Shown: positions 1-64,000 of the stretch, one piece after another | How the letters are laid out: each line of letters begins with the position of its first letter | Numbering within the stretch: the first letter of the stretch is position 1 | Source: Curtobacterium sp. MCJR17_055 | GTDB lineage: Bacteria; Actinomycetota; Actinomycetes; Actinomycetales; Microbacteriaceae | DNA: 64,000 bases | NCBI RefSeq assembly: GCF_003224335.1 | Contig: NZ_QKLF01000005.1 | Coordinates: forward strand, 62,001-126,000 | Reading direction: 5' to 3' | Position numbers and translations under genes: made by a program | The notes under the pieces: generated by a model | What the model was told of the DNA's origin: nothing | Database searches by the model: none | Seen by the model: only the letters and a program-made list of their open reading frames with translations

Positions 1-228
1 CCGGAGCCCGTGCGCACGCACGATCTCCGAGATCATGTGCGTCGTCGTCGACTTGCCGTTCGACCCGAGGACGAACACGACGCCGTTCGGGAACTGCCGG
101 GTGACGTGCTGCAGGAAGTCCGGCACGAGCTTGAGGACGACGTAGCCCGGGTAGGCGGATCCGCCGCCCCGCGCACGAGCGAGGGCACGGAGGATCCGCC
201 CGACCAGGATCGGGATCGCGAAACGCAC
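1..228 (-). CDS. murT: MurT, lipid II isoglutaminyl synthase Mur-ligase subunit (3' part outside window)
   Basis: Only the first 76 codons lie in the window. They begin at a GTG and contain the Mur-ligase P-loop GSNGKSTTTHM at about residues 57-67, preceded by the hydrophobic segment typical of MurT. With GatD, MurT amidates the D-Glu of lipid II stem peptides in the cytoplasm, using ATP and glutamine. It starts 7 bp after the stop of the sigA gene on the same strand, so co-transcription is plausible. gatD would be expected just outside the window. The family call rests on the P-loop and the N-terminal pattern only. A different Mur ligase is less likely because of the short N-terminus before the P-loop. 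Confidence 0.75.
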   Translation of the reverse strand, partial: MRFAIPILVGRILRALARARGGGSAYPGYVVLKLVPDFLQHVTRQFPNGVVFVLGSNGKSTTTHMISEIVRAHGLR

Positions 229-235
229 GGGCGGC

Positions 236-1552
<1,317 letters not shown>

Positions 1553-1723
1553 GCGATCACCTTCCTCGTCGTGCCACGTTCCTGGGGTCGTGGCCTTCCC
1601 TCGCCGCCCAGGGCCACCGCCGCGGTCCCCCACGTCGTCTGGTCCTACCGTTCCGGGCAGCACTAGGACCCATGTCAAGTCCCCCGACGTCGGACGCGGG
1701 GAACCCGAAAGGGTCCGTGGTCA

Positions 1724-3043
1724 TTATTGCACGCGCCGTTTCCGCAGGCGTGCAACGAGTGCAACCCACAGCGGTCCCACCCGTATTCCGTCCTCGGCGT
1801 GCAGACGGGCGCGGGTCCGGCGACGGGCGGACAGGAGCATCACGACGCCGAACCCGACGACGACGTACTGCACCGTCATCGCGACGCGGAAGTTCTGCCA
1901 CGCGAACGTGTCGGTGCCGGAGGCCGAGGCGAGGACGTCGAGCAGCGTCCCGATGGCGAACATCATCACGAAGGCCGCCAGGAACCCGCCGACGTTCACG
2001 ACGCCGTTCGCCGATCCGAGCGAGCCGACGGGGTTGAACGACCGCGCGAAGTCGAAGCCGATGAGGGAGCCCGGACCACCGACGCCCATCGCCACGACGA
2101 GCAGGACGAGCAGCCACGTCGGCGGCTGCCCCGGCCAGAGCAGCACCGCGGTCCAGACGACGCCCAGGGCGGTGACGATCCCGAGCACCAGGTTCGACCG
2201 GCGCATCGGGAAGCGCGCGCACAGGAGTCCCAGGACGGGCCCCGCGACGAAGCCGACCACCACGATGACCGTCAGGAAGCTCGCCGCCTCGGTCGGTGAG
2301 TACCCGAGCCCCCGCAGCATGGGGACGCCCCACAACAGGCTGAACACGGTGCCGGAGGACTGCGTCACGTAGTGCGACCAGAACCCGAGCTGCGTGCCCG
2401 GCCGGCGGAGGGCGTGGCCGAAGGTGGCGAACGCCGCACCCCACGAGTGCGGGATCGGGATCGTGTCCGTGCGCACCGCGACCGGCCCCGCACGGACGAA
2501 GACCACCGCCAGGACCAGGCCGACGGCACTGGCGACGGCTGCGACGCCGAACGCCGCGTCCCACCCGACCGAGTGTAGGAGCAAGGCGAACGGGAACGCG
2601 GAGACGATCTGGCCGATCTGGCCGAGGTTGCCCGTCCACTGCGAGATCTGCGGCAGTAGCGTCCCGCTGAACCACATCGGCAGCAGTCGCATCACCGAGA
2701 TGAACGTCATCGCGTCGCCCGCTCCGACGAGCACGCGCCCGATGACGGCCGGGCCGATGGTCGGTGACACCGCGACCACGGCCTGCCCGACCGTGAGCAG
2801 CACCGCCCCGAGGAGCACCAGGCGGCGCGGACCGACGCGGTCGAGCGCGATCCCGACGGGGATCTGCAGTCCGGCGTAGACGGCGATCTGCACGACCGCG
2901 AGCGTCGACAGCACGGCGGCCGACACGGCGAAGCGGTCCTGCGCGTCGACCCCGGAGACCCCGAGGGACGACCGCTGCACGACCGCGAGGACGTACGCCA
3001 GGACGGCGACGCCCCAGACGACGAAGGCGCGGCGGGAGTTCAC
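1724..3043 (-). CDS. MFS transporter
   Basis: A 439-residue major facilitator with twelve predicted hydrophobic segments and a GTG start. The N-terminus runs directly into the first membrane helix. A motif-A-like loop between helices 2 and 3 reads GIALDRVGPRRLVL, and the mirrored loop in the second half is present but weaker. The substrate cannot be read from sequence. It could export a drug or a metabolite, or import an organic acid. It stands alone on the minus strand, between sigA and the PAC2 gene, with its own gaps of 171 bp downstream and 63 bp upstream. Confidence 0.85.
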   Translation of the reverse strand: MNSRRAFVVWGVAVLAYVLAVVQRSSLGVSGVDAQDRFAVSAAVLSTLAVVQIAVYAGLQIPVGIALDRVGPRRLVLLGAVLLTVGQAVVAVSPTIGPAVIGRVLVGAGDAMTFISVMRLLPMWFSGTLLPQISQWTGNLGQIGQIVSAFPFALLLHSVGWDAAFGVAAVASAVGLVLAVVFVRAGPVAVRTDTIPIPHSWGAAFATFGHALRRPGTQLGFWSHYVTQSSGTVFSLLWGVPMLRGLGYSPTEAASFLTVIVVVGFVAGPVLGLLCARFPMRRSNLVLGIVTALGVVWTAVLLWPGQPPTWLLVLLVVAMGVGGPGSLIGFDFARSFNPVGSLGSANGVVNVGGFLAAFVMMFAIGTLLDVLASASGTDTFAWQNFRVAMTVQYVVVGFGVVMLLSARRRTRARLHAEDGIRVGPLWVALVARLRKRRVQ

Positions 3044-3106
3044 CCGACCAGGCTAGCCACCACGCGGGCACCGTCCGCGCGGGCGGACCGTGACCCCGCG
3101 CCGACG

Positions 3107-4021
3107 TCAGTCGTCGTCGGCGGTGCGACGGTCCGCGAGGAACCGTTCGAGTTCCGCGGCGATCGCGTCCGCCGTCGGCACCTCACCGTCGGCGCCGGTC
3201 AGCGGGGAGGCCACCGGGTTGCCCTCCATGTACGTGTCGTGGCGCTGCTCGAGCGCGCCGACCAGGCGCTGGAGTTCGGCGTTGCCGGCGACCTGCTCGT
3301 CGACCCGGGACAGGAACTCCCGACCCTCCTCGCGGAGGGCGTCGGTCGGGAAGATGAGCCCGGTCGCGGCCGAGATCCCGGACAGGGCGGCGACGGCCGC
3401 GTCGGGGTACTCGGTGTCCGCCAGGTAGTGCGGGACGAGCAGGACGAGCCCGGTCACCTGCTGCCCGAGCTCGGCGAGGCGGTGTTCCACCAGGTGCAGG
3501 ACGTTCGCCGGCGCCTGCGTCTCGGGCTTCCAGACGCTCATCGACTCGACCAGGTCCGCCCGTGTGCCGGACACGGTGGTGCCGATCGCCCGGGTGTGCG
3601 GCACCGGCATCGGGATCGCCTGCACCCAGGTGGTGTCGGCGACCTGCAGGTCCTCCGCGAGGTCGACGACGGCGCGGACGAAGCGGTTCCACTGGAAGTC
3701 GGGTTCGTAGCCCGACAGGAAGAGGAACTGCTGGCCCAGCTCGTCGCGCACGAGGTGCAGGGTGAGCCGGGGCGGCTCCACGGCGGTGATGTGGTCGTGC
3801 TCGAACGTGATCACCGGGCGGCGGGCGCGCCAGTCGAGCAGGACGTCCGGGTCGAACTCGGCCACGAGCTGCGACTCGAGGGAGCCGGTGATCGACGTCG
3901 TGATCTGCGCCACCGCCGAGCCCGCGTCCGCGAAGCCCGTGAGGGCGGCGACGAGGTGCAGCCCGGCGGGCACCGTCGGGGCGGACTCGTCGAGCGTGTA
4001 GAGGTCCTCGGGGTGGTTCAC
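3107..4021 (-). CDS. PAC2 family protein (proteasome assembly chaperone-like)
   Basis: A 304-residue PAC2-fold protein. The conserved N-terminal region contains LVAALTGFADAGSAVAQ and the central region contains LFLSGYEPDFQWNRF, both typical of actinobacterial PAC2 proteins. In eukaryotes and archaea PAC2 proteins assist proteasome assembly. The bacterial role is not settled, so no pathway is assigned. The GTG at 4021 gives the sequence VNHPEDLYTLDES; the open frame continues upstream, but only as arginine-rich antisense of pepA. The gene is divergent from pepA, with 95 bp between the start codons. Confidence 0.85.
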   Translation of the reverse strand: MNHPEDLYTLDESAPTVPAGLHLVAALTGFADAGSAVAQITTSITGSLESQLVAEFDPDVLLDWRARRPVITFEHDHITAVEPPRLTLHLVRDELGQQFLFLSGYEPDFQWNRFVRAVVDLAEDLQVADTTWVQAIPMPVPHTRAIGTTVSGTRADLVESMSVWKPETQAPANVLHLVEHRLAELGQQVTGLVLLVPHYLADTEYPDAAVAALSGISAATGLIFPTDALREEGREFLSRVDEQVAGNAELQRLVGALEQRHDTYMEGNPVASPLTGADGEVPTADAIAAELERFLADRRTADDD

Positions 4022-4116
4022 CCGGCCAATGCTAGGCGGGCACGCCGACGCGGCCCGGACCGCCGCCCACGCCGACAGCGAACAGGCCGTCAGAGCACCG
4101 TCAGTAGGCTGGTGCG

Positions 4117-5622
4117 ATGGTCCGACCGACGCTCTCCACCACTTCCTCCTCCCCCGCCTCCGTCGACGCCGACGTCCTCGTCGTGGGCGTCCGCCCCGGC
4201 ACCGACGGCGGCCCCGCCACCCTCGCACCGACCGCCGTCGGCCCCGTCCCCGGCCTCGAACAGCTCGACCTGGAGGCCGTGGGCGCCACCGGCGCGAAGG
4301 ACCAGCTCGTCCGCATCCCCGGTGGTGCCGCCGCCGGGGTCGCCGCTGCCGGCGTCGCCCTCGTCGGGCTCGGGAGTGCGACCGGGACCGCCACCGTCCG
4401 CTCCGCCGCGGGCAGCGCCGTCCGGCAGCTCCCGCACGTCGGCTCGATCGCCCTCGCGCTGCCGACCGAGGACGACGACGCCGTCGCCGCCGCACTCGAG
4501 GGCGCGGCCCTCGGCTCGTACGCCTTCACCCGGCACAAGGGCACCGGCACCACCGGTCCGGTCCGCGGCGACCAGCGCATCACGGTCCTCGCCCCCGCAT
4601 CGGTGGACGCCGACGCGACCGTGCGTCCGGCCGTCGTGGCCGAGGCGGCATCGCTCGTGCGCGACCTCGTGAACACCGCCGCCGGCGACCTCGGTCCGTC
4701 GGACGTCGCCGACGTCGCGGCCGCGGTCGCCGAGGAGCTGCCCCTCACGGTCGAGGTCCTCGACGAGACGGAGCTCGAGCAGCAGGGCTTCGGCGGCATC
4801 GCCGGGGTCGGTCAGGGCTCGGTGCGGCCGCCGCGACTCGTCGTCGTCCGGTACGAGCCGGCCGGTGCGGCGAAGCACCTCGCGCTCGTGGGCAAGGGCA
4901 TCACGTTCGACACCGGCGGCCTCTCGCTGAAGCCCGCCGCGTCGATGCTCGGCATGAAGACCGACATGACCGGCGCGGCGACCGTGCTCGCCGCGACGGT
5001 CGCCGCAGCACGCCTGGGTCTCGACACGAAGATCACGGCCTGGCTCTGCCTCGCCGAGAACATGCCGTCCGGGTCGGCGATCCGCCCCGGCGACGTCCTC
5101 ACCCTCAAGAACGGGAAGACCGTGGAGGTCACCAACACCGACGCCGAAGGACGCCTCGTCCTCGGTGACGGGATCGCGGCGGCCTCGCTCGAGCAGCCCG
5201 ACGCGATCGTCGACGTCGCGACGCTCACCGGCGCGCAGATGGTCGCCCTCGGCGACCGGACGACCGGTCTCATGGGCAGCGACGCGTTCGTCGCGCAGGT
5301 CCGCGCGGTCGCCGACGCCGTCGCCGAACCGGTCTGGCCGATGCCGATGCCGGAGGAGCTCGACGGCCGGCTCGCGAGCGACGTCGCCGACATGGTCAAC
5401 GCCACCGTCGGCCAGACCGCGGGCGGCATGCTCCTCGCCGCCAAGTTCCTCGAGCGCTTCGTCGGCACGACCGCCGACGGCACGACCATCCCGTGGGCGC
5501 ACCTCGACATCGCCGGCCCCTCCGAGAACCGCGGTGCCGGGTACGGCTGGCTCGGCAAGGGCGCGACCGGTGTGATGGTCCGGACCCTGGTCGCACTCGC
5601 AGAAGACCTGCAGGGCAAGTAG
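4117..5622 (+). CDS. pepA: Leucyl aminopeptidase (M17)
   Basis: A 501-residue cytosolic M17 aminopeptidase that releases N-terminal residues from peptides using two metal ions. The signature NTDAEGRL is present, as is the metal/lysine motif GKGITFDTGGLSLKP. The N-terminal third is the poorly conserved regulatory domain. Length fits the family (about 480-510). It is divergent from the PAC2 gene and followed by a hairpin at 5631-5672. Its position upstream of lpd-sucB matches the actinobacterial order pepA, lpd, sucB. Confidence 0.95.
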   Translation: MVRPTLSTTSSSPASVDADVLVVGVRPGTDGGPATLAPTAVGPVPGLEQLDLEAVGATGAKDQLVRIPGGAAAGVAAAGVALVGLGSATGTATVRSAAGSAVRQLPHVGSIALALPTEDDDAVAAALEGAALGSYAFTRHKGTGTTGPVRGDQRITVLAPASVDADATVRPAVVAEAASLVRDLVNTAAGDLGPSDVADVAAAVAEELPLTVEVLDETELEQQGFGGIAGVGQGSVRPPRLVVVRYEPAGAAKHLALVGKGITFDTGGLSLKPAASMLGMKTDMTGAATVLAATVAAARLGLDTKITAWLCLAENMPSGSAIRPGDVLTLKNGKTVEVTNTDAEGRLVLGDGIAAASLEQPDAIVDVATLTGAQMVALGDRTTGLMGSDAFVAQVRAVADAVAEPVWPMPMPEELDGRLASDVADMVNATVGQTAGGMLLAAKFLERFVGTTADGTTIPWAHLDIAGPSENRGAGYGWLGKGATGVMVRTLVALAEDLQGK

Positions 5623-5630
5623 TAGGTTTG

Positions 5631-5672
5631 GTTCCGGCGGGGCCGCCGCGTCAGCGTGCTCCCCGCCGGAAC
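5631..5672 (+). terminator. Hairpin terminator after pepA
   Basis: A perfect 12-bp inverted repeat (arms 5631-5642 and 5661-5672, GTTCCGGCGGGG and its complement) with an 18-nt loop starts 8 bp after the pepA stop. There is no clear U-tract, as is common in GC-rich actinobacteria. Confidence 0.6.
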
Positions 5673-5790
5673 TGACGGGACGGGACCGGTACAGACGGTC
5701 CGACCGCCGGACGCCGCCGCGCGGTGTCCACCGGGACGGCGTCCAAGAGACACCAAGCCGCCCCTGACACGCACGAGGGAGTTGCACCAG

Positions 5791-7164
5791 GTGACGGAAC
5801 AGACTTACGACGTCGTGGTCCTCGGTGGCGGCAGCGGCGGCTACGCCGCAGCGCTCCGGGCCGCCGAGCTCGGCATGAGCGTCGCGCTCATCGAGGGAGA
5901 CAAGCTCGGAGGGACGTGTCTGCACCGCGGCTGCATCCCGACGAAGGCACTGCTGCACTCGGCCGAGATCGCCGACGGTACCCGTGACGCGGAGAAGTAC
6001 GGTGTCATCGCCGAGTTCACCGGCGTCGACGTGCCGAAGGTCATCGAGTACCAGCAGGGCGTCATCAACTCGAAGTACAAGGGCCTGCAGGGGCTCATCA
6101 AGGCCCGCGGCATCACCGTCGTCGAGGGGTGGGGCCGGCTGACCTCGCAGAACACGGTGCAGGTCGGCGACCAGACGGTCACCGGTCGCAACGTCGTCCT
6201 CGCCACCGGCTCCTACTCGAAGTCGCTGCCGGGCCTCGAGATCGGCGGCCGGGTCATCACCTCCGAGACCGCGCTCCGCATGGACTACGTCCCGAACAAG
6301 GTCGTCATCCTGGGTGGCGGCGTGATCGGTGTCGAGTTCGCCAGCGTGTGGAAGTCGTTCGGCGCCGAGGTCACGATCGTCGAGGGCCTGCCGCACCTCA
6401 TCCCCGCCGAGGACGAGTCGATGTCCAAGCAGCTCGAACGCGCGTTCCGCAAGCGCGGCATCGAGTTCTCGCTCGGAGTCCGGTTCGACCACGTCGACCA
6501 GCACGAGAACGGCGTCGTCGTCACGCTCGAGAACGGCGCGACCTACGAGGGCGACGTCCTCCTGGTCGCTGTCGGCCGTGGCCCGGTCACGCAGAACGTC
6601 GGCTACGACGAGGTCGGCGTGGCCATGGAGCGCGGGTTCGTCACGACGAACGAGCGCCTCCTCACCAACCTGCCGAACGTCTACGCCGTCGGCGACATCG
6701 TCCCGGGCCTGCAGCTCGCCCACCGCGGCTTCCAGCAGGGCATCTTCGTCGCCGAGGAGATCGCCGGTCTCAACCCGGTCGTCATCTCCGACACGAACAT
6801 CCCGAAGGTCACCTACTCCGACCCCGAGGTCGCCTCGGTCGGGCTCTCCCAGGCAAAGGCCGAGGAGCAGTACGGCGCCGACAAGGTCGACACCTACGAG
6901 TACAACCTCGCCGGCAACGGCCGCAGCCACATCATCGGTACGGCCGGTGCGGTGAAGGTCGTCCGCGTCATCGACGGCCCGGTCGTCGGCGTCAGCATGA
7001 TCGGCGCGCGCGTCGGCGAGCTCATCGGTGAAGCCCAGCTCGCCGTGAACTGGGAAGCGCACCCGGAGGACGTCGCTCCCCTCGTGCACGCCCACCCCAC
7101 GCAGAACGAAGCCCTCGGCGAGGCCTTCCTGCACCTCGCGGGCAAGCCGCTGCACGCGCTGTGA
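5791..7164 (+). CDS. lpdA: Dihydrolipoyl dehydrogenase (E3)
   Basis: A 457-residue flavoprotein that reoxidises dihydrolipoamide on E2 subunits, passing electrons through a Cys pair and FAD to NAD+. It shows the FAD-binding motif GGGSGGYAA near residue 13, the redox disulfide GGTCLHRGCIP (Cys43 and Cys48), a NAD-binding GGGVIGVEFA, and the C-terminal HAHPTQNEALGEA with the catalytic His-Glu pair. The GTG at 5791 was chosen over an upstream in-frame start because the protein then begins at the FAD-binding strand, with GAGGGAG upstream. sucB follows 67 bp later and probably shares the transcript. Confidence 0.95.
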   Translation: MTEQTYDVVVLGGGSGGYAAALRAAELGMSVALIEGDKLGGTCLHRGCIPTKALLHSAEIADGTRDAEKYGVIAEFTGVDVPKVIEYQQGVINSKYKGLQGLIKARGITVVEGWGRLTSQNTVQVGDQTVTGRNVVLATGSYSKSLPGLEIGGRVITSETALRMDYVPNKVVILGGGVIGVEFASVWKSFGAEVTIVEGLPHLIPAEDESMSKQLERAFRKRGIEFSLGVRFDHVDQHENGVVVTLENGATYEGDVLLVAVGRGPVTQNVGYDEVGVAMERGFVTTNERLLTNLPNVYAVGDIVPGLQLAHRGFQQGIFVAEEIAGLNPVVISDTNIPKVTYSDPEVASVGLSQAKAEEQYGADKVDTYEYNLAGNGRSHIIGTAGAVKVVRVIDGPVVGVSMIGARVGELIGEAQLAVNWEAHPEDVAPLVHAHPTQNEALGEAFLHLAGKPLHAL

Positions 7165-7231
7165 TCGACACGCACGTGCGCACGACGAACACCACAACCA
7201 CGAACCACGCCTGCGAAGAGGAGTCCACCCG

Positions 7232-8770
7232 ATGAGCGAATCCGTCAACCTCCCGGCGCTCGGGGAGAGCGTCACCGAGGGTACGGTCACCCGATGGCTG
7301 AAGAACGTCGGTGACCGGATCGAGGTCGACGAGCCGCTGCTCGAGGTCTCCACCGACAAGGTCGACACCGAGATCCCGTCGCCGGTCGCCGGCGTCATCG
7401 AGGAGATCCTCGTCCAGGAGGACGAGACCGTCGAGGTCGGCACCCCGCTCGTGAAGATCGGTGACGGTTCCGGTGGTGCCGACTCCTCCGACCAGGGCGG
7501 TTCCGAGTCCACCGACGACGCGACCGAGGCGGTCGCACAGGAGTCCGAGCCGGAGACCGCGCCGAGCACGGAGCAGGACACCGAGGCCAAGGCCCCGGAG
7601 CCCACCGAGCCCGAGCCCGCACCGGCCGGTCAGACGCAGCCCGCGGCCCCGCAGGCTCCGTCCGCGCCGCCGGCGGCCTCGCCCGTGCCACAGGCCGCTC
7701 CGGTCCCGCCGCCCGCCGCCGCCCCGCCGGCCGCGGTCCCCGCTCCGGCGAAGGCAGCCCCGGCTCCCGCGGCCGTCCCCGCCGCGGCCGCCCCGGCGTC
7801 GACGCCCTCGGCCGAGGTCCCGAACCCCACCACCAACGGTGCGGCATCCGGGTACGTCACCCCGCTCGTCCGCAAGCTCGCGAACGAGCAGGGCGTCGAC
7901 CTGTCGACCGTCGCCGGCACCGGTGTCGGTGGCCGCATCCGCAAGGAGGACGTGCTCGCCGCGGCCTCGGCAGCGGCGGCCGCACCGGCAGCGTCGGCGT
8001 CGGCGTCGACCAGCGCTCCGGCTCAGTCCGGTCCCTTCGTCGCCGAGGTCTCGCCGCTGCGTGGGACGCGGGAGAAGATGACCCGCCTGCGCAAGGTCGT
8101 GGCCGAGCGGGCCGTGCAGTCGATGACCTCGACCGCGCAGCTCACCAGTGTCGTCGAGGTCGACGTGACGAAGGTCGCGCAGTTCCGTGACGCGCACAAG
8201 GCCGAGTTCCTCGAGAAGACCGGTTCGAAGCTCTCCTTCATGCCGTTCTTCGCCCTCGCGGCCTCGGAGGCGCTCAAGGCGCACCCGAAGATCAACTCGA
8301 CCGTCGACGGCGAGGAGATCGTCTACCCGGAGACCGAGAACGTCTCGATCGCGGTCGACACCGAGCGCGGACTGCTCACCCCGGTCATCAAGGACGCGGC
8401 GTCGCTCGACCTCGCGCAGTTCTCGACGGCGATCGCGGACCTCGCGGAGCGCACGCGCAACAACCAGCTCAAGCCGGACGAGCTCGCCGGCGGCACGTTC
8501 ACGCTGACCAACACCGGTTCGCGCGGCGCGCTGTTCGACACCCCGGTCGTCTTCCTGCCGCAGTCGGCGATCCTCGGCACGGGCATCGTGACGAAGCGTC
8601 CGGCCGTGGTGAAGGTCGACGGCCAGGAGGCCATCGCGATCCGTTCGTTCGTCTACCTGGCGCTCTCCTACGACCACCGGATCATCGACGGCGCGGACGC
8701 GTCCCGGTACCTGGTGGCCGTGAAGAACCGCCTCGAAGAGGGCAACTTCGCTCCGAACCTCGGGTACTGA
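7232..8770 (+). CDS. sucB: Dihydrolipoamide acyltransferase E2 (2-oxoglutarate/pyruvate dehydrogenase)
   Basis: This 512-residue E2 has three parts. A lipoyl domain (residues 1-80) carries the modified lysine at Lys43 in EVSTDKVDTEIPSPVAG. A long Ala/Pro linker reaches about residue 205, followed by an E3-binding domain (VTPLVRKLANEQGVDLSTV). The C-terminal catalytic domain has the active-site motif SYDHRIIDGADASRYL. There is one lipoyl domain. In actinobacteria such an E2 often serves both pyruvate and 2-oxoglutarate dehydrogenases, so the gene could equally be named dlaT. GAGGAG lies before the ATG. It follows lpdA and ends in a strong terminator. The lipB and lipA genes that supply its cofactor in related genomes are not next to it. 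Confidence 0.93.
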   Translation: MSESVNLPALGESVTEGTVTRWLKNVGDRIEVDEPLLEVSTDKVDTEIPSPVAGVIEEILVQEDETVEVGTPLVKIGDGSGGADSSDQGGSESTDDATEAVAQESEPETAPSTEQDTEAKAPEPTEPEPAPAGQTQPAAPQAPSAPPAASPVPQAAPVPPPAAAPPAAVPAPAKAAPAPAAVPAAAAPASTPSAEVPNPTTNGAASGYVTPLVRKLANEQGVDLSTVAGTGVGGRIRKEDVLAAASAAAAAPAASASASTSAPAQSGPFVAEVSPLRGTREKMTRLRKVVAERAVQSMTSTAQLTSVVEVDVTKVAQFRDAHKAEFLEKTGSKLSFMPFFALAASEALKAHPKINSTVDGEEIVYPETENVSIAVDTERGLLTPVIKDAASLDLAQFSTAIADLAERTRNNQLKPDELAGGTFTLTNTGSRGALFDTPVVFLPQSAILGTGIVTKRPAVVKVDGQEAIAIRSFVYLALSYDHRIIDGADASRYLVAVKNRLEEGNFAPNLGY

Positions 8771-8798
8771 CCACCCAGGTCGGACCGACACCACGCCG

Positions 8799-8832
8799 AC
8801 GGCCCCGTCTCCCACCCGGGAGGCGGGGCCGT
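8799..8832 (+). terminator. Terminator after sucB
   Basis: A 15-bp stem with one G-U pair (arms 8799-8813 and 8818-8832, ACGGCCCCGTCTCCC against GGGAGGCGGGGCCGT) and a 4-nt loop. It lies between convergent sucB and the minus-strand gene ending at 8851, so it can serve both. Confidence 0.75.
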
Positions 8833-8850
8833 TCCGCGTCCCCGGCCCGG

Positions 8851-9750
8851 TCATCGGCCCCGACCCTGCGTGACGGCGACGACGAGACCCGCCACGACCA
8901 CCAGCACGGTCACGACCGCACGGACACCGACCCGTCGGCCGGCGAGCGGCACGCCCGATGTCAGGACGTCCCGACACGCCACGAGCAGGCGGCCGACCGG
9001 CAGCGTTCCCTGCGTTCCCGGACGCCCGCCCGTCGCCGTGCCGTGGCGGTCTGCGGTCTCGAAGGCGTAGGGCAGCGGCGGCGGGTCCCACCGCACGGGA
9101 CGCGGTGGTGCGGCCGCCCGGACAGCGCGGTCGAGCTCCACGAGGGCCGCGCCGCCGTGCGTCCGCGCCAGGGAGCACCGTTCGTCGATCCCGTCCACAC
9201 CCGGGCCCGCGATCCCGGCGTCCCGGGCGTCGACACGGTCCCAGACGGCACGGACCGCGAGCACGAGCGCCTCGACCCCGGGGAGTGACCCCGCGGGCTG
9301 CTGCCCGTCCGCGCCCGGAGGGCGGTCGACGAGCACGACCGCGCCCGCGTCGTCGACGACGACGTCCTCCACGCGGGCGGAGCCGAGCAGCAGCGCGCCG
9401 GCGTCCGCCAGCAGCGCGACCTCGAGCAGCGGGAGCGTGAGCGTCACGGCGACGCCCGGTGTCGGCGACCCGATGCGGTCCAGTGCCGTCGGCAGCGCCA
9501 GCCCGGACGGGCCGGCCGTCCGCACGACGAGCGTCCCGGTCTCGTCACGACCCACCTGCGCGACGGCGACGAGGTGGTCGTGCGCCAGGCAACTGCGGTC
9601 CGCGACCCACTCCCAGAAGGCGTCCGAGGGCGTCGCGGTCCGCCAACAGCGGTCGGTCGGTTGCTCCAGGTCCACGGTGACCAGCGTGCCGGCGGTGGGG
9701 CGGGCCTCCCGTCCGCGACCAGGACCGGTGGAGACGTCCCGTTCGCCCAC
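8851..9750 (-). CDS. Unknown protein with kinase-like sequence pattern and a C-terminal membrane anchor
   Basis: I do not recognise the family firmly. About 300 residues end in one hydrophobic helix (VGVRAVVTVLVVVAGLVVAVTQGRGR), suggesting a cytoplasmic domain anchored at its C-terminus. The middle (HDHLVAVAQVGRDETGTLVV, then GVAVTLTLPLLEVALLADAGALLLG, then VVVDDAGAVVLVDRP) resembles the lobe pattern of a degenerate serine/threonine kinase. No VAIK lysine or HRD motif is visible, so a catalytic kinase is unlikely. The start is uncertain: GTG at 9750 is given, but GTG at 9675 is as good. A half copy of an intergenic repeat lies at 9702-9715, which favours the shorter form. The gene sits where lipB-lipA are found in related actinobacteria. 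Confidence 0.55.
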   Translation of the reverse strand: MGERDVSTGPGRGREARPTAGTLVTVDLEQPTDRCWRTATPSDAFWEWVADRSCLAHDHLVAVAQVGRDETGTLVVRTAGPSGLALPTALDRIGSPTPGVAVTLTLPLLEVALLADAGALLLGSARVEDVVVDDAGAVVLVDRPPGADGQQPAGSLPGVEALVLAVRAVWDRVDARDAGIAGPGVDGIDERCSLARTHGGAALVELDRAVRAAAPPRPVRWDPPPLPYAFETADRHGTATGGRPGTQGTLPVGRLLVACRDVLTSGVPLAGRRVGVRAVVTVLVVVAGLVVAVTQGRGR

Positions 9751-9803
9751 AGCCTGAGGGCGGGCGGTCTCCGATCCGCGTGCCAGGCCGTATCCTTGAC
9801 GGC

Positions 9804-10517
9804 ATGGCACGCAGCAGTTCCTCAAGCACCCCGGCGAAGGAGCCCGGTCGTCTCAAGCAGATGTACCAGGTCTTCACCATGACGCGCCGGGCCGACCCGT
9901 CGTCCGTCTGGTGGTTCGCCCTCGCTTTCCTCGGTCCGGTCGTGGCGGGCGTCCTGTTGGCGCTGCTCCTGCCGGGTCAGAACTGGCTCGCGATCGTCCT
10001 CTGGATCCTCGCCGGCGTCCTGCTCGGCGTGCTGCTGTTCCTCATCGTGCTCGGGCGTCTGGCCGAGCGGGCCGCGTACTCGCAGATCGAGGGGCAGCCC
10101 GGTGCCGTCGGCGCCGTGCTGACGAACTCGCTGCGGCGTCAGTGGCGGTCGAGCGAGATGCCGGTCGCCGTCCACGGCCGCTCGCAGGCTGCGGTCTACC
10201 GCGCGGTCGGGACGCCGGGCGTCATCCTCATCACCGAGGGTCAGGTCGGCAACCTCACGCGCCAGGTCGAGGAGGAGCGCCGCAAGGTGGCCCGCATCGT
10301 CCCGAACGTGCCGATCCACGTCGTCAACGTCGGCGACGGTGACGGCCAGGTCACGCTGCACAAGCTGCCGAAGGCCATGAACAAGCACAAGAAGGCCCTG
10401 AACCGGAACGAGGTGCTGGCGGTGTCGAACCGACTCGACTCGCTGACGCACGGTCCTGCCGCGTCCATCCCGAAGGGCATCGACCCCACGCGTGTCCGAG
10501 CGGGTCGCCCGCGCTGA
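9804..10517 (+). CDS. DUF4191 integral membrane protein
   Basis: A 237-residue protein with two adjacent membrane helices at about residues 35-85 (WWFALAFLGPVVAGVLLALL and NWLAIVLWILAGVLLGVLLF) and a cytosolic C-terminal region with SLRRQWRSSEMPVAVHGRSQ. The pattern matches the actinobacterial DUF4191 family, which lies next to lipA, an RDD gene and glnA1 in mycobacteria and streptomycetes. Function is unknown. The ATG at 9804 follows the divergent unknown gene closely (53 bp). A bidirectional hairpin follows. Confidence 0.85.
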   Translation: MARSSSSSTPAKEPGRLKQMYQVFTMTRRADPSSVWWFALAFLGPVVAGVLLALLLPGQNWLAIVLWILAGVLLGVLLFLIVLGRLAERAAYSQIEGQPGAVGAVLTNSLRRQWRSSEMPVAVHGRSQAAVYRAVGTPGVILITEGQVGNLTRQVEEERRKVARIVPNVPIHVVNVGDGDGQVTLHKLPKAMNKHKKALNRNEVLAVSNRLDSLTHGPAASIPKGIDPTRVRAGRPR

Positions 10518-10534
10518 CCGTCACCGCCGCGTCC

Positions 10535-10567
10535 CGATGCCCCCGGCCGTCCTGGTCGGGGGCATCG
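10535..10567. terminator. Bidirectional hairpin between DUF4191 and RDD genes
   Basis: An 11-bp perfect stem (CGATGCCCCCG at 10535-10545, complement at 10557-10567) with an 11-nt loop lies between two convergent genes, so it may end both transcripts. Confidence 0.6.
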
Positions 10568-10622
10568 TCGTCCTCCGGCACCGGCCGGCTCGGACGGCAC
10601 CGGCGGACGAGGACCCGCGCCG

Positions 10623-11060
10623 TCAGCGGCGGACGAGCACCGTACCGGCAGCGCCGTCGTGGAGCGGACGGCCGTCCTTCGCGTGGATGAGCGCCGGGAC
10701 GACGATGCACAGCAGCACGGCGCGGACCGCCGGGCGCCAGACACCGACGTAGCCCCCGCGGATCGGCACCACGCGCAGCCCGACACAGAGGTGCCCGAAC
10801 GACCCCGACGCGAGCGCGATGAACAGGACCTGCAGCACGGCGAAGATGCCCAGCGTGATGAAGTTGCCCGCCGCGCCGTACGTGCCGATGACGAGGGAGA
10901 CGAGCGAGGCCAGCGCCCAGTCGATCACCAGCCCGAGGAACCGCCGGCCGAAGCTGCCCATGCTCCGCGGACCCGACTCCGGCAGCCCCAGGACCTTGCC
11001 CGGCCACTCGGTCCGACCGGAGCCGGCTGCGGGCGGGGTGGACGGAGTGGAGCGGGCCAT
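10623..11060 (-). CDS. RDD family membrane protein
   Basis: A 145-residue membrane protein with the Arg-Asp signature at the start of the first helix (FGRRFLGLVIDWALASLVSL). Three hydrophobic segments follow, and it ends with FGHLCVGLRVVPIRGG and a final helix. RDD proteins are proposed transporters or cation antiporters; this one has no assigned substrate. The position next to glnA1 is conserved in actinobacteria. It is divergent from glnA1 with 142 bp between the start codons. Confidence 0.85.
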   Translation of the reverse strand: MARSTPSTPPAAGSGRTEWPGKVLGLPESGPRSMGSFGRRFLGLVIDWALASLVSLVIGTYGAAGNFITLGIFAVLQVLFIALASGSFGHLCVGLRVVPIRGGYVGVWRPAVRAVLLCIVVPALIHAKDGRPLHDGAAGTVLVRR

Positions 11061-11202
11061 GTCCCCAGCGTAGGCGGTCGCCGGGTGCGTAACACGCTGG
11101 AAACAACGCAGTCACGTCCGGGAAACCCGGTGTCTCTAGCCTCGTCGGAGGGTGCCTCCTGGTTCCCTCGACACCACCCAACGCCACAGGAGACCGACTC
11201 GC

Positions 11203-12627
11203 ATGTTCAGTGATTCCTCCGAGGTGCTCGCGTTCATCAAGGACACGGACGTCAAGTTCCTCGACATCCGGTTCACGGACCTCCCCGGGGTCCAGCAGCA
11301 CTTCAACATCCCCGCATCAACGGTCGACGAGGACTTCTTCGCCGTCGGTCAGCTCTTCGACGGCTCCTCGATCCGCGGCTTCGCGTCGATCCACGAGTCG
11401 GACATGCAGCTCATCCCCGACGTGACGACCGCCTACGTGGATCCGTTCCGCGCGGAGCGCACGCTGATCATGGTGTTCGACATCTACAACCCGCGCAACG
11501 GCGAGATCTACGGCCGTGACCCGCGCCAGGTCGCCAAGAAGGCCGAGAAGTACCTCGCCTCGACCGGCATCGCGGACACGGCGTTCTTCGCCCCCGAGGC
11601 CGAGTTCTACATCTTCGACGACGTCCGCTACTCGGTCACGCAGAACGAGTCGTTCTTCTCCGTCGACTCGGAAGAGGGCGCGTGGAACACCGGCCGCGAG
11701 GAAGAGGGCGGCAACCTCGCCAACAAGACCCCGTACAAGGGCGGCTACTTCCCCGTCTCGCCGGTCGACAAGACGGCGGACCTGCGCGACGACATCTCGC
11801 TGAAGCTCATCGACGCCGGCCTCGAGCTCGAGCGCGCGCACCACGAGGTGGGCACCGGCGGCCAGCAGGAGATCAACTACAAGTTCGACACGCTGGTCCA
11901 CGCCGCGGACGACATCCTCAAGTTCAAGTACATCGTCAAGAACACGGCCGAGCAGTGGGGCAAGGTCGCCACGTTCATGCCGAAGCCCCTGTTCGGTGAC
12001 AACGGTTCGGGCATGCACACCCACCAGTCGCTCTGGTCGGACGGCACCCCGCTGTTCTACGACGAGAACGGCTACGGAGGCCTGTCCGACGTCGCGCGCT
12101 GGTACATCGGCGGCATCCTGCGGCACGCCCCGGCCCTGCTCGCCTTCACGAACCCGACGGTGAACTCGTACCACCGCCTGGTCCCGGGCTTCGAGGCCCC
12201 CGTCAACCTCGTCTACTCGGCGGGCAACCGTTCGGCTGCGATCCGCATCCCGATCACGGGCACGAACCCGAAGGCCAAGCGCATCGAGTTCCGCGCGCCC
12301 GACGCGTCCGGCAACCCGTACCTCGCCTTCGCCGCGCAGCTCATGGCCGGCCTCGACGGCATCCAGAACCGCATCGAGCCGCACGAGCCGGTCGACAAGG
12401 ACCTCTACGAGTTGCCGCCCGAGGAAGCCAAGAACATCCCCCAGGTCCCGGCCGGCCTGTCGCAGGCGCTCGACGCGCTCGAGGCGGACCACGAGTTCCT
12501 CACGAAGGGCAACGTCTTCACCGAGGACCTCATCCAGACCTGGATCGACTACAAGCGTGAGAAGGAGATCCTCCCCCTCGCGCAGCGTCCCCACCCGTTC
12601 GAGTACGAGCTGTACTTCGGCGTCTGA
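11203..12627 (+). CDS. glnA: Glutamine synthetase type I (adenylylated form)
   Basis: This 474-residue GSI-beta enzyme condenses ammonia and glutamate using ATP. Seen motifs include the N-terminal [16 protein letters not shown], the glutamate-binding [16 protein letters not shown], the [12 protein letters not shown] loop, and NRSAAIRIP. The adenylylation tyrosine lies in [10 protein letters not shown] near the C-terminus, so activity should be switched by GlnE, whose gene lies about 5 kb downstream. The ATG at 11203 has a clear CAGGAGA ribosome site; an in-frame GTG upstream does not. A very strong terminator follows. Confidence 0.96.
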
Positions 12628-12641
12628 GTTCCGCACACGAG

Positions 12642-12675
12642 GAAGGGCCCCGCACCGTCAGGTGCGGGGCCCTTC
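12642..12675 (+). terminator. Terminator after glnA
   Basis: A perfect 15-bp stem (GAAGGGCCCCGCACC at 12642-12656, complement at 12661-12675) with a GTCA tetraloop begins 15 bp after the glnA stop. Confidence 0.85.
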
Positions 12676-12892
12676 GTCGCGTGCGCGTCCGCAGAGCAGG
12701 GAGCCGTCCCCTGCGCCGAAGCGACAGATGGCGGCCGTACTTCCCCGCCGATCTGTCGCTTCCGCGGCGGGACCGCCGTGCGCGTCCGCCTGGAGGCCCG
12801 GTGGCGGCCCGGCGGACCGGCACCGGGCCGCGCAGCGCAGCGCAGCGCAGCGCACCGCACTGCGCTGCGCTGCGCTGCGCCACGGCAGACGA
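12676..12892. repeat. Two further large inverted repeats in the glnA-ugd gap
   Basis: This non-coding stretch between convergent genes holds two palindromes besides the terminators. The first has 12-bp perfect arms at 12718-12729 and 12751-12762 (GAAGCGACAGAT), extended by inner GGCGG/CCGCC arms. The second has 20-bp perfect arms at 12835-12854 and 12861-12880 built from repeats of GCGCA, with a 6-nt loop. No ORF with coding character is visible. The elements could be REP-like repeats, transcript-stabilising structures or simple-sequence expansions. Confidence 0.6.
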
Positions 12893-12930
12893 GAGCGGGG
12901 CCCGCGCCGTCGCCGGCACGGGCCCCGCTC
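12893..12930 (-). terminator. Terminator after ugd
   Basis: A 12-bp stem (GAGCGGGGCCCG at 12893-12904, complement at 12919-12930) with a 14-nt loop, 14 bp beyond the ugd stop. Confidence 0.65.
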
Positions 12931-12943
12931 GACCGCGGTCTGT

Positions 12944-14362
12944 TCAGCGCGCGGTCACCAGCGCGTCCGTCACACCGGCTGCGACGCTCGTGGCCGGTGC
13001 AGCGGCCGGGCTCGGTCGGCCGAGGGAGCGGACGGTCCAGCCCGCCCCGACCCACCGTGCGGCCGGGAGGCAGTTGCGCGCGTCGATCACGACCCGCTGA
13101 CCGACGAGGGCGGCGAGGGCGACCGGGTCGGCCTCGACGACCTCGTCCCACTCCGTGAGGACGAGCACGAGGTCGGCGCCCTCGATGGCCTCCGTCATCG
13201 ATCCGGCGTACGTGAGGGTCGGGAACGAGCGCCGTGCCGTCTCCATCGCCTCGGGGTCCCACAGCGTCACCTGGGCGCCGCGGAGGTGCAGCGCCGCCGC
13301 GACGTTGAGCGCCGGCGAGTCCCGGACGTCGTCGGTCATGGGCTTGAAGGCCGCTCCGACGACGGCGATCCGGCGGTTGAGCACCGATCCCCCGGCGGAC
13401 TCGATCGCCATGTCGATGACCCGCTGGCGCTGGCCCATGTTGATCTCGTCGACCTGCTGCATGAGCCCGACGACCCGCCCGGCGCCGAGTTCGGCCGCGC
13501 GGTGCATGAGCGCCCGGATGTCCTTCGGCAGGCACCCGCCCCCGAATCCGAGACCGGCGTTGAGGAACTTCCGGCCGATGCGGGCGTCGTGCCCGAGGGC
13601 GTCCGCGAGCGTCGAGACGTCCGCGCCCGTGATCGCGCACATCTCCGAGATCGCGTTGATGAACGAGATCTTCGTCGCGAGGAACGCGTTCGCGCTCACC
13701 TTCACGAGCTCGGCGGTGGCGAGGTCGGTCGTGATGACCGGGGTCCCCTCGCTGATCGGGGCGGCGTACACCTCGCGGATCACCGCGTCCGCCGCCTCCG
13801 ACGCACCGCCCCAGACCAAGCGGTCCGGGTGGAGCGTGTCCTCGACGGCCTTGCCCTCGCGCAGGAACTCGGGGTTCCAGACGAGTTCGGCGTCGATGCC
13901 GGCGGGCGTGAACTCGCTGACGATGCCGCGGAGGCGCGCTGCCGTCCCGACCGGGACCGTGGACTTGCCGACGATGAGCCCCGGGTGGGTGAGGTGCTCG
14001 GCGACACCGCGGGTGGCGGCCTCCACGTAGGACAGGTTCGCGGCGTACGACCCGGCCTTCTGCGGTGTCCCGACGCAGACGAAGTGCACGTCGGCCGCAG
14101 CGACCGCTTCCGAGATCGAGGAGGTGAAGCGGAGCCGCCCGGTGGCGACGTGCTTCGTGATGAGTTCGGGCAGTCCGGGCTCGTAGAACGGCACCTGCCC
14201 GGCCGACAGGGCCGCGAGCTTCGCCGGGTCGACGTCCACGCCGATGGTCTCGAAGCCCATCTCGGCCATGGCGGCGGCGTGCGTGGCACCGAGGTAGCCG
14301 GTGCCGATGACGCTGATGACGGGAGCGGGGCGGGCGTGGTCCCGGGATGGCGATGTGGTCAC
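12944..14362 (-). CDS. ugd: UDP-glucose 6-dehydrogenase
   Basis: This 472-residue NAD-dependent enzyme makes UDP-glucuronate by double oxidation of UDP-glucose. The Rossmann motif VIGTGYLGATHAAAMAEMG lies at residues 17-35. The catalytic cysteine is in GFGGGCLPKD, and the central WNPEFLREGKAVEDTLHPDR matches the UDP-GlcDH signature. Residues 1-15 and the last 25 are variable. The GTG start overlaps the stop of the upstream GH26 gene (GTGA), so translation is probably coupled. Placed with a GT2 synthase, it points to a glucuronate-containing surface polymer. UDP-ManNAc dehydrogenase is an alternative with the same fold. Confidence 0.9.
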   Translation of the reverse strand: MTTSPSRDHARPAPVISVIGTGYLGATHAAAMAEMGFETIGVDVDPAKLAALSAGQVPFYEPGLPELITKHVATGRLRFTSSISEAVAAADVHFVCVGTPQKAGSYAANLSYVEAATRGVAEHLTHPGLIVGKSTVPVGTAARLRGIVSEFTPAGIDAELVWNPEFLREGKAVEDTLHPDRLVWGGASEAADAVIREVYAAPISEGTPVITTDLATAELVKVSANAFLATKISFINAISEMCAITGADVSTLADALGHDARIGRKFLNAGLGFGGGCLPKDIRALMHRAAELGAGRVVGLMQQVDEINMGQRQRVIDMAIESAGGSVLNRRIAVVGAAFKPMTDDVRDSPALNVAAALHLRGAQVTLWDPEAMETARRSFPTLTYAGSMTEAIEGADLVLVLTEWDEVVEADPVALAALVGQRVVIDARNCLPAARWVGAGWTVRSLGRPSPAAAPATSVAAGVTDALVTAR

Positions 14363-15903
14363 TTCTTGACCTCCTGCAGGTCGTAGTCGATGTCGTTCCG
14401 GGCGATGCCGGCCGCGAAGGCCGCCATGCTGTCGGCCCGGGAGTTGAGTCGCCAGTCGTTCGTCGTGCGGGCACCGTCGACGATGGTGGTGGCGGTCTCG
14501 CTGAAGTACGCGAAGCCGATGACGTCGGCGTTCGCCGGGTCGGCGAGGGCGTCGAAGAGCGAGGTGATCCAGCGCGCCTTCTGGCCGTCCGTGACCGTGG
14601 CACCGGTCTCGGTCGCGCCGATCTCGCTGAGCAGGATCCGCTTCTCGGGCGCGATCTGCCGGAGCTGCTCGATGGTCTTCGCGAAGGTGGTGTCGAACGT
14701 CGGCGCCTCGGCCGCCTTCCGGTAGTAGCCGCTCATGCCGACCCAGTCGACGTAGTCGTCACCCGGGTAGTACGCCTTCAGGTAGTCGAGCGTCTGGTAC
14801 TTCGGGTTGCCCAGGGCGTCGATGCGCGTCGGCGACCAGTTCCAGATGACGTAGTCGTTCGCGCCGGCACGGTCGAAGACGTCGTGCACGTGCTGCCACA
14901 TCGCGACGAACGAACCCGGTGCGTTCTGCTGGACGGTGCCGTCGGCCCAGTTGTACCAGCTGCCGTTCATCTCGTGGTCGAGCCGGATGACGACGGGCTG
15001 GCCGTTCGTCACGAGGGCCTCGGCGTACTGCGTCAGGTAGCGGTCGAACGCCCCGCCGGTGACGTCGGCGTTCGTGTAGCCGGGCACGTACTTCTGGTCG
15101 TTGCCGGTCTTCAACGGACGGCTCTCCCAGGTGAGCATCGGGACGCGCCCGTTCGTCCAGGAGCGCTGGACGGCGTCGGCGTTGAAGTCCTGGTCGAAGC
15201 CCTGGAAGTAGCCGACCATGTTCGTGGCGGTACCGACCTGCTGGGACACCTGGTCGTACTCCGCCCAGTTGAAGGGCGACTGCGCCGTGTACAGGCCGTA
15301 CCAGCGGGACTGCTGTGCGAGCACCTCGGCCTTGGTCGGGACGTCGACGGGGACCGCGGGGTCCGGGTCCGTCGACGGGCCGTCCTTGCCGGGTACGACG
15401 GTCGGACCGCCGCCCTGCCCGGACGCTCCCGATCCGGACCCCGATCCGGACCCGGACCCGGAGCTGCCGGCGTGGCCGCCGGAGGCCGACGTGCCGGAGG
15501 AGGACGAGACTCCCGAGGAGTGGTGCGCTCCGGACGCCGACCGGGCGTGCGCGAGTTGCGACCGCAGGTCCGCGATCTGGCCCTTGAGCTGCGTGAGCTG
15601 GTCGCCGCGGGAGCCGGCCTGCGCCGTGGTGCTCTGCAGCTTGCCCTCGAGCTTCCAGATCCGCTCCTGGGCTGCGGTGAGCTTCGCTTCGAGCGCCTCG
15701 GCGTCCGCCGGTTGCTCCTGCTTGGTCGGGACGCCGAGCGCTCGGCTGACGGCCGAGGAGACCGGCCCGGAGGGTGAGATCCACACCGACCAGGTGATGA
15801 GCGAGAGGACGGCGACGATGGCCGCCATGCCGACGGCGGTGCGCTTGGCGTGTCGGGTCGAGGGTGCCCACCAGGTGCCGGTGGAGCGAGGGAGATCAGA
15901 CAA
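14359..15903 (-). CDS. Membrane-tethered GH26-type glycoside hydrolase with coiled coil
   Basis: A 514-residue protein. One membrane helix (residues 22-44) is followed by a coiled coil (about 66-115), a Gly/Ser linker (about 125-165, GSGSGSGSGSG) and a GH26-like barrel from about 190. The two catalytic glutamates are visible in RLDHEMNGSWYNW (acid/base) and LLSEIGATE (nucleophile). GH26 members cleave beta-mannans or related beta-1,3/1,4-glucans. Here the enzyme is anchored on the outer face of the membrane and may trim or terminate the polymer made by the neighbouring synthase. The start is TTG at 15903, with GGAGG 9 nt upstream and an 8-bp overlap with the GT2 gene. Confidence 0.87.
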   Translation of the reverse strand: MSDLPRSTGTWWAPSTRHAKRTAVGMAAIVAVLSLITWSVWISPSGPVSSAVSRALGVPTKQEQPADAEALEAKLTAAQERIWKLEGKLQSTTAQAGSRGDQLTQLKGQIADLRSQLAHARSASGAHHSSGVSSSSGTSASGGHAGSSGSGSGSGSGSGASGQGGGPTVVPGKDGPSTDPDPAVPVDVPTKAEVLAQQSRWYGLYTAQSPFNWAEYDQVSQQVGTATNMVGYFQGFDQDFNADAVQRSWTNGRVPMLTWESRPLKTGNDQKYVPGYTNADVTGGAFDRYLTQYAEALVTNGQPVVIRLDHEMNGSWYNWADGTVQQNAPGSFVAMWQHVHDVFDRAGANDYVIWNWSPTRIDALGNPKYQTLDYLKAYYPGDDYVDWVGMSGYYRKAAEAPTFDTTFAKTIEQLRQIAPEKRILLSEIGATETGATVTDGQKARWITSLFDALADPANADVIGFAYFSETATTIVDGARTTNDWRLNSRADSMAAFAAGIARNDIDYDLQEVKK

Positions 15904-17470
15904 TGAGGAACGCCTCCAGAGCGAAGACCGCGATCCCGATCACGTAGGGGATCGACGCGTAGGGGTTGAGACGACGGGGACGGGAGGGTTTCGGGGCGCG
16001 CTGTGCCTGTCGCTCGGTCGCGGTCGCGACGTCGCGGCGGGTGGCGAGGACGGTCGTGGTGGAGGCCGTGGTGGCGTCCGGACCGAAGATCTCGTCGAAC
16101 GCGCGGTCGACGGCGGCCTGCTCGTCCGTGCCGCCGACGGGGGCGGACGGGTCGTGGTCGACCGGACTTCCCGGGACGGCCGCGGCGCGGGGCTGCGGCT
16201 GCGCCGGGTCCTCCTCGACCGGACCGCCGGCGTAGGCACCGGCACGGGTCCCCCAACCGCTCGCGTGGGCGAGACGGAAGAACCCGATGAGGCGGATCGG
16301 CATGAGGAAGAACGTCGAGACGATGATGAACATCGGCAGGCGGAAGAAGTCGGAGGGCTTCTCGGCCAGGTGCCGCATCTGCCGGATCGCCATGCTCAGC
16401 ACGCTCGAGACGACCATGAGCCCCGCCACGTAGACGAACCCCGTCGAGAAGCCGTACTGGTGCAGGATCCCCTCGTACAGGTTCTGACCCTGCCCGGTGA
16501 GCGCCCGGTAGACCCACCCGGCGATCACGCCGAAGAGCATGAACGGCAGGATGATGTCGGTCAGGAAGAACAGGGCGAGGACCGGCGCGTGGCCGAGCAT
16601 CCAGGGCAGCATCCGCAGCGTGTTGTACTGCGACCCGCGGGCCCAACGGAGCTGCTGCTTGAACAGCTTCTTCACCTGCAGCGGGGCGTCCGTGTACACG
16701 AGCGACGTGTACTGGTAGACGGTCCGGTAGCCCTCCTTGAGCGTCAGGTTCGTGAGCGTCCGGTCGTCGGACACCTCGAGGAATACGCCCATGAACTCCT
16801 CGTGCATGAACTTGTCCATCACACGGACGAGGATGCTGCGGCGGAACGCGATCGTGCGACCGGGCAGGCAGCCGATCTGCCCGAGCACGCTCTGCGCGGG
16901 CATCGAGTACAGCGCGCGGGAGTTCTCGAGCCAGTCCGCCCAGCGGGTGATCCACGAGCGGGTCGGCTCGAGGATGCGCTGGCGGGTGGTGACGCCGCCG
17001 ACCGACTCGTCCGCGAACGGCCGGAGGAGTTCGACGAGGGTGCCGGGCGTCCAGACGGTGTCGGAGTCGACGAGCACCGTGATGTCGCCGGTGGACATCT
17101 CGGTGCCGACCTTGACGGCGTTGCGCTTGCCGGGGATCGGCGTGTGGGTCCAGCGGACCAGCGGCGCGAACTCGTCGCAGACCGCTTCGAGTGCCTCGTT
17201 CCGGGCGCCGTTGATGACGACGATGATCTCGCCGGGACGCTGCTCGACCATGCGGCCGATGACGTCACGGAACAGGTCGAGCGGCTCGTCCACGACGGGG
17301 ACGACCACGCTGGTCGTCCCGGTGTACGTGCCGGTGAAGGGGCGGTACCGGGCGGAGAGGACGACCTTGAGCAACCAGAGCAACCAGATCACCAGTGAGT
17401 ACACGGTGAAGAGGTAGAACTCGGGGTGGCCGTCGACCATCTGCCGGATCTGGAGGATGAAGGTGAACAT
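15896..17470 (-). CDS. Processive family 2 glycosyltransferase (hyaluronan/cellulose synthase-like)
   Basis: A 524-residue membrane glycosyltransferase. An N-terminal helix (about 20-38) precedes a GT-A domain beginning TSVVVPVVDEPLDLF. The metal-binding DSD motif is in ITVLVDSDTVWTPG, and the QxxRW signature of processive synthases is in KQQLRWARGSQYN. Several membrane helices follow, then a long low-complexity cytosolic segment (about 410-495) and a final helix. Together with ugd this suggests polymerisation of a GlcA-containing chain, as in hyaluronan synthases, but the product is not readable. The ATG at 17470 has CAGGGA upstream. The frame is open for 89 more codons, but that sequence has no family similarity. 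Confidence 0.88.
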   Translation of the reverse strand: MFTFILQIRQMVDGHPEFYLFTVYSLVIWLLWLLKVVLSARYRPFTGTYTGTTSVVVPVVDEPLDLFRDVIGRMVEQRPGEIIVVINGARNEALEAVCDEFAPLVRWTHTPIPGKRNAVKVGTEMSTGDITVLVDSDTVWTPGTLVELLRPFADESVGGVTTRQRILEPTRSWITRWADWLENSRALYSMPAQSVLGQIGCLPGRTIAFRRSILVRVMDKFMHEEFMGVFLEVSDDRTLTNLTLKEGYRTVYQYTSLVYTDAPLQVKKLFKQQLRWARGSQYNTLRMLPWMLGHAPVLALFFLTDIILPFMLFGVIAGWVYRALTGQGQNLYEGILHQYGFSTGFVYVAGLMVVSSVLSMAIRQMRHLAEKPSDFFRLPMFIIVSTFFLMPIRLIGFFRLAHASGWGTRAGAYAGGPVEEDPAQPQPRAAAVPGSPVDHDPSAPVGGTDEQAAVDRAFDEIFGPDATTASTTTVLATRRDVATATERQAQRAPKPSRPRRLNPYASIPYVIGIAVFALEAFLIV

Positions 17471-17983
17471 CGATCCCTGCTGCAACGTTCGAAGGGGAGA
17501 TTCCGCGCCATCGGGAAATCGGGGGTCGGTTCGGGTGTCCTCATTCAGACAGAACGCAGACGCGCCGCGCAACGTGCCCCTCGGCCGGGGGTGACGGCGT
17601 TGTGCCCCGGGGTACACCGGCGTCCACTGCACGCCGGACAGGCCGTGTCCGCACTGGTGCTGACAGCAGTTCCGTGGACCGGTCCCACGGCTCGCGGCCC
17701 GGCCGTCGACGGGGAGTCCGGCCGGGAGGCCCGGCACCAGCAGACGAGGAACCCCCGGTCAGCAGGCACATCGGCAGTGACCGCCGACAGCCGTTCCGGC
17801 GTGGGCCGCGCGTGTTCCGAAACCCTGGTCGCACGCTGACAGCGGTACCGCGGCTGAACCGAACGGGGTACGGTATTCCATCACTCGGGGTACGGCGGCG
17901 GCGTCGTGGAAATTGCGGAAGACAACTCGCGCTCCTCCGCCCGAACGGAGCACCCCGGGCGTGTCGCGCGGCCCGCCGGGTGT
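17471..17983 (-). promoter_or_regulatory. 513-bp regulatory region of the exopolysaccharide locus with paired CGGGGTACGG sites
   Basis: No gene is visible between the GT2 start and the glnE stop. The sequence CGGGGTACGG occurs twice, at 17864-17873 and 17886-17895, exactly 22 bp apart (two helical turns). A related GGGGTAC lies at 17609-17615. This fits a dimeric activator or repressor site about 400 bp ahead of the GT2 start, leaving room for a long untranslated leader. No -10/-35 pair is assigned with confidence. Confidence 0.45.
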
Positions 17984-20959
17984 TCAGGTGCCGTAGAACT
18001 CGCGTTCGAACACCTGTCGCGCGCGACGCGTCACGGCGAGGTAGTCCTCCTCGAGCTGCGACGCCGAGCCCGGCGGGTACTCCAGCAGACGCGCGATCCC
18101 CTCGAGCTGCGTGCGTTCGACCGGCAGGACGTCGGTCGTGCGGCCGGACCAGAGCACGAGCGCGCTCCTCGTGCGCGAGGCGAACCGCCAGGCGGCCGCG
18201 AGCTTCTCGGCGTCCTCCGCGGTGACCCAACCGGCGTCCGTCGCGGCGTCGAGGGCCTCGAGCGTCGAGGTGGTCCGGAGCGACGGCTGCGCACGCCCGT
18301 GCTGCAGCTGCAGGAGTTGCACGAACCACTCGACGTCGCTGAGGGAACCACGTCCGAGCTTGAGGTGCCGTGCGGGGTCGGCTCCGCGCGGCAACCGCTC
18401 CGACTCGACGCGGGCCTTGATGCGCCGGACCTCACGGACCTCGCGCTCCTCGATCGACTCCGGGTACCGCGTTCGGTCGGCGAGGTGCTCGAAGTCGCGG
18501 AGGAGCTGCGGGTCCCCCACCGCACCGCGGGCCCGCAGCAGGGCCTGGGCCTCCCACGTGAGCGACCAGCGGGCGTAGTACGCGGCGTAGGAGTCGAACG
18601 AGCGCACGACCGGGCCGTTCCCGCCCTCCGGCCGCAGCCCGATGTCGAGCTCGAAGGGGTGCAGGGCGTCCTCGGTCAACCGGTTCAGTTCGCGCACGAC
18701 CACCTGCGCCGCCCGCGACGCGACCTCGTTCGGCACCGTCTCGGACCGGTACACGAACAGGACGTCCGCGTCGGACCCGAACCCGAGCTCGCGGCCGCCG
18801 TACCGCCCCATCGCGATGACGCCGAACTCCAGGCCCTCCGGGGCGTCCCGACGGGCCAGGTCGAGTGCGCCGCTCAGCGTCGCCTCCGTCACGTCGCTCA
18901 GCGCAGGACCGAGCCCGTCGACGTCGAGGTGCCCGAGCACCGCCGCCATGCCCAGGCGCAGCGTCTCCCGCCGACGGACGCTGCGCAGGAGGGCCGCCGC
19001 CGTGTCCACGGCGTCGCCGTGACGGGCGGTCGTCGCTCCGGTCTCCGCGAGCAGGGCCGGCAGCGGTCGGGGGCGCAGCAGGGTCTCCGGCTCGTCGAGC
19101 CAGGCGACGGCCTCCGGGAAGCGCTCGAGCAGTCCGGACAGGAACGCCGACTCCGACAGCACCGTCGTGAGGCTGTGCGCGGCACCCGAGGAGTCGCGGA
19201 GCATCCGGAGGAACCAGCTCGACTCCCCCAGGGTGTCGCTCAGTCGCCGGAAGGCCAGGAGGGCGCGGTCCGGTGCCGGTCCCTCCGCCATCCACCGCAG
19301 GAGCACCGGCAGCAGGTTCCGCTGGATGGCCGCACGGCGCGAGGTCCCCTGCGTCAGGGCACGGATGTGGGCGACGGCGCCGTCCGGGTCGAGGAACCCG
19401 ATCGCGGTCAGGCGGTCGCGGACCTGTCCGCTCGTCAGGACGATCTCACCGTCGGTCGCCGCCACCGCCGAGAGCATCGGCCGGTAGAAGAGCCGCTCGT
19501 GCAGCCCCCGCACCTCGAGCTTCACCGATCGCCAGCGGTCCTGCAGCGCCGACGCCGAGGACGCCAGCCGCGTCGACCGGGCGAGCACCCGGAGTTCGTC
19601 CTCGTTGCTCGGCATGAGGTGCGTCCGCTGCAGCCGTCGGAGCTGGATGTGGTGCTCGAGCACCCGGAGCAGGGCGTAGTCCGGCCCGAACCGAGCCGCT
19701 TCGGGACGTCCGACGTAGCCCGCGGCCGCCAGGGCGTCCATGGCCTCGAGCGTGGACCGGCCCCGCACGGACTCGTCGTCCCGGCCGTGCACGAGTTGGA
19801 GCAGCTGCACCGTGAACTCGACGTCGCGCAGGCCACCCGGGCCGAGCTTCAGCTGGCGGTCCACCTGACCGTCCGGGATGTGCGCGGTGACCCGCTCCCG
19901 CATCCGCTGAACGGACTCGACGAACCCGGGGCGCTTCGACGACTCCCACACGAAGGGCGCCACCGCGGCGACGTACCGCTCCCCCAGGTCGATCGACCCG
20001 GCGATCGCCCGCGCCTTGAGCAGCGCCTGGAACTCCCACCCCTTCGCCCACCGCTCGTAGTAGGCCACGTGGGACTCCAGCGTCCGGACGAGCGCGCCGT
20101 CCTTGCCCTCCGGGCGGAGGTTCGCGTCGACCTCCCACAGCGCGGGCTCCGCGGCGAGGTCGGTGATGACGTGCGTGGCCGCGATCGCGAGGCGGGTCGC
20201 GATGAGGACCGCGCGGTCGGTCCCGATCGACGGCGCGTCGTCGCCCTCCGCCGGCTCGGTCGGTTCGGTGACGTAGATGACGTCCACGTCGCTGACGTAG
20301 TTCAGCTCGCGGGCGCCCGCCTTGCCCATCGCGATGACCGCGAGGGGGGTCGCGGCGACCTCGGCGGCGGGGAACGGGACCTCGCGACGGGCCACGGCGA
20401 CCGCGACGTCGAGCGCGGCGCCGGCCAGGTCGGCGAGCCCGGCTGCCACGGCCGGGAACGCCTCGGTCGGCACCGGGTGCAGGACGTCGAACAGGGCGAT
20501 CTGGGCGAGGTGCCGGCGGTAGCGGACCCGGAGGCGGCGGCGCGCGGTCTCGCCCGAGCTGCCGTCGACGGCCTCGGCCAGGGAGGCCGTGTAACGCTCC
20601 TGGGACTGCGGCGGGGTGACCGGGTCGAGCAGCAGCGTCAGTTCCTCCGGGCGTCGCTGCAGGAACTCGGCGAGGCCGATCGAGGAGCCGAGCAGCCGGA
20701 CCAGACGCTCGGTGGCGGCCGGGTCGGCGAGGACGGGACGCAGCCGGTCCGGAACCGCCTCGACCAGACGCTCGATCGCGAGCAGGGCACCGTCCGGGTC
20801 CGCGGTGGCGGCCCAGACGGACTCGGCATCCGCGATCGGGACACGGGGGTCCGACGCGGGGCGGGCCTCCAGGGCGCCGATCCGCTCGAGCGTGCCGGAC
20901 AGGTCGGCGAAGCCGAGCCGCGCCAGCTGTGACCGCGACGTCGCCGTCCTGCCCGTCAT
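17984..20959 (-). CDS. glnE: Bifunctional glutamine synthetase adenylyltransferase/deadenylylase
   Basis: A 991-residue enzyme that adds AMP to, and removes it from, the regulatory tyrosine of GlnA. It has two nucleotidyltransferase domains, seen as LNYVSDVDVIYV in the N-terminal half (deadenylylase) and GRELGFGSDADVLFVYRSE in the C-terminal half (adenylyltransferase). Each is followed by its helical partner, with LGPGGLRDVEFTVQLLQL and LGRGSLSDVEWFVQLLQL as matching repeats. Full family length, no defect seen. It lies 34 bp downstream of glnA2 on the same strand. Confidence 0.96.
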   Translation of the reverse strand: MTGRTATSRSQLARLGFADLSGTLERIGALEARPASDPRVPIADAESVWAATADPDGALLAIERLVEAVPDRLRPVLADPAATERLVRLLGSSIGLAEFLQRRPEELTLLLDPVTPPQSQERYTASLAEAVDGSSGETARRRLRVRYRRHLAQIALFDVLHPVPTEAFPAVAAGLADLAGAALDVAVAVARREVPFPAAEVAATPLAVIAMGKAGARELNYVSDVDVIYVTEPTEPAEGDDAPSIGTDRAVLIATRLAIAATHVITDLAAEPALWEVDANLRPEGKDGALVRTLESHVAYYERWAKGWEFQALLKARAIAGSIDLGERYVAAVAPFVWESSKRPGFVESVQRMRERVTAHIPDGQVDRQLKLGPGGLRDVEFTVQLLQLVHGRDDESVRGRSTLEAMDALAAAGYVGRPEAARFGPDYALLRVLEHHIQLRRLQRTHLMPSNEDELRVLARSTRLASSASALQDRWRSVKLEVRGLHERLFYRPMLSAVAATDGEIVLTSGQVRDRLTAIGFLDPDGAVAHIRALTQGTSRRAAIQRNLLPVLLRWMAEGPAPDRALLAFRRLSDTLGESSWFLRMLRDSSGAAHSLTTVLSESAFLSGLLERFPEAVAWLDEPETLLRPRPLPALLAETGATTARHGDAVDTAAALLRSVRRRETLRLGMAAVLGHLDVDGLGPALSDVTEATLSGALDLARRDAPEGLEFGVIAMGRYGGRELGFGSDADVLFVYRSETVPNEVASRAAQVVVRELNRLTEDALHPFELDIGLRPEGGNGPVVRSFDSYAAYYARWSLTWEAQALLRARGAVGDPQLLRDFEHLADRTRYPESIEEREVREVRRIKARVESERLPRGADPARHLKLGRGSLSDVEWFVQLLQLQHGRAQPSLRTTSTLEALDAATDAGWVTAEDAEKLAAAWRFASRTRSALVLWSGRTTDVLPVERTQLEGIARLLEYPPGSASQLEEDYLAVTRRARQVFEREFYGT

Positions 20960-20993
20960 CTCGCGAGTGCTCCCGTGGTGCGCTGCCGGTGGA

Positions 20994-22331
20994 TCAGAGC
21001 ATGCCGAGGTTCGTGTCCAGCTCGAACGGCGTCACCTGGTCGCGGTACCGCTTCCACTCCTGGCGCTTGTTCAGCAGGACGAAGTTGAAGACCTGCTCAC
21101 CGAGGGTCTCGGCGACGAGCTCGGAGTCCTCCATGAGCGACAGTGCGTGGTCGAGGCTCGCCGGCAGCTGGCTGTAGCCGAGGGCCTTCCGCTCGGAGTC
21201 GGACAGGCTCCAGACGTTGTCCTCGGCCTCGGCGGGGAGCTCGTAGCCCTCCTCGATGCCCCTAAGGCCGGCGGCGAGCAGCAGCGAGTACGCCAGGTAG
21301 GGGTTCGCGGCGGAGTCGATGCCGCGGTACTCGACACGGGCGGACTGACCCTTGTTCGGCTTGTACAGCGGCACCCGGACGAGCGCCGAGCGGTTGTTGT
21401 GGCCCCAGGTGACGAAGGACGGGGCCTCGTCGCCGCCCCAGAGCCGCTTGTACGAGTTCACGAACTGGTTCGTCACCGCGGTGATCTCCGGCGCGTGCCG
21501 GAGCACACCGGCGATGAACTGCTTGGCCGTCGGCGAGAGCTGGTACTCGCCGCCGGGCTCGTAGAACGCGTTCTGGTCGCCCTCGAAGAGCGAGACGTGC
21601 GTGTGCATGCCGGACCCGGGCTGACCGGACAGGGGCTTCGGCATGAAGGTGGCGTAGACGCCCTGCTCGATCGCGACCTCCTTCACCACGGTGCGGAAGG
21701 TCATGATGTTGTCCGCCATCGTCAGCGCGTCGGCGTAGCGCAGGTCGATCTCGTTCTGCCCGGGACCGGCCTCGTGGTGGCTGAACTCCACCGAGATGCC
21801 GAGGTCCTCGAGCATGCGGACCGAGCGCCGACGGAAGTCGTGTGCGCTGCCGCCGGGGACGTTGTCGAAGTAACCCGCCTGGTCGACGGGCTGCGGGCCG
21901 CCGTCCTTCCAGTCGCGGCTCTTCAGCAGGTAGAACTCGATCTCGGGGTGCGTGTAGAAGGTGAAGCCACGGTCGCTCGCCTTCGCGAGGGTCCGCTTCA
22001 GGACGTTGCGCGGGTCGGCCACGGCGGGCTGCCCGTCCGGCGTCGTGATGTCGCAGAACATCCGCGCGGTGGGGTCGACCTCACCGCGCCACGGCAGGAT
22101 CTGGAAGGTCGAGGGGTCCGGGTGCGCGAGCACGTCGGCCTCGTACGACCGGGTGAGCCCCTCGATCGCCGAACCGTCGAACCCGATGCCCTCGGCGAAC
22201 GCACCCTCGACCTCGGCCGGTGCGATGGCGACCGACTTGAGCGTGCCGATCACGTCGGTGAACCAGAGTCGGATGAACTTGATCCCGCGCTCCTCGATGG
22301 TGCGGAGCACGAAGTCCGTCTGCTTGTCCAT
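20994..22331 (-). CDS. glnA2: Glutamine synthetase type I, second copy (GlnA2, not adenylylated)
   Basis: A 445-residue GSI-alpha-like enzyme. Seen motifs are the N-terminal IRLWFTDVIGTLKS, the substrate motif SHHEAGPGQNEIDLRY, SGMHTHVSLFEG and NNRSALVRVP. The C-terminal site that carries the adenylylated tyrosine in GlnA reads VWSLSDSERKALG here, with no tyrosine, so GlnE should not modify it. In related actinobacteria GlnA2 copes with glutamate or polyamine-derived substrates or with low nitrogen; that role is known from the family, not shown here. The ATG at 22331 has an AAAGG ribosome site. Confidence 0.93.
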   Translation of the reverse strand: MDKQTDFVLRTIEERGIKFIRLWFTDVIGTLKSVAIAPAEVEGAFAEGIGFDGSAIEGLTRSYEADVLAHPDPSTFQILPWRGEVDPTARMFCDITTPDGQPAVADPRNVLKRTLAKASDRGFTFYTHPEIEFYLLKSRDWKDGGPQPVDQAGYFDNVPGGSAHDFRRRSVRMLEDLGISVEFSHHEAGPGQNEIDLRYADALTMADNIMTFRTVVKEVAIEQGVYATFMPKPLSGQPGSGMHTHVSLFEGDQNAFYEPGGEYQLSPTAKQFIAGVLRHAPEITAVTNQFVNSYKRLWGGDEAPSFVTWGHNNRSALVRVPLYKPNKGQSARVEYRGIDSAANPYLAYSLLLAAGLRGIEEGYELPAEAEDNVWSLSDSERKALGYSQLPASLDHALSLMEDSELVAETLGEQVFNFVLLNKRQEWKRYRDQVTPFELDTNLGML

Positions 22332-22470
22332 GCACGACCTTTCCGTGTTCGCCGGGCCGCGTCGCGGCTCGCCGGAGGCCGCATCGCGACCGTGCTCACA
22401 GGCTAGTGCCCAGGCCGCTGGTCGTGGGCGGGACGCGCGCGGTCGACGTCCCGCGCGGCCTGTTGTCAGG

Positions 22471-22500
22471 GGTACCGACCAGTATCGGAGTGGTACCGAT
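22471..22500 (+). promoter_or_regulatory. Candidate operator upstream of the diiron oxidase operon
   Basis: GGTACCGA occurs at 22471-22478 and again at 22492-22499, a 21-bp spacing. The reverse element ATCGG (22484-22488) makes an inverted repeat with CCGAT at the end of the block. It lies 19-48 bp before the start at 22519, close to where a promoter should be. Confidence 0.4.
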
Positions 22501-22518
22501 CCGCGAAGGAGCACCGTC

Positions 22519-23610
22519 ATGGCCGTCCTCGACGCCACCGAAGTCCTCACCCAGACCCCCATGCCTAGGCCGGAGCCGCGCGGCCCGTTGAGCGCGGCCG
22601 TCCTCGACGCACTGGTCTCCGGTGCGCCCGGGGAATCGCTGCCGACCACCGCGGCCGCCGCCGTCGCCGCCGCGTCCGACGTCCTGCACGACGACGACGT
22701 CCAGCTCGCGCTCTTCGTCCTGTACGAACTCCACCACGGCGGGGTCCACGGGGTCGACGACCGGTTGGAGTGGGACACGACGCTGCTCGCGACGCGCGCC
22801 GTGCTCGAGACGGCGCTCGAGTCCGCCGTGCGCGCCGTCGTCCCGGTACCGGAACGGCCGGAGGCCACGGCCGAGGCGGTGTCGGCAGCCCTCTTCGCCC
22901 TCACCGCCGCCGACAGCGGACCGAGTGTCTCCCGATGGGTGGCACGCAAGGCCGACCGTGAGCAGATCCGCGAGTTCCTCGTGCAGAAGACCGCGTACAC
23001 GCTGAAGGAGGCCGACCCGCACAGCTGGGCCATCCCCCGTCTCTCCGGACGCGCGAAGGCCGCGCTCGTCGAGATCCAGTCGGACGAGTACGGCGGTGGA
23101 CGGCCCAAGCGCATGCACTCGGCGATCTTCGCCCGGACGCTCCGGGCCGCCGGGCTCGACGACTCGTACGGTGCCTACGTCGACCACCTGCCGGCGATCA
23201 CGCTCGGCGCGCTCAACATGATGACCATGTTCGGGCTGCACCGGCGCCTGCGCGGCGCGATCGTCGGACACCTCGCCGCGTTCGAGATGACGTCCTCGAT
23301 CCCGAGCAAGCTCTACGGGGACGGGTTCCGCCGGAACGGGTTCGACGAGGACGCGACCTGGTACTTCGACGAGCACGTCGAGGCCGACGCCGTGCACGAG
23401 CAGATCGCCGGTCGCGACCTCGCCGGCGGGCTGGTGGAGGCCGACCCGACCCTCCTGGACGACGTCATGTTCGGGGCGGCGGCGTGCCTGACGGTCGAGG
23501 GGATGGCCGGCGCCCAGCTGCTCTCGAGCTGGGAGGCCGGGCGCAGCTCGCTCCGCCGTCCGCTCGACGACGCCACCGTCACGTCGGGCGGTGTCGCGGA
23601 TGTCGCGTGA
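22519..23610 (+). CDS. Iron-containing redox enzyme (haem-oxygenase-like diiron oxidase family)
   Basis: A 363-residue protein of the haem-oxygenase-like fold family that binds two irons instead of haem. Key segments are LFVLYELHHGG, LVEIQSDEYGGGRPKRMHS (E, D and H ligands), HLAAFEMTSSIPSKLYGDG and ATWYFDEHVEADAVHEQ, the last with closely spaced E/H ligands. Members oxidise lipids or amino-acid-derived substrates with O2; the substrate here is unknown. A GAAGGAG site precedes the ATG. The next gene, a CDGSH protein, overlaps its 3' end, which suggests an electron-transfer partner. Confidence 0.85.
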   Translation: MAVLDATEVLTQTPMPRPEPRGPLSAAVLDALVSGAPGESLPTTAAAAVAAASDVLHDDDVQLALFVLYELHHGGVHGVDDRLEWDTTLLATRAVLETALESAVRAVVPVPERPEATAEAVSAALFALTAADSGPSVSRWVARKADREQIREFLVQKTAYTLKEADPHSWAIPRLSGRAKAALVEIQSDEYGGGRPKRMHSAIFARTLRAAGLDDSYGAYVDHLPAITLGALNMMTMFGLHRRLRGAIVGHLAAFEMTSSIPSKLYGDGFRRNGFDEDATWYFDEHVEADAVHEQIAGRDLAGGLVEADPTLLDDVMFGAAACLTVEGMAGAQLLSSWEAGRSSLRRPLDDATVTSGGVADVA

Positions 23611-23845
23611 GCAGACCGACGAGCCGTCGATCGTCGCCTACCCGGACGGGCCGTTCCTGCTCCGCGGGGACGTCGCGGTGCTCGGGCCGGACGGGCAGGA
23701 ACTGCCCCGGCGCCGCCGCACCGTGGCGCTCTGCCGGTGCGGCAAGTCGGTGCTGAAGCCGTACTGCGACGGCACGCACAAGCTCATCGGCTTCCGCACC
23801 GAACCCGAGCTCCCGGCGGACGGCAGCGACCGCTCCGCCGAGTAG
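23600..23845 (+). CDS. CDGSH-type [2Fe-2S] protein
   Basis: An 81-residue protein with a single CDGSH motif, [16 protein letters not shown], giving three Cys and one His as ligands for a labile 2Fe-2S cluster. No membrane helix is visible, so it is probably soluble. It overlaps the end of the diiron oxidase gene by 11 bp (ATG at 23600; a GTG at 23591 is also in frame), so the two are probably translated together. A role as electron donor or iron-sulfur sensor for the oxidase is inferred from position. Confidence 0.88.
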
Positions 23846-23849
23846 CGGG

Positions 23850-24035
23850 TCAGCCCTCGGCGTCGGCCGCGTCCGCGCGCTCGTTGTTCGCGCGGATGCG
23901 GTCGAGGGCGTGCGCGGCCTCGTCGCGGGTGGCGAACGGACCGATGTGGTGTCGGTTCGTCGACTTGAGGCCCTGTTCGACCTCGCCGGTCTTGTCGTTG
24001 TACCACCACTGGGACTCGATGCGTTCGTCGCTCAT
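23850..24035 (-). CDS. Small SPOR-like domain protein
   Basis: A 61-residue protein, [20 protein letters not shown] followed by [20 protein letters not shown]. The aromatic start and the GPFATRDEA turn resemble a minimal SPOR-like repeat, as in short actinobacterial proteins of this kind annotated as SPOR domain-containing. No signal peptide. It is convergent with the CDGSH gene (4-bp gap) and divergent from map. Function unknown. Confidence 0.75.
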
Positions 24036-24104
24036 GAGCCCGACCGTACCCGCCGACCGCACGGCGCGGGCAGGGCGCCCCCCCCCGCCGCTAGAGTGGA
24101 GCGC

Positions 24105-24968
24105 ATGCCCCGGGACGAACACGGACACCTGACCGCCGGCCGGATCTCCCCGCAGCGACCGGTCCCGAAGGACATCGACCGTCCCGAGTACGTCGGCAAG
24201 GTGGAACCGCACGAGCACGGCCTCGGTGACATCTACACGCCCGACGAGGTCGACCGCATCCGCACCGCCGGGCGCATCGCCTCGCAGGCCATCGACGCGG
24301 TGGGTGCCGCCATCCGCCCGGGTGTGACGACGGACGAGCTCGACCGGATCGGGCACGAGTTCGTCGTCGGCCACGGTGCCTACCCCTCCACGCTCGGCTA
24401 CCGCGGCTTCCCGAAGTCGCTCTGCTCGTCCCTCAACGAGGTCATCTGCCACGGCATCCCGGACGACACGGTGCTGCAGGACGGCGACATCGTGAACATC
24501 GACATCACGGCGTACAAGGACGGCATGCACGGCGACACGAACCGCACCTTCGTGGTGGGCTCTGCGTCGCAGGAGGTCCAGGACCTCGTCACCCGGACGG
24601 AGGAGGCCCTGCGCCGCGGCATCCGCGCCGTCGCCCCCGGCCGGCAGGTGAACGTCATCGGCCGCGCCATCGAGTCGTACGCCAAGCGCTTCGGCTACGG
24701 CGTCGTCCGCGACTACACCGGTCACGGCGTCGGCCGGGCGTTCCACTCCGGGCTGATCATCCCGCACGTCGACGACGTCCGGTACGACACCGTCATCGAG
24801 CCCGGCATGGTCTTCACGATCGAACCCATGCTGACGCTGGGCGCGATCGACGCCGACATCTGGGACGACGACTGGACCGTGACCACGCGGGATCGGTCGT
24901 GGACCGCGCAGTTCGAGCACACGCTCGTCGTCACCGAACGCGGCGCCGAACTCCTCACCGTCTCCTGA
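24105..24968 (+). CDS. map: Methionine aminopeptidase type I
   Basis: A 287-residue enzyme that removes the initiator methionine. The five metal ligands are in place: the D of [11 protein letters not shown], the D of MHGDTNRTF, the H of [11 protein letters not shown], the E of FTIEPMLT and the E of [10 protein letters not shown]. An N-terminal extension of about 40 residues ([15 protein letters not shown]) matches the MetAP1c subtype with its PxxP linker. The ATG at 24105 follows a run of nine C. ppgK starts 43 bp downstream. Confidence 0.95.
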
Positions 24969-25011
24969 CCGCACCACCCCTCAGCACGTCTACCGGAAGG
25001 CACCGTTCCTC

Positions 25012-25764
25012 ATGACCTCACTCGCAGTCGGCGTCGACATCGGCGGTACAGGCATCAAGGGCGCGATCGTCGACACCGAGTCCGGCCAGCTCACGACCGA
25101 CCGCATCAAGAAGGCGACGCCCGAGGGCGGGAAGCCGCAGGACATCGTCGACGTGGCCAAGTCGATCCTCGACGACCTGTCGCCGGCGTCGGACGTGGCC
25201 GTCGGTGTCTGCTTCCCGGCGATCGTGCGCGGCGGCAAGACCATGTCAGCGGCGAACGTGTCGAAGAAGTGGATCGGCTTCGAGGCCGAGGCGCTCTTCG
25301 AGAAGGAACTCGGTCGCTCGATCCACTTCGTCAACGACGCCGACGCCGCCGGGTTCGCCGAGCAGCAGTTCGGTGCCGCGAAGGGCCGTGACGGCCTCGT
25401 CATCGTGACCACCCTCGGCACCGGCATCGGCACCGCCCTCATCAACGACGGCGTGCTCATCGTCAACGCCGAACTCGGGCACCTCGAGATCGACGGCGTC
25501 GACTACGAGACGAAGGCCTCGTTCGCCGCCAAGGAGCGCGACGACCTGTCGTGGAAGCACTGGGCGAAGCGGCTGCAGAAGTACTACTCGCGCCTCGAGG
25601 CCCTGCTCTCCCCCGAGCTGTTCGTCGTCGGCGGCGGGGTGTCCAAGCAGCACGAGGAGTTCCTGCCGTTGCTCGACCTGCAGGCCGAGATCATCCCGGC
25701 GACGCTCCGGAACAACGCCGGCATCATCGGAGCCGCGACCCTGGCCGCGCGCAGCAACGGCTAG
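25012..25764 (+). CDS. ppgK: Polyphosphate glucokinase
   Basis: A 250-residue ROK-family kinase that phosphorylates glucose from polyphosphate or ATP. It shows the phosphate-binding GVDIGGTGIKGAIVDT, the second phosphate motif TTLGTGIGTALI, and the glucose-binding NDADAAGFAEQQFG. The length fits the short actinobacterial PpgK type and the zinc-binding ROK cluster is absent, as expected. GGAAGG lies upstream of the ATG. rnpB starts just after the stop codon. Confidence 0.93.
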   Translation: MTSLAVGVDIGGTGIKGAIVDTESGQLTTDRIKKATPEGGKPQDIVDVAKSILDDLSPASDVAVGVCFPAIVRGGKTMSAANVSKKWIGFEAEALFEKELGRSIHFVNDADAAGFAEQQFGAAKGRDGLVIVTTLGTGIGTALINDGVLIVNAELGHLEIDGVDYETKASFAAKERDDLSWKHWAKRLQKYYSRLEALLSPELFVVGGGVSKQHEEFLPLLDLQAEIIPATLRNNAGIIGAATLAARSNG

Positions 25765-25771
25765 ACTGCTC

Positions 25772-26145
25772 GGAGCGAACGGGTCGGTGAGACGGTCGCG
25801 TCACTCCCCCGGGAGTGCCGAGGAACGTCCGGGCTCCACAGAGCAGGGCGGTGGGTAACACCCACCCGGAGCAATCCGCGAGACAGTGCCACAGAAAGCA
25901 GACCGCCGGCGGCGACGTCGGTAAGGGTGAAACGGTGGTGTAAGAGACCACCAGGGGTCCGGGTGACCGGATCCGCTCGGTAAACCTCGCCCGGAGCAAG
26001 GTCAGACAGAGGACGTCGAGGCTGCTCGCCGAGTCCTCGGGTGGACCGCTGGAGGCCGACGGCAACGTCGGTCCGAGAGAGATGGCCGTCACCGCGGCGG
26101 AAGTCGCGGGACAGAACCCGGCGTACGGCCGGCCCGTTCGCCTCG
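25772..26145 (+). ncRNA. rnpB: RNase P RNA, bacterial type A
   Basis: The catalytic RNA that trims tRNA 5' ends. Recognised elements in order: GAGGAACGTCCGGGCTCC, the P4 5' strand and CR-I region; ACAGAAAGCAGACCGCC; GGTAAGGGTGAAACGGTG followed by GTAAGAGACCACCAG; and the closing GACAGAACCCGGCGTAC. The P1 helix is formed by GCGAACGGG (25775-25783) and its complement CCCGTTCGC (26133-26141), which sets the ends to within a few bases. A perfect terminator follows. Confidence 0.95.
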
Positions 26146-26156
26146 ATCCACACAGC

Positions 26157-26190
26157 ACGGCCCCCGACACCGCGAGGTGTCGGGGGCCGT
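26157..26190. terminator. Terminator after rnpB
   Basis: A perfect 15-bp stem (ACGGCCCCCGACACC at 26157-26171, complement at 26176-26190) with a GCGA tetraloop of the stable GNRA type. It sits between rnpB and the convergent gene ending at 26201, so it can end both. Confidence 0.85.
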
Positions 26191-26200
26191 CGTCGTCGGC

Positions 26201-26935
26201 TCAGAGGCCGGACTCCGCCGTCCGCACGAGGATCGCGTCGCTGTCCGGGCAGAGCACGACGTCGTCCGGTGCCGCTGCTCGGATCGCCGCCAGGTCGGAG
26301 TTCGTCAGCGTCACCCCGGACGCCGTCGAGACGCCGCCCTGCAGGAGCGACGCGCCGAACCCGTACCGCGCACGCTGCCGCTCGTAGAGGGCGAGGAGGT
26401 CCGCCGGGACCGCAGCAGCCACGTCCGCCCGCGCCTGCACGGCCGCGACGCGGTCCTTCTCGAACCGGGCGATGCCGTCGTCGCGGACGCCCATGAGCCG
26501 TCCACGCTCACCGTCGAGCTCAGCGAGTTGCGCCTCGACGTCGCCGACCCGTGCGCGCAGGCGGTCGAGCGTCTCCATGACCTCGAGCTCCTGCGTCTCG
26601 AGGTCACCGATGCGCCGGTTCAGCGAGTCGAGTTCGTTCTGCAGCCCGGCGGCGTCCTTCGCGTTGCCGACGTTCTGGAGCAGGGTCGTGTCCCGCTCGA
26701 CACGGGCCTGTGCGGTCGCGGTGTCGGACTCGAGCCGGGCGAGGTCGCGTTCGGCGTCCTCGACCTCGCCGACGGCGACGACGAGCTGCGCGCGGAGGGC
26801 GGCGGCGCGGGTGCCGAGTTCGGTGAGGTGCTCGCCCTTCTGCAGGGAGCTGATCCGGTGCGCCAGACGCGTGATGTCGTTGTCGAGTCGCTGCAGGTCG
26901 AGCAGGGTGGCCTGGTCCTCGGGTGCTGCCTTCAT
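26201..26935 (-). CDS. C4-type zinc-ribbon family coiled-coil protein with lost zinc ligands
   Basis: A 244-residue protein, mostly a long antiparallel coiled coil (residues 10-180), ending in what is the zinc-ribbon position of the family. Normally two CxxC pairs flank this end. Here the first pair is replaced by GGVSTAS and the second is reduced to CPDSDA, leaving a single cysteine, so zinc binding is unlikely. The family (PF02591-like) is thought to bind nucleic acid, but its role is not settled. The ATG at 26935 is chosen because homology starts there. The Nif3-type gene lies 2 bp upstream in the same direction. Confidence 0.8.
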   Translation of the reverse strand: MKAAPEDQATLLDLQRLDNDITRLAHRISSLQKGEHLTELGTRAAALRAQLVVAVGEVEDAERDLARLESDTATAQARVERDTTLLQNVGNAKDAAGLQNELDSLNRRIGDLETQELEVMETLDRLRARVGDVEAQLAELDGERGRLMGVRDDGIARFEKDRVAAVQARADVAAAVPADLLALYERQRARYGFGASLLQGGVSTASGVTLTNSDLAAIRAAAPDDVVLCPDSDAILVRTAESGL

Positions 26936-26937
26936 GG

Positions 26938-27771
26938 TCAGGCTCCTTCGTTGGGTGCGGATGGCAGGACGGCGAAGTCCCACGGGTCGGTACGGAGGTC
27001 GCTCACGGTCACGTGCACACCGGCGGCCGCACGCAGCTGCTCGGCGGCGACGTCCAGCCAGAGCCACTCGGTCGCCCAGTGGGACGTGTCGACGAGCGCC
27101 GGACCGTCGGCGAGCAGAGCCTGTTCGCGGAACTCGGACGCGGGGTGGTGCCGGAGGTCGCTCGTCACGTAGACGTCGGCGGCCCGCACGGCCGGGTGCC
27201 CGAGGTACGAGTCCCCCGCCCCGGCGCAGAGCGCGACCGTCCGGACCGGGTGGTCGTACTCCCCGGAGACGCGGACGCCCGTCGCGGTGGCGGGCAGGAC
27301 GTCGACGATGCGTCGGGCCAGTGCGCCGAGGGGCATCGGCTCGGGCAGCACGCCGACGCGGCCGATCCCGGTGATGCCGTCCGCCGCCGGGTCGATGGGG
27401 CGCTGGTCGACGAGCCCGATCCGCTCCGCGAGCACCGCCGAGGTCCCGGTGGTGACGACGTCGGCGTTCGTGTGGGCCGCGAGCAACGCGCAGCCGCCAC
27501 GGACCAGCGTGGCGAGCACGGACCCCTTGACCGTGGACTCGTCGATCGTCGTCACACCACGCAGCAGGAGCGGGTGGTGGGTGAGGAGCAGGTCCGCGCC
27601 GGCCGCGACCGCTTCCCGCGCGGTGTCGGGGACGGCGTCGACGGCGAGGTGGACGTGCTCGACCACCGCGTCCGGATCGCCGGAGACGAGGCCGACGGAG
27701 TCCCAGGACTCCGCTCCGGCGGTCGGCCACAGGGACTCGACGACGGACTGCAGTTCTCGGAGCGTCGGCAT
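26938..27771 (-). CDS. Nif3-like dinuclear metal-centre protein
   Basis: A 277-residue protein of the Nif3/YqfO family. The metal site is visible as DLLLTHHPLLLRG (two adjacent histidines) and the C-terminal DTSHWATEWLWLD (His and Glu), with HTNADVV between. GTP cyclohydrolase 1 type 2 is a common database label, but the family role is unproven. The ATG at 27771 fits the family start (MPTLRELQSVVESLWP). It is tightly linked to the zinc-ribbon-family gene, a conserved actinobacterial pair. Confidence 0.9.
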   Translation of the reverse strand: MPTLRELQSVVESLWPTAGAESWDSVGLVSGDPDAVVEHVHLAVDAVPDTAREAVAAGADLLLTHHPLLLRGVTTIDESTVKGSVLATLVRGGCALLAAHTNADVVTTGTSAVLAERIGLVDQRPIDPAADGITGIGRVGVLPEPMPLGALARRIVDVLPATATGVRVSGEYDHPVRTVALCAGAGDSYLGHPAVRAADVYVTSDLRHHPASEFREQALLADGPALVDTSHWATEWLWLDVAAEQLRAAAGVHVTVSDLRTDPWDFAVLPSAPNEGA

Positions 27772-27809
27772 CCCGTCAGTGTACCGAGGCGCGGGGCCCG
27801 CTCCGGGTG

Positions 27810-28976
27810 TCAGCGGCGGCCGACGAGGCGCAGCACGCGAGCGACGAGACGCGACCACCAGCCGGGGCCGGCGGTCGTGTCGGCGGCGTCCCGGGCCTCC
27901 CGGTCGGACCCGTCGACGTCGGTCGCGGAGTCCGTCGGCCCATCGACCGTGTCGTCGGTGACGACGGGCGGTGCGGCCGGGACGGCGACCGAGACCACGG
28001 GCGTCTCGCCCGTGTGGGCACGCAGCACCGCGGCGAACGCCTCGCGGTCGACGACGGTCGGGCCGGTGGCCGGCTGGACCAGCGGGGTGGGGCGGCCCGA
28101 CGCCGACAGCGGCGGTGAGACCGGGGCACCGGACAGGAGGCCCGACACGGGGCGGACGGCCGTGCGCGGCCCGACTGCGGTCACGGTGGCAGCGCTCGGC
28201 GCGGGTGCGTCCGCGTCGTCGGCTCCGTCGAGGTCGGCGGGCAAGTCGAGCGCGACGGGCTCGGCCACCGCGCGGTGCGGTGCCGGCAGCAACGGGCGGA
28301 CGGCACCGACCAGGACCGGTGCGGTCGCGGCACGGCGGAGCGCGGCCCGCTCGCGGCGGTCGGCCTCGAGGGCGGCGTCGGCGAGGAGGTCGGCGAAGAC
28401 CTCGCGGGCGAAGACGCGTGCCCCGTCGATCTCGGCGGCCGAGACATCGGTACCGGCCAGTCCGGCGACGACGGCCTCCCAGGCAGCGAGACGGGCGAGG
28501 TCCTCGTCGCGGACACGGACCTCGTCCTCGAGCAGGTCGATGCGCTCGATCGTGGTGCGGCCGCTGGTCGCGCTCAGGGCGACGGCCAGGTCGTCGAGGC
28601 GGAGGGCGAGACGCTCGGGCGGTTCCGGGAAGGAGGGGGCGCAGACCGCGACGTGGCGCGCGCGGTCACGGCGGAAGGCGCGGTCGTCACGCTGGTCCAC
28701 GACGGCACCTTCGTCGGCGACCGGAGCGTCCACGACGGGAGCGTCCACCACCGGAGCGTCGGCGACCGGAGCGTCGGCGACCGGAGCATGCGCAGCGGGA
28801 TCGACGACGTCCGGGGCGGCGGGGAGCACCGGGCGTCGGACGGGACCGGTGACCGGGGGCACGACGAGGTCGGCCACGTACGGGGAGCGCGTCGCCGGGG
28901 CGTCGCGCAACCACTCCTCGAGTTCCCGACCGAAGGGGTCGACGAGAGGGGTGCGTGCACCGGACTGCGTCTCCAT
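27810..28976 (-). CDS. Unknown acidic low-complexity protein with pentapeptide repeats
   Basis: No family recognised. This is a 388-residue Ala/Pro/Val/Asp-rich protein. Residues about 62-85 are tandem APV(A/V)D pentapeptides, matching a 15-bp DNA repeat near 28700-28800. A helical, charged middle (about 130-230) includes RLALRLDDLAVAL and AREVFADLLADAALEADRRERAALRRAA. A long disordered region then leads to a C-terminal amphipathic helix, GWWSRLVARVLRLVGRR, which could bind membrane. There is no signal peptide. Codon bias is normal for the window, so it is probably real. Confidence 0.6.
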   Translation of the reverse strand: METQSGARTPLVDPFGRELEEWLRDAPATRSPYVADLVVPPVTGPVRRPVLPAAPDVVDPAAHAPVADAPVADAPVVDAPVVDAPVADEGAVVDQRDDRAFRRDRARHVAVCAPSFPEPPERLALRLDDLAVALSATSGRTTIERIDLLEDEVRVRDEDLARLAAWEAVVAGLAGTDVSAAEIDGARVFAREVFADLLADAALEADRRERAALRRAATAPVLVGAVRPLLPAPHRAVAEPVALDLPADLDGADDADAPAPSAATVTAVGPRTAVRPVSGLLSGAPVSPPLSASGRPTPLVQPATGPTVVDREAFAAVLRAHTGETPVVSVAVPAAPPVVTDDTVDGPTDSATDVDGSDREARDAADTTAGPGWWSRLVARVLRLVGRR

Positions 28977-29096
28977 GTGAGGAGTATGAATATCGCGCGG
29001 TACGGATCGGCGGACATCCGCGGAGTGTCGCGTGATCGGGTGGCATGTCGCGGTGGACGTGAGCGGCGTGTCGGTCGTTCGACACGGTCCGCTCGG

Positions 29097-30065
29097 TCAG
29101 CCGTGCAGCGTGTCGCGGGGGTACTCGCCGAAGCGACGCGCGTACGCCGCGGAGAACCGGCCGAGGTGCGCGAACCCCCACCGCAGGGCGACGGTCGCGA
29201 CGGTGGTGTCGAGGGGCGACGCTGCCCGGAGTTCGTCCCGGACCCGGTCCAGCCGGATTCCGCGCAGCATCGCGTTCGGGGCGACACCGATCTGCCGTTG
29301 GAAGGCCTGCTGCAGCCCGCGGACGCTCAGGCCGACCTGCTCGGCGACGTCCGTGGTGGTGATCGGGGTGTGGGCGACCGCGTGCATGTACTCCACGGCC
29401 GCACGAACGCGTCCGGAGGCGCCGACGGGGACCGGGACCTGGCGGGTCAGGACGTGGTGCGGGAACGTGCTGAGCAGGGCGAGGGCGGTGCGCCGTGCGA
29501 CCTCGGCGAGGGCGAGCACGGACATCGGAGCGGCCCCGAGGACGACCGGCGCCCACTCCTGGACGTGCAGGTTCCAGGCGCGGGCCGCCTCGACCCCGGG
29601 TGCCACGGCGTGGTCGAGCACGACCGTGCCGGGCTCGGCGCCGTGGACCTCGGCGGCGACACGCTCGACGACGGCACGGTCCACCTGCACGAGGTTCTGC
29701 CGGACGTCCATCAGGTCGAAGCGGAACGGACGGTCCGAGGGGAACACGACAGGACGGCCCGGGACGAGGGCGACCTCGTCGCGGCCGACGTCGACCACGC
29801 CGCCGCCGTCGCTCACCCACGTCACGACGAACTCGTCCGGGGACGCGACCTCGCCGACCATCCGTGCGTCGTACCGGGTCGAGCGGAAGGACATCGTCGC
29901 GTCGCCGACGGTGCGGAAGCGGTACCCGAACGGTCGCTCCGATCGCTCGGGGAGGAAGCCCGAGGCGTCGTACGCGTCCTCGAACAAGGTCCGAGCGGCG
30001 TCGAGGTCGTTCCCGGTCATCTCGACGACGTTCCGAGGGTCGGGTGGCACGCACATCACGGGCAT
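29097..30065 (-). CDS. AraC-family transcriptional regulator
   Basis: A 322-residue regulator. The N-terminal 190 residues form a ligand-binding-type domain (FRSTRYDARMVGEVASPDEF). The C-terminal AraC double helix-turn-helix runs from about residue 220, with TTTDVAEQVGLSVRGLQQAF and VATVALRWGFAHLGRFSAAY as the two recognition segments. The ligand and targets are unknown. The ATG at 30065 lacks a clear ribosome site; internal ATGs at residues 4 and 16 are possible. The nearest divergent or downstream genes give no metabolic clue. Confidence 0.88.
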   Translation of the reverse strand: MPVMCVPPDPRNVVEMTGNDLDAARTLFEDAYDASGFLPERSERPFGYRFRTVGDATMSFRSTRYDARMVGEVASPDEFVVTWVSDGGGVVDVGRDEVALVPGRPVVFPSDRPFRFDLMDVRQNLVQVDRAVVERVAAEVHGAEPGTVVLDHAVAPGVEAARAWNLHVQEWAPVVLGAAPMSVLALAEVARRTALALLSTFPHHVLTRQVPVPVGASGRVRAAVEYMHAVAHTPITTTDVAEQVGLSVRGLQQAFQRQIGVAPNAMLRGIRLDRVRDELRAASPLDTTVATVALRWGFAHLGRFSAAYARRFGEYPRDTLHG

Positions 30066-30122
30066 GCTGACACGGCTTGGACCGAGTCTATGAATCCGGA
30101 TCGACCGGGTGCGGGAAACGGC

Positions 30123-30551
30123 TCACGCCGCGCGGGTGGCCTTCCGCACCGTCCACCGGTTCTCGTCGCCGTGACGGTCGTAGCGGAGCTCGTCGACGAC
30201 CATCTGCACGAGGGCCAGCCCACGGCCGCTCTCCGCGAACTCGTCGGGCAGGGTCGCTCCGGCCACGTCGACCGCCGCGGGACGACCGTCGTCGGTGATC
30301 CGGGCCTCCAGCCCGTCGGACGCGACGGCCAACGTCAGCGAGCACGTCAACGGGACGCCGGCGGTGGCGTGCTCGATGACGTTCGACGCGAGTTCGATGA
30401 TCGCGAGCTCGAGGGCCATGCGGTCCTCGACGCTGATCGCGGGCTCCGACGTCCAGACGTCGGCGAGGAAGTCGTGCACGGACGAGACGTCGTCGGGCGG
30501 TGACGCGAAGTCGAGCCGGTGTTCCCCCACGACGGCCCCGGTCAGACCCAT
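30123..30551 (-). CDS. Anti-sigma factor-type ATPase (RsbW/SpoIIAB-like)
   Basis: A 142-residue GHKL-fold protein. The N box is ELAIIELASNVIEHA, the G1 box is ITDDGRPA, and the G2 box is ESGRGLALVQMVVDEL. Such kinases hold a sigma factor or phosphorylate a STAS partner in a partner switch. The start at 30551 overlaps the stop of the STAS gene by 10 bp, so the two are translationally coupled. No sigma factor of the SigB type lies in the window. Confidence 0.88.
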   Translation of the reverse strand: MGLTGAVVGEHRLDFASPPDDVSSVHDFLADVWTSEPAISVEDRMALELAIIELASNVIEHATAGVPLTCSLTLAVASDGLEARITDDGRPAAVDVAGATLPDEFAESGRGLALVQMVVDELRYDRHGDENRWTVRKATRAA

Positions 30552-30880
30552 TCGCTGACGGCTTCGTCGCCGTCCGCGTAGCTGCGGAGGATCTTGTCGA
30601 TGTTCGAGAGCTTCAGGACCATCGCGACCTGCTCGGAGGGAGCGGCGATCCGGAGGTCGCCGCCGGCCTGGCGCGCGGTCTTCAGTGCGCCCACGAGTGC
30701 GCCCAGACCCGACGAGTCGAGGAACTCGACCTTCGACAGTTCCACGGCGACGCGGGGGCGACCGCCCTCGATGACGGACGCGACCGTCTCGCGGAATGCG
30801 GGGGCCGACACCATGTTGAGGCGGCCCGAGCACTCGAGCACCGCCGCTTCCGTGCCGGCTTCGTGTACGACGATGTCCAT
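30542..30880 (-). CDS. STAS-domain anti-anti-sigma factor
   Basis: A 112-residue single STAS domain. The phosphorylatable serine lies in VEFLDSSGLGALVGAL (Ser56 or Ser57). In its unphosphorylated form it would bind the RsbW-like kinase encoded next, releasing a sigma factor. The ATG at 30880 agrees with the family length. First gene of the pair; no RsbU-type phosphatase is present nearby. Confidence 0.9.
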   Translation of the reverse strand: MDIVVHEAGTEAAVLECSGRLNMVSAPAFRETVASVIEGGRPRVAVELSKVEFLDSSGLGALVGALKTARQAGGDLRIAAPSEQVAMVLKLSNIDKILRSYADGDEAVSEWV

Positions 30881-30990
30881 TGTCTCCGGGGCCTCCTCGA
30901 GAACGTGCGCGTGCCTTCCAGCGAGGCTACCGATTGTCGACGACCGGGGGAACAGGACGCGCTGACTCCCGCGACCCCGGTCCGGGGGGA

Positions 30991-33648
30991 TCAGCCCGTG
31001 TTCTGCAGTCCGGCGGCGATCCCGTTGACCGTCAACAGCAGCAGGCGGTGGTCCGCGTCGGTCGTGTCGGTGCTGCCCGAGGTGCGGATCGAGCGGAGCG
31101 CCCGGAGCTGCAGGTGCGACAGGGCGTCGACGTACGGAGAGCGGAGCCGCACGGCACGCGCGAGCACCGGCCGGTCCTGCAGGACGTCCTCGGCGCCGCT
31201 GATCCGCAGGACCCACGAGCGGGTGCGGTCCATCTCGGCGAGGACCTTCTGTCCGAGGTCACCGCGGTCCGCGAGTTCGAGGTAGCGGCGGGCGATCTGG
31301 ACGTCGGTCTTCGCGAGCGACATCTCGACGTTCTTCAGCAGGGCGGCGAAGAGCGGCCACTCGGCAGCCGCGGTGCGCAGCAGCTCGAGGTCGCCGACCG
31401 CCTCGAGCGCGGACCCGAGGCCGTACCACCCGGCGAGGTTGATGCGCGCCTGCGTCCACGAGAACACCCACGGGATCGCCCGCAGGTCCTCGAGGGACTC
31501 GACGCTCAGGCCGCGACGGGCCGGACGTGATCCGAGCGGCAGGAGCCCGAGTTCCTCCATCGGCGTGACCCGTGCGAACCACGGCGCGAACCCGTCCGCC
31601 TTGACCAGGTCGTAGAACGCGGCGCGGGAGACGTCGTCGAGCTGCTGCGCCAGGTCGGCGAACCGCTCGGCTGCGGCCGCCGTGCGGGACTCGTTCGACG
31701 GCGAGGACGCGAACAGGGTCGCGGAGGCCATCTGCTCGAGGTGCCGGGCGGCGATGTCCTGGTCGCCGTACTGGGCGAAGATGACCTCGCCCTGCTCGGT
31801 GAGCTTGAGCCGGCCGTCGATCGACCCCGGCGGCTGCGCGAGCACGGCCTCGTTGGCGGGACCGCCGCCGCGACCGAGCGAGCCGCCGCGGCCGTGGAAC
31901 AGCGTCAGTTCGACGTCGTTCGCCGCGGCCCACGTCGCGATGCGCGCCTGGGCGTCGTACAGCGCGAGGTTCGCCGACACGGGGCCGACGTCCTTCGACG
32001 AGTCGGAGTAGCCGAGCATGACCTCGAGCCGCCGACCGGTCGCGGCGAGGCGTCGCTGGAACGGCTCGGTCCGGACGGCCTCGTCGAGGATGTCGACACT
32101 GGCGTGCAGGTCGGCGAAGGTCTCGAACAGCGGGATCACGTCGAGCACCGGGGCGGCCTCGACCGAGCCGAGCGCGGCGACCGCGAGCTCGTGCACGTTC
32201 GCCAGGTCCGCCGCGGACTGCGTGAACGAGACGATGTACCGGCTCGCCGAACGGACGCCGTACCGACGCTGCAGGTCCGCGATGGTCCGGAAGACGGCGA
32301 GGACCTCCTCCGTCATCTCGCTGCGTGCTCCCCCGGCCCGGATCTCCGCGAGGGCGGTGCGGTGGACCTGCGAGTGCTGACGGACCTCGAGTTCGGCGAG
32401 GTGGAAGCCGAAGGTCTCGACCTGCCACACGAGGTTCTGCAGCTCGCCGTTCGCGGCCCGGACGGCACCGGCGGCGGTCAGGGAGGCCTGCACGACGCGG
32501 AGGTCCGTGAGGAGCTCGTCGGGACCGCTGTACGCGAGCGGACGGTCGTCGCGGCGGGTGGCGTCGATGCGGGCGGCGATGAAGAGCAGTGCCCGACGGT
32601 GCGTCTCGTTCGGCGCGCGGATGCCGATGCGCTCGGCGACCTCCGGGTCGAGCGACTCCTGCGCCGCGACGAGGGCGGTGAGGCCGGCGTCCGCGGGGGT
32701 GTGGTCGGCGTCGAGCGTCAGGCCGCTGCCGATCCGGGTGGCGGCGCGGGTGAGACCGAGCAGGATGTGCTCGGCCGCGATCTCGGCGGCCTGGCGCGTG
32801 ACGTCGGCGGTGACGTGCGGGTTGCCGTCGCGGTCCCCGCCGATCCACGTGCCGAAGCGCACGAACGCCGGGGCCTGCACCGGGGCGCGGCCGGCGTCGT
32901 CGCCCTGCAGCCGGTCGTCGAGCAGTCGGTAGACCTGGGGCACGATCTCGAAGAGCGTCTGGTCGAACACGCTCATCGCGGTCCGGACCTCGTCCAACGG
33001 GGTGGGCCGGGTCGTCCGCAGCGGCGAGGTGCGCAGCAGCGTGGCGATCTCCTCGAGCAGACGTCGCTCGTTCTCGGCACGGGCGGTGGCGTTCTTCGTG
33101 CGGTCGCGTTCGTCGATGAGGTCCGTGATGCGACGGACACCCGTGGTCACCGCACGACGGCGGGCCTCGGTCGGGTGCGCGGTGAGGACCGGGTGGAACC
33201 GGAGCCCCTCGAGCCGGGCGGCGGCCTCGTCGGCGCCGACCTGCTCCACGAGCTCGACGAACGTGGCCGGGAAGGAGTCGCCCGGCAGGCCGCCGTCGTC
33301 GCCGCGCGACCGGAGCACGCGGACGCGGTGGTGCTCCTCGGCGAGGTTGACGAGGTGGAAGTACGAGGTGAAGGCGCGTGCGACCTCTTCGGCGCGTTCC
33401 GCCGAGAACCCCGCGACGACCGCCTCGGCCCGCGCGGCTCCGTCGGCGTCGGTGTTCTCGTACGCGTGGATGACCGCCTGGCGCAGCGCCTCGACGTCGC
33501 GCAGCAGGTCGGGCCCGCCGGTCTCGCTGAGCACCCGGCCGAGCAGGTTGCCGAGGTACCGGACGTCGGCGCGGAGGTCGCTGTCGACCGCTCCGCTGAC
33601 GTCGTCACGCGCCCGCCCGTGGCGCGTCGAGCCGTCGATCGTCGTCAT
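30991..33648 (-). CDS. ppc: Phosphoenolpyruvate carboxylase
   Basis: An 885-residue enzyme that makes oxaloacetate from PEP and bicarbonate, refilling the TCA cycle. Catalytic motifs are VLTAHPTEARRRA (active histidine), GGDRDGNPHVT, MLGYSDSSKDVG and the mobile loop FHGRGGSLGRGGGP. The C-terminus is QNTG, the usual allosteric-site end. Length fits the family. GGAAGGACC lies before the ATG, and just upstream the leader carries a 24-bp tandem duplication. Confidence 0.97.
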   Translation of the reverse strand: MTTIDGSTRHGRARDDVSGAVDSDLRADVRYLGNLLGRVLSETGGPDLLRDVEALRQAVIHAYENTDADGAARAEAVVAGFSAERAEEVARAFTSYFHLVNLAEEHHRVRVLRSRGDDGGLPGDSFPATFVELVEQVGADEAAARLEGLRFHPVLTAHPTEARRRAVTTGVRRITDLIDERDRTKNATARAENERRLLEEIATLLRTSPLRTTRPTPLDEVRTAMSVFDQTLFEIVPQVYRLLDDRLQGDDAGRAPVQAPAFVRFGTWIGGDRDGNPHVTADVTRQAAEIAAEHILLGLTRAATRIGSGLTLDADHTPADAGLTALVAAQESLDPEVAERIGIRAPNETHRRALLFIAARIDATRRDDRPLAYSGPDELLTDLRVVQASLTAAGAVRAANGELQNLVWQVETFGFHLAELEVRQHSQVHRTALAEIRAGGARSEMTEEVLAVFRTIADLQRRYGVRSASRYIVSFTQSAADLANVHELAVAALGSVEAAPVLDVIPLFETFADLHASVDILDEAVRTEPFQRRLAATGRRLEVMLGYSDSSKDVGPVSANLALYDAQARIATWAAANDVELTLFHGRGGSLGRGGGPANEAVLAQPPGSIDGRLKLTEQGEVIFAQYGDQDIAARHLEQMASATLFASSPSNESRTAAAAERFADLAQQLDDVSRAAFYDLVKADGFAPWFARVTPMEELGLLPLGSRPARRGLSVESLEDLRAIPWVFSWTQARINLAGWYGLGSALEAVGDLELLRTAAAEWPLFAALLKNVEMSLAKTDVQIARRYLELADRGDLGQKVLAEMDRTRSWVLRISGAEDVLQDRPVLARAVRLRSPYVDALSHLQLRALRSIRTSGSTDTTDADHRLLLLTVNGIAAGLQNTG

Positions 33649-33658
33649 GGAGGTCCTT

Positions 33659-33706
33659 CCCGGGTCGGTCCGGGCTGTCCCGCCCGGGTCGGTCCGGGCT
33701 GTCCCG
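33659..33706. repeat. Tandem 24-bp duplication upstream of ppc
   Basis: Two perfect 24-bp units abut at 33659-33682 and 33683-33706, each containing GGTCCGGGCTGTCCCG. They lie 11-58 bp before the ppc start, in the promoter or leader. Confidence 0.7.
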
Positions 33707-33789
33707 GCGTGGCAGCAGCGTACCGGCCAGTGCAGCCTCGTGACGACGACCGTCCGGACGGGCGGACCAGCGGCGGCCCGCAGGGTGGG

Positions 33790-34458
33790 TCAGGCCGGGT
33801 CGGCGAGGACGGACGGCAGCCGCGTGCCGTCGACCGCCGCGAGCAGCCCGGCGTCGAGCCGGTACGCGAGTTCGACCTCGGCGATGACCCGCTCCCGCTC
33901 GTCCTCCGTCCACGGGGCCGCGTCGAGTTCCGCCCGGTAGGTGTCCGTGAACGCGGCGGGATCGGCCACCTGGTCGAAGATCCACAGCAGGACGCCGTTC
34001 GTCTCGAACCCGAACTGGTCGGCGAGCAACCGGCCGAGCGCGTGGCCGCCGGTCAGGTCGCCGAGGTACCGCGTGTAGTGGTGTGCGACGAACCCGCCCG
34101 GCCACGTCGCCGCGACCTCGTTGAGCCGTCGCACGTACGCCGTCGTCGCCGGCAGCGGCGTGAGCAGCTCGTCCCAGTCGGGCCCGACCAGGTACTCGAG
34201 GTCCGCGCGGATGCCCGGCATCCTGGTCAGTCGGCTCGTCACGAACGGGGCCGCGACGGGGTGGTCCGCCATCCGGTCCGCCGCGCGTTCGAGGGCGTCG
34301 TACACGAACGCGTACTGCCCGAGCAGTGCCGCGTAGTCGGCGACGTCGCACCGCCCCTCGACGAGGTCGTGCATGAAGCCGTGCCCGGCCGAGACGCCGT
34401 GCGAGCGCCGGGTCCGGGCCCGCAGCGCCTCGGAGAACGGGACGACGTTCGTGCTCAT
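33790..34458 (-). CDS. Haem oxygenase (biliverdin-producing)
   Basis: A 222-residue haem oxygenase that opens haem to release iron, CO and biliverdin. The proximal histidine region is LRARTRRSHGVSAGHGFM, where the usual THxxAE is altered to SHGVSA. The distal-helix signature YTRYLGDLTGGHALGRLL is intact. Its start codon overlaps a DtxR-type iron box shared with the divergent siderophore reductase, so it should be induced under iron starvation. The overlap suggests a leaderless mRNA. Confidence 0.92.
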   Translation of the reverse strand: MSTNVVPFSEALRARTRRSHGVSAGHGFMHDLVEGRCDVADYAALLGQYAFVYDALERAADRMADHPVAAPFVTSRLTRMPGIRADLEYLVGPDWDELLTPLPATTAYVRRLNEVAATWPGGFVAHHYTRYLGDLTGGHALGRLLADQFGFETNGVLLWIFDQVADPAAFTDTYRAELDAAPWTEDERERVIAEVELAYRLDAGLLAAVDGTRLPSVLADPA

Positions 34459-34476
34459 GAGGTGAGGCTAACCTCA
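34458..34476. promoter_or_regulatory. DtxR/IdeR-type iron box
   Basis: The 19-mer TGAGGTGAGGCTAACCTCA matches 16 of 19 positions of the DtxR/IdeR consensus TTAGGTTAGGCTAACCTAA and is nearly palindromic. It lies between divergent iron genes and covers the likely -10 of both. Confidence 0.85.
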
Positions 34477-34533
34477 CTTGGTGCCCGTCGTCACGCACCG
34501 ACGGGAAGACCCAGGAAAGGAGGCTCGTCCCCG

Positions 34534-35394
34534 ATGAGCCCGAAGCCGAACCGCCCGCAGCACGTCCTGGTCGTCGTCCGGACCGAACGACTCACCCCGC
34601 ACATGGTGCGCGTGCACCTCGGAGGACCCGGGTACGACGCCTTCGTCGGCGACGCCGACCCGGAACGCCTGGCGATGACGGACAAGTACGTGAAGCTGCT
34701 GCTCCCGCAACCGGGCTCCGGGCTGCGACCGCCGTACGACCTGGAGGCCCTCCGCGCGACGATGCCGAAGTCGGACCTGCCCGCCCGCCGCACGTACACG
34801 GTGCGCGCCGTGGACCCGCTCGCACGGACCATCGCGATCGACTTCGTCGTGCACTCGTCGGCAGGGCACGGCGACGACGGACTCGCCGGGCCCTGGGCGG
34901 TCGCCGCGCAGCCCGGGGACCGCATCGCACTGTCCGGTCCCGGCGGCGGGTACGCACCCCCGACCGACCCGACCGTCACGCACGTGCTGCTCGGCGACGA
35001 CAGCGCCCTGCCCGCGATCGGTGCCGCCCTGGAGGCGATGCTCCCCACCGCCACGGGTGTCGCCCTGGTCGAGGTGGCCGGCCCCGCCGACGAACAGCCG
35101 CTCGTGCACCCGACGGGCGTCACGCTGCGGTGGCTGCACCGCGACGCGGTCGGGGCCGAGCCCGGCACGCTGCTGCTGGCGGCGACCCGAGAGCTGCCCA
35201 GGGCCTCCCGGCCGGTCCGGGTCTTCGCGCACGGCGAGCGTGCCGCGATCAAGGCGATCCGTCGGGTCCTGCAGGACGACTGGGGACTCGAGAAAACGGA
35301 CATGTCACTGTCGGCCTACTGGGCGCTCGGGCGCGCCGAGGACCGGTTCCAGGAGGAGAAGCGCGAACCCGTCGGGGTGGTCTTCCCCGGCTGA
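34534..35394 (+). CDS. Siderophore-interacting FAD-dependent ferric reductase (SIP/ViuB family)
   Basis: A 286-residue reductase that frees iron from ferric siderophores in the cytoplasm. The FAD-binding start is RRTYTVRAVDPLARTIAIDFVVH, followed by GPWAVAAQPGDRIALSGPGGGY. The NAD(P)-binding half has LLGDDSALPAIGAALE, and the C-terminal signature SLSAYWALGRAEDRFQEEK is typical of SIP proteins. AAAGGAGG precedes the ATG at 34534. It is controlled from the shared iron box. Confidence 0.94.
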   Translation: MSPKPNRPQHVLVVVRTERLTPHMVRVHLGGPGYDAFVGDADPERLAMTDKYVKLLLPQPGSGLRPPYDLEALRATMPKSDLPARRTYTVRAVDPLARTIAIDFVVHSSAGHGDDGLAGPWAVAAQPGDRIALSGPGGGYAPPTDPTVTHVLLGDDSALPAIGAALEAMLPTATGVALVEVAGPADEQPLVHPTGVTLRWLHRDAVGAEPGTLLLAATRELPRASRPVRVFAHGERAAIKAIRRVLQDDWGLEKTDMSLSAYWALGRAEDRFQEEKREPVGVVFPG

Positions 35395-35462
35395 GCTGCC
35401 GCCACCGGCCGGTCGGACGGGAGGCCCGCCGCGCGTCGGTGGTCGCCGGTAGCGTCCCGCGC

Positions 35463-36038
35463 ATGGTCCGGCCCCGAGACGTCCCGCGCTGCTGCGTGCC
35501 CGGCTGCGACCGCACGACCACGGACGGCGTGCCCGTGCCGCTGTGCCTCGGACACGTCACCCTGGTCGGCGACTTCGCCGCGGAGCACGTCGGCGTCGAG
35601 GACCTGCTGCCCGGCCCGTGCATCGTGTGCGGCGGACGCATCGGCGTGCGCTTCCCGACCGGGATCCTCTGTGCCGTGTGCGAGTGGCGGTTCGGCGACG
35701 TGCCGGACGGCGAACTCGGTGCGCCGCGGGTCGACGTCGTCTACTACCTGCGGATGCGCGACGAGAGCGGGGACCGGGTCAAGATCGGCACGACCGCGAA
35801 CCCGCGGCAACGGCTCGGGCGGATCGCGCACCAGGACCTGCTCGGGTTCGAGCGGGGCGACCGGACGCTCGAACGACGGCGACACGCCGAGTTCGCGGCC
35901 TCGCGCTACCCGGGCACCGAGTGGTTCCGCGTGACGCCGGAGCTCCTGGCGCACGTGGGCACGGTCGCCGCGGGCGCCCCGGACCCGTGGGCGCTGCACA
36001 CGCGGTGGGTCAGCGAGGCGCTGGCGCTCCGGGTCTGA
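35463..36038 (+). CDS. GIY-YIG (T5orf172/MUG113-type) domain protein with N-terminal Cys cluster
   Basis: A 191-residue protein. The N-terminal 80 residues hold several Cys pairs (CCVPGCDR, CIVCGGR, CAVCEWR), which look zinc-binding. Residues about 95-160 form a T5orf172-type GIY-YIG domain: VYYLRMRDESGDRVKIGTT, NPRQRL, then GTEWFRV. Such domains are DNA nucleases, found on phages and in defence or regulatory proteins. The role here is unknown. A tandem repeat array starts exactly at its stop codon. Confidence 0.8.
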   Translation: MVRPRDVPRCCVPGCDRTTTDGVPVPLCLGHVTLVGDFAAEHVGVEDLLPGPCIVCGGRIGVRFPTGILCAVCEWRFGDVPDGELGAPRVDVVYYLRMRDESGDRVKIGTTANPRQRLGRIAHQDLLGFERGDRTLERRRHAEFAASRYPGTEWFRVTPELLAHVGTVAAGAPDPWALHTRWVSEALALRV

Positions 36039-36158
36039 GGCAGCGAGCGGCGCTCCGGGCCTGAGGCAGCGAGCGGCGCTCTGGTCCCGAGGCAGCGAGG
36101 GGTCCGAGGCAGCGAGGGGTCCGAGGCAGCGAGCGGCGCTCCGGACCCGAGGCAGCGA
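36036..36158. repeat. Stop-codon-spanning tandem repeat array
   Basis: GAGGCAGCGA occurs six times, at 36037, 36063, 36089, 36106, 36123 and 36149, spaced 26, 26, 17, 17 and 26 bp. The first copy includes the TGA stop of the GIY-YIG gene, and the longer units repeat part of the gene's last codons (GGCGCTCCGGG). The array fills most of the 161-bp gap to the next, convergent gene. Confidence 0.8.
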
Positions 36159-36199
36159 CCGGCGTCCCGCGCCTGGCACGCGGTCGGCGGCGACCGCGG

Positions 36200-37225
36200 T
36201 CAGCGGGCGTAGGCGTCGACGAAGAGCGGGCCGCGGATCTCCCGCAGGACGTCGACGAGCCGGTCGACCGTCCGGCCGGACACGCCGGACACCTGGAGGT
36301 CCCACGGACCGAGTGCCGGCAGCCGCCCGGTGCGGATGCGCACGACCTCCCACCCGACGGCACGGGTGGCGCGGTCCTTCCGGCGGTCGGAGTCCTCGCG
36401 GGAGCCCACGTGCTCGAGCCCGTGCCGCCCGGTCGAGTCGTACTCGATCGCGACGCGGAGCTCGGGCAGCACGATGTCCGGCCAGACCTCGACGTGCTCG
36501 TGGAACGGCCGGTCCAGGCGGATCGCGGTGTGGTCGAACGTCAGGTCGAGCCGGTCGCGCAGCGCTGCGCGGAGCTCCGCCTCGACCGCCGAGGCCGGCG
36601 CCGGGGCACACCGACTGACGAAGGACTCCCCCGACGGCAGGCGCGGGGTCTTCGGGCAGATGGTCCGGGGTGCGGCCGAGCGGGCACCGCCGGTCCGTCC
36701 GGTGCGGCGGCTCCCCCGGCGCGTCGACGCCACCGCGCCGCTCGGCACCGCGGACGAGGAGGCCCCGGTGGCGACGGCGCGGGCACCACCGCGCGCGGGC
36801 GCGGCCGGCAGCGTCTGCCGACCGGTCGTCCGCACGGCGCGCTGCGGGACGGGGACCCCGCTCGGCCAGTCCTCCGGCAGGACCGGCCAGCGCTGCGGCT
36901 GGGCGAGCACCGCACACTCCGGGCACCACACGGACCTTCGGCGCTCACGCCCCGGCCGGGACCGCTGCTCGGACGGTGTCGCGACGAACACGTGGCCGAC
37001 GTCGCACTCCCACGTCAGCAGGACGTCGGCGGCCGGCGGCACCTGCGTGAGGACGACACCGGCGTTCCACTCCGGGTGGTACTGCCGCACGAGGACCGGC
37101 CACGACGCCCACTCGGCTCGGAACTCCCCCACGGCGTAGGGCACCGGGACGCCGCGCGACCACTGTCGGCGGCGCCACCACGCATCGACTGGTTCGGCCA
37201 CGAGCGGCACGGTAGGACGAGCCAC
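36200..37225 (-). CDS. Zinc-ribbon plus DUF559-like nuclease-fold protein
   Basis: A 341-residue protein in three parts. Residues 1-120 hold a zinc-ribbon repeat of the treble-clef DUF4379 type (LLTWECDVGHVF then VWCPECAVL). Residues 120-210 are a disordered Arg/Ala/Gly linker. The C-terminus is a restriction-endonuclease-like core (PDIVLPELRVAIEYDSTGRHG then ATRAVGWEVVRIRTGRLP), with the D...E.D pattern of DUF559/Vsr-like nucleases. The cellular role is unknown; DNA processing is the best guess. The GTG at 37225 is tentative. Neighbours are another nuclease-type gene and a toxin-antitoxin pair. Confidence 0.7.
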   Translation of the reverse strand: MARPTVPLVAEPVDAWWRRRQWSRGVPVPYAVGEFRAEWASWPVLVRQYHPEWNAGVVLTQVPPAADVLLTWECDVGHVFVATPSEQRSRPGRERRRSVWCPECAVLAQPQRWPVLPEDWPSGVPVPQRAVRTTGRQTLPAAPARGGARAVATGASSSAVPSGAVASTRRGSRRTGRTGGARSAAPRTICPKTPRLPSGESFVSRCAPAPASAVEAELRAALRDRLDLTFDHTAIRLDRPFHEHVEVWPDIVLPELRVAIEYDSTGRHGLEHVGSREDSDRRKDRATRAVGWEVVRIRTGRLPALGPWDLQVSGVSGRTVDRLVDVLREIRGPLFVDAYAR

Positions 37226-37274
37226 CGACACCGACCGGATCGGCCCTCGCCGACACCGACCGGGACCGCTTCGC

Positions 37275-37952
37275 TCAGGTCGGCGGGGTGACGAACGTGA
37301 ACCGCTCGGGACCGGCGTCGGACCCGTCGTCGAGCACGCGGATGCCGGACTCGCGGCAGGCGGTGATGCCGTCGCGGTGCACGCGCTCCGGCCGAGGCCG
37401 CTTCGGGACGCCGGCGCTGCCGAAGACGGCCCACGCGTTCGCCGCCGCGGCGCTCGTGAAGCGGGTGCTGTACCGGACACCGGCGAACCCCGCCGCGTCG
37501 AAGGCCCGGGCCCACGCCTGCGGCACCCGGTAGTCGCCCATCGTCTGCAGCTCCGCCCCCACGCCGGACCGGACCGCGAGCGGGTCGGTGACGTCGGCGA
37601 AACGGCGGCCACGGGAGGCGCGCGCGGCCACGACGACCATCTCCCGAGCCCGTGCCGCGAACACGGTGTTCGTGGTCAGGGTGTGGTGTGCGAGACGCTC
37701 CCGCACGGCGACCTCCACCGAGTCCGCCCAGTAGCAGGTGCCCCGCGGAGCGGCGAGGTCGAAGCGGCCGCCGTCGATCCCGTCCGCGTCCGCCGGGGTC
37801 GAGGCGAACCACCAGGCACCGCGGTCGTGCCGCTTCGCCCGGTAGAAGGTGGTGCCGCGCGACTCCGCCGCGGGGAAGGCCGACAGGTCGACGCCCGCGT
37901 CCGGGGGCTGCTGGGCGACGTCGCTGCGCCGGGGCTCGTGTGCCGGAGTCAT
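37275..37952 (-). CDS. RES-domain toxin (NAD+ phosphorylase family)
   Basis: A 225-residue RES-domain protein. Family toxins deplete NAD+ by phosphorolysis. The R, E and S signature is visible as TTFYRAKRHDRGAWWFAS (Arg), TCYWADSVEVAVRERL (Glu) and FAGVRYSTRFTS (Ser region). The gene lies 10 bp downstream of a DNA-binding gene in the order antitoxin-toxin, as in other RES/Xre modules. Activity is inferred from the intact motif positions. The RES core fills most of the protein, leaving a short N-terminal arm. Confidence 0.85.
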   Translation of the reverse strand: MTPAHEPRRSDVAQQPPDAGVDLSAFPAAESRGTTFYRAKRHDRGAWWFASTPADADGIDGGRFDLAAPRGTCYWADSVEVAVRERLAHHTLTTNTVFAARAREMVVVAARASRGRRFADVTDPLAVRSGVGAELQTMGDYRVPQAWARAFDAAGFAGVRYSTRFTSAAAANAWAVFGSAGVPKRPRPERVHRDGITACRESGIRVLDDGSDAGPERFTFVTPPT

Positions 37953-37962
37953 CGCGCGCGGC

Positions 37963-38565
37963 TCAGGCGTCCGCGTGCCAGGCGTTCGCCGCGCGACGGG
38001 CGGCAGTGAGCACGGGCTGCACGCGACCGTCCCGGAGCGCCTGGGCGGCGGTCGTCCCGCCGAACTCGTCGGCGACGGTGTTCAACCAGAGCGCGCTGCC
38101 CCACGGGTCGATGCCGTCGCGGTCGAGCAGGTCGAGGACCTCCCGCAGGTGCGGGAGCGGGGCGCCGGAGGCACCGAACTGGAACGACGGGAAGATGCGG
38201 GTGCCGTCCCCGATCTTCAGGCCGAGCAGGTCGCGCTTCTGGCTCGCCTTGTGGATCGCCTGCCGGCTCACACCACGCCAGGTCGCGAGCGAGGTCGTGT
38301 CGTAGAACGGCCCGATGAGGGCGTCCGCCTCGTGCTTCACTGCGGGCAGGGCGGCGAGCATGCGTTCGGCCAGCGCGTCGACGTCCGCAGAGTCGGAGAG
38401 CGCGCCGTCCGCCCGGCCCTGCCGGACGAGGTCGGTGACCGCCTCGACCAGTGCGGTCTCGGTGGCGGAGAGCCCCCGGCCCGCGCGGCGGTCCGCGTCG
38501 GCCGTGGCGCCGGAGCGCTGAGCGCTCGCACCGCGGGTGGCCGAGCGGTGCAGTGTCGATTCCAA
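37963..38565 (-). CDS. Xre/MbcA/ParS-type antitoxin
   Basis: A 200-residue protein upstream of the RES toxin. A central helix-turn-helix, TWRGVSRQAIHKASQKRDLLG, should bind the promoter repeats. The C-terminal 65 residues (LREVLDLLDRDGIDPWGSAL, then GGTTAAQALRDGRVQPVLTA) match the toxin-binding domain of this antitoxin group. An N-terminal extension of about 60 residues is Arg/Ala-rich. The start is TTG at 38565, with AGGAG 7 nt upstream. It is probably autoregulated. Confidence 0.82.
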   Translation of the reverse strand: MESTLHRSATRGASAQRSGATADADRRAGRGLSATETALVEAVTDLVRQGRADGALSDSADVDALAERMLAALPAVKHEADALIGPFYDTTSLATWRGVSRQAIHKASQKRDLLGLKIGDGTRIFPSFQFGASGAPLPHLREVLDLLDRDGIDPWGSALWLNTVADEFGGTTAAQALRDGRVQPVLTAARRAANAWHADA

Positions 38566-38578
38566 GCCGGACTCCTGT

Positions 38579-38629
38579 CGTCAACCGTGTCAACCACACG
38601 CTACGCGCGGGGCGACAACCGTGTCAACC
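38579..38629 (-). promoter_or_regulatory. Promoter and repeat operators of the RES/Xre operon
   Basis: Two 17-bp direct repeats, CGTCAACCGTGTCAACC at 38579-38595 and CGACAACCGTGTCAACC at 38613-38629 (one mismatch), are 34 bp apart. Read on the gene strand, the distal repeat contains TTGACA, and TAGCGT lies 18 bp further, a good -35/-10 pair. The second repeat falls at the transcription start, so repressor binding would block the polymerase. Confidence 0.7.
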
Positions 38630-38658
38630 CGTCCTGCCGGTTCCGCTCCCCCGACCGC

Positions 38659-38704
38659 CGGACGGGAGGTGCGGTGCGCTTCCGGCACCGCGCCTCCCGT
38701 CCGG
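38659..38704. repeat. Intergenic palindrome, copy A
   Basis: A 46-bp imperfect palindrome: CGGACGGGAGG on the left, its complement CCTCCCGTCCG on the right, with GCGGTGC/GCACCGC inside. It lies 21 bp past the stop of the His-rich gene and could act as its terminator. Nearly identical elements lie at 43724 and 52613. Confidence 0.8.
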
Positions 38705-38724
38705 CGACCCCGCGTCAGCGGGTG

Positions 38725-38919
38725 TCAGTGCTCGTCGTAGTGGTCCTCGTGACGGGCGTGACGGTGCCCGTCGTGGACGAAGTCGACGTGGTCGTCGTGC
38801 TCGACGGTCTCGTGCTCGCCGCCGTCGCGCTCGTGATCGTGCTCCTCGACGCCGTGTTCGGCGACGCGGTGCTCGCCCTCCGCGGGTCCGTCGACGGTGG
38901 GGTCGGTCGTGTCGGTCAT
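38725..38919 (-). CDS. Histidine-rich mini-protein (putative zinc-binding)
   Basis: A 64-residue acidic protein with 14 histidines, mostly in the second half (HDDHVDFVHDGHRHARHEDH). There is no signal peptide, helix pattern or known domain. His/Asp/Glu-rich short proteins of this kind bind Zn or other divalent metals. A Zur-like palindrome sits just upstream of its AAAGGAC ribosome site, which supports a zinc link. The ATG at 38919 fits. Confidence 0.6.
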   Translation of the reverse strand: MTDTTDPTVDGPAEGEHRVAEHGVEEHDHERDGGEHETVEHDDHVDFVHDGHRHARHEDHYDEH

Positions 38920-38934
38920 GGTGCCGTCCTTTCG

Positions 38935-38949
38935 TGAGATCGGTTCTCA
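38935..38949 (-). promoter_or_regulatory. Zur-like palindrome
   Basis: TGAGATCGGTTCTCA is a 15-bp palindrome with TGAGA/TCTCA arms. It resembles the actinobacterial Zur core (TGAAAATGATTTTCA) only in outline. It lies 16-30 bp upstream of the His-rich gene start. Confidence 0.4.
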
Positions 38950-39045
38950 TGGCAACCGTACGGGCTCGTCCCCCCGATGTCCGCCGGCGGACCGGCAGAC
39001 CCGTCGGACCTTCCCCGGGACGCCGTGCCGTGCCAGGGTCGGACC

Positions 39046-40014
39046 GTGTACACCGACATCACCGGACCGGACCTCACCTCGTACCGCGGCAGCGTCGCCG
39101 AACCGGACGACTTCGACGACTTCTGGCGACGCACCCTCGCGGCAGCGCGGGAGCACCCCGTCGCCGTACGGACCGAGCGGGTCGACACCGGCCTCACGAC
39201 GGTCGACACCTACGACGTCTCGTTCGCCGGCTGGGACGGGCAGCGCGTCGCCGCGTGGCTGACGGTCCCCGCGGGCAGCAGCGCCGACGCTCCGCTCCCC
39301 GCCGTCGTGGAGTACCTCGGCTACGGCGGTGGACGCGGCCTGCCCACCGAACGCCTGCTCTGGGCGTCGTCGGGCGTCGCGCACCTGCTCATGGACACCC
39401 GCGGCCAGGGCTCCGGTTGGGCGACCGGCGACACCCCGGACCCGGACGGCAGCGGACCGGCGATCCCCGGCGTGATGACCCGCGGCATCGAGTCGCCCGA
39501 CACGTACTACTACCGGCGCCTGACCACCGACGCGGTCCGCGCCGTCGACGCCGTCCGCGACATCGACCTCGTCGACGGCCGACGGGTCGCGGTGCTCGGC
39601 GGCAGCCAGGGCGGCGGGATGGCGATCGCCGTCGCCGGTCTGGTGGAGGGACTGGCCGGGGTGTTCCCCCGCGTGCCGTTCCTCTGCGACCACCGGCACG
39701 CCACGCAGATCACCGACGCCTACCCGTACCACGAGGTCGTCGACTACCTGGCGACGCACCGCACCGCCACGGAGCAGGTGTTCGGCACGCTCGCGTACTT
39801 CGACGGCGTCCTGCACGCGGCCCGTGCGACCGCACCGGCGTGGTTCTCGGTCGCGCTGATGGACCCGATCTGCCCGCCCTCGACCGTCTACGCGGCCTAC
39901 AACGCCTGGGGTGGCCCGAAGGAGATCACCGTCTGGGAGTACAACGGCCACGAGGGCGGCGGGGCGCACGAGGACGCCGACACGCTGCCGCGGCTCCGGG
40001 AGCTGTTCGGCTGA
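39046..40014 (+). CDS. Acetylxylan esterase / cephalosporin-C deacetylase (CE7)
   Basis: A 322-residue alpha/beta hydrolase that removes acetyl groups from xylo-oligosaccharides and other small esters. The nucleophile is in VAVLGGSQGGGMA, the acid in VALMDPICPPST and the histidine in VWEYNGHEGG. GYGGGRG and DTRGQGSGW mark the CE7 oxyanion region. No signal peptide, so cytoplasmic. The GTG at 39046 matches the usual family length; the ORF could start 23 codons earlier. It stands alone. Confidence 0.92.
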   Translation: MYTDITGPDLTSYRGSVAEPDDFDDFWRRTLAAAREHPVAVRTERVDTGLTTVDTYDVSFAGWDGQRVAAWLTVPAGSSADAPLPAVVEYLGYGGGRGLPTERLLWASSGVAHLLMDTRGQGSGWATGDTPDPDGSGPAIPGVMTRGIESPDTYYYRRLTTDAVRAVDAVRDIDLVDGRRVAVLGGSQGGGMAIAVAGLVEGLAGVFPRVPFLCDHRHATQITDAYPYHEVVDYLATHRTATEQVFGTLAYFDGVLHAARATAPAWFSVALMDPICPPSTVYAAYNAWGGPKEITVWEYNGHEGGGAHEDADTLPRLRELFG

Positions 40015-40081
40015 CACCGGAGCGACCACGGCGACCGGCCAGCGGGCGAGCACCGGCTCGGTCACCGGGGAGGGCCACGAT

Positions 40082-40141
40082 GTGACGCTGCGTTGCGCCG
40101 TGTAGCGCCGTGTTGCGGAGTGTGCCGCCGTGTTTCGTCCT
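40082..40141 (+). promoter_or_regulatory. Three 20-bp direct repeats upstream of the GNAT-permease gene
   Basis: Units start at 40082 (GTGACGCTGCGTTGCG), 40102 (GTAGCGCCGTGTTGCG) and 40122 (GTGCCGCCGTGTTTCG), exactly 20 bp apart. A close match, GTGACGGGGTGTTGCG, occurs at 47733-47748 upstream of the convergent monooxygenase arm. The array lies 84-143 bp before the start at 40225. Confidence 0.6.
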
Positions 40142-40224
40142 CCGTTGTGAGCGGGGCGCAGCCCTCGTACCGTCGGGCCACCGACCGGCACCCGCCGGCC
40201 GGGTCACCGACGTGAGGGACACCG

Positions 40225-41760
40225 ATGACCGACACGGCCCCGGCGCACACCGCCTCCTCCCGCACGCTCGTGTTCCGCACGGTGCACCCCGACGACCCTG
40301 CCGTCGCCCCGCTGCTCGCCGACCTGGAACACGAGTACGACACCCGGTACGGCGACTCCTCCGACGAGCCGGCTTCGGTCGAGCTCCGGCGTTGGCCGGC
40401 GGAGGACTTCGTCGCCCCCCGCGGTGCCTTCGTCCTGCTGTTCGAGGACGACCAGCTCGTCGCCGGCGGCGCGTTCAAGCCGTACGACGCGGAGACCGTC
40501 GAGCTCAAGCGCATCTGGACCGCGCCGGCCGCACGCGGGCGGGGGCTCGCCGGGCTCGTCGTCGCCGAACTCGAGGCAGAAGCCCGCCGCCGTGGGTTCC
40601 GCCGCGTCCACCTGACCACCGGGCCGCGGCAGCCCGAGGCGGTCCGGCTCTACCTCCGCTCCGGGTACACCCCCCGGTTCGACCGCGGACGGCCGCCGGA
40701 GGAGATCGGGATCCACCCCTTCGAGAAGGTGCTCGACGAGGCGGAGGCGGAGCGGGCCTCCCGTCCGGAGACCGACCCGGACGTCGTCCTGGCGGGGCGC
40801 GCCGCGCTCGACCGGCCTGTCGTGCCGCTCCGGCACCCGCTGCGGTGGCTCGCCGCCGCGGTCGTCCTCGTGCTCGTGCTGAACCTGGTGCAGACGCTGT
40901 TCACCAACCCGTCCTGGGGGTGGCCCCGTGTCGGGACGTGGCTGTTCAGCCCGGCGATCCTCACCGGACTGCAGCTGACCCTCGTCGCGACCGCGTTGAG
41001 CGCGGTGATCAGCTTCGCCGGTGGAGTCCTCGTCGCGGTCGCCCGGATGTCGCCGAACCCGGTGTTGTCCGGGCTCGCCTGGGGCTACGTCTGGCTGTTC
41101 CGGTCGGTGCCGCTCATCCTCGTGCTCGTCTTCCTCTACAACCTCGGCTCGCTGTACCCGTCGATCGGCGTCGGGATCCCCTTCGGGCCGCAGTTCACCG
41201 TGCCGACGACCGACCTGCTCGGCGACCTGGCGATCGGGGTGCTCGCGCTGAGCCTCAGCGAGATCGCCTACGCGTCGGAGATCGTCCGCGCCGGGGTCCT
41301 CGCCGTCGACACCGGGCAGCGTGAGGCGGCGCAGGCGCTCGGACTCCCCCGTCACCGACAGTTCCTGCGGATCGTGCTGCCCCAGGCCCTCCGCTCGATC
41401 GTGCCGGCGTTCGTCAACCAGCTGATCGGGCTGCTCAAGGCGTCCTCGCTGCTGTTCTACGTCTCGCTGCTCGACCTGTTCGGGGTGGTGCAGAACCTGT
41501 CGAGCACCTACCCGACGGACGTCATCCCGCTGCTCGTCGTCGCGACGCTCTGGTACCTCGCACTCACCAGCGCCGTGTCGGTCGTGCAGTACCACGTCGA
41601 GCGGTGGACGGCCCGCGGCTCGGTGCGCGAGCTGCCGCCGACCCCCTGGCAGCGGATCCGTGCCGCGCTGCGGGCTGCCCGCCGCACCGCCGCCACCCGT
41701 TCCACGACCACGGCGTCCGACCCGTCCGTCGCGACGACCGCCGTCAGGAGCACCCGATGA
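40225..41760 (+). CDS. GNAT N-acetyltransferase fused to amino-acid-type ABC permease
   Basis: A 511-residue fusion. Residues 1-170 form a GNAT domain with acetyl-CoA motif A (LKRIWTAPAARGRGLAGLVV) and the C-terminal LYLRSGYTPR. A Glu/Ala/Arg linker leads to a polar-amino-acid permease from about residue 195. Its EAA loop is EAAQALGLPRHRQFLRIVLP, and it has about five helices. The GNAT half would acetylate the imported compound in the cytoplasm. The stop overlaps the ATPase start (ATGA), and a lipoprotein gene follows. In Bacillus the yxe and ytm operons encode separate GNAT and permease proteins for S-substituted cysteines. Confidence 0.88.
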   Translation: MTDTAPAHTASSRTLVFRTVHPDDPAVAPLLADLEHEYDTRYGDSSDEPASVELRRWPAEDFVAPRGAFVLLFEDDQLVAGGAFKPYDAETVELKRIWTAPAARGRGLAGLVVAELEAEARRRGFRRVHLTTGPRQPEAVRLYLRSGYTPRFDRGRPPEEIGIHPFEKVLDEAEAERASRPETDPDVVLAGRAALDRPVVPLRHPLRWLAAAVVLVLVLNLVQTLFTNPSWGWPRVGTWLFSPAILTGLQLTLVATALSAVISFAGGVLVAVARMSPNPVLSGLAWGYVWLFRSVPLILVLVFLYNLGSLYPSIGVGIPFGPQFTVPTTDLLGDLAIGVLALSLSEIAYASEIVRAGVLAVDTGQREAAQALGLPRHRQFLRIVLPQALRSIVPAFVNQLIGLLKASSLLFYVSLLDLFGVVQNLSSTYPTDVIPLLVVATLWYLALTSAVSVVQYHVERWTARGSVRELPPTPWQRIRAALRAARRTAATRSTTTASDPSVATTAVRSTR

Positions 41761-42530
41761 CCGCCGCCGTCTCCGTCCGGAGTGCCGTGAAGGCGTTCGG
41801 CGACCACGTCGTCGTCGACGGCGTCGACCTCGACCTGCCCGCCGGGAGCGTGACGGCGGTGCTCGGACCCTCCGGGTCGGGCAAGTCGACACTCCTCCGC
41901 GCGATCAACCACCTGGAGCCGCTCGACCGCGGTGTCGTCACCATCGGTGGCGAGCCGGTCGGGGTCCGCGTCCGTCGCGGCCGCGACGGCCGTGAACGCC
42001 TCGAGGAGCTGCCCGAACGGATCATCCTGCGGCAGCGCTCCCGGATCGGGTTCGTGTTCCAGCACTTCAACCTGTTCCCGCACCTCACCGCGCTCGAGAA
42101 CGTCGTCGAGGGGCCGGTCGCCGCCGGGGTCCCCGCCGACGCTGCCCGGGCACGCGGCAGACAGCTCCTCGACCGGGTCGGGCTCGGTGACCGCGCGGAC
42201 AGCCGACCACGGCAGCTGTCCGGCGGCCAGCAGCAGCGCGTCGCCATCGCCCGGGCGCTCGCGCTCGAGCCCTCGGTGGTGCTGCTCGACGAGCCGACGT
42301 CGGCGCTCGATCCGGAGCTCGTCGGCGAGGTGTTGTCCGTCATCGCGGACCTCGCCCGGTCCGGCACCACGCTCGTCGTCGTCACGCACGAGGTCGCCTT
42401 CGCCCGCGAGGTCGCCGACCACGTCGTGTTCCTCGACCGCGGCCGCGTCGTCGAACAGGGACCGCCGTCGCAGGTCATCGATGCGCCGGCGCACCCGCGC
42501 ACCCGCGACTTCCTCGCCCGCGTGCGCTGA
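41757..42530 (+). CDS. Amino-acid ABC transporter ATPase
   Basis: A 257-residue ATPase. Walker A is GPSGSGKST, the Q-loop is FVFQHFNLFPHL, the signature is LSGGQQQRVAIARAL, Walker B is VVLLDEPTSALDPE, and the H-loop is VVVTHEVAFA. This fits the GlnQ/TcyC-like class for polar amino acids. The start overlaps the permease stop by 4 bp. The pair should form the inner-membrane importer with the lipoprotein at 42584. Confidence 0.94.
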   Translation: MTAAVSVRSAVKAFGDHVVVDGVDLDLPAGSVTAVLGPSGSGKSTLLRAINHLEPLDRGVVTIGGEPVGVRVRRGRDGRERLEELPERIILRQRSRIGFVFQHFNLFPHLTALENVVEGPVAAGVPADAARARGRQLLDRVGLGDRADSRPRQLSGGQQQRVAIARALALEPSVVLLDEPTSALDPELVGEVLSVIADLARSGTTLVVVTHEVAFAREVADHVVFLDRGRVVEQGPPSQVIDAPAHPRTRDFLARVR

Positions 42531-42583
42531 CCGCGCGGCTCTCCCACACCCCGTCCCCACCCGATCCCCTCGTCTGGAGCACC

Positions 42584-43603
42584 ATGTCCTCGAACCCCGT
42601 CTCCCTCCGCCGGCGGCACCGTGCCGGCGTCCTCGTCCTCGCGGCCGGCGTCGTCGTCGCACTCGCCGGCTGCTCAGCGAACGCCGCGGCCGAATCCGCC
42701 GGCGCGGACGACGGCTCGGTCACGATCGGCGCCGCCGCGAACGGTGCCGCGACCGAGACCACGCTCGACGTCGCGGCCGACCCCGCCCTGCACGATGCCC
42801 TCCCCGCCGACGTGCAGGCCTCGGGGAAGCTCGTCATCGGCGTCGGGGCCCTGCCCGCCGGGTTCCCGCCGCTCGCCTTCACCGGGGACGACCAGAAGAC
42901 GCTCACCGGCTCGGAGCCGGACCTCGGCCGCCTCGTCGCCGCGAAGCTCGGTCTCCGGGCGGAGGTGTCGAACGCGACCTGGGACAACCTCTTCGTCGGC
43001 ATCGACGGCGGCAAGTTCGACGCCGGGTTCTCGAACATCACCGTGACCGAGCAGCGCAAGGAGAAGTACGACTTCGCGTCCTACCGGCAGGACGAACTCG
43101 CCCTGCAGGTACCGGCCGACAGCGACCTGTCCTTCGACGGCGACCCGTCCGTCCTCGCCGGGGAGACGATCGCCGTGAGCTCGGGCACGAACCAGGAGAA
43201 GATCCTGCTCGAGTGGCAGGAGCAGCTCGCGGCCGACGGGAAGACCGTCACGGTCAAGTACTACCCGGACGGCAACGCGGTGAAGCTGGCCCTCGACTCG
43301 GGGAAGATCGACGGGTACTTCGGCCCGAACCCGACGATCGCCTACCAGAACAGGCAGAGCGCGGGTGGGGCGCACCCCACGAAGACGGCGGGCACGTACT
43401 CCGGAGCCGGGGCGGACCTGCAGGGGCTCATCGCGGCGACGACGAAGAAGGGCAGCGGTCTCGCGGATCCGATCGCGGACGCCCTCGACGAGCTCATCGA
43501 GGACGGCACCTACGCGGAGTGGCTGCGGGCGTACGGCCTGTCGAACGAGGCCGTCGAGCACTCGGAGGTCAACCCCGAGGGACTGCCGCTCGACAACAGT
43601 TGA
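42584..43603 (+). CDS. Family 3 solute-binding lipoprotein
   Basis: A 339-residue lipoprotein. Lipobox VALAGCS places the acylated cysteine at residue 30. The binding domain has GKLVIGVGALPAGFPPLAF and ATWDNLFVGIDGGKFDAGFS, typical of family 3 amino-acid binders. A 50-residue Ala/Gly spacer precedes it. It would present substrate to the upstream permease. A strong terminator follows. Confidence 0.92.
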   Translation: MSSNPVSLRRRHRAGVLVLAAGVVVALAGCSANAAAESAGADDGSVTIGAAANGAATETTLDVAADPALHDALPADVQASGKLVIGVGALPAGFPPLAFTGDDQKTLTGSEPDLGRLVAAKLGLRAEVSNATWDNLFVGIDGGKFDAGFSNITVTEQRKEKYDFASYRQDELALQVPADSDLSFDGDPSVLAGETIAVSSGTNQEKILLEWQEQLAADGKTVTVKYYPDGNAVKLALDSGKIDGYFGPNPTIAYQNRQSAGGAHPTKTAGTYSGAGADLQGLIAATTKKGSGLADPIADALDELIEDGTYAEWLRAYGLSNEAVEHSEVNPEGLPLDNS

Positions 43604-43621
43604 CGCACGGCTCCCGCGCTG

Positions 43622-43664
43622 GCACGACGCGCCGCTCACCTCCCCGGTGGGCGGCGCGTCGTGC
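43622..43664 (+). terminator. Terminator after the binding-protein gene
   Basis: A 14-bp perfect stem (GCACGACGCGCCGC at 43622-43635, complement at 43651-43664) with an inner CACC/GGTG helix, 18 bp after the stop codon. Confidence 0.8.
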
Positions 43665-43723
43665 GTTGCCGCCGTCGTCCGCGCAGCGGCGACGGGCCGA
43701 CGGTCCGCCGGGACGCACGGTGG

Positions 43724-43768
43724 CGGACGGGAGGCGCGGTGTGCGCCGGCACCGAGCCTCCCGTCCGG
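43724..43768. repeat. Intergenic palindrome, copy B
   Basis: A 45-bp element sharing the CGGACGGGAGG / CCTCCCGTCCG arms and the central GGCACC with copies A and C. It lies in the convergent gap between the binding-protein gene and the monooxygenase arm. Confidence 0.8.
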
Positions 43769-43832
43769 CGGCAGGACCGCACCCCGCGCGAGCGGGCGCG
43801 ACCCGGGTCGCGCGGCGCGCCGGGCTCCAGGC

Positions 43833-43896
43833 GACGCCAGGCCTCAGCGACGCCTGGCCTCAGCGACGCCTGGCCTCAGCGACGCCGGGCCTCAGG
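43833..43896. repeat. Four 16-bp tandem repeats spanning a stop codon
   Basis: GACGCC(A/T/G)GGCCTCAG occurs at 43833, 43849, 43865 and 43881, a strict 16-bp period. On the minus strand each unit contains TGA, and the unit nearest the gene supplies the stop of the monooxygenase at 43892. Since 16 is not a multiple of 3, the TGAs fall in all three frames. Confidence 0.8.
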
Positions 43897-45043
43897 CGAC
43901 GACGACCGCCTCGGCGGTGCGGCGGGCCCACTCGGCGGCGAGCAGCTCGTAGGACCGCACCCGTGCGGCGTGCTCGTGCGTGATCGTCGTGACGAGGAGC
44001 TCGTCCGCACCGGTGACCCGGCGGAGCACCTCGAGCCGGTCCGCGACGTGCCCGGCGTCCCCGACGAAGCGGGCGGCGATGCGGTCGCGGACGGACGCGG
44101 CGGCGGCTGCGTCGAGCGGGGTCGCGCGGGCCTCGTCCGGCGTCGGGTACGCGATCGCGCCGATGCCGGAGCGGATCGAGCGCACCCACTGCCCGTAGCC
44201 GTGCGCGAGTTCCTCGGCCTCGGCGGTCGAGCGGCCGACGACGACGTCCGCGGACACGATGACGTACGGCTCGTCGAGCACGCCGGGGCGGAAGGCCGCG
44301 CGGTACGCCTCGACGGACGCCAGGACGGTGCCGGGTGTGGAGTGGTAGTTCGCGCCGTAGGGCAGACCGAGCACCCCCGCGATCCGGGCGCTCTCGCCGC
44401 CGGTCGAACCGTGGACCCAGAGCTCGACGTCCGCACCGGTCGCCGGTGGCGCCTCGACGACGGCGCCGTCACGCTCCCAGGTGCCGGCGAAGAGGGCACG
44501 GACCAGGGCGAGTTCGTCCTCGAACCGGTCGACGTCACCGGGCACGCGGCCGAGGAGCTCCCCCTGCAGGGCGAACCGGCTCCCGGGGGCGATGCGGAGG
44601 TCGAAGGGCGCGGGCAGGAGCAGCCCGTCCACCTCGGTGTCCGCGCGCGGGGCGAGCGCGGGCGGCTTCGGGGTGCCCGGAGCGGGTGCGCCCGAGCGGC
44701 CGAGACCGAGGTCGAACCGCGGCCCGTACAGCCCGGTGAGGGTGCCGAAGGTCTCGGCGATCTGCAGTCCGCGGACGTTCCCGACCAGGGTCGCTGCGCT
44801 GCCGACCCGGATCGACGTGGTGGCACCGGCGACGGCACCCATGACGACGGTCGGCGCACTGCCCGCGACGCCCGGGTTGAGGTGGTGCTCGGCGAGCCAG
44901 TACCGGGCGTAGCCGGCGCGCTCGGTGACGACGGCGAGGTCGATCGTCTCGTGCAGGGCCGCCGTGGCGGACGAACCGCTGCGCACGGGGACGAGGTCGA
45001 GCACCGAGAGCGGCACCGGCGCCCCGCGGTCGACGCCGCTCAC
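43892..45043 (-). CDS. Luciferase-like FMN monooxygenase (LLM class)
   Basis: A 383-residue (beta/alpha)8 flavin enzyme of the bacterial luciferase superfamily. VTERAGYARYWLAEHHLNPGV and LGLGRSGAPAPG are family signatures, and VHGSTGGESARIAG forms the FMN phosphate loop. It is closest in pattern to short YtmO-type members. Last of three overlapping genes; its GTG start overlaps the previous stop by 4 bp. The substrate is unknown; an S- or N-substituted amino acid is suggested by context. Confidence 0.88.
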   Translation of the reverse strand: MSGVDRGAPVPLSVLDLVPVRSGSSATAALHETIDLAVVTERAGYARYWLAEHHLNPGVAGSAPTVVMGAVAGATTSIRVGSAATLVGNVRGLQIAETFGTLTGLYGPRFDLGLGRSGAPAPGTPKPPALAPRADTEVDGLLLPAPFDLRIAPGSRFALQGELLGRVPGDVDRFEDELALVRALFAGTWERDGAVVEAPPATGADVELWVHGSTGGESARIAGVLGLPYGANYHSTPGTVLASVEAYRAAFRPGVLDEPYVIVSADVVVGRSTAEAEELAHGYGQWVRSIRSGIGAIAYPTPDEARATPLDAAAAASVRDRIAARFVGDAGHVADRLEVLRRVTGADELLVTTITHEHAARVRSYELLAAEWARRTAEAVVVA

Positions 45044-46404
45044 GCGAGCACCCCCTGGCGGTCACGGACCCGCCCGGAGAGCCCGAGGGTCTCGCGCAGG
45101 GTCGCCCCGTCCTCGTACTGCTCCCGGTACACACCGCGCTCCTGCAGCAGTGGGACGACGCTGTCGACGAACTCGTCCAGGCCGTACGGGTTCGTGTGCG
45201 GGACGACGACGAACCCGTCGGTCGCCCGTTCCTGCACGTACCGGTCGATCTCGGCGGCGATGCTCGACGGCGTGCCGACGAAGCCGCCCCGTGTCGACAC
45301 CCGGATGACGAGCTCGCGGATGGACAGCCGGTCCGCCGCGGCCTGCTCGCGCCACGTCTGCACGACCGCCCGGGGGTCCCGGACGTGCCGGACCCTGCCG
45401 CGGGTGATCGTGTCCGCGTCGACGTCGGGTTCGACCTCGGGCAGCGGTCCGTCGACGTCGTAGGACGACAGGTCCCGGTTCCAGACCTGCTCGAGGAACG
45501 CGATCGCGGTCGCCGAGCTGACCTGCGCGCGACGGATCGCCCGGGAGCGTTCCTCGGCGTCGGCCCGGGTGTCGCCGAGCGTGAAGGTCGCGCCGGGCAG
45601 GACGAGCAGCTCGTCCCGGGAACGTCCGACCCGTTCCAGCCGTGCCGCCAGGTCGTCGGAGAACCGGCGGGCGTCCTCGAACTCAGTGTGCAGCGAGAAG
45701 ACGACCTCGGCCTGCGCGGCGGCGAGGTCGCGGCCCTCGTCGGAGTCGCCGGCCTGCACGAGCACGGGGTGACGCTGTGGGCTGCGCGGCACCGGGAACG
45801 TGCCGGTGACGTCGAACTGCGGGCCGTGGTGGTCGACGTCCCGGATGCGGGAGCGCTCCGCGTACACGCCGGAGGTCCCGTCGGCGACGACGGCGTCCGG
45901 CTGCCACGAGTCCCACAGCTCGCGGGCGAGCTCGACGAACTCGGCGGCGCGCGTGTACCGGTCCGCGTGGTCGAGGAAGCCCCCGCGTCGGAAGTTGGCA
46001 CCGTGGAAGGCGTCCGAGCTCGTCACGACGTTCCACCCGGCGCGGCCCTCGGTGAGGTGGTCGAGCGTGGCGAGCTGCTTCGCGAGCTCGACCGGCTCGT
46101 TGAACGTCGCCGACAGCGTGCCGACGAGCCCGATGTGGGACGTCACCCCGGCGAGGGCGGCCAGGACGGCGAGCGTGTTCGGACGACCGACGACGTCGAG
46201 GTCGTGCACGCGGCCCTTCTGCTCGCGGAGCCGCAGCCCCTCGGCGAGGAACAGGAAGTCGAGCCGGCCCCGCTCGGCGTTCCGCGCGAAGTGCTCGAAC
46301 GACGAGAACGCGATCTGGCTCTCCGCGCGGTCGTCGCTCCAGACCGTGGTGTTGTTGACGCCCGGGAAGTGGGCGGCCAGGTGCACCTGTCGCTTCGTGC
46401 TCAT
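45040..46404 (-). CDS. NtaA/SnaA/DszA-type FMN monooxygenase
   Basis: A 454-residue FMN-dependent monooxygenase. ARNAERGRLDFLFLAEGLRL, LDHLTEGRAGWNVVTSSDAF and HPVLVQAGDSDEGRDLAA are diagnostic for the NtaA/SnaA/DszA group, which includes YxeK and YtnJ acting on S-succinocysteine derivatives. It needs a flavin reductase, which is not nearby. Its start and stop both overlap neighbours by 4 bp. Confidence 0.9.
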   Translation of the reverse strand: MSTKRQVHLAAHFPGVNNTTVWSDDRAESQIAFSSFEHFARNAERGRLDFLFLAEGLRLREQKGRVHDLDVVGRPNTLAVLAALAGVTSHIGLVGTLSATFNEPVELAKQLATLDHLTEGRAGWNVVTSSDAFHGANFRRGGFLDHADRYTRAAEFVELARELWDSWQPDAVVADGTSGVYAERSRIRDVDHHGPQFDVTGTFPVPRSPQRHPVLVQAGDSDEGRDLAAAQAEVVFSLHTEFEDARRFSDDLAARLERVGRSRDELLVLPGATFTLGDTRADAEERSRAIRRAQVSSATAIAFLEQVWNRDLSSYDVDGPLPEVEPDVDADTITRGRVRHVRDPRAVVQTWREQAAADRLSIRELVIRVSTRGGFVGTPSSIAAEIDRYVQERATDGFVVVPHTNPYGLDEFVDSVVPLLQERGVYREQYEDGATLRETLGLSGRVRDRQGVLA

Positions 46405-47675
46405 GCGGGGACCCCCTCGGGTGTGGTGGTGGCGTACCGGCTGAGCGCGGGGCGCAGCCCGAACCGCGTCCGCAGGTCGGCGACGGGGCGCGAGGCGACG
46501 TCCGCGCGGAGCCCGGCGGTGACGAGCGCGGGGACGAGCTGTCGGGCGACGGCGGTGCTGTCGAGCGGGATCCGCAGCGGGCGCAGTCGGACGCCGGCGT
46601 ACCCGAGGGCACGGAGGTCGCCGATGCGGGACACGAGTTCCGGCACGGTGGTCGCGAGCACGGCGGCGTCCGACCAGGAGGGACCCGCTGCCGCAGGCCC
46701 CGCCGCCACGGTTCCCGCCGCCGCGTCGAGCGCCGCCAGCGCGTCCGCCGCCTCCGCCGACGACGACCCGATGAGCACCGCGAGGTCCGCGAGCACCGGG
46801 CGCTCCGGGTCCGATCCGGCCGCCTGCTCGGCGTCCCGCACCACGGCCAGCGCGCCCCGGTCCTCCAGGCCGCCCGCGCCGGGCGTGACGAGCACGACGT
46901 CCGCGGCGTCGACCGCGAACCGGGCCGTGTCCTCGCGGTGCGCCAGTGCGAGGACCGGCGGCCGACCCTGCGGGGACCGCGGGACGATCGACGCGCCGTG
47001 CACCGACAGGTACGAGCCCCGGAACCGGGCATCGTGGATGCGGTCGCGGTCGATGAAGCGGCCGGTGGCGACGTCGCGGATGACGGCGTCGTCGTCCCAG
47101 CTGTCCCAGAGACGCGCAACGACCTCGGCCACCTCGCGCGCCTCGTCGAGCAGCGGCTCGACCGTGCCCGGTCCCGGTGCTCCGTCGGGCAGGGTCCGGC
47201 GGCCGAAGAGCGCGGCCTCGCGGGCGGTGGGACTCACCTGCAGTCGCCACCCGGCCCGGCCGGTCGACACGTGGTCGAGGGTCTGGAGGGCCGTTGCGAC
47301 GTGGAAGGGTTCGGTGTGCGTCACCGAGACGGTCGGGACGAGGCCGATCTGGCGGGTGGCCGGTGCGACGGCGGCGGCGACGAGCAGTGCGTCGAGGCGC
47401 CCGACGACCGTGCTGGTGTCCAGGTCACCGGTCGCGTCCACGGGGCCGGCGGTGAAGGAGTCCTCGAACGTGACGGCGTCGACGCCGAGGCGGTCCTGCT
47501 CGCCGACGACGTCGCGCCAGTGCTGCAGGGTCGGCAGGCGTCGCGCGGCGACCGGGTCGGTCCGCCAGGCTGCCGGGTGCCATCCGGCACCCTGCAGCGC
47601 GGTGACGAGGGTGATGCGGTCGGGCACGGGTTCCTCGGCTCTGTCGGTGGTCACGGCATGCGGGATGCGGGGCAT
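46401..47675 (-). CDS. LLM monooxygenase, NtaA-like, divergent
   Basis: A 424-residue flavin monooxygenase homologue. TLQHWRDVVGEQDRLGVDAVTFEDSF, LQTLDHVSTGRAGWRLQVSP and RPPVLALAHREDTARFA match the family. The middle (about 270-340) is Ala-rich and less conserved, so the substrate may differ from its neighbour's. The start is uncertain: ATG at 47675 is given, GTG at 47654 is possible. No ribosome site is clear, so the message may be leaderless. First gene of the arm. Confidence 0.82.
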   Translation of the reverse strand: MPRIPHAVTTDRAEEPVPDRITLVTALQGAGWHPAAWRTDPVAARRLPTLQHWRDVVGEQDRLGVDAVTFEDSFTAGPVDATGDLDTSTVVGRLDALLVAAAVAPATRQIGLVPTVSVTHTEPFHVATALQTLDHVSTGRAGWRLQVSPTAREAALFGRRTLPDGAPGPGTVEPLLDEAREVAEVVARLWDSWDDDAVIRDVATGRFIDRDRIHDARFRGSYLSVHGASIVPRSPQGRPPVLALAHREDTARFAVDAADVVLVTPGAGGLEDRGALAVVRDAEQAAGSDPERPVLADLAVLIGSSSAEAADALAALDAAAGTVAAGPAAAGPSWSDAAVLATTVPELVSRIGDLRALGYAGVRLRPLRIPLDSTAVARQLVPALVTAGLRADVASRPVADLRTRFGLRPALSRYATTTPEGVPA

Positions 47676-47732
47676 CGGGCGTGCGTCGACGCTACGGCGA
47701 CGGACGCCGGACCGGGGCGTGGGTTGCGGTCC

Positions 47733-47748
47733 GTGACGGGGTGTTGCG
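47733..47748 (-). promoter_or_regulatory. Shared 16-bp motif upstream of the monooxygenase arm
   Basis: GTGACGGGGTGTTGCG matches the repeat at 40082 in 13 of 16 positions. A second GTTGCG half lies 20 bp away at 47723, the same spacing as the array near 40.1 kb. It falls inside the 3' end of the reverse-transcriptase region, 58-73 bp before the first monooxygenase start. Confidence 0.5.
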
Positions 47749-47773
47749 TCGGATGACGTCCGGCGTCCGTCCG

Positions 47774-49126
47774 TCACGCGGGTGGTGACGGCGCTCGATC
47801 ACCAGGTGATGCGGACGAACTCCTGGCGGAGGCGGTCGGCTCGTCCGGGGTTGGTCTGCTCACCCAGCCGATGCGGCCGAGGAGGTGCGCCCGGAAGTCC
47901 GGATGACCCGAGCGGTTCTGCGACTCCGGTCCGTGCTCGGCGCAGTTGTGGAGGACGGCGTGGAGGCGGTCGACCTCGCGGCGGCCGGGAGCGGTGCGGT
48001 CGTTGACGACGACGCCGGTGACGCTCTGGCGGACGCTCGCGGGTGGGACCCGGGTCTTGCGGGCGTTGAGCCGGAGGCCCTGGTCGGTGACGATGCGGTC
48101 GACACCCCGGAGGAAGGCGTCGGCGCGTCGCGCGAGACGGTCGTCGCCGCTGAAGGTGAGGTCGTCGACGTCCCCGCCGGGCGGCATCGCGGTGAGCACG
48201 TGGGTCGGGACGCGGTGGGTGCAGAGACCGGTGAGGACGTGGGCGAGGGGTTCCGCGAACCCGGCCGCCCGGAACACCCCGTACACGGACCGTGCGCGGA
48301 CGCTCGCGAAGAAGCTGGTGAGGTCGGCGGTGATGACGACGCGTTGCCCGACGTGCAGCGCGGCGCCGGAGACCACGCTGCGGCCGGGGACGAAGCCGTG
48401 TGCCGCGTCGTGCACCGGCAGGACCGCCAGGAGTTCGTCGAGGACCGTCCGTTGCGTCCGGCGGAGCATGTCCAACGGTTTCTCGAGCAGGCGCGGCGTG
48501 CGCCCCGGGCGGCGGACCCACTCGTGCCGGTGGTGGTGCAGCGGGCTGGCGGAGCCGGGTCGGCGGTTCCACCCGCGCGTGTCGGCGAGCCACAGGAGCC
48601 GGCCGACCGTCAGGTCCAGTTCGCGGGCGAGCTCGGGCAGGGTGTCGACGAGCAGGCGGCTCGACACCCGCGGCACCGCGCGCACCGGGACCGCCCGCCG
48701 CACCAGCACCCGGACCGGACGGCGGGTGGACCGTGTGCGGTGCAGTCGCACCAGCTGCGGTGACGCCGCGATCACCGCCGCGAGTTGCCGGGGTGCGTCG
48801 ACGGGAGGCCGTGGGTACGTCTCGAGCGCGGTGCGGACGGCGTGGCCCACGTACGCGCGCTCCGGTCCGACGACGTCGAAGCCCGCGGCCGTGAGCAGAC
48901 CGGTGTCCCAGGCGTCGGCGGCGAGGAAGGCGTCCGCGAGGGCGGTCGCGACCACCTCGACGGGCGTGGGGTTCCCGGGGGACCTGTCGGTGCCTCCGTG
49001 AGGTCGCGCGCGCGGAGCGCGCCGAGCCTCTCGGGGCGTGTGGTGCTGCTGGTCCTGCGTACCCCGGGGTGACCCCGGAGAGGTCGACGCGTCACGCGCG
49101 CCGTCCGCCTCCCCCGGGAACTCCAC
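47774..49126 (-). pseudogene. Retron-like reverse transcriptase with in-frame deletion of the catalytic core
   Basis: A 450-codon open frame. Recognised RT segments: HHHRHEWVRRPGRTPRLLEK, AAHGFVPGRSVVSG (RT2), and ADLTSFFASV with the motif A aspartate at residue 268. The frame then runs TAMPPGG straight into DVDDLTFSGDD at residues 319-329, so motif B (QGAPTSP type) and the Tyr-Ala of the YADD box are missing. Motif A and the DD box are only about 50 residues apart; retron RTs have about 90. The C-terminal thumb region (ARKTRVPPASVRQSVTGVVVN) is intact. Polymerase activity is very unlikely. The first 55 codons look non-coding; a GTG at 48955 is a better start. Confidence 0.8.
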
Positions 49127-49191
49127 GTGCTCACCATACGGAGGATCGCGCTACCGTGACGAGCGACACCGCCGTCCCTGTGAGGAGCACC

Positions 49192-49707
49192 ATGCCCGAC
49201 ACCACCGACACCACCACCGGAGCCCGGTACCGCGAACTCGGGACCGAGCAGAAGCTCGCCGTCCTGCTCGCGGAGGAACGCGAACTCGACCACGACTCGT
49301 TCGACCTCGACGACGCCTGGGCGGTGGGCTCCTGGTTGCGGGCGACCGCCCTGGAGCGCGGGCTCGGCGTCGGGTTCGCGGTGTCCTTCGGCGAGCAGCG
49401 GGTGTTCCACGCGGCGACCCCGGGCTCCGGCGCGGTGAACGACGCCTGGTTGGAACGGAAGTTCCGGGTGGTGCGGCACTTCGCCCACTCCACCCTCGCG
49501 GTGCGGACGCAGTACGAGGTCGGCGGCTCGACGTTCGACGAGGCCGCGGCACTCGACCCCCGGCAGTACCAGGCCGCGGGCGGGGGCTTCCCGCTCGTGG
49601 TGCGCGGGTCGCTCATCGGCGCCGTCGGCGTCAGCGGCCTCGAGATGCACGACGACCACGCGCTCGTGGTCGAGGCACTCCGGGCACACCGGGCGTCGCG
49701 CCCGTGA
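49192..49707 (+). CDS. UPF0303 family haem-degrading-domain protein
   Basis: A 171-residue protein of the UPF0303/haem-degrading family (HbpS-like fold). It contains SFDLDDAWAVGSWLRATALERG, then FHAATPGSGAVNDAWLERKFRVV, then GGGFPLVVRGSLIGAVGVSGL. The function in bacteria is unclear; some homologues bind haem. GAGGAG precedes the ATG at 49192. It is divergent from the RT and overlaps the HIT gene (GTGA). Confidence 0.88.
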   Translation: MPDTTDTTTGARYRELGTEQKLAVLLAEERELDHDSFDLDDAWAVGSWLRATALERGLGVGFAVSFGEQRVFHAATPGSGAVNDAWLERKFRVVRHFAHSTLAVRTQYEVGGSTFDEAAALDPRQYQAAGGGFPLVVRGSLIGAVGVSGLEMHDDHALVVEALRAHRASRP

Positions 49708-50138
49708 CGACGGTGGACCCCGACGACTGCGTCTTCTGCCGGATCATCGCGACGGACGACCCGGACACCGTCTGGATCGAGCGGGAGCCGGACGCGGTCG
49801 CGTTCCGGCCGCTGCCGGAGTCGGAACTCGCGCCCGGGCACACGCTGGTCGTCCCGCGGGAGCACGCCACGGGCCTCCTGGACGTCGCCCCGGACGCCCT
49901 GCGAGCGACGGCACTGCTCGCGCAGCGGGTGGGGCGCGCCATGCGGGCCGCGCTCGGTGCGACCGGGGTCGTCGTGCTCAGTGCGACCGGAGCGGACGCG
50001 GGCCAGAGCATGCCGCACCTGCACCTCCACGTCGTGCCGTGCTGGCCCGACGACGGTGTCCTCCGCTGGCCGGAACAGCGCTCCGCGCACGTCGTGGACG
50101 GGGACCCGTCGGCGCTGCTCGCGGAGATGTTCGAGTGA
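49704..50138 (+). CDS. HIT-family nucleotide hydrolase/transferase
   Basis: A 144-residue HIT protein with the histidine triad SMPHLHLHVVP and an N-terminal CVFCRII zinc-type motif. It hydrolyses AMP-type nucleotide conjugates. The GTG start overlaps the UPF0303 stop and its own stop overlaps the RidA start, so all three are coupled. Confidence 0.92.
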   Translation: MTTVDPDDCVFCRIIATDDPDTVWIEREPDAVAFRPLPESELAPGHTLVVPREHATGLLDVAPDALRATALLAQRVGRAMRAALGATGVVVLSATGADAGQSMPHLHLHVVPCWPDDGVLRWPEQRSAHVVDGDPSALLAEMFE

Positions 50139-50560
50139 CGGCCACCGGACGACCCACCGCGGTCGAACTGATCCGCTCCAGCGTGCTCAGCCCGGCTGAG
50201 TACGCGCACGCCGCCACAGCGCCGGCTCATGGCCGGCTCGTCTTCCTCGCCGGGTCGTGCCCGCTCGACGCGGACGGAGCGACCGTCGCCCCGGGCGACC
50301 ACGCGGCACAGGCTGGGCAGTGCGTCGCGAACCTGCGGCAGGCGCTGACCGACGCCGGGGCGCGCATGACGGACGTCATCAGCACCCGCGTGCTCGTGGC
50401 GTCGGCTCGCCGAGCGGACCTGGTCACTGCGTGGCGGGTCGTCCGCGACGCGTTCGGCGAGCACGAGGTGCCGAGCACCCTGCTCGGCGTCACCGTCCTC
50501 GGCTACGACGACCAGCTGGTCGAGGTGGGGGCGGTGGCCGTGGTCCTCGACGCACACTGA
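50135..50560 (+). CDS. RidA/YjgF-family deaminase
   Basis: A 141-residue member of the RidA superfamily, which hydrolyses reactive enamine/imine intermediates. It shows GRLVFLAGSCPLDADG, GQCVANLRQALTDAGARM and the region STRVLVASARRADL that holds the arginine normally used for substrate. The GTG start is coupled to the HIT gene. Confidence 0.88.
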   Translation: MTATGRPTAVELIRSSVLSPAEYAHAATAPAHGRLVFLAGSCPLDADGATVAPGDHAAQAGQCVANLRQALTDAGARMTDVISTRVLVASARRADLVTAWRVVRDAFGEHEVPSTLLGVTVLGYDDQLVEVGAVAVVLDAH

Positions 50561-50658
50561 TCCGGCCTGCGACACTGGTCGCGCCGGTCGGTCCGCAGTC
50601 GCGTGGCCGACACCGGTGACGGCGGCGCGGAGAGCGCCACGGGCGGAGGCGGGGGCCG

Positions 50659-51315
50659 ATGGGGACCGAGGGGTGGCGCGACTGCCGACGCCAACGGCGC
50701 GTGCGGAAGGGCAACGGGGAGCCGCTTCCGCCGCTGCGCTGGTGGCAGGTCGCGACGCGGTCGCTCCTCCGCATCGACCTGACCGACCCCGGCACCACGA
50801 TCACGGCGACCTACACGGTCGACGTCGACCACCTGGGCGACCGTGCCGACGGTGCGGTCCGTGCCCGACTGTACCGGGACGGCCGGCTGCTGTCCCTCGC
50901 ATCGCTCCCGGCGCGGTTCCCGATCCCCGGCGGCCACATCGAGGTCGCCGTCGGCACCTTCGGACTGCGCCGGTGTCACTTCGTCGCCGCCACGGGCGCC
51001 GTGCACCAGTTGACGCCGCTGGCCGGGAGCGCCGAGGGCCGCCGAGCGCGCTTGGCGGCCGAGCGCCCCGGACTGAGCCGGGCGATCGGGACGACATCGA
51101 CCCTGGTCGTGCTGGCAGGTGTCGGACTCGCAGTGCCGCAGCTGCTCGAGGGGATCACGGCGATCCCGGCCGTCCAGCAGGCGGTCGGGGCATTCGAACT
51201 GGCGATCGAGATCCCCCTCGCGGTCAACATCGCCGCCGGTGTCGCGACGGTCGCGGGGAGCATCGAGCGGGCGCTCCGGCTGCGGTCGAACTGGTTGGAC
51301 GACCTGGCGAACTGA
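50659..51315 (+). CDS. Unknown membrane protein
   Basis: A 218-residue protein, family not recognised. A basic N-terminus (RDCRRQRRVRKGN) and a beta-rich cytosolic domain (about 35-130: ITATYTVDVDHLGDRADGAV, IEVAVGTFGLRRCHFVAATG) are followed by two hydrophobic segments at about 145-165 and 185-200. The N-terminal domain resembles a small sensor or scaffolding domain, but this is only an impression. It is convergent with the phosphoribosyltransferase. Confidence 0.6.
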   Translation: MGTEGWRDCRRQRRVRKGNGEPLPPLRWWQVATRSLLRIDLTDPGTTITATYTVDVDHLGDRADGAVRARLYRDGRLLSLASLPARFPIPGGHIEVAVGTFGLRRCHFVAATGAVHQLTPLAGSAEGRRARLAAERPGLSRAIGTTSTLVVLAGVGLAVPQLLEGITAIPAVQQAVGAFELAIEIPLAVNIAAGVATVAGSIERALRLRSNWLDDLAN

Positions 51316-51337
51316 TCCGGCGCGTGCCAGCAGTTCC

Positions 51338-51874
51338 TCAGAGGTCGGCGGCCCGGACCAGGTGCCGGATCGGCGGTAGCCCGTCCTGTGCAGCCGCTGA
51401 CGCCTCGTCGACGACGACCGCGACGCTGACGAGCGTCCCGCCGCACGCGTCGACGAGCGCCGCGGCGGCCGCCGCCTGCCCGCCCGTCTCGATCCAGTCG
51501 TCGACGAGCACGACCCGCTGTCCCGGGCGGACGAGGTCCGGTCTGGTGGCGAGCGTCCAGCGGCGTCCGCGGTAGTCGGGGTCGGTGACGTGAAGCACGA
51601 GCGGACCCGGGAACAAGGCACCGTCCTTCCGGACCGGGACGAACCCGACGCCGAGCACCAGGGCCACGGCCGGTCCGAGCACGAATCCGCGCGCTTCGAT
51701 GCCGAGGACCAGGTCAGCACGGTCCTCCGCGACGAGCGCCGCGAGCCCCGCGACGACCGTTGCGAGGGCGTCCGGGTCAGCGAGCACCGCCCAGGTGTCC
51801 GCGTCACCGTCGAGCCACCGGAACCGGCGCACCACCGCCCGGCGAGCGCGGTCGACGGCGTCCTCGTCGGTCAT
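51338..51874 (-). CDS. Adenine phosphoribosyltransferase-like protein
   Basis: A 178-residue type I phosphoribosyltransferase. The PRPP-binding motif is RVVLVDDWIETGGQA and LVLGIEARGFVLGPAVAL matches the APRT start region. GALFPGP replaces the usual KPGKLPG segment, so the substrate may be another base. The ATG at 51874 is chosen from the family length. Confidence 0.8.
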   Translation of the reverse strand: MTDEDAVDRARRAVVRRFRWLDGDADTWAVLADPDALATVVAGLAALVAEDRADLVLGIEARGFVLGPAVALVLGVGFVPVRKDGALFPGPLVLHVTDPDYRGRRWTLATRPDLVRPGQRVVLVDDWIETGGQAAAAAALVDACGGTLVSVAVVVDEASAAAQDGLPPIRHLVRAADL

Positions 51875-51926
51875 GACGACGCGGTGTCCGGGGCGGTCCT
51901 GCGGAGGACCCGGCCCATGCCCTGGA

Positions 51927-52574
51927 TCACCCGCCGGCCCGGGAGGATCGCCGCCGGACGGCGAGGACGACGACACCGGCGACGACGAGCAGCACCCCGC
52001 CGAGCGCCCACGGCAGCACGGGCGCTCCGGTACTGGTCGCGGTCGGGTCAGCGGCATCAGCAGGGGTCGGCGTCGCCGTGGCGGACGTGTCCAACCGGGC
52101 CTCCCGGCTCGCGGTGGCGGACGGCGCGGAGACCGGAGTGGGGGCGCTCGACGGGGTCGGAGCGACCTCGACGGTGAACGCGACCTGGCCGTCGACCGGG
52201 TGGCCGTCCGGTGAGACGTACCGCCACAGCACCGTGTGCGGGCCGGCCGACAGGTCGACGCGCTTCGACATCGTCGTCCCCTCGACGCGGACCTCGCCCG
52301 TCGACTCGTCCTGGCCGGTCTGGTCCCGCACCTCGATGCGGAGTCCGGCGTTGAGACCCGCGAGCGGGGCCTCGCTGAACGTCAGGTCGACCTGCCGCAC
52401 GGCCGTCGTCACCGTGGCCCCGTCCGCAGGGGTGCTGCCGATGAGCGCAGAGTGCGCCGAGGCGGGCGCAGCAGCCTCCGGACCGGCGACGACCGCCGCG
52501 AGGACGACCGCCAGCGCGAGGGCGGAACCTCCGACGCGACGGGAGGAAGAGCTACTGGGTCCGGTCCGTGGCAC
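51927..52574 (-). CDS. CopC-domain copper-binding protein with C-terminal anchor
   Basis: A 215-residue exported protein. Signal peptide at residues 1-40, cleaved before HSALIGSTPADG, the N-terminal histidine that binds Cu(II) in CopC. A second ligand region is DGHPVDGQ. A Pro/Ser/Thr-rich spacer (about 140-180) leads to a C-terminal helix. No CopD domain is fused or adjacent. GTG start at 52574. The role is probably copper handling outside the membrane. Confidence 0.88.
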   Translation of the reverse strand: MPRTGPSSSSSRRVGGSALALAVVLAAVVAGPEAAAPASAHSALIGSTPADGATVTTAVRQVDLTFSEAPLAGLNAGLRIEVRDQTGQDESTGEVRVEGTTMSKRVDLSAGPHTVLWRYVSPDGHPVDGQVAFTVEVAPTPSSAPTPVSAPSATASREARLDTSATATPTPADAADPTATSTGAPVLPWALGGVLLVVAGVVVLAVRRRSSRAGG

Positions 52575-52612
52575 AGACGGACTCTACGGGTCCGAGGTGT
52601 GCGCCCGGCGGA

Positions 52613-52657
52613 CGGACGGGAGGCCCGGAGCCAGCTGGCACCGGGCCTCCCGTCCGA
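52613..52657. repeat. Intergenic palindrome, copy C
   Basis: A 45-bp element with the same CGGACGGGAGG / CCTCCCGTCCG arms, here extended by CCCGG/CCGGG. It lies 13 bp past the SDR stop, where it could also act as a terminator. Confidence 0.8.
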
Positions 52658-52669
52658 CGGACGCCCGCG

Positions 52670-53632
52670 TCAGCGGCGCGAGCCGCTGCGGAGGAAGAGC
52701 ACGGCGGCACCGGCGACGCCGAGCCAGACCAGCGGCCGCGTGACGCGACGCCGCTTCGCGACCCAGCCGCCGTCGGTCGCGTTGCCCGCATCGGTCGGTG
52801 CGTAGAGGTTCCCGTCGGTGGGCGCCTGCTTGCCGCGCAGGGCGAAGACCTCGACGGCCGGACGAGTGATGCGGTGGAACAGCCACGGCACGATGAACTC
52901 GGCCGGCACGAGCGCGGCCTGGATGCGCCCGACGTAGCGGTTGCGCTTGGGGTGCAGGGCCTCGGCGACGACGGCCTTCGCCGCACGCTGCACGGAGACG
53001 GTCGGGGGCAGCGGGTGCGACGCCTTCTCGGTGTAGTTCGCGCCGTTCTGGTAGATCGGGGTGTCGATCGTCGACGGCAGGACGGCGCCGAAGCGGATGC
53101 GCGTGCCCAGGTGCTCGTCGGCGAGCACGTCCATGAGCCCGAGGGCCGCGTGCTTGCTCGTCACGTAGGCCGACTGGTACGGCGCGGACAGCAGCGACTG
53201 GATGGAGCCGACGAGGACGTACGTGCCCTCACCACGCTGCTTCCAGTGCGGCAGGAGCGCCTTCACGGCGTGGACGTGACCGTGCAGGTTCGTGTCGACG
53301 ACGCGCTTGAACGCCTCGGTCGGGGTCTGCTCGAACAGGCCGTAGACGAACAGCGCGGCGTTGCCGACGAAGACGTCGATGCGGCCGAAGCGGCTGGTGA
53401 CGGTGCCGACGAGGTCGTTCACCTGTCGCTCGTCGGCGACGTCGGTGGGGATGGCGACGGCCTCGGCGCCGAGCTTGCGGCACTCGGCGGCGGCTTCCTC
53501 CAGGCTCTGCTCGCCGCGCGCCGCGAGGACGAGCGTGGCGCCCTGCTTCGCGAACTCGTGCGCAGCAGCCCGGCCGATGCCGCTCGATGCTCCGGTGATG
53601 ACGACGACCTTGCCGCGGAATCGTGAACCCAT
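52670..53632 (-). CDS. Short-chain dehydrogenase/reductase
   Basis: A 320-residue SDR. Cofactor motif VVITGASSGIGRAAA, NAALFVYG in place of NNAG, and the catalytic YVTSK (SAYVTSKHAAL). A C-terminal extension of about 80 residues (FIVPWLFHRITRPAVEVFAL) and a final hydrophobic stretch suggest membrane association. Substrate unknown. GGGAAGAG precedes the ATG. Confidence 0.9.
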   Translation of the reverse strand: MGSRFRGKVVVITGASSGIGRAAAHEFAKQGATLVLAARGEQSLEEAAAECRKLGAEAVAIPTDVADERQVNDLVGTVTSRFGRIDVFVGNAALFVYGLFEQTPTEAFKRVVDTNLHGHVHAVKALLPHWKQRGEGTYVLVGSIQSLLSAPYQSAYVTSKHAALGLMDVLADEHLGTRIRFGAVLPSTIDTPIYQNGANYTEKASHPLPPTVSVQRAAKAVVAEALHPKRNRYVGRIQAALVPAEFIVPWLFHRITRPAVEVFALRGKQAPTDGNLYAPTDAGNATDGGWVAKRRRVTRPLVWLGVAGAAVLFLRSGSRR

Positions 53633-53641
53633 GGCTCTTCC

Positions 53642-54370
53642 CTACCCGGTCGGGGCTGCTGGGGAGCCGAGCGGCGTGTCCCCCGGCCGCGCACCCGGGC
53701 GCTCGGTGGTCCGGGCGGCGCCGGCGGGATCGAGCTCCGCGCGCAGCGAGCGCAGCACCCGCACCAGCACGGGTCGCTTCAGCCCACCGGCGGTGAAGGG
53801 TCGGCCGAGCGTCGTCCGGGGAACGAGCACGACGTGACCGTTCGCGGTGCTCACCCAGATGCCGCAGTCCTGTCGCACCCCCTTGACCACGGTGTTCGCG
53901 AGGCCGAAGGCGCGGATGCGTTCCCACGGCAGCGCGTGCACCGGCCGGGCGTGGTCGGGTGTCCAGCCGTGCAGCCCGGCGTCGTCGACGGTCCAGACCT
54001 CCGGCTTCGGGTCGGCGAACTCCTCGCCGGCGACCGGGGCCGCTGTCTCGACCGGCAGGTGGAACACCGGCCGGCCACCGGCGGCGCGGATCCGGGCGAG
54101 GGTGCGGCTGTCGCGTCGGCCGGATGACCATGCGGCGAGCGCCACTCCGGGTCCGGTGAGGAGCAGGACGACCGGCACGAGGACGGTGACGAAGGCCCCG
54201 CGGCCCTGCACCTCGAAGAGTCGGCGGGTGGCCTCGGGGTGTGCGAACTGCTGCCAGAGCAGGAACGCGCCGAGCGCCGAGACGAGCACCGTGACGAGGA
54301 CGATCCGCCAGGTCGAAGGGACCTCGCCGTCCCGCAGTCGCTGCACCCATCGGTCCCCGTCGTGTTCCAC
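53642..54370 (-). CDS. Unknown membrane protein with PH-like C-terminal domain
   Basis: A 242-residue protein, family not recognised. Two membrane helices (about 22-40 and 58-82) are followed by a soluble domain. WTVDDAGLHGWTPDHARPVH and LPWERIRAFGLANTVVKGV give it the look of a bacterial PH-like domain. GTG start at 54370. The SDR gene starts 9 bp downstream, so the two may be an operon. Confidence 0.65.
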   Translation of the reverse strand: MEHDGDRWVQRLRDGEVPSTWRIVLVTVLVSALGAFLLWQQFAHPEATRRLFEVQGRGAFVTVLVPVVLLLTGPGVALAAWSSGRRDSRTLARIRAAGGRPVFHLPVETAAPVAGEEFADPKPEVWTVDDAGLHGWTPDHARPVHALPWERIRAFGLANTVVKGVRQDCGIWVSTANGHVVLVPRTTLGRPFTAGGLKRPVLVRVLRSLRAELDPAGAARTTERPGARPGDTPLGSPAAPTG

Positions 54371-54446
54371 GGGCCCAGCTTGGCAGCGGGGACGGTCGGC
54401 GTCCGCCGAGGCTGCCGGTGGACGCCGTGCCCCGCATCCGGGCAGG

Positions 54447-56579
54447 TCAGGCGCGGCCGCGGAGTGCTGCGTCCACGGTCCGGCCGAGCGGCCCGACGAG
54501 GGTCGACACGTACGTGCGCGTCAGGTGCTGCGAGTCCCGGTAGACGAGCACGTTGCCGATCACCGCTGGGCAGGACCCGTCCGCGCAGAACCACCGTGTC
54601 ATGTCGGCGACGACCACGCCCGGCGTCGCCCGCGCTGCGTCGACGAGCCGGTCACCGGCGGCGAACGCCCGTCCGGCGCTGATCCGACACGTCCAGCGGG
54701 AGTCGGGGTGCTCGTCGACACAGCGCTGGGCACCGCTGCCGGCGGCCGGGGTGTCCGGGATCGCGACGACGGTGGTCCCCCGTGCGACGAGGGGCTGCCA
54801 GGAGGCCCGGTACCCCTCGAGCGCGCGCCGCGCCGGCTCGGGACCCTCGGGGGTGCCCCGCAGGTCAGCCCGGGACGAGGTGAACACGAGGTCGTACGGT
54901 GCTCCCGCCGCCAAGGACCGGTCGACGGCGTCGTTCCACGCCCCACACCGGGCGCGCTCGTCATCGGACACGTCGGTCCACACCACGTGGGAGAACTCGC
55001 ACCCACCCTTGACCATGAGGTGCAGTTCCCACCCTCGTCGATCGGCGAGGGCGATGAGGGCCGACGACCACTGGTGCGCGTGCGAGTCGCCCACGAGCGC
55101 GACCCGGGTGCCCCCGCGGACTCCGACGACGCAGCTGCGGGCGGCGGTCGCCTCCGCCTGGCAGTCGTCCCACGTGGGGTCGATGTCGTAGGCGGCGGTC
55201 ATGGTCGAAGGGGTGGTCCCCCGGTCCGGGTCTCCGCCGACGGCGCATCCGCTCCCCGGTGCGATGGCGGCGGCTCCCCAGCAGGACCCCGTCGCGGGAC
55301 CGGAGGTCGTCCCCGGAGAGGATCCGGGGGCGCCGCCGAGCTCGGCGGCGAGTGCACGGTCCTCGCGGAGCTGACCGGTCAGCACGGTCCACCCGGCGGT
55401 CGGCGCGAGCAGCACCAGGGCCATGCCCACCGCCACGACGGCGAAGGTGGCCCGTGGGCGGAGGCGGGCGAGCCTCCCGGCCGTCACCGGACGTTCCACG
55501 AGGACGGCGGTGCCGTGCGCGAGCCCCGCGGACAGCAGGACGACCGCGGCGGTACGGACCGGCGACGGCGGGTCGGCGACCCCGACGCGCTCGAGGGCGC
55601 GTGGCAGCAGCAGGACGACGGGCCAGTGCCAGAGGTACAGCGGGTAGGAGACCCGTCCGAGCCAGCGGACGGGCGGCAGCACGGCGAGACGGGCGAGGAC
55701 GCCGGTCTCGGCGCGGGTCACGATGACGATCGCGGTGGCGGCGACGGGCAGGACGGCAACGGTGCCGGGGTAGGGCACGTCCGGGTGGAGGAACACCCCG
55801 CAGGCGACCAGACCGAGCCACCCGGTGGTGGCGAGACCGGTCCGGACCCGGGCTCTGGCGGACGCCGGCCCGGGTGCCGGGACGAGTGCGAGCAGCGCTC
55901 CGACGCCGAACTCCCACGCGCGGGTGTGCGGCCAGAAGTAGGCGGGGGCGGGGTCCGTCGCGGTGAGCACCACGGAGCAGACAGCCGACGCGACGGACAC
56001 GAGTGTGACGACCACCGCCACGGCGGCCAGCTGCGGACGGCCGGACGGTCGCGGGGTGGGGTGCCGTCGTCGCACGAGGCGGACGACCCGCCAGGCGGCG
56101 AGCAGCAGGAGGGGCCACACGACGTAGAACTGTTCCTCGACGCCGAGCGACCAGAAGTGCTCGAACGGGGTCGAGGGGCTGCCGGCGGCCAGGTAGTCGG
56201 TGCTCGCCGCCGCGAGTGCCCAGTTCTCCACGTACCCGACGCTCGCGGCGAGGTGCAGGCCGAGGCCCGGCCAGTCCTCCCGCGGGGACAGCAGCCACGA
56301 TGCCAGCGCGGTGACGGCGAGGACGACGAGCGCCGACGGGACGAGCCGACGCGCCCGGCGTGCCCAGAAGCCCGGCAGGTCGACGCCGTCGCGGGCCTGC
56401 AGTTCGCGGACGAGCTGCCCGGTGATCAGGAAGCCCGACACCACGAAGAAGGCGTCTACCCCCACGAACCCGCCCCGGACCACCCCGGCGTCGAGGTGGT
56501 AGCCGACCACGAGCACGACGGCCAGGGCGCGGATCGCGTGGACGTCGGTGCGGAAGGGTCCGTGCTGCGGCGAGGGCAT
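54447..56579 (-). CDS. Membrane acyltransferase of the OafA/YrhL type fused to SGNH domain
   Basis: A 710-residue protein. The N-terminal 370 residues form the acyltransferase-3 domain, with HAIRALAVVLVVGYHLD (catalytic His), GFVGVDAFFVVSGFLI and FWSLGVEEQFYVVWPL in about ten helices. The C-terminus is a periplasmic-side SGNH hydrolase-like domain with VALVGDSHAHQW and the Asp/His of YRDSQHLTRTY. Such proteins O-acetylate surface glycans. ATG at 56579 (a GTG one codon earlier is equally possible). Confidence 0.92.
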   Translation of the reverse strand: MPSPQHGPFRTDVHAIRALAVVLVVGYHLDAGVVRGGFVGVDAFFVVSGFLITGQLVRELQARDGVDLPGFWARRARRLVPSALVVLAVTALASWLLSPREDWPGLGLHLAASVGYVENWALAAASTDYLAAGSPSTPFEHFWSLGVEEQFYVVWPLLLLAAWRVVRLVRRRHPTPRPSGRPQLAAVAVVVTLVSVASAVCSVVLTATDPAPAYFWPHTRAWEFGVGALLALVPAPGPASARARVRTGLATTGWLGLVACGVFLHPDVPYPGTVAVLPVAATAIVIVTRAETGVLARLAVLPPVRWLGRVSYPLYLWHWPVVLLLPRALERVGVADPPSPVRTAAVVLLSAGLAHGTAVLVERPVTAGRLARLRPRATFAVVAVGMALVLLAPTAGWTVLTGQLREDRALAAELGGAPGSSPGTTSGPATGSCWGAAAIAPGSGCAVGGDPDRGTTPSTMTAAYDIDPTWDDCQAEATAARSCVVGVRGGTRVALVGDSHAHQWSSALIALADRRGWELHLMVKGGCEFSHVVWTDVSDDERARCGAWNDAVDRSLAAGAPYDLVFTSSRADLRGTPEGPEPARRALEGYRASWQPLVARGTTVVAIPDTPAAGSGAQRCVDEHPDSRWTCRISAGRAFAAGDRLVDAARATPGVVVADMTRWFCADGSCPAVIGNVLVYRDSQHLTRTYVSTLVGPLGRTVDAALRGRA

Positions 56580-56755
56580 CACCGGCGACGGTAGGCAGGA
56601 CGGGTGAACGGCAGGCGACGCGGGCGGCGTCCGCGCCGTGCCGGTCAGGACCGTGCGACCGTCGGTGCGGTCGCGTCCGACGGCTCGGTGCGGGATCCGG
56701 CGATCAAACGGACGCCCGGTTGACCCCTCCGGAGGTCGTGCACGAGAGTGAAGCG

Positions 56756-57217
56756 ATGCTCTCCCTCGTCTACATGTCCGTCGCCGTCGACGACCTCACC
56801 GACGCGCAGCTCGTCGACCTGCTGCGGGACGCCCGCCTGAAGAACGACGCGCTCGGCGTCTCCGGGCTCCTCGTCGCCAAGGAGGGACGCTTCATGCAGG
56901 TCCTCGAGGGGCCGGCGTGGAGCGTCGAGGACCGCTTCGGCGCGATCCAGCGCGACCCCCGCCACACCGACGTCCGTTCGCTCAGCCGCGAGGAGATCGA
57001 CACGCGCCGCTTCGACGGCTGGTCGATGGCCTTCGGCACCCCCTCCGACGTCGAGGTCCGCGACGAGCCCGGCTTCAGCGACTTCCTGCAGCGACGCGGT
57101 GGTCTGCCGGCCGGGCTCTCCGGGTCACCGGCGGACTGGCTCCTCCGGTGGTTCCGCGGTCGGCAGTTGCAGGACACCCCGCTCGAGGCCGTCTCGCTGG
57201 GACGCCACGCCGCCTGA
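56756..57217 (+). CDS. Short BLUF blue-light photoreceptor
   Basis: A 153-residue BLUF protein. The flavin-network residues are present: Tyr6 (LVYMS), Asn30 (LKNDALGVSG), Gln48 (RFMQVLEG), and Trp89/Met91 (GWSMAF). It has no output domain, only a C-terminal helix pair, so it must signal by protein contact. No obvious partner lies nearby; the next gene is an APC permease. ATG at 56756 matches BLUF starts. Confidence 0.92.
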   Translation: MLSLVYMSVAVDDLTDAQLVDLLRDARLKNDALGVSGLLVAKEGRFMQVLEGPAWSVEDRFGAIQRDPRHTDVRSLSREEIDTRRFDGWSMAFGTPSDVEVRDEPGFSDFLQRRGGLPAGLSGSPADWLLRWFRGRQLQDTPLEAVSLGRHAA

Positions 57218-57253
57218 CACCGGGCAACGCCCCGTTCACCCGGCTGTGGCACG

Positions 57254-58525
57254 GTGACGGACGTGCACCACGCTCCCCTGACCGGCCCCCTGGCCCGTCG
57301 TCTCCGGTTGTCCGACGCCGTCACGATCGGTCTCGGCTCGATGATCGGCGCCGGCGTGTTCGCGGCGTTCGCCCCCGCGGCCGCCGCTGCCGGGACGGGG
57401 CTGTTCCCCGCCCTCGTCCTGGCGGGCGTCGTCGCCTTCTGCAACGCCACCTCGTCGGCGCAGCTGGCAGCCCGGTACCCGACGTCCGGCGGCGCCTACG
57501 TGTCCGGGCGGGAGCGACTCGGGCCGTGGGCCGGCTTCGCCGCGGGATGGGGCTTCGTGATCAGCAAGACCGCGAGTTCGGCGGCGATGGCGATCACCTT
57601 CGCCGCCTACGTCGTACCGGAGCCGTGGCAGAAGCCCGTCGCGATCGCCGCGGTCGTGGTGCTCACGGTCGTGAACACGTTCGGCATCACGCGGACGGCG
57701 CTGCTCACGCGCGTGCTCGTCAGCGTCTCGCTCGTCGCGCTGACCGTCGTGGTCGTGATCGGCACGACCTCGACCGGGTCGACCGCGGCGGACCCGGGTA
57801 CGCCCGCGGCACCGCTCGGCGTCCTGCAGGCCGCCGGGTTCCTGTTCTTCGCCTTCGCCGGCTACGCCCGCATCGCCACGCTCGGGGAAGAGGTCGTCGA
57901 CCCCGCCCGGACCATCCCGCGGGCCGTGGTGACCGCGTTGACGATCACGCTCGTCGTCTACGCGCTCGTCGCGGTCGCGACCGTGCACGCGCTCGGGCCG
58001 GGAGGCACGGCCTCCTCCGCCGCGCCCCTCCGGTCCGTCGTCGACACCGCCGGACTGCCGTGGCCGGGCGTCGTCGTGCAGGTCGGGGCGGCGGCCGCGT
58101 CGCTCGGCGCGCTCCTCGCGATGATCGCCGGCGTCGGCCGGACCAGTCTGGCGATGGCGCGGAACCGGGACCTGCCCGGCTGGTTCGCCGCCGTGCACCC
58201 GCGCTGGCAGGTGCCGGCACGGGCGGAACTCGCCATCGGCGTCGCCGTGTGCGTGCTCGTCGCCGTCACCGACCTGCGCGGGGCGATCGGCTTCTCGTCC
58301 TTCGGCGTCCTGCTGTACTACGCCGTCGCGAACGTGGCCGCGTGGACGCAGGAGCGGCAGGACCGGCGGTACCCGCGCCTCCTGGCCGTCGTCGGCGTGG
58401 TGGGGTGCGTCGTCCTCGTCGCCGCGCTGCCGCTCACCTCGATCGTCGGCGGTGTGGCCGTGACGGCGGTCGGCCTGGCGTACCGGGCCGGGCGGCTCGC
58501 GCTGGCGCGACGGCGGGTGCGCTGA
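57254..58525 (+). CDS. APC-superfamily amino-acid permease
   Basis: A 423-residue permease with about twelve helices. The first helix has the glycine-rich VTIGLGSMIGAGVFAAF, and helix 6 has GFLFFAFAGYARIATLGEEV, both typical of APC transporters of the cationic or broad amino-acid type. Substrate not readable. GTG start at 57254, 36 bp after the BLUF gene; co-transcription is possible. Confidence 0.88.
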   Translation: MTDVHHAPLTGPLARRLRLSDAVTIGLGSMIGAGVFAAFAPAAAAAGTGLFPALVLAGVVAFCNATSSAQLAARYPTSGGAYVSGRERLGPWAGFAAGWGFVISKTASSAAMAITFAAYVVPEPWQKPVAIAAVVVLTVVNTFGITRTALLTRVLVSVSLVALTVVVVIGTTSTGSTAADPGTPAAPLGVLQAAGFLFFAFAGYARIATLGEEVVDPARTIPRAVVTALTITLVVYALVAVATVHALGPGGTASSAAPLRSVVDTAGLPWPGVVVQVGAAAASLGALLAMIAGVGRTSLAMARNRDLPGWFAAVHPRWQVPARAELAIGVAVCVLVAVTDLRGAIGFSSFGVLLYYAVANVAAWTQERQDRRYPRLLAVVGVVGCVVLVAALPLTSIVGGVAVTAVGLAYRAGRLALARRRVR

Positions 58526-58600
58526 GCACCGCCGGTCCGGGCGGCTGCGGCCTCCTCCCACGCGCTGCCGCCTGGCGGCCGCCGCCGATCGGTCGACGTG

Positions 58601-59782
58601 TCAGTGCGCGGCGACGGGGACGCTCTGCGCCCGGGCACCCCGCGGAGAGGCGACCTCGAGCGTCACCACCACGGCCGCGACGAGCAGGGCGGTGACCGGC
58701 AGCGACACCGCCGGGACCGCGATCGAGGCGAGCACCGCGACCGACAGCACGACGACGGCCGTGTTCGCCCGCTGCGGCAGTGACGGTCGGATGGCGAGCG
58801 CCCAGATGGACAGCACGAACAGCGCGACCGGGACGGCGACGGTCGCGGCGACGGCGACGGAGCTCAGGTGCACCCGACCGTCGTCGGCGAGCACCGCGAC
58901 CTCGATCCCCGCCGGCAACGCACCCGCGGCCGCGAAGACGAGGTAGTGCCCGTAGCCGAACACGAGCGCCGACCGCAGGTCACGGATGTGGTCGTGCTGC
59001 TCGCGCGAGAAGTAGATCCACCACATCCCGACGGTGATGACCAGTCCGCAGCCCGCGAGGGTGAGCAGGGAGCCGAGGTGCTCGGTGTGCTCGATGGCGT
59101 CGATCACGGCGTTCGCCGATGCGAGCAGCCCCTCGCCGAGGACGATGAGCGTGAACAGCGAGTACCGCTCCGCCAGGTGGTGGGTGTGCCACGGCGTCGT
59201 CTCCGACCGCGACTCGACCCAGACCGGCACGAGCAGTTCGCCGAGGATGAGCAACGGCGCCGCGAACGGCCGCAGGTCGTGCGGCAGGGCGAGCGACGCG
59301 ACCCAGAGGACCTGGACGCCGGTGACGCCCACGGCGTACCGGACGGCGCTCGGTCGGTAGCGCGCCGACGACACCGCGGCCCGGACCCACTGGCCGACGA
59401 GCGCCAGCCGCATGACCACGTACCCGGTGATCCCGACCGTGAAGTCGCCGTCGACCATGACGGCGTGCACCCCGGCGGCGAGGACGAGCACGCCCGCCAT
59501 CTGGACCACCGTCATCACCCGGTACAGCCAGTCGTCGGTGTCGAACGAGGTGGCGAACCACGTGAAGTTCATCCACGCCCACCAGATCGAGAAGAACACC
59601 AGGCCGTACGACAGGACCGCCGACGTCACCTCGCCCTCCGCCTCGATCTCGTGCAGGTCCGTCGCCGCGAGGCCGACCGCGACCACGAACACCAGGTCGA
59701 ACAGCAGCTCCAGGGGGCTCGCGGCACGGTGCCGCTGGGTCGGGTCGCGGGGGACCATCCGCCGCAGACCGATCGTCGTCAC
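58601..59782 (-). CDS. Low temperature requirement protein A (LtrA)
   Basis: A 393-residue membrane protein with around ten helices. SPLELLFDLVFVVAV and HHLAERYSLFTLIVLGEGLL are the LtrA signatures. The role is unknown; first named from cold growth in Listeria. It starts 26 bp downstream of the response regulator stop and could share its transcript. Confidence 0.9.
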   Translation of the reverse strand: MTTIGLRRMVPRDPTQRHRAASPLELLFDLVFVVAVGLAATDLHEIEAEGEVTSAVLSYGLVFFSIWWAWMNFTWFATSFDTDDWLYRVMTVVQMAGVLVLAAGVHAVMVDGDFTVGITGYVVMRLALVGQWVRAAVSSARYRPSAVRYAVGVTGVQVLWVASLALPHDLRPFAAPLLILGELLVPVWVESRSETTPWHTHHLAERYSLFTLIVLGEGLLASANAVIDAIEHTEHLGSLLTLAGCGLVITVGMWWIYFSREQHDHIRDLRSALVFGYGHYLVFAAAGALPAGIEVAVLADDGRVHLSSVAVAATVAVPVALFVLSIWALAIRPSLPQRANTAVVVLSVAVLASIAVPAVSLPVTALLVAAVVVTLEVASPRGARAQSVPVAAH

Positions 59783-59808
59783 GTCACGCCTCCTCGGTCG
59801 TGGGCACG

Positions 59809-60480
59809 TCAGCGCGTCTCGCGCAAGTAGGTGAGCACCGCACGGACCCGTCGGTTCGCGTCGTCCGGTGCGAGGTCGAGCTTGGTGAAGACGTTGCCGA
59901 CGTGCTTCGCGACCGCGGCGTCCGACAGGTGCAGCTCGCGGGCGATGTCGGCGTTCGCGGCTCCCTCGGCCATGAGCGTCAGGACCGTGGTCTCGCGTGC
60001 CGTCAACCGGGCCAGCGGGCTGTCGGTCGTCCGACCACGGGCGAGGTGGCGCACGACGTCCGGATCGACGACCACCCCGCCGTCCGCCACCGTCTCGAGC
60101 GACCGGAGGAAGGCGGCGACCTTCCCGACGCGGTCCTTGAGCAGGTACCCGACCCCGCCGCGTCCGTCGTCGAGCAGGTCCTGCACGTACGCGCCCGCGA
60201 CGACCTGCGACAGCACGACGACGGGCAGGTCGGGGTGCTCGCGGCGGAGCGCGATCGCGGCGCGGAGGCCGTCGTCGGTCCCGGACGGCGGCATCCGGAC
60301 GTCGGTGAGCACGAGGTCCGGCCGCTCCCCCGCCGCGGCGAGCGCCGAGACACCCTGGACCAGGGCGCCGGCGTCCGCCGCGGTGCCGACCACGGTGTGA
60401 CCGGAGCGCTCCAGCAGACTGACCAGGCCCTCCCGGAGGAGCACGGCGTCCTCCGCCACGAAGATCTTCACGAGCGCCAT
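59809..60480 (-). CDS. NarL-type response regulator
   Basis: A 223-residue regulator. The receiver domain has acidic EDAVLLREG and the phosphoacceptor Asp60 in DLVLTDVRMP. The C-terminal LuxR-type helix-turn-helix is LTARETTVLTLMAEGAANAD followed by HLSDAAVAKHVGNVFTKL. It overlaps the kinase gene by 13 bp and should be its cognate partner. Confidence 0.94.
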   Translation of the reverse strand: MALVKIFVAEDAVLLREGLVSLLERSGHTVVGTAADAGALVQGVSALAAAGERPDLVLTDVRMPPSGTDDGLRAAIALRREHPDLPVVVLSQVVAGAYVQDLLDDGRGGVGYLLKDRVGKVAAFLRSLETVADGGVVVDPDVVRHLARGRTTDSPLARLTARETTVLTLMAEGAANADIARELHLSDAAVAKHVGNVFTKLDLAPDDANRRVRAVLTYLRETR

Positions 60481-61799
60481 CGAACCACGTCGGGACGGTC
60501 CCGCAGGTGCTCGCCGTGCGTCGGCACGCTGAACCGCAGCACGGTCGGGCCGCCGACGGGGCTCTCGACGTGGAACGACCCGCCGAGGACGGCCGCGCGT
60601 TCCCGGAGTCCGTCCAGGCCGCCTCCGGGCGAGGACACGGCTCCCCCGACGCCGTCGTCCGCGACCTCGAGCCAGAACCGGTCGTCGGTGGTCCCGGCGG
60701 TCACCTGCACGGTGGCCGCCCCGCCGTGTCGACCGGCGTTCGTCAGTGCCTCGCTCACGACGAAGTAGGCCGCGGTCTCGACCCGTGCGGGCGGTCGGAC
60801 CGGCAGGTCGACGGCCACGCGCACGGCCAGCGGGGAGCGCGCGGCGAGTTCGTCGACGGCGGCGCCGAGACCGTGGTCGACGAGGACGCGGGGGTGGATC
60901 CCGCGGATGGTCGCGCGCAGGGCGTCGACGGCGTCGTCGACGTTGCCGCTGATGCGGTCGAGGGCCTGCCGCAGGGTGCCGAGGTCCCGGCCGTCCCGCT
61001 CGGCGGCGTCGAGGTCGACCGCGAGCAGACCGATGTTCATCGACAGGATCGTCAGCTGCTGCTGTGCGCCGTCGTGCAGGTCGCGTTCGATGCGTCGCCG
61101 CTCGGCGTCGAACCCGTCGAGGAGCGCCCGCCGCGAGTCGGTGAGTTCCTCGACGCGGTGTTCGAGTTCGCCGGTCCGGTCGCCGAGGAGTGCCCGGGCG
61201 ACCAGGTCGTGTGCGGTCGCGAGGGCGGTGACCGCGTACAGCAGGACGACGAGCACGACGAGGGCGCCCGCGAGCTCCACGGGTGGGCTGAGCCGGAGGC
61301 CGTCGAGCCAGGTCCGGACGACGTCGTCGTCCTGCAGGCGCGCCCCGGTGGCGGCCCCCACGGCGACGCCGACGCTGACGAGGGTCAGGACGACCAGTGC
61401 GAAGCCGATCCCGGCGACCAGGAGGAACACGGGCAGGTAGCCGAGTTCGGACCAGGCGAGCGGGTCGCGGAACCGTCCACGCAGGGTGGTGTGGCGGACC
61501 CGTCCGGACGACCGGGGGTCCGGGATGCGGGGCAGTCCGAGCACGACCGGCAGGCGGCGACCGACCCGGGCGACCGTGACGGCCCAGACGGGGGCGAGGA
61601 ACCAGGTGGCCACGACGGGTGCGACGACGACGAGTCCGAGCGCCGCGGTGAGGGTGACGTCGAGCAGCGCTCGCCACGGCGTGCCCGACAGGAGGAACGT
61701 CCACGGCGGGACGGTCCACGCCGGCCCGGTCGACGGCCCGGTCCGACGGGGCGGGGCGCCCGTGCGCGTCGGTGGATCGGTCCGGTCCGTGCTCGTCAC
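60468..61799 (-). CDS. NarL-type sensor histidine kinase
   Basis: A 443-residue HisKA_3 kinase. Four hydrophobic segments (about 42-68, 121-150, 178-200) are followed by the dimerisation motif ERRRIERDLHDGAQQQLTIL with the phosphoacceptor His242. The ATPase domain has VVSEALTNAGRHG (N box) and VADDGVGGAVSSPGGGLDGL. No periplasmic sensor of size, so it probably senses membrane state, as in the DesK/LiaS group. GTG start. Confidence 0.93.
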   Translation of the reverse strand: MTSTDRTDPPTRTGAPPRRTGPSTGPAWTVPPWTFLLSGTPWRALLDVTLTAALGLVVVAPVVATWFLAPVWAVTVARVGRRLPVVLGLPRIPDPRSSGRVRHTTLRGRFRDPLAWSELGYLPVFLLVAGIGFALVVLTLVSVGVAVGAATGARLQDDDVVRTWLDGLRLSPPVELAGALVVLVVLLYAVTALATAHDLVARALLGDRTGELEHRVEELTDSRRALLDGFDAERRRIERDLHDGAQQQLTILSMNIGLLAVDLDAAERDGRDLGTLRQALDRISGNVDDAVDALRATIRGIHPRVLVDHGLGAAVDELAARSPLAVRVAVDLPVRPPARVETAAYFVVSEALTNAGRHGGAATVQVTAGTTDDRFWLEVADDGVGGAVSSPGGGLDGLRERAAVLGGSFHVESPVGGPTVLRFSVPTHGEHLRDRPDVVRWRS

Positions 61800-62054
61800 C
61801 CGCCCACGGTAGGGCGCGGAGGCGCACCACCACCAGGGTGACGGCGACCGGTCGACGGTGGAGTCGGCTCCACCACGGGAGTCCGGCCCCCACCCGTGTG
61901 CGTGACCCCGGACGCCGTCAGGATCCAGGACGTGGGACCGCTGACGGATCGTCGAGCCCTGCCGATCAGTCCGGGTGCAGGTCCCGCACCACAGCCCCAG
62001 CCGAGCACCGCGGAGTCCGCCGTGTCCGGCCCGCCCCTCCGACAGGAGTCCCCG

Positions 62055-64000
62055 GTGAGCTCACCGCGTCCCGCCGTCCGCACGAGGTCCGTCCTCGCCG
62101 TCACCGCCTCCGCCCTGACCGCGGTCACCCTGCTCGCGCTCGTCGGCCCTCCCGCTGCGGCCGCCACCGCCACCGTGGACGTCCCGCGGTCTCCGGCCGG
62201 CGTGACCGCGGCCGTCGGCGAGCAGGACGCCGGGACCCCGGCGGTCGGTCCGGCCGCCGACGGTGTGCGGGTCGGTGACGGGTCCTACGCCCCGACCCCG
62301 CCGGCGAGCATCACGGACAGCGCCGACGTGCAGAAGACGCTCGACCAGCGGCTGTACATCGACCCGTCGCAGGCGGGCAAGCCGGTCCCGACGAACCAGT
62401 GGTGGACCGACCTGCTCGTCAGCAGGTACTCCGGCGACATGTGGGCGTACCCGTTCGTCTCGTCGAACAGCGCCGCCGGGACGAAGGTCACCATCCCGAC
62501 GCGCTGGAACAGCGACGGCACGGCGATGCGCCTCGAGGCGCCGGTCACGGTCGGCGGGACCGTCGAGCCGACCCCGGATGCCTCCGACCGGGTGCTCGCC
62601 GACTTCGAGGACGGCCTGCCCGAGGGCTGGACCGCCACGGGCAACGCGTTCGACCGGACCGCGTCGGGCACGGCCACCGGGCAGAGCGAGGTCGCCGGGT
62701 GGCTCGGTGACCGGTTCCTCGACTCGTTCACCGACGCCGACGGCGACGGCGCGACCGGGACGCTCACCTCCCCGTCCTTCACGATCGACCGGTCCACGCT
62801 CGCGTTCCTCGTCGGCGGCGGGAACCACCCCGACCACGAAGCCGTGCAGCTGCTCGTCGACGGCGACGTCGTGGCGAGCAGCACCGGGACCGACAGCGAG
62901 CAGCTGCGGTGGGACAGCTGGGACGTCTCCCGCTTCCAGGGCCGCTCCGCGCAGGTGCGCGTCGTCGACGACCTCCGTGCCGGGTGGGCCCACGTCCTCG
63001 TCGACCAGGTCCTGCTCACCGACGCGCCGGAGGGCCTGGCCGAGCGGTTCTCCACGACGTTCTCCGCGGAGCAGGCCGACGCGCTCCGCTGGGGCGACTG
63101 GAACGTCAGCTGGCGCATGCCGCAGGACGGCCCCGGCGGCCAGTACATGGACGTCACGAGCATGCAGGGCTCGCCGTACGAGTGGTTCGAGTTCCACGGC
63201 ATGACGCCGCGCATCACCCTGCAGGACGGAGCCGAGGTCACCGACGGCGACGGACGGCCCCTCACGCTGCCGGTGACGACGGACCGCTTCGAGATCCGCC
63301 AGGACGGGCACGTCTTCGGCGTGCACGCTCCCGACCGCACCACCTTCACCCGGACCGGCAACGCGCTCGAGGCCTCCTCCGGCACGCCGTACCTGGTCCT
63401 CAGCGCGGTCCCCGAGGCCGGGCTCACGCTGGACGACCTGCACCGGACCGCGTTCGCCGTGCCGCGCAACACGACCATGACGTACTCCTACGACCCCGCT
63501 GCCGCGAACGTCCGGCAGCAGTGGTCCGTCGACACCGAGACCCTCCAGGGCGACGACCACGACACCGTGCAGGGTTGGCTGCAGCACCAGTACGCCGACG
63601 CCACCACGAACCTGCGCTTCACCGGCGCCACCTACGCGACCCCGCGCGGCACGATGAAGACGACGGTCGGGCACGACGGGTGGACGCTCGACTACCGGTT
63701 CACGGGCATCACGCCGATCGGCAGCAAGCCGGAGGCCATCGGGGACGACCCGTACTCCGAGGACGTCATGCGGCGGTACCTGCACGACTACGCCGCGAAG
63801 ACCACCTACGGCGGCGACACGTACTGGGGCGGCAAGGACGTCCTGCAACTCGCCGAGTACATGACCATCGCCCGGCAGATCGGCGCCACCGAGGACGCCC
63901 GGAAGCTGCAGGACACGCTCGAGACGGCCCTGACCGACTGGTACACGTACACGGACGGCGAGAAGGAGCACTTCTTCGCCATGTACCCGACGTGGAAGGC
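62055..64000 (+). CDS. GH81 endo-beta-1,3-glucanase with inserted module (3' part outside window)
   Basis: At least 648 residues. A signal peptide is followed by the GH81 N-terminal region (KPVPTNQWWTDLLVSRYSGD, MWAYPFVSS). An insertion of about 140 residues (about 180-320; it opens with DFEDGLPEGWTATGNAF and ends near VDQVLLTDAP) looks like a jelly-roll binding module. GH81 then resumes with NVSWRMPQDG and continues to QHQYAD, TPRGTMK and the active-site region DTYWGGKDVLQLAEYM. Secreted enzymes of this family cut fungal cell-wall glucan. GTG at 62055, with ACAGGAG upstream. Confidence 0.92.
   Translation, partial: MSSPRPAVRTRSVLAVTASALTAVTLLALVGPPAAAATATVDVPRSPAGVTAAVGEQDAGTPAVGPAADGVRVGDGSYAPTPPASITDSADVQKTLDQRLYIDPSQAGKPVPTNQWWTDLLVSRYSGDMWAYPFVSSNSAAGTKVTIPTRWNSDGTAMRLEAPVTVGGTVEPTPDASDRVLADFEDGLPEGWTATGNAFDRTASGTATGQSEVAGWLGDRFLDSFTDADGDGATGTLTSPSFTIDRSTLAFLVGGGNHPDHEAVQLLVDGDVVASSTGTDSEQLRWDSWDVSRFQGRSAQVRVVDDLRAGWAHVLVDQVLLTDAPEGLAERFSTTFSAEQADALRWGDWNVSWRMPQDGPGGQYMDVTSMQGSPYEWFEFHGMTPRITLQDGAEVTDGDGRPLTLPVTTDRFEIRQDGHVFGVHAPDRTTFTRTGNALEASSGTPYLVLSAVPEAGLTLDDLHRTAFAVPRNTTMTYSYDPAAANVRQQWSVDTETLQGDDHDTVQGWLQHQYADATTNLRFTGATYATPRGTMKTTVGHDGWTLDYRFTGITPIGSKPEAIGDDPYSEDVMRRYLHDYAAKTTYGGDTYWGGKDVLQLAEYMTIARQIGATEDARKLQDTLETALTDWYTYTDGEKEHFFAMYPTWK

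Follow-up and report, generated by a model that had tools for sequence, protein, structure and literature searches.

The window, i.e. the whole stretch of 64,000 nucleotides of Curtobacterium sp. MCJR17_055, a bacterium of leaves and soil, that was analysed, contains three reverse-strand genes between glnA1 and glnE. They code for a GT2 synthase, a GH26 protein and a UDP-glucose 6-dehydrogenase (ugd), and the features of the locus are the following:

11152..12627, + strand (start possibly 11203): glnA1, flanking gene
12944..14362, - strand: ugd, UDP-glucose 6-dehydrogenase, 472 aa (Pfam UDPG_MGDP_dh; TIGR03026)
14359..15903, - strand: GH26, predicted membrane-tethered, lichenase-like protein, 514 aa, TTG start (Pfam Glyco_hydro_26)
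14371..15342, - strand: GH26 catalytic barrel, residues about 188-511, confident in the model
14623-14625, - strand: GH26 E427, putative catalytic pair by alignment to CtLic26A
14719-14721, - strand: GH26 R395, invariant in the ugd-bearing cassettes aligned
14971-14973, - strand: GH26 E311, putative catalytic pair by alignment to CtLic26A
15529..15702, - strand: GH26 helical, coiled-coil-like stalk, residues 68-125 (helices 68-91 and 96-125), from the model
15778..15858, - strand: GH26 N-terminal helix, residues 16-42, taken as membrane anchor (hydrophobic sequence; model of moderate pLDDT)
15896..17470, - strand: GT2 processive synthase, 524 aa (Pfam Glyco_tranf_2_3, motifs)
17471..17983, - strand: glnE-GT2 intergenic region, 513 bp, candidate control region
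17608-17615, 17864-17871 and 17886-17893: three orientation-specific GTACCCCG sites in the intergenic region
17984..20959, - strand: glnE, flanking gene (PRK14109, 1207.8 bits against a cut-off of 625)

The proposal of the initial annotation that GT2, the tethered GH26 and ugd form one coupled unit agrees with the window sequence: all three frames are open, GT2 and GH26 overlap by 8 bp (15896-15903), and GH26 and ugd by the 4 bp GTGA (14359-14362). The 8-bp overlap of the GT2 stop with the GH26 start recurred in 66 of 75 named relatives (TTG in 59, ATG in 7). Seven others have TTG at the same place, with a GT2 match ending without a stop codon; one has a 14-bp overlap and one is ambiguous. Since the GH26 start taken in each relative was the candidate nearest the GT2 end, some of this agreement in position follows from the choice itself. 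The 4-bp GH26/ugd overlap is also present in several Curtobacterium loci. Scans for sigma-70-type promoters and terminators returned 0 and 0, against 0.2 and 1.2 expected by chance, and Rfam gave no match at the locus, its sole match in the window being RNase P. In an RNAalifold analysis of 16 Curtobacterium rows, none of the 34 pairs of the GT2 leader had a two-sided pair-keeping change, and we therefore propose no structured RNA. Visual inspection of some relatives showed a GTAAC-n6-GTAAC-like box, which is absent from the window and was dropped.

The synthase has a transmembrane segment followed by the GT domain, more hydrophobic helices, a variable linker and a C-terminal hydrophobic helix. 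Its residues D61, D135-S-D137-T, D235-D236-R and Q272-Q-L-R-W276 correspond to the D, DxD, (D)D and QxxRW motifs of processive GT2 enzymes, and D61, D135, D137, D235, D236, Q272, Q273, R275 and W276 were invariant in 19/19 and 33/33 aligned rows. The rows of our alignments were hand-picked for spread and comprised 18 of 33 fetched orthologous loci (A1 and A2), 36 of 75 (A3) and 32 of 80 (A4) named relatives; L155, which has a masked stretch, is not in A3 or A4, and the fragment L053 was left out of one tree. Among solved structures, the GT2 profile matched hyaluronan synthases best (1.4e-19). The NodC model TIGR04242 scored 109.7 bits, below its curated 550, and the PgaC/IcaA PNAG synthase model TIGR03937 54.3 bits, below its curated 422.3; a cellulose synthase model was not among the curated-model matches. 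A Pfam search found no PilZ domain, unlike the Romboutsia enzyme. By sequence, GT2 thus resembles hyaluronan synthases and NodC, and scores so far under the NodC and PgaC cut-offs leave its product class open. Long helices are predicted after the GT domain, but the mean pLDDT of the model is only 58.2, too poor for a fold search.

Membership of the second protein in GH26 was indicated by PF02156 (48.5 bits, cut-off 20.2) and by the barrel fold of its structure model. The stalk is followed by a Ser/Gly linker predicted to be disordered (pLDDT <50 at residues 127-179), and the model as a whole fits a tether, a coiled-coil-like stalk and a catalytic domain. A profile search matched the lichenase CtLic26A at 1.6e-44 and the best mannanase entries at about 4e-12. 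Among Foldseek's top 1000 PDB chains, the model superposed on CtLic26A with Z 32.8 and an rmsd of 1.9-2.1, on AlXyn26A with Z 26.0, and on mannanases with Z of at most 25.3 and an rmsd of 3.6. In sequence and predicted fold, GH26 is therefore nearer CtLic26A than mannanases or xylanases and falls in the lichenase branch, at 27% identity; it could serve another glycan. E311 and E427 were invariant in 37/37 and 19/19 rows and aligned with the Glu residues of CtLic26A that we take to be catalytic. R395 lies two residues after a conserved GY, where CtLic26A has GYNW; this Arg, near the active-site tyrosine, was present in the aligned ugd-bearing cassettes and not in the two cassettes that lack ugd, which makes it a lead for uronate recognition.

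The third protein carries three UDPG_MGDP_dh domains and scored 419.5 bits with the nucleotide sugar dehydrogenase model TIGR03026 (cut-off 189.8), as a UDP-glucose 6-dehydrogenase should. Its best equivalog model was TuaD (NF047673), at 402.4 bits, under the curated cut-off of 700.

The three genes remain together across relatives. GH26 lay beside GT2 in 33/33 orthologous loci, with ugd next in 31/33; in 80 named loci, which include Curtobacterium, Leifsonia, Frigoribacterium, Salinibacterium and Cellulomonas, GH26 was found in 78 and ugd in 74, and the two GH26 and six ugd misses all had the end of a contig less than 2.8 kb away. A GT2 orthologue was present in 51 of 299 Microbacteriaceae genomes, our own included, and a GH26 match adjoined it in all 51, so the cassette does not occur throughout the family, and the gene order shared by all Microbacteriaceae that would have refuted the initial annotation was not seen; at E 1e-40, which also counts a class of 30-35% identity, 70 of the 299 matched. 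Other families also hold full cassettes. An order-wide draw gave an orthologue in 6 of the other 247 genomes (three in family f14, two in f9, one in f5). The other 395 genomes of a phylum-wide draw had no orthologue, and four of them gave matches of 32-37%.

The initial annotation regarded the locus as inserted between glnE and glnA1. This held in part, as the junction is closed in many relatives: in 60 cassette-negative Microbacteriaceae, i.e. genomes of the 299 outside the 70 matches, glnE and glnA1 were on one contig in 51, convergent in 51/51 and less than 500 bp apart in 33. A recent or local insertion was not borne out, because the order glnE-GT2-GH26-ugd-glnA1 is common to sixteen genera (in a few, one more small ORF precedes glnA1) and the identities of GT2 co-vary with those of glnE (r = 0.86). 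Taken together, these comparisons argue that the cassette is a conserved unit and not a recent local insertion. Related bacteria have it too, frequently at this chromosomal site, and it has moved between families; Leifsonia, Cellulomonas and Pseudactinotalea carry it at other positions, and a plasmid of Curtobacterium has a copy.

This history might also reflect repeated gain at glnE/glnA1 as a mobile island instead of inheritance and loss, an explanation compatible with the function proposed below that we consider possible but rather unlikely. In a glnE tree built from 79 rows (L051, at a contig end, left out), cassette presence needs at least 13 changes, nine of them forced by starred branches; 18 of the 51 cassette-free junctions hold at least 0.5 kb of other sequence, a plasmid copy exists, and some branches, e.g. 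L032, differ between the GT2 and glnE trees. However, the identity correlation (its pairs are not independent) and the several clades that recur in both trees speak for inheritance, and presence is clustered, with 13 changes where shuffles gave about 20.

The gene unit, the family memberships, the catalytic motifs, the linkage across genera and the lichenase-like fold of the predicted model are shown by the analysis, and from them we infer the activity, substrates, export, linkage and release function of the cassette products. We favour, with some reserve, a three-gene synthase-dependent cassette, its synthase similar to those of hasAB or the type 3 capsule, by which a GlcA-containing beta-polymer would be made, exported, and trimmed or released by the anchored GH26. 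In this scheme, ugd would make UDP-GlcA, and the membrane GT2, as an enzyme of hyaluronan-synthase/NodC class, would polymerise it, taking either UDP-Glc or UDP-GlcNAc as the other UDP-sugar, and extrude the chain via its own channel, which in a single-membrane cell would render a separate exporter unnecessary. With one transmembrane helix and the helical stalk to keep it at the outer face, GH26 would cut the emerging chain and so set its length or release it. That the unit is an exopolysaccharide cassette seems highly probable; that GH26 acts on its product is likely. GlcA is probably in the chain, which the linkage to ugd gives good reason to suppose, although the two most divergent cassettes, L041 and L042, have no adjacent ugd, with a relative elsewhere in both genomes, so GlcA need not belong to every product. 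A second gene in our own genome also passes the PF03721 cut-off, which counts against this explanation. Since GH26 is nearer the beta-1,3;1,4-glucanase CtLic26A than mannanases, the likeliest polymer would alternate beta-1,3 and beta-1,4 links, as do hyaluronan and cellobiuronan, an assignment that we make only tentatively.

An alternative is that the product is a neutral beta-1,3;1,4-glucan, or a cello- or chito-type chain, made from UDP-Glc or UDP-GlcNAc, with GH26 a true lichenase and ugd merely carried along, serving other envelope glycans, e.g. a polymer of teichuronic type. The mixed-linkage glucanase as nearest GH26 relative, the two cassettes without adjacent ugd, TuaD as best equivalog (under its cut-off) and a known Gram-positive mixed-linkage glucan synthase (PMC10374906) all lend it some weight. 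We nevertheless find it improbable, as ugd is next in 31/33 and 74/80 loci, with the 4-bp overlap in several Curtobacterium loci, and also occurs alongside both other genes in Cellulomonas and Pseudactinotalea; moreover, GT2 matches hyaluronan synthases, with neither a cellulose synthase model match nor PilZ. It is very unlikely that GH26 is a displayed enzyme degrading plant or fungal polysaccharides beside coincidental neighbours: excerpts of genome papers file GH26 under other plant polysaccharides in Curtobacterium (PMC8565777) and under mannan degradation in Cellulomonas (PMC3544764), the GH26 genes counted in each possibly being different ones, but the cassette gene is overlap-coupled and found with a synthase in every readable case, its product is closer to lichenase than to mannanases, and the GH26 matches of the family draw that belong to no cassette do not exceed 40% identity.

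Returning to the GlcA-containing polymer, sister cassettes of Actinomycetota have the order GT2-betahelix-betahelix-ugd, with GT2 29-35% identical, ugd often in the locus, and two beta-helix proteins in place of GH26. The one protein tested, the larger of the two in L056, matched the alginate C5-epimerase AlgE4 (4e-5), and this pairing fits a uronate polymer. It is conceivable, though we would not expect it, that the cassette GH26s are a biosynthetic branch hydrolysing an acidic GlcA-containing beta-1,3;1,4-type polymer, with Arg395, beside the active-site tyrosine, reading the carboxylate, and that Actinomycetota possess a modular class of Gram-positive machines for uronans, a single stock of GT2 and ugd being combined with a tethered GH26 for cutting or with AlgE-like beta-helix proteins for epimerising. 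If so, GH26 would gain a new substrate class, and alginate-type tailoring would have its counterpart in Gram-positives. More generally, the favoured reading, if true, would name an undescribed surface polymer of many Micrococcales and provide three genes through which it could be made or removed. In such genomes, a GH26 gene may then serve exopolysaccharide synthesis and not the plant-polysaccharide breakdown under which surveys file the family (PMC8565777, PMC3544764), which matters when traits are inferred for bacteria of litter and soil.

The cassette was not recognised in open-licence literature, judged by titles and the start of abstracts. The initial annotation called it an unusual minimal system; the tethered GH26 is indeed unusual, but hasAB and the type 3 pneumococcal capsule already combine a synthase with ugd in a single gene unit. 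Hyaluronan synthase HasA alone polymerises and secretes, and hasB codes for a UDP-Glc dehydrogenase (PMC4443731). By sequence, the solved structures closest to GT2 are those of hyaluronan synthases, although the similarity is moderate and hasABC is set apart by the GH26 of the cassette. The type 3 capsule locus (ugd and wchE/cps3S) is alike in its synthase and ugd, by gene content; the partial accounts used here describe no tethered GH26 in it, whereas the Curtobacterium order is synthase-GH26-ugd. In the clostridial cellulose system ccsZABHI, one of several synthase systems that have a hydrolase of their own, a beta-glycanase is coded with the synthase and chain release was proposed (PMC7710045), but that system has a GH5, O-acetylation genes and another GT2 class, where the cassette has GH26 and ugd. 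Finally, CtLic26A, the GH26 lichenase of Clostridium thermocellum, is closest to the cassette GH26 in sequence and predicted fold, with aligned catalytic Glu positions; the cassette protein differs from it in its predicted anchor and stalk, and in R395 in place of the GYNW context.

The initial annotation had proposed that the GT2, GH26 and ugd genes lying between glnE and glnA1 form one coupled unit. The genes of this region, whose families were confirmed by Pfam and NCBIfam, are arranged in the window as follows:

11152-12627, + strand, glnA1 (flank)
12944-14362, - strand, ugd
14359-15903, - strand, GH26, with a TTG start
15896-17470, - strand, GT2
17984-20959, - strand, glnE (flank)

The overlaps of 8 bp (GT2/GH26) and 4 bp (GH26/ugd) are present in the sequence, which bears out the coupling. 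A long GC-rich palindrome, detected as GCGCA-type repeats matching their own reverse complement, lies in the ugd-glnA1 gap (~12830-12880), and a class A RNase P RNA is found at 25780-26140.

In a set of 33 loci, each carrying an orthologue of GT2 with 56-92% BLAST identity, GH26 adjoins GT2 in all 33 and ugd follows in 31. The two loci without an adjacent ugd, L041 and L042, are the most divergent of the set, and in both genomes a relative of ugd is encoded at another position (54% and 60%). In L042, an acyltransferase with an SGNH domain (10613-12727) adjoins the divergent GT2-GH26 pair, and may O-acylate the polymer of that locus. Among 80 named loci, GH26 was detected in 78 and ugd in 74, every miss being located 2.8 kb or less from a contig end; the closest by GT2 was that of Curtobacterium sp. 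MCBD17_032 (97% identity, the window's own record possibly being excluded from the set). The 8-bp overlap with the GT2 stop codon was verified in 66 of 75 loci (TTG start in 59, ATG in 7), a count that is partly built in, because the GH26 start was picked close to the GT2 end; the seven ATG codons nevertheless support this start position. In 7 further loci GH26 starts at the same position, the GT2 stop not being seen. Within Curtobacterium, 35 of 36 genomes, the window's own included, have a match covering much or most of GT2; the match is in pieces in G026, comprises only the first 20 residues, after glnE at a contig end, in G009, and a further genome without the cassette (G221) carries a sister cassette, described below. 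A search of the open-licence literature found no description of a GT2-GH26-ugd cassette. The cassette is real and widely conserved, and probably of the synthase-dependent kind.

The GT2 protein contains the processive motifs, with key residues invariant in all aligned rows (19/19 and 33/33). Its closest solved structures are hyaluronan synthases, its matches to the NodC and PgaC models were far under the cut-off, and no PilZ domain was found in it with Pfam. In the structural model of GH26, helix 16-42 is taken as a membrane anchor and helices 68-125 as a stalk. The GH26 profile matched CtLic26A, the lichenase of Clostridium thermocellum, at 1.6e-44; for mannanases, the best entries reached ~4e-12. 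Among the matches listed, the VIA-align Z of the model was 32.8 for CtLic26A, compared with 26.0 for AlXyn26A and no more than 25.3 for any mannanase. A lichenase-like GH26 beside a hyaluronan-synthase-like GT2 points, by inference, to a polymer with β-1,3/1,4 alternation. E311 and E427 are invariant in the aligned rows. R395, two residues past Y393, is invariant in 37/37 rows of one hand-chosen alignment (36 of 75 named relatives) and in 17/19 of another (18 of 33 orthologous loci), where the exceptions are L041 and L042, which also differ at R485; with just these two divergent rows behind it, the correlation of R395 with ugd is only a lead. CtLic26A and the free-standing GH26 of locus L054 have GYNW at the R395 site and keep the arginine aligned with R485. 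The window's own genome encodes a second, free-standing GH26 of 408 aa (contig C5, L002), unlike that of the cassette.

It had also been suggested that the locus was inserted between glnA1 and glnE. The gene order is not general in the Microbacteriaceae, where just 51 of 299 genomes, own included, have the orthologue. Of 60 genomes of the family that lack the cassette, 51 have both glnE and glnA1 on one contig, always convergent, with a gap below 500 bp in 33, of 0.5-5 kb in 12 and above 5 kb in 6; in the remainder they are on separate contigs (6) or one gene was unmatched (3). The junction is thus often closed, in agreement with the initial annotation, but the insertion is old: the order glnE-GT2-GH26-ugd-glnA1 is common to 16 genera, with an additional ORF preceding glnA1 in a few of them. 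Both flanks were found in 54 of the 80 named loci and glnE alone in 3, two of these for want of sequence and the third, L149 (Schumannella soli), having no glnA1 within 10 kb. In 23 genomes, pairwise identities (pairs not independent) correlated at 0.86 between GT2 and glnE, the same analysis giving 0.81 for GH26, 0.79 for ugd and only 0.42 for glnA1. The GT2 and glnE trees have several clades in common and differ in others, such as the position of L032. On the glnE tree (79 rows), cassette presence requires at least 13 changes, versus ~20 in shuffles; presence is clustered yet patchy, which suggests a mix of descent with losses or regains. Ten loci of cassette-free genomes (L183, L184, L189, L190, L195, L200, L203, L205, L212 and L213) have convergent glnE and glnA1 separated by 1.5-15 kb of other sequence that includes long ORFs, so the junction may act more generally as a site of insertion.

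The cassette also moves. It occurs without a nearby glnE in seven Leifsonia loci, Amnibacterium, Pseudactinotalea, Xylanimonas and 10 of 11 Cellulomonas loci, the eleventh (L157) ending without upstream sequence; plasmid NZ_CP081962.1 (164 kb) of Curtobacterium sp. TC1 carries a second complete cassette. GT2 from two families, f9 and f14, is 67-71% identical to that of the window, and GT2 from other Microbacteriaceae genera (loci outside Curtobacterium and genus g25) 70-73%; the identity of glnE is 53% and 52% for one other genome of each family (G043 and G048), and 46-66% within the Microbacteriaceae. In the GT2 tree, built by a quick method and with two long outgroup branches that meet, an f14-g362 pair, one of them Pseudactinotalea, is nested inside the Microbacteriaceae with support 95. 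A phylum-wide draw of 395 other genomes yielded zero GT2 orthologues.

The 513-bp glnE-GT2 gap contains three copies of GTACCCCG in one orientation (17608-17615, 17864-17871 and 17886-17893); the whole window has 5 matches versus 2.2 expected. In the 80 loci, which are related and not independent, it occurs 89 times (11 in reverse) within 600 bp upstream of GT2, mostly at about -144 and -340 to -440, and 36 times (27 in reverse) in the other 1.52 Mb. It is present in 50 of 58 glnE-GT2 gaps and absent from 20 of 22 loci without glnE. From its sequence distribution, GTACCCCG is a plausible candidate regulator site.

Sister cassettes, in which a related GT2 accompanies two beta-helix proteins, occur in several families of Actinomycetota (L052, L055-L058, L064-L077). 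In the 20 loci examined, several of which end early, GT2 is 29-35% identical to that of the window, GH26 was found in none and ugd at 40% identity or more in 12; both beta-helix kinds were found in 19, some matches being just 26% and the queries coming from L056, itself among the 19. The larger beta-helix protein of L056 matched the poly-mannuronate C5-epimerase AlgE4 (4e-5) and, weakly, AlgG, alongside NosD and general beta-helix models; the best matches of its GT2 were hyaluronan synthases. The two cassette types thus seem to combine one synthase stock with different tailoring enzymes, and this pairing favours a uronate polymer as the product of each. Judging from these sequence matches, the sister cassettes are possible Gram-positive uronan epimerase systems.

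We propose that ugd would supply UDP-GlcA, that GT2 would polymerise and translocate the chain, and that GH26 would trim or release it outside the cell. This scheme has precedents: the type 3 capsule, whose essential genes are ugd and one synthase (PMC3182177); hasAB, which pairs a synthase with ugd (PMC4443731); and synthase operons bearing a cognate hydrolase that is thought to free the chain (PMC7710045).
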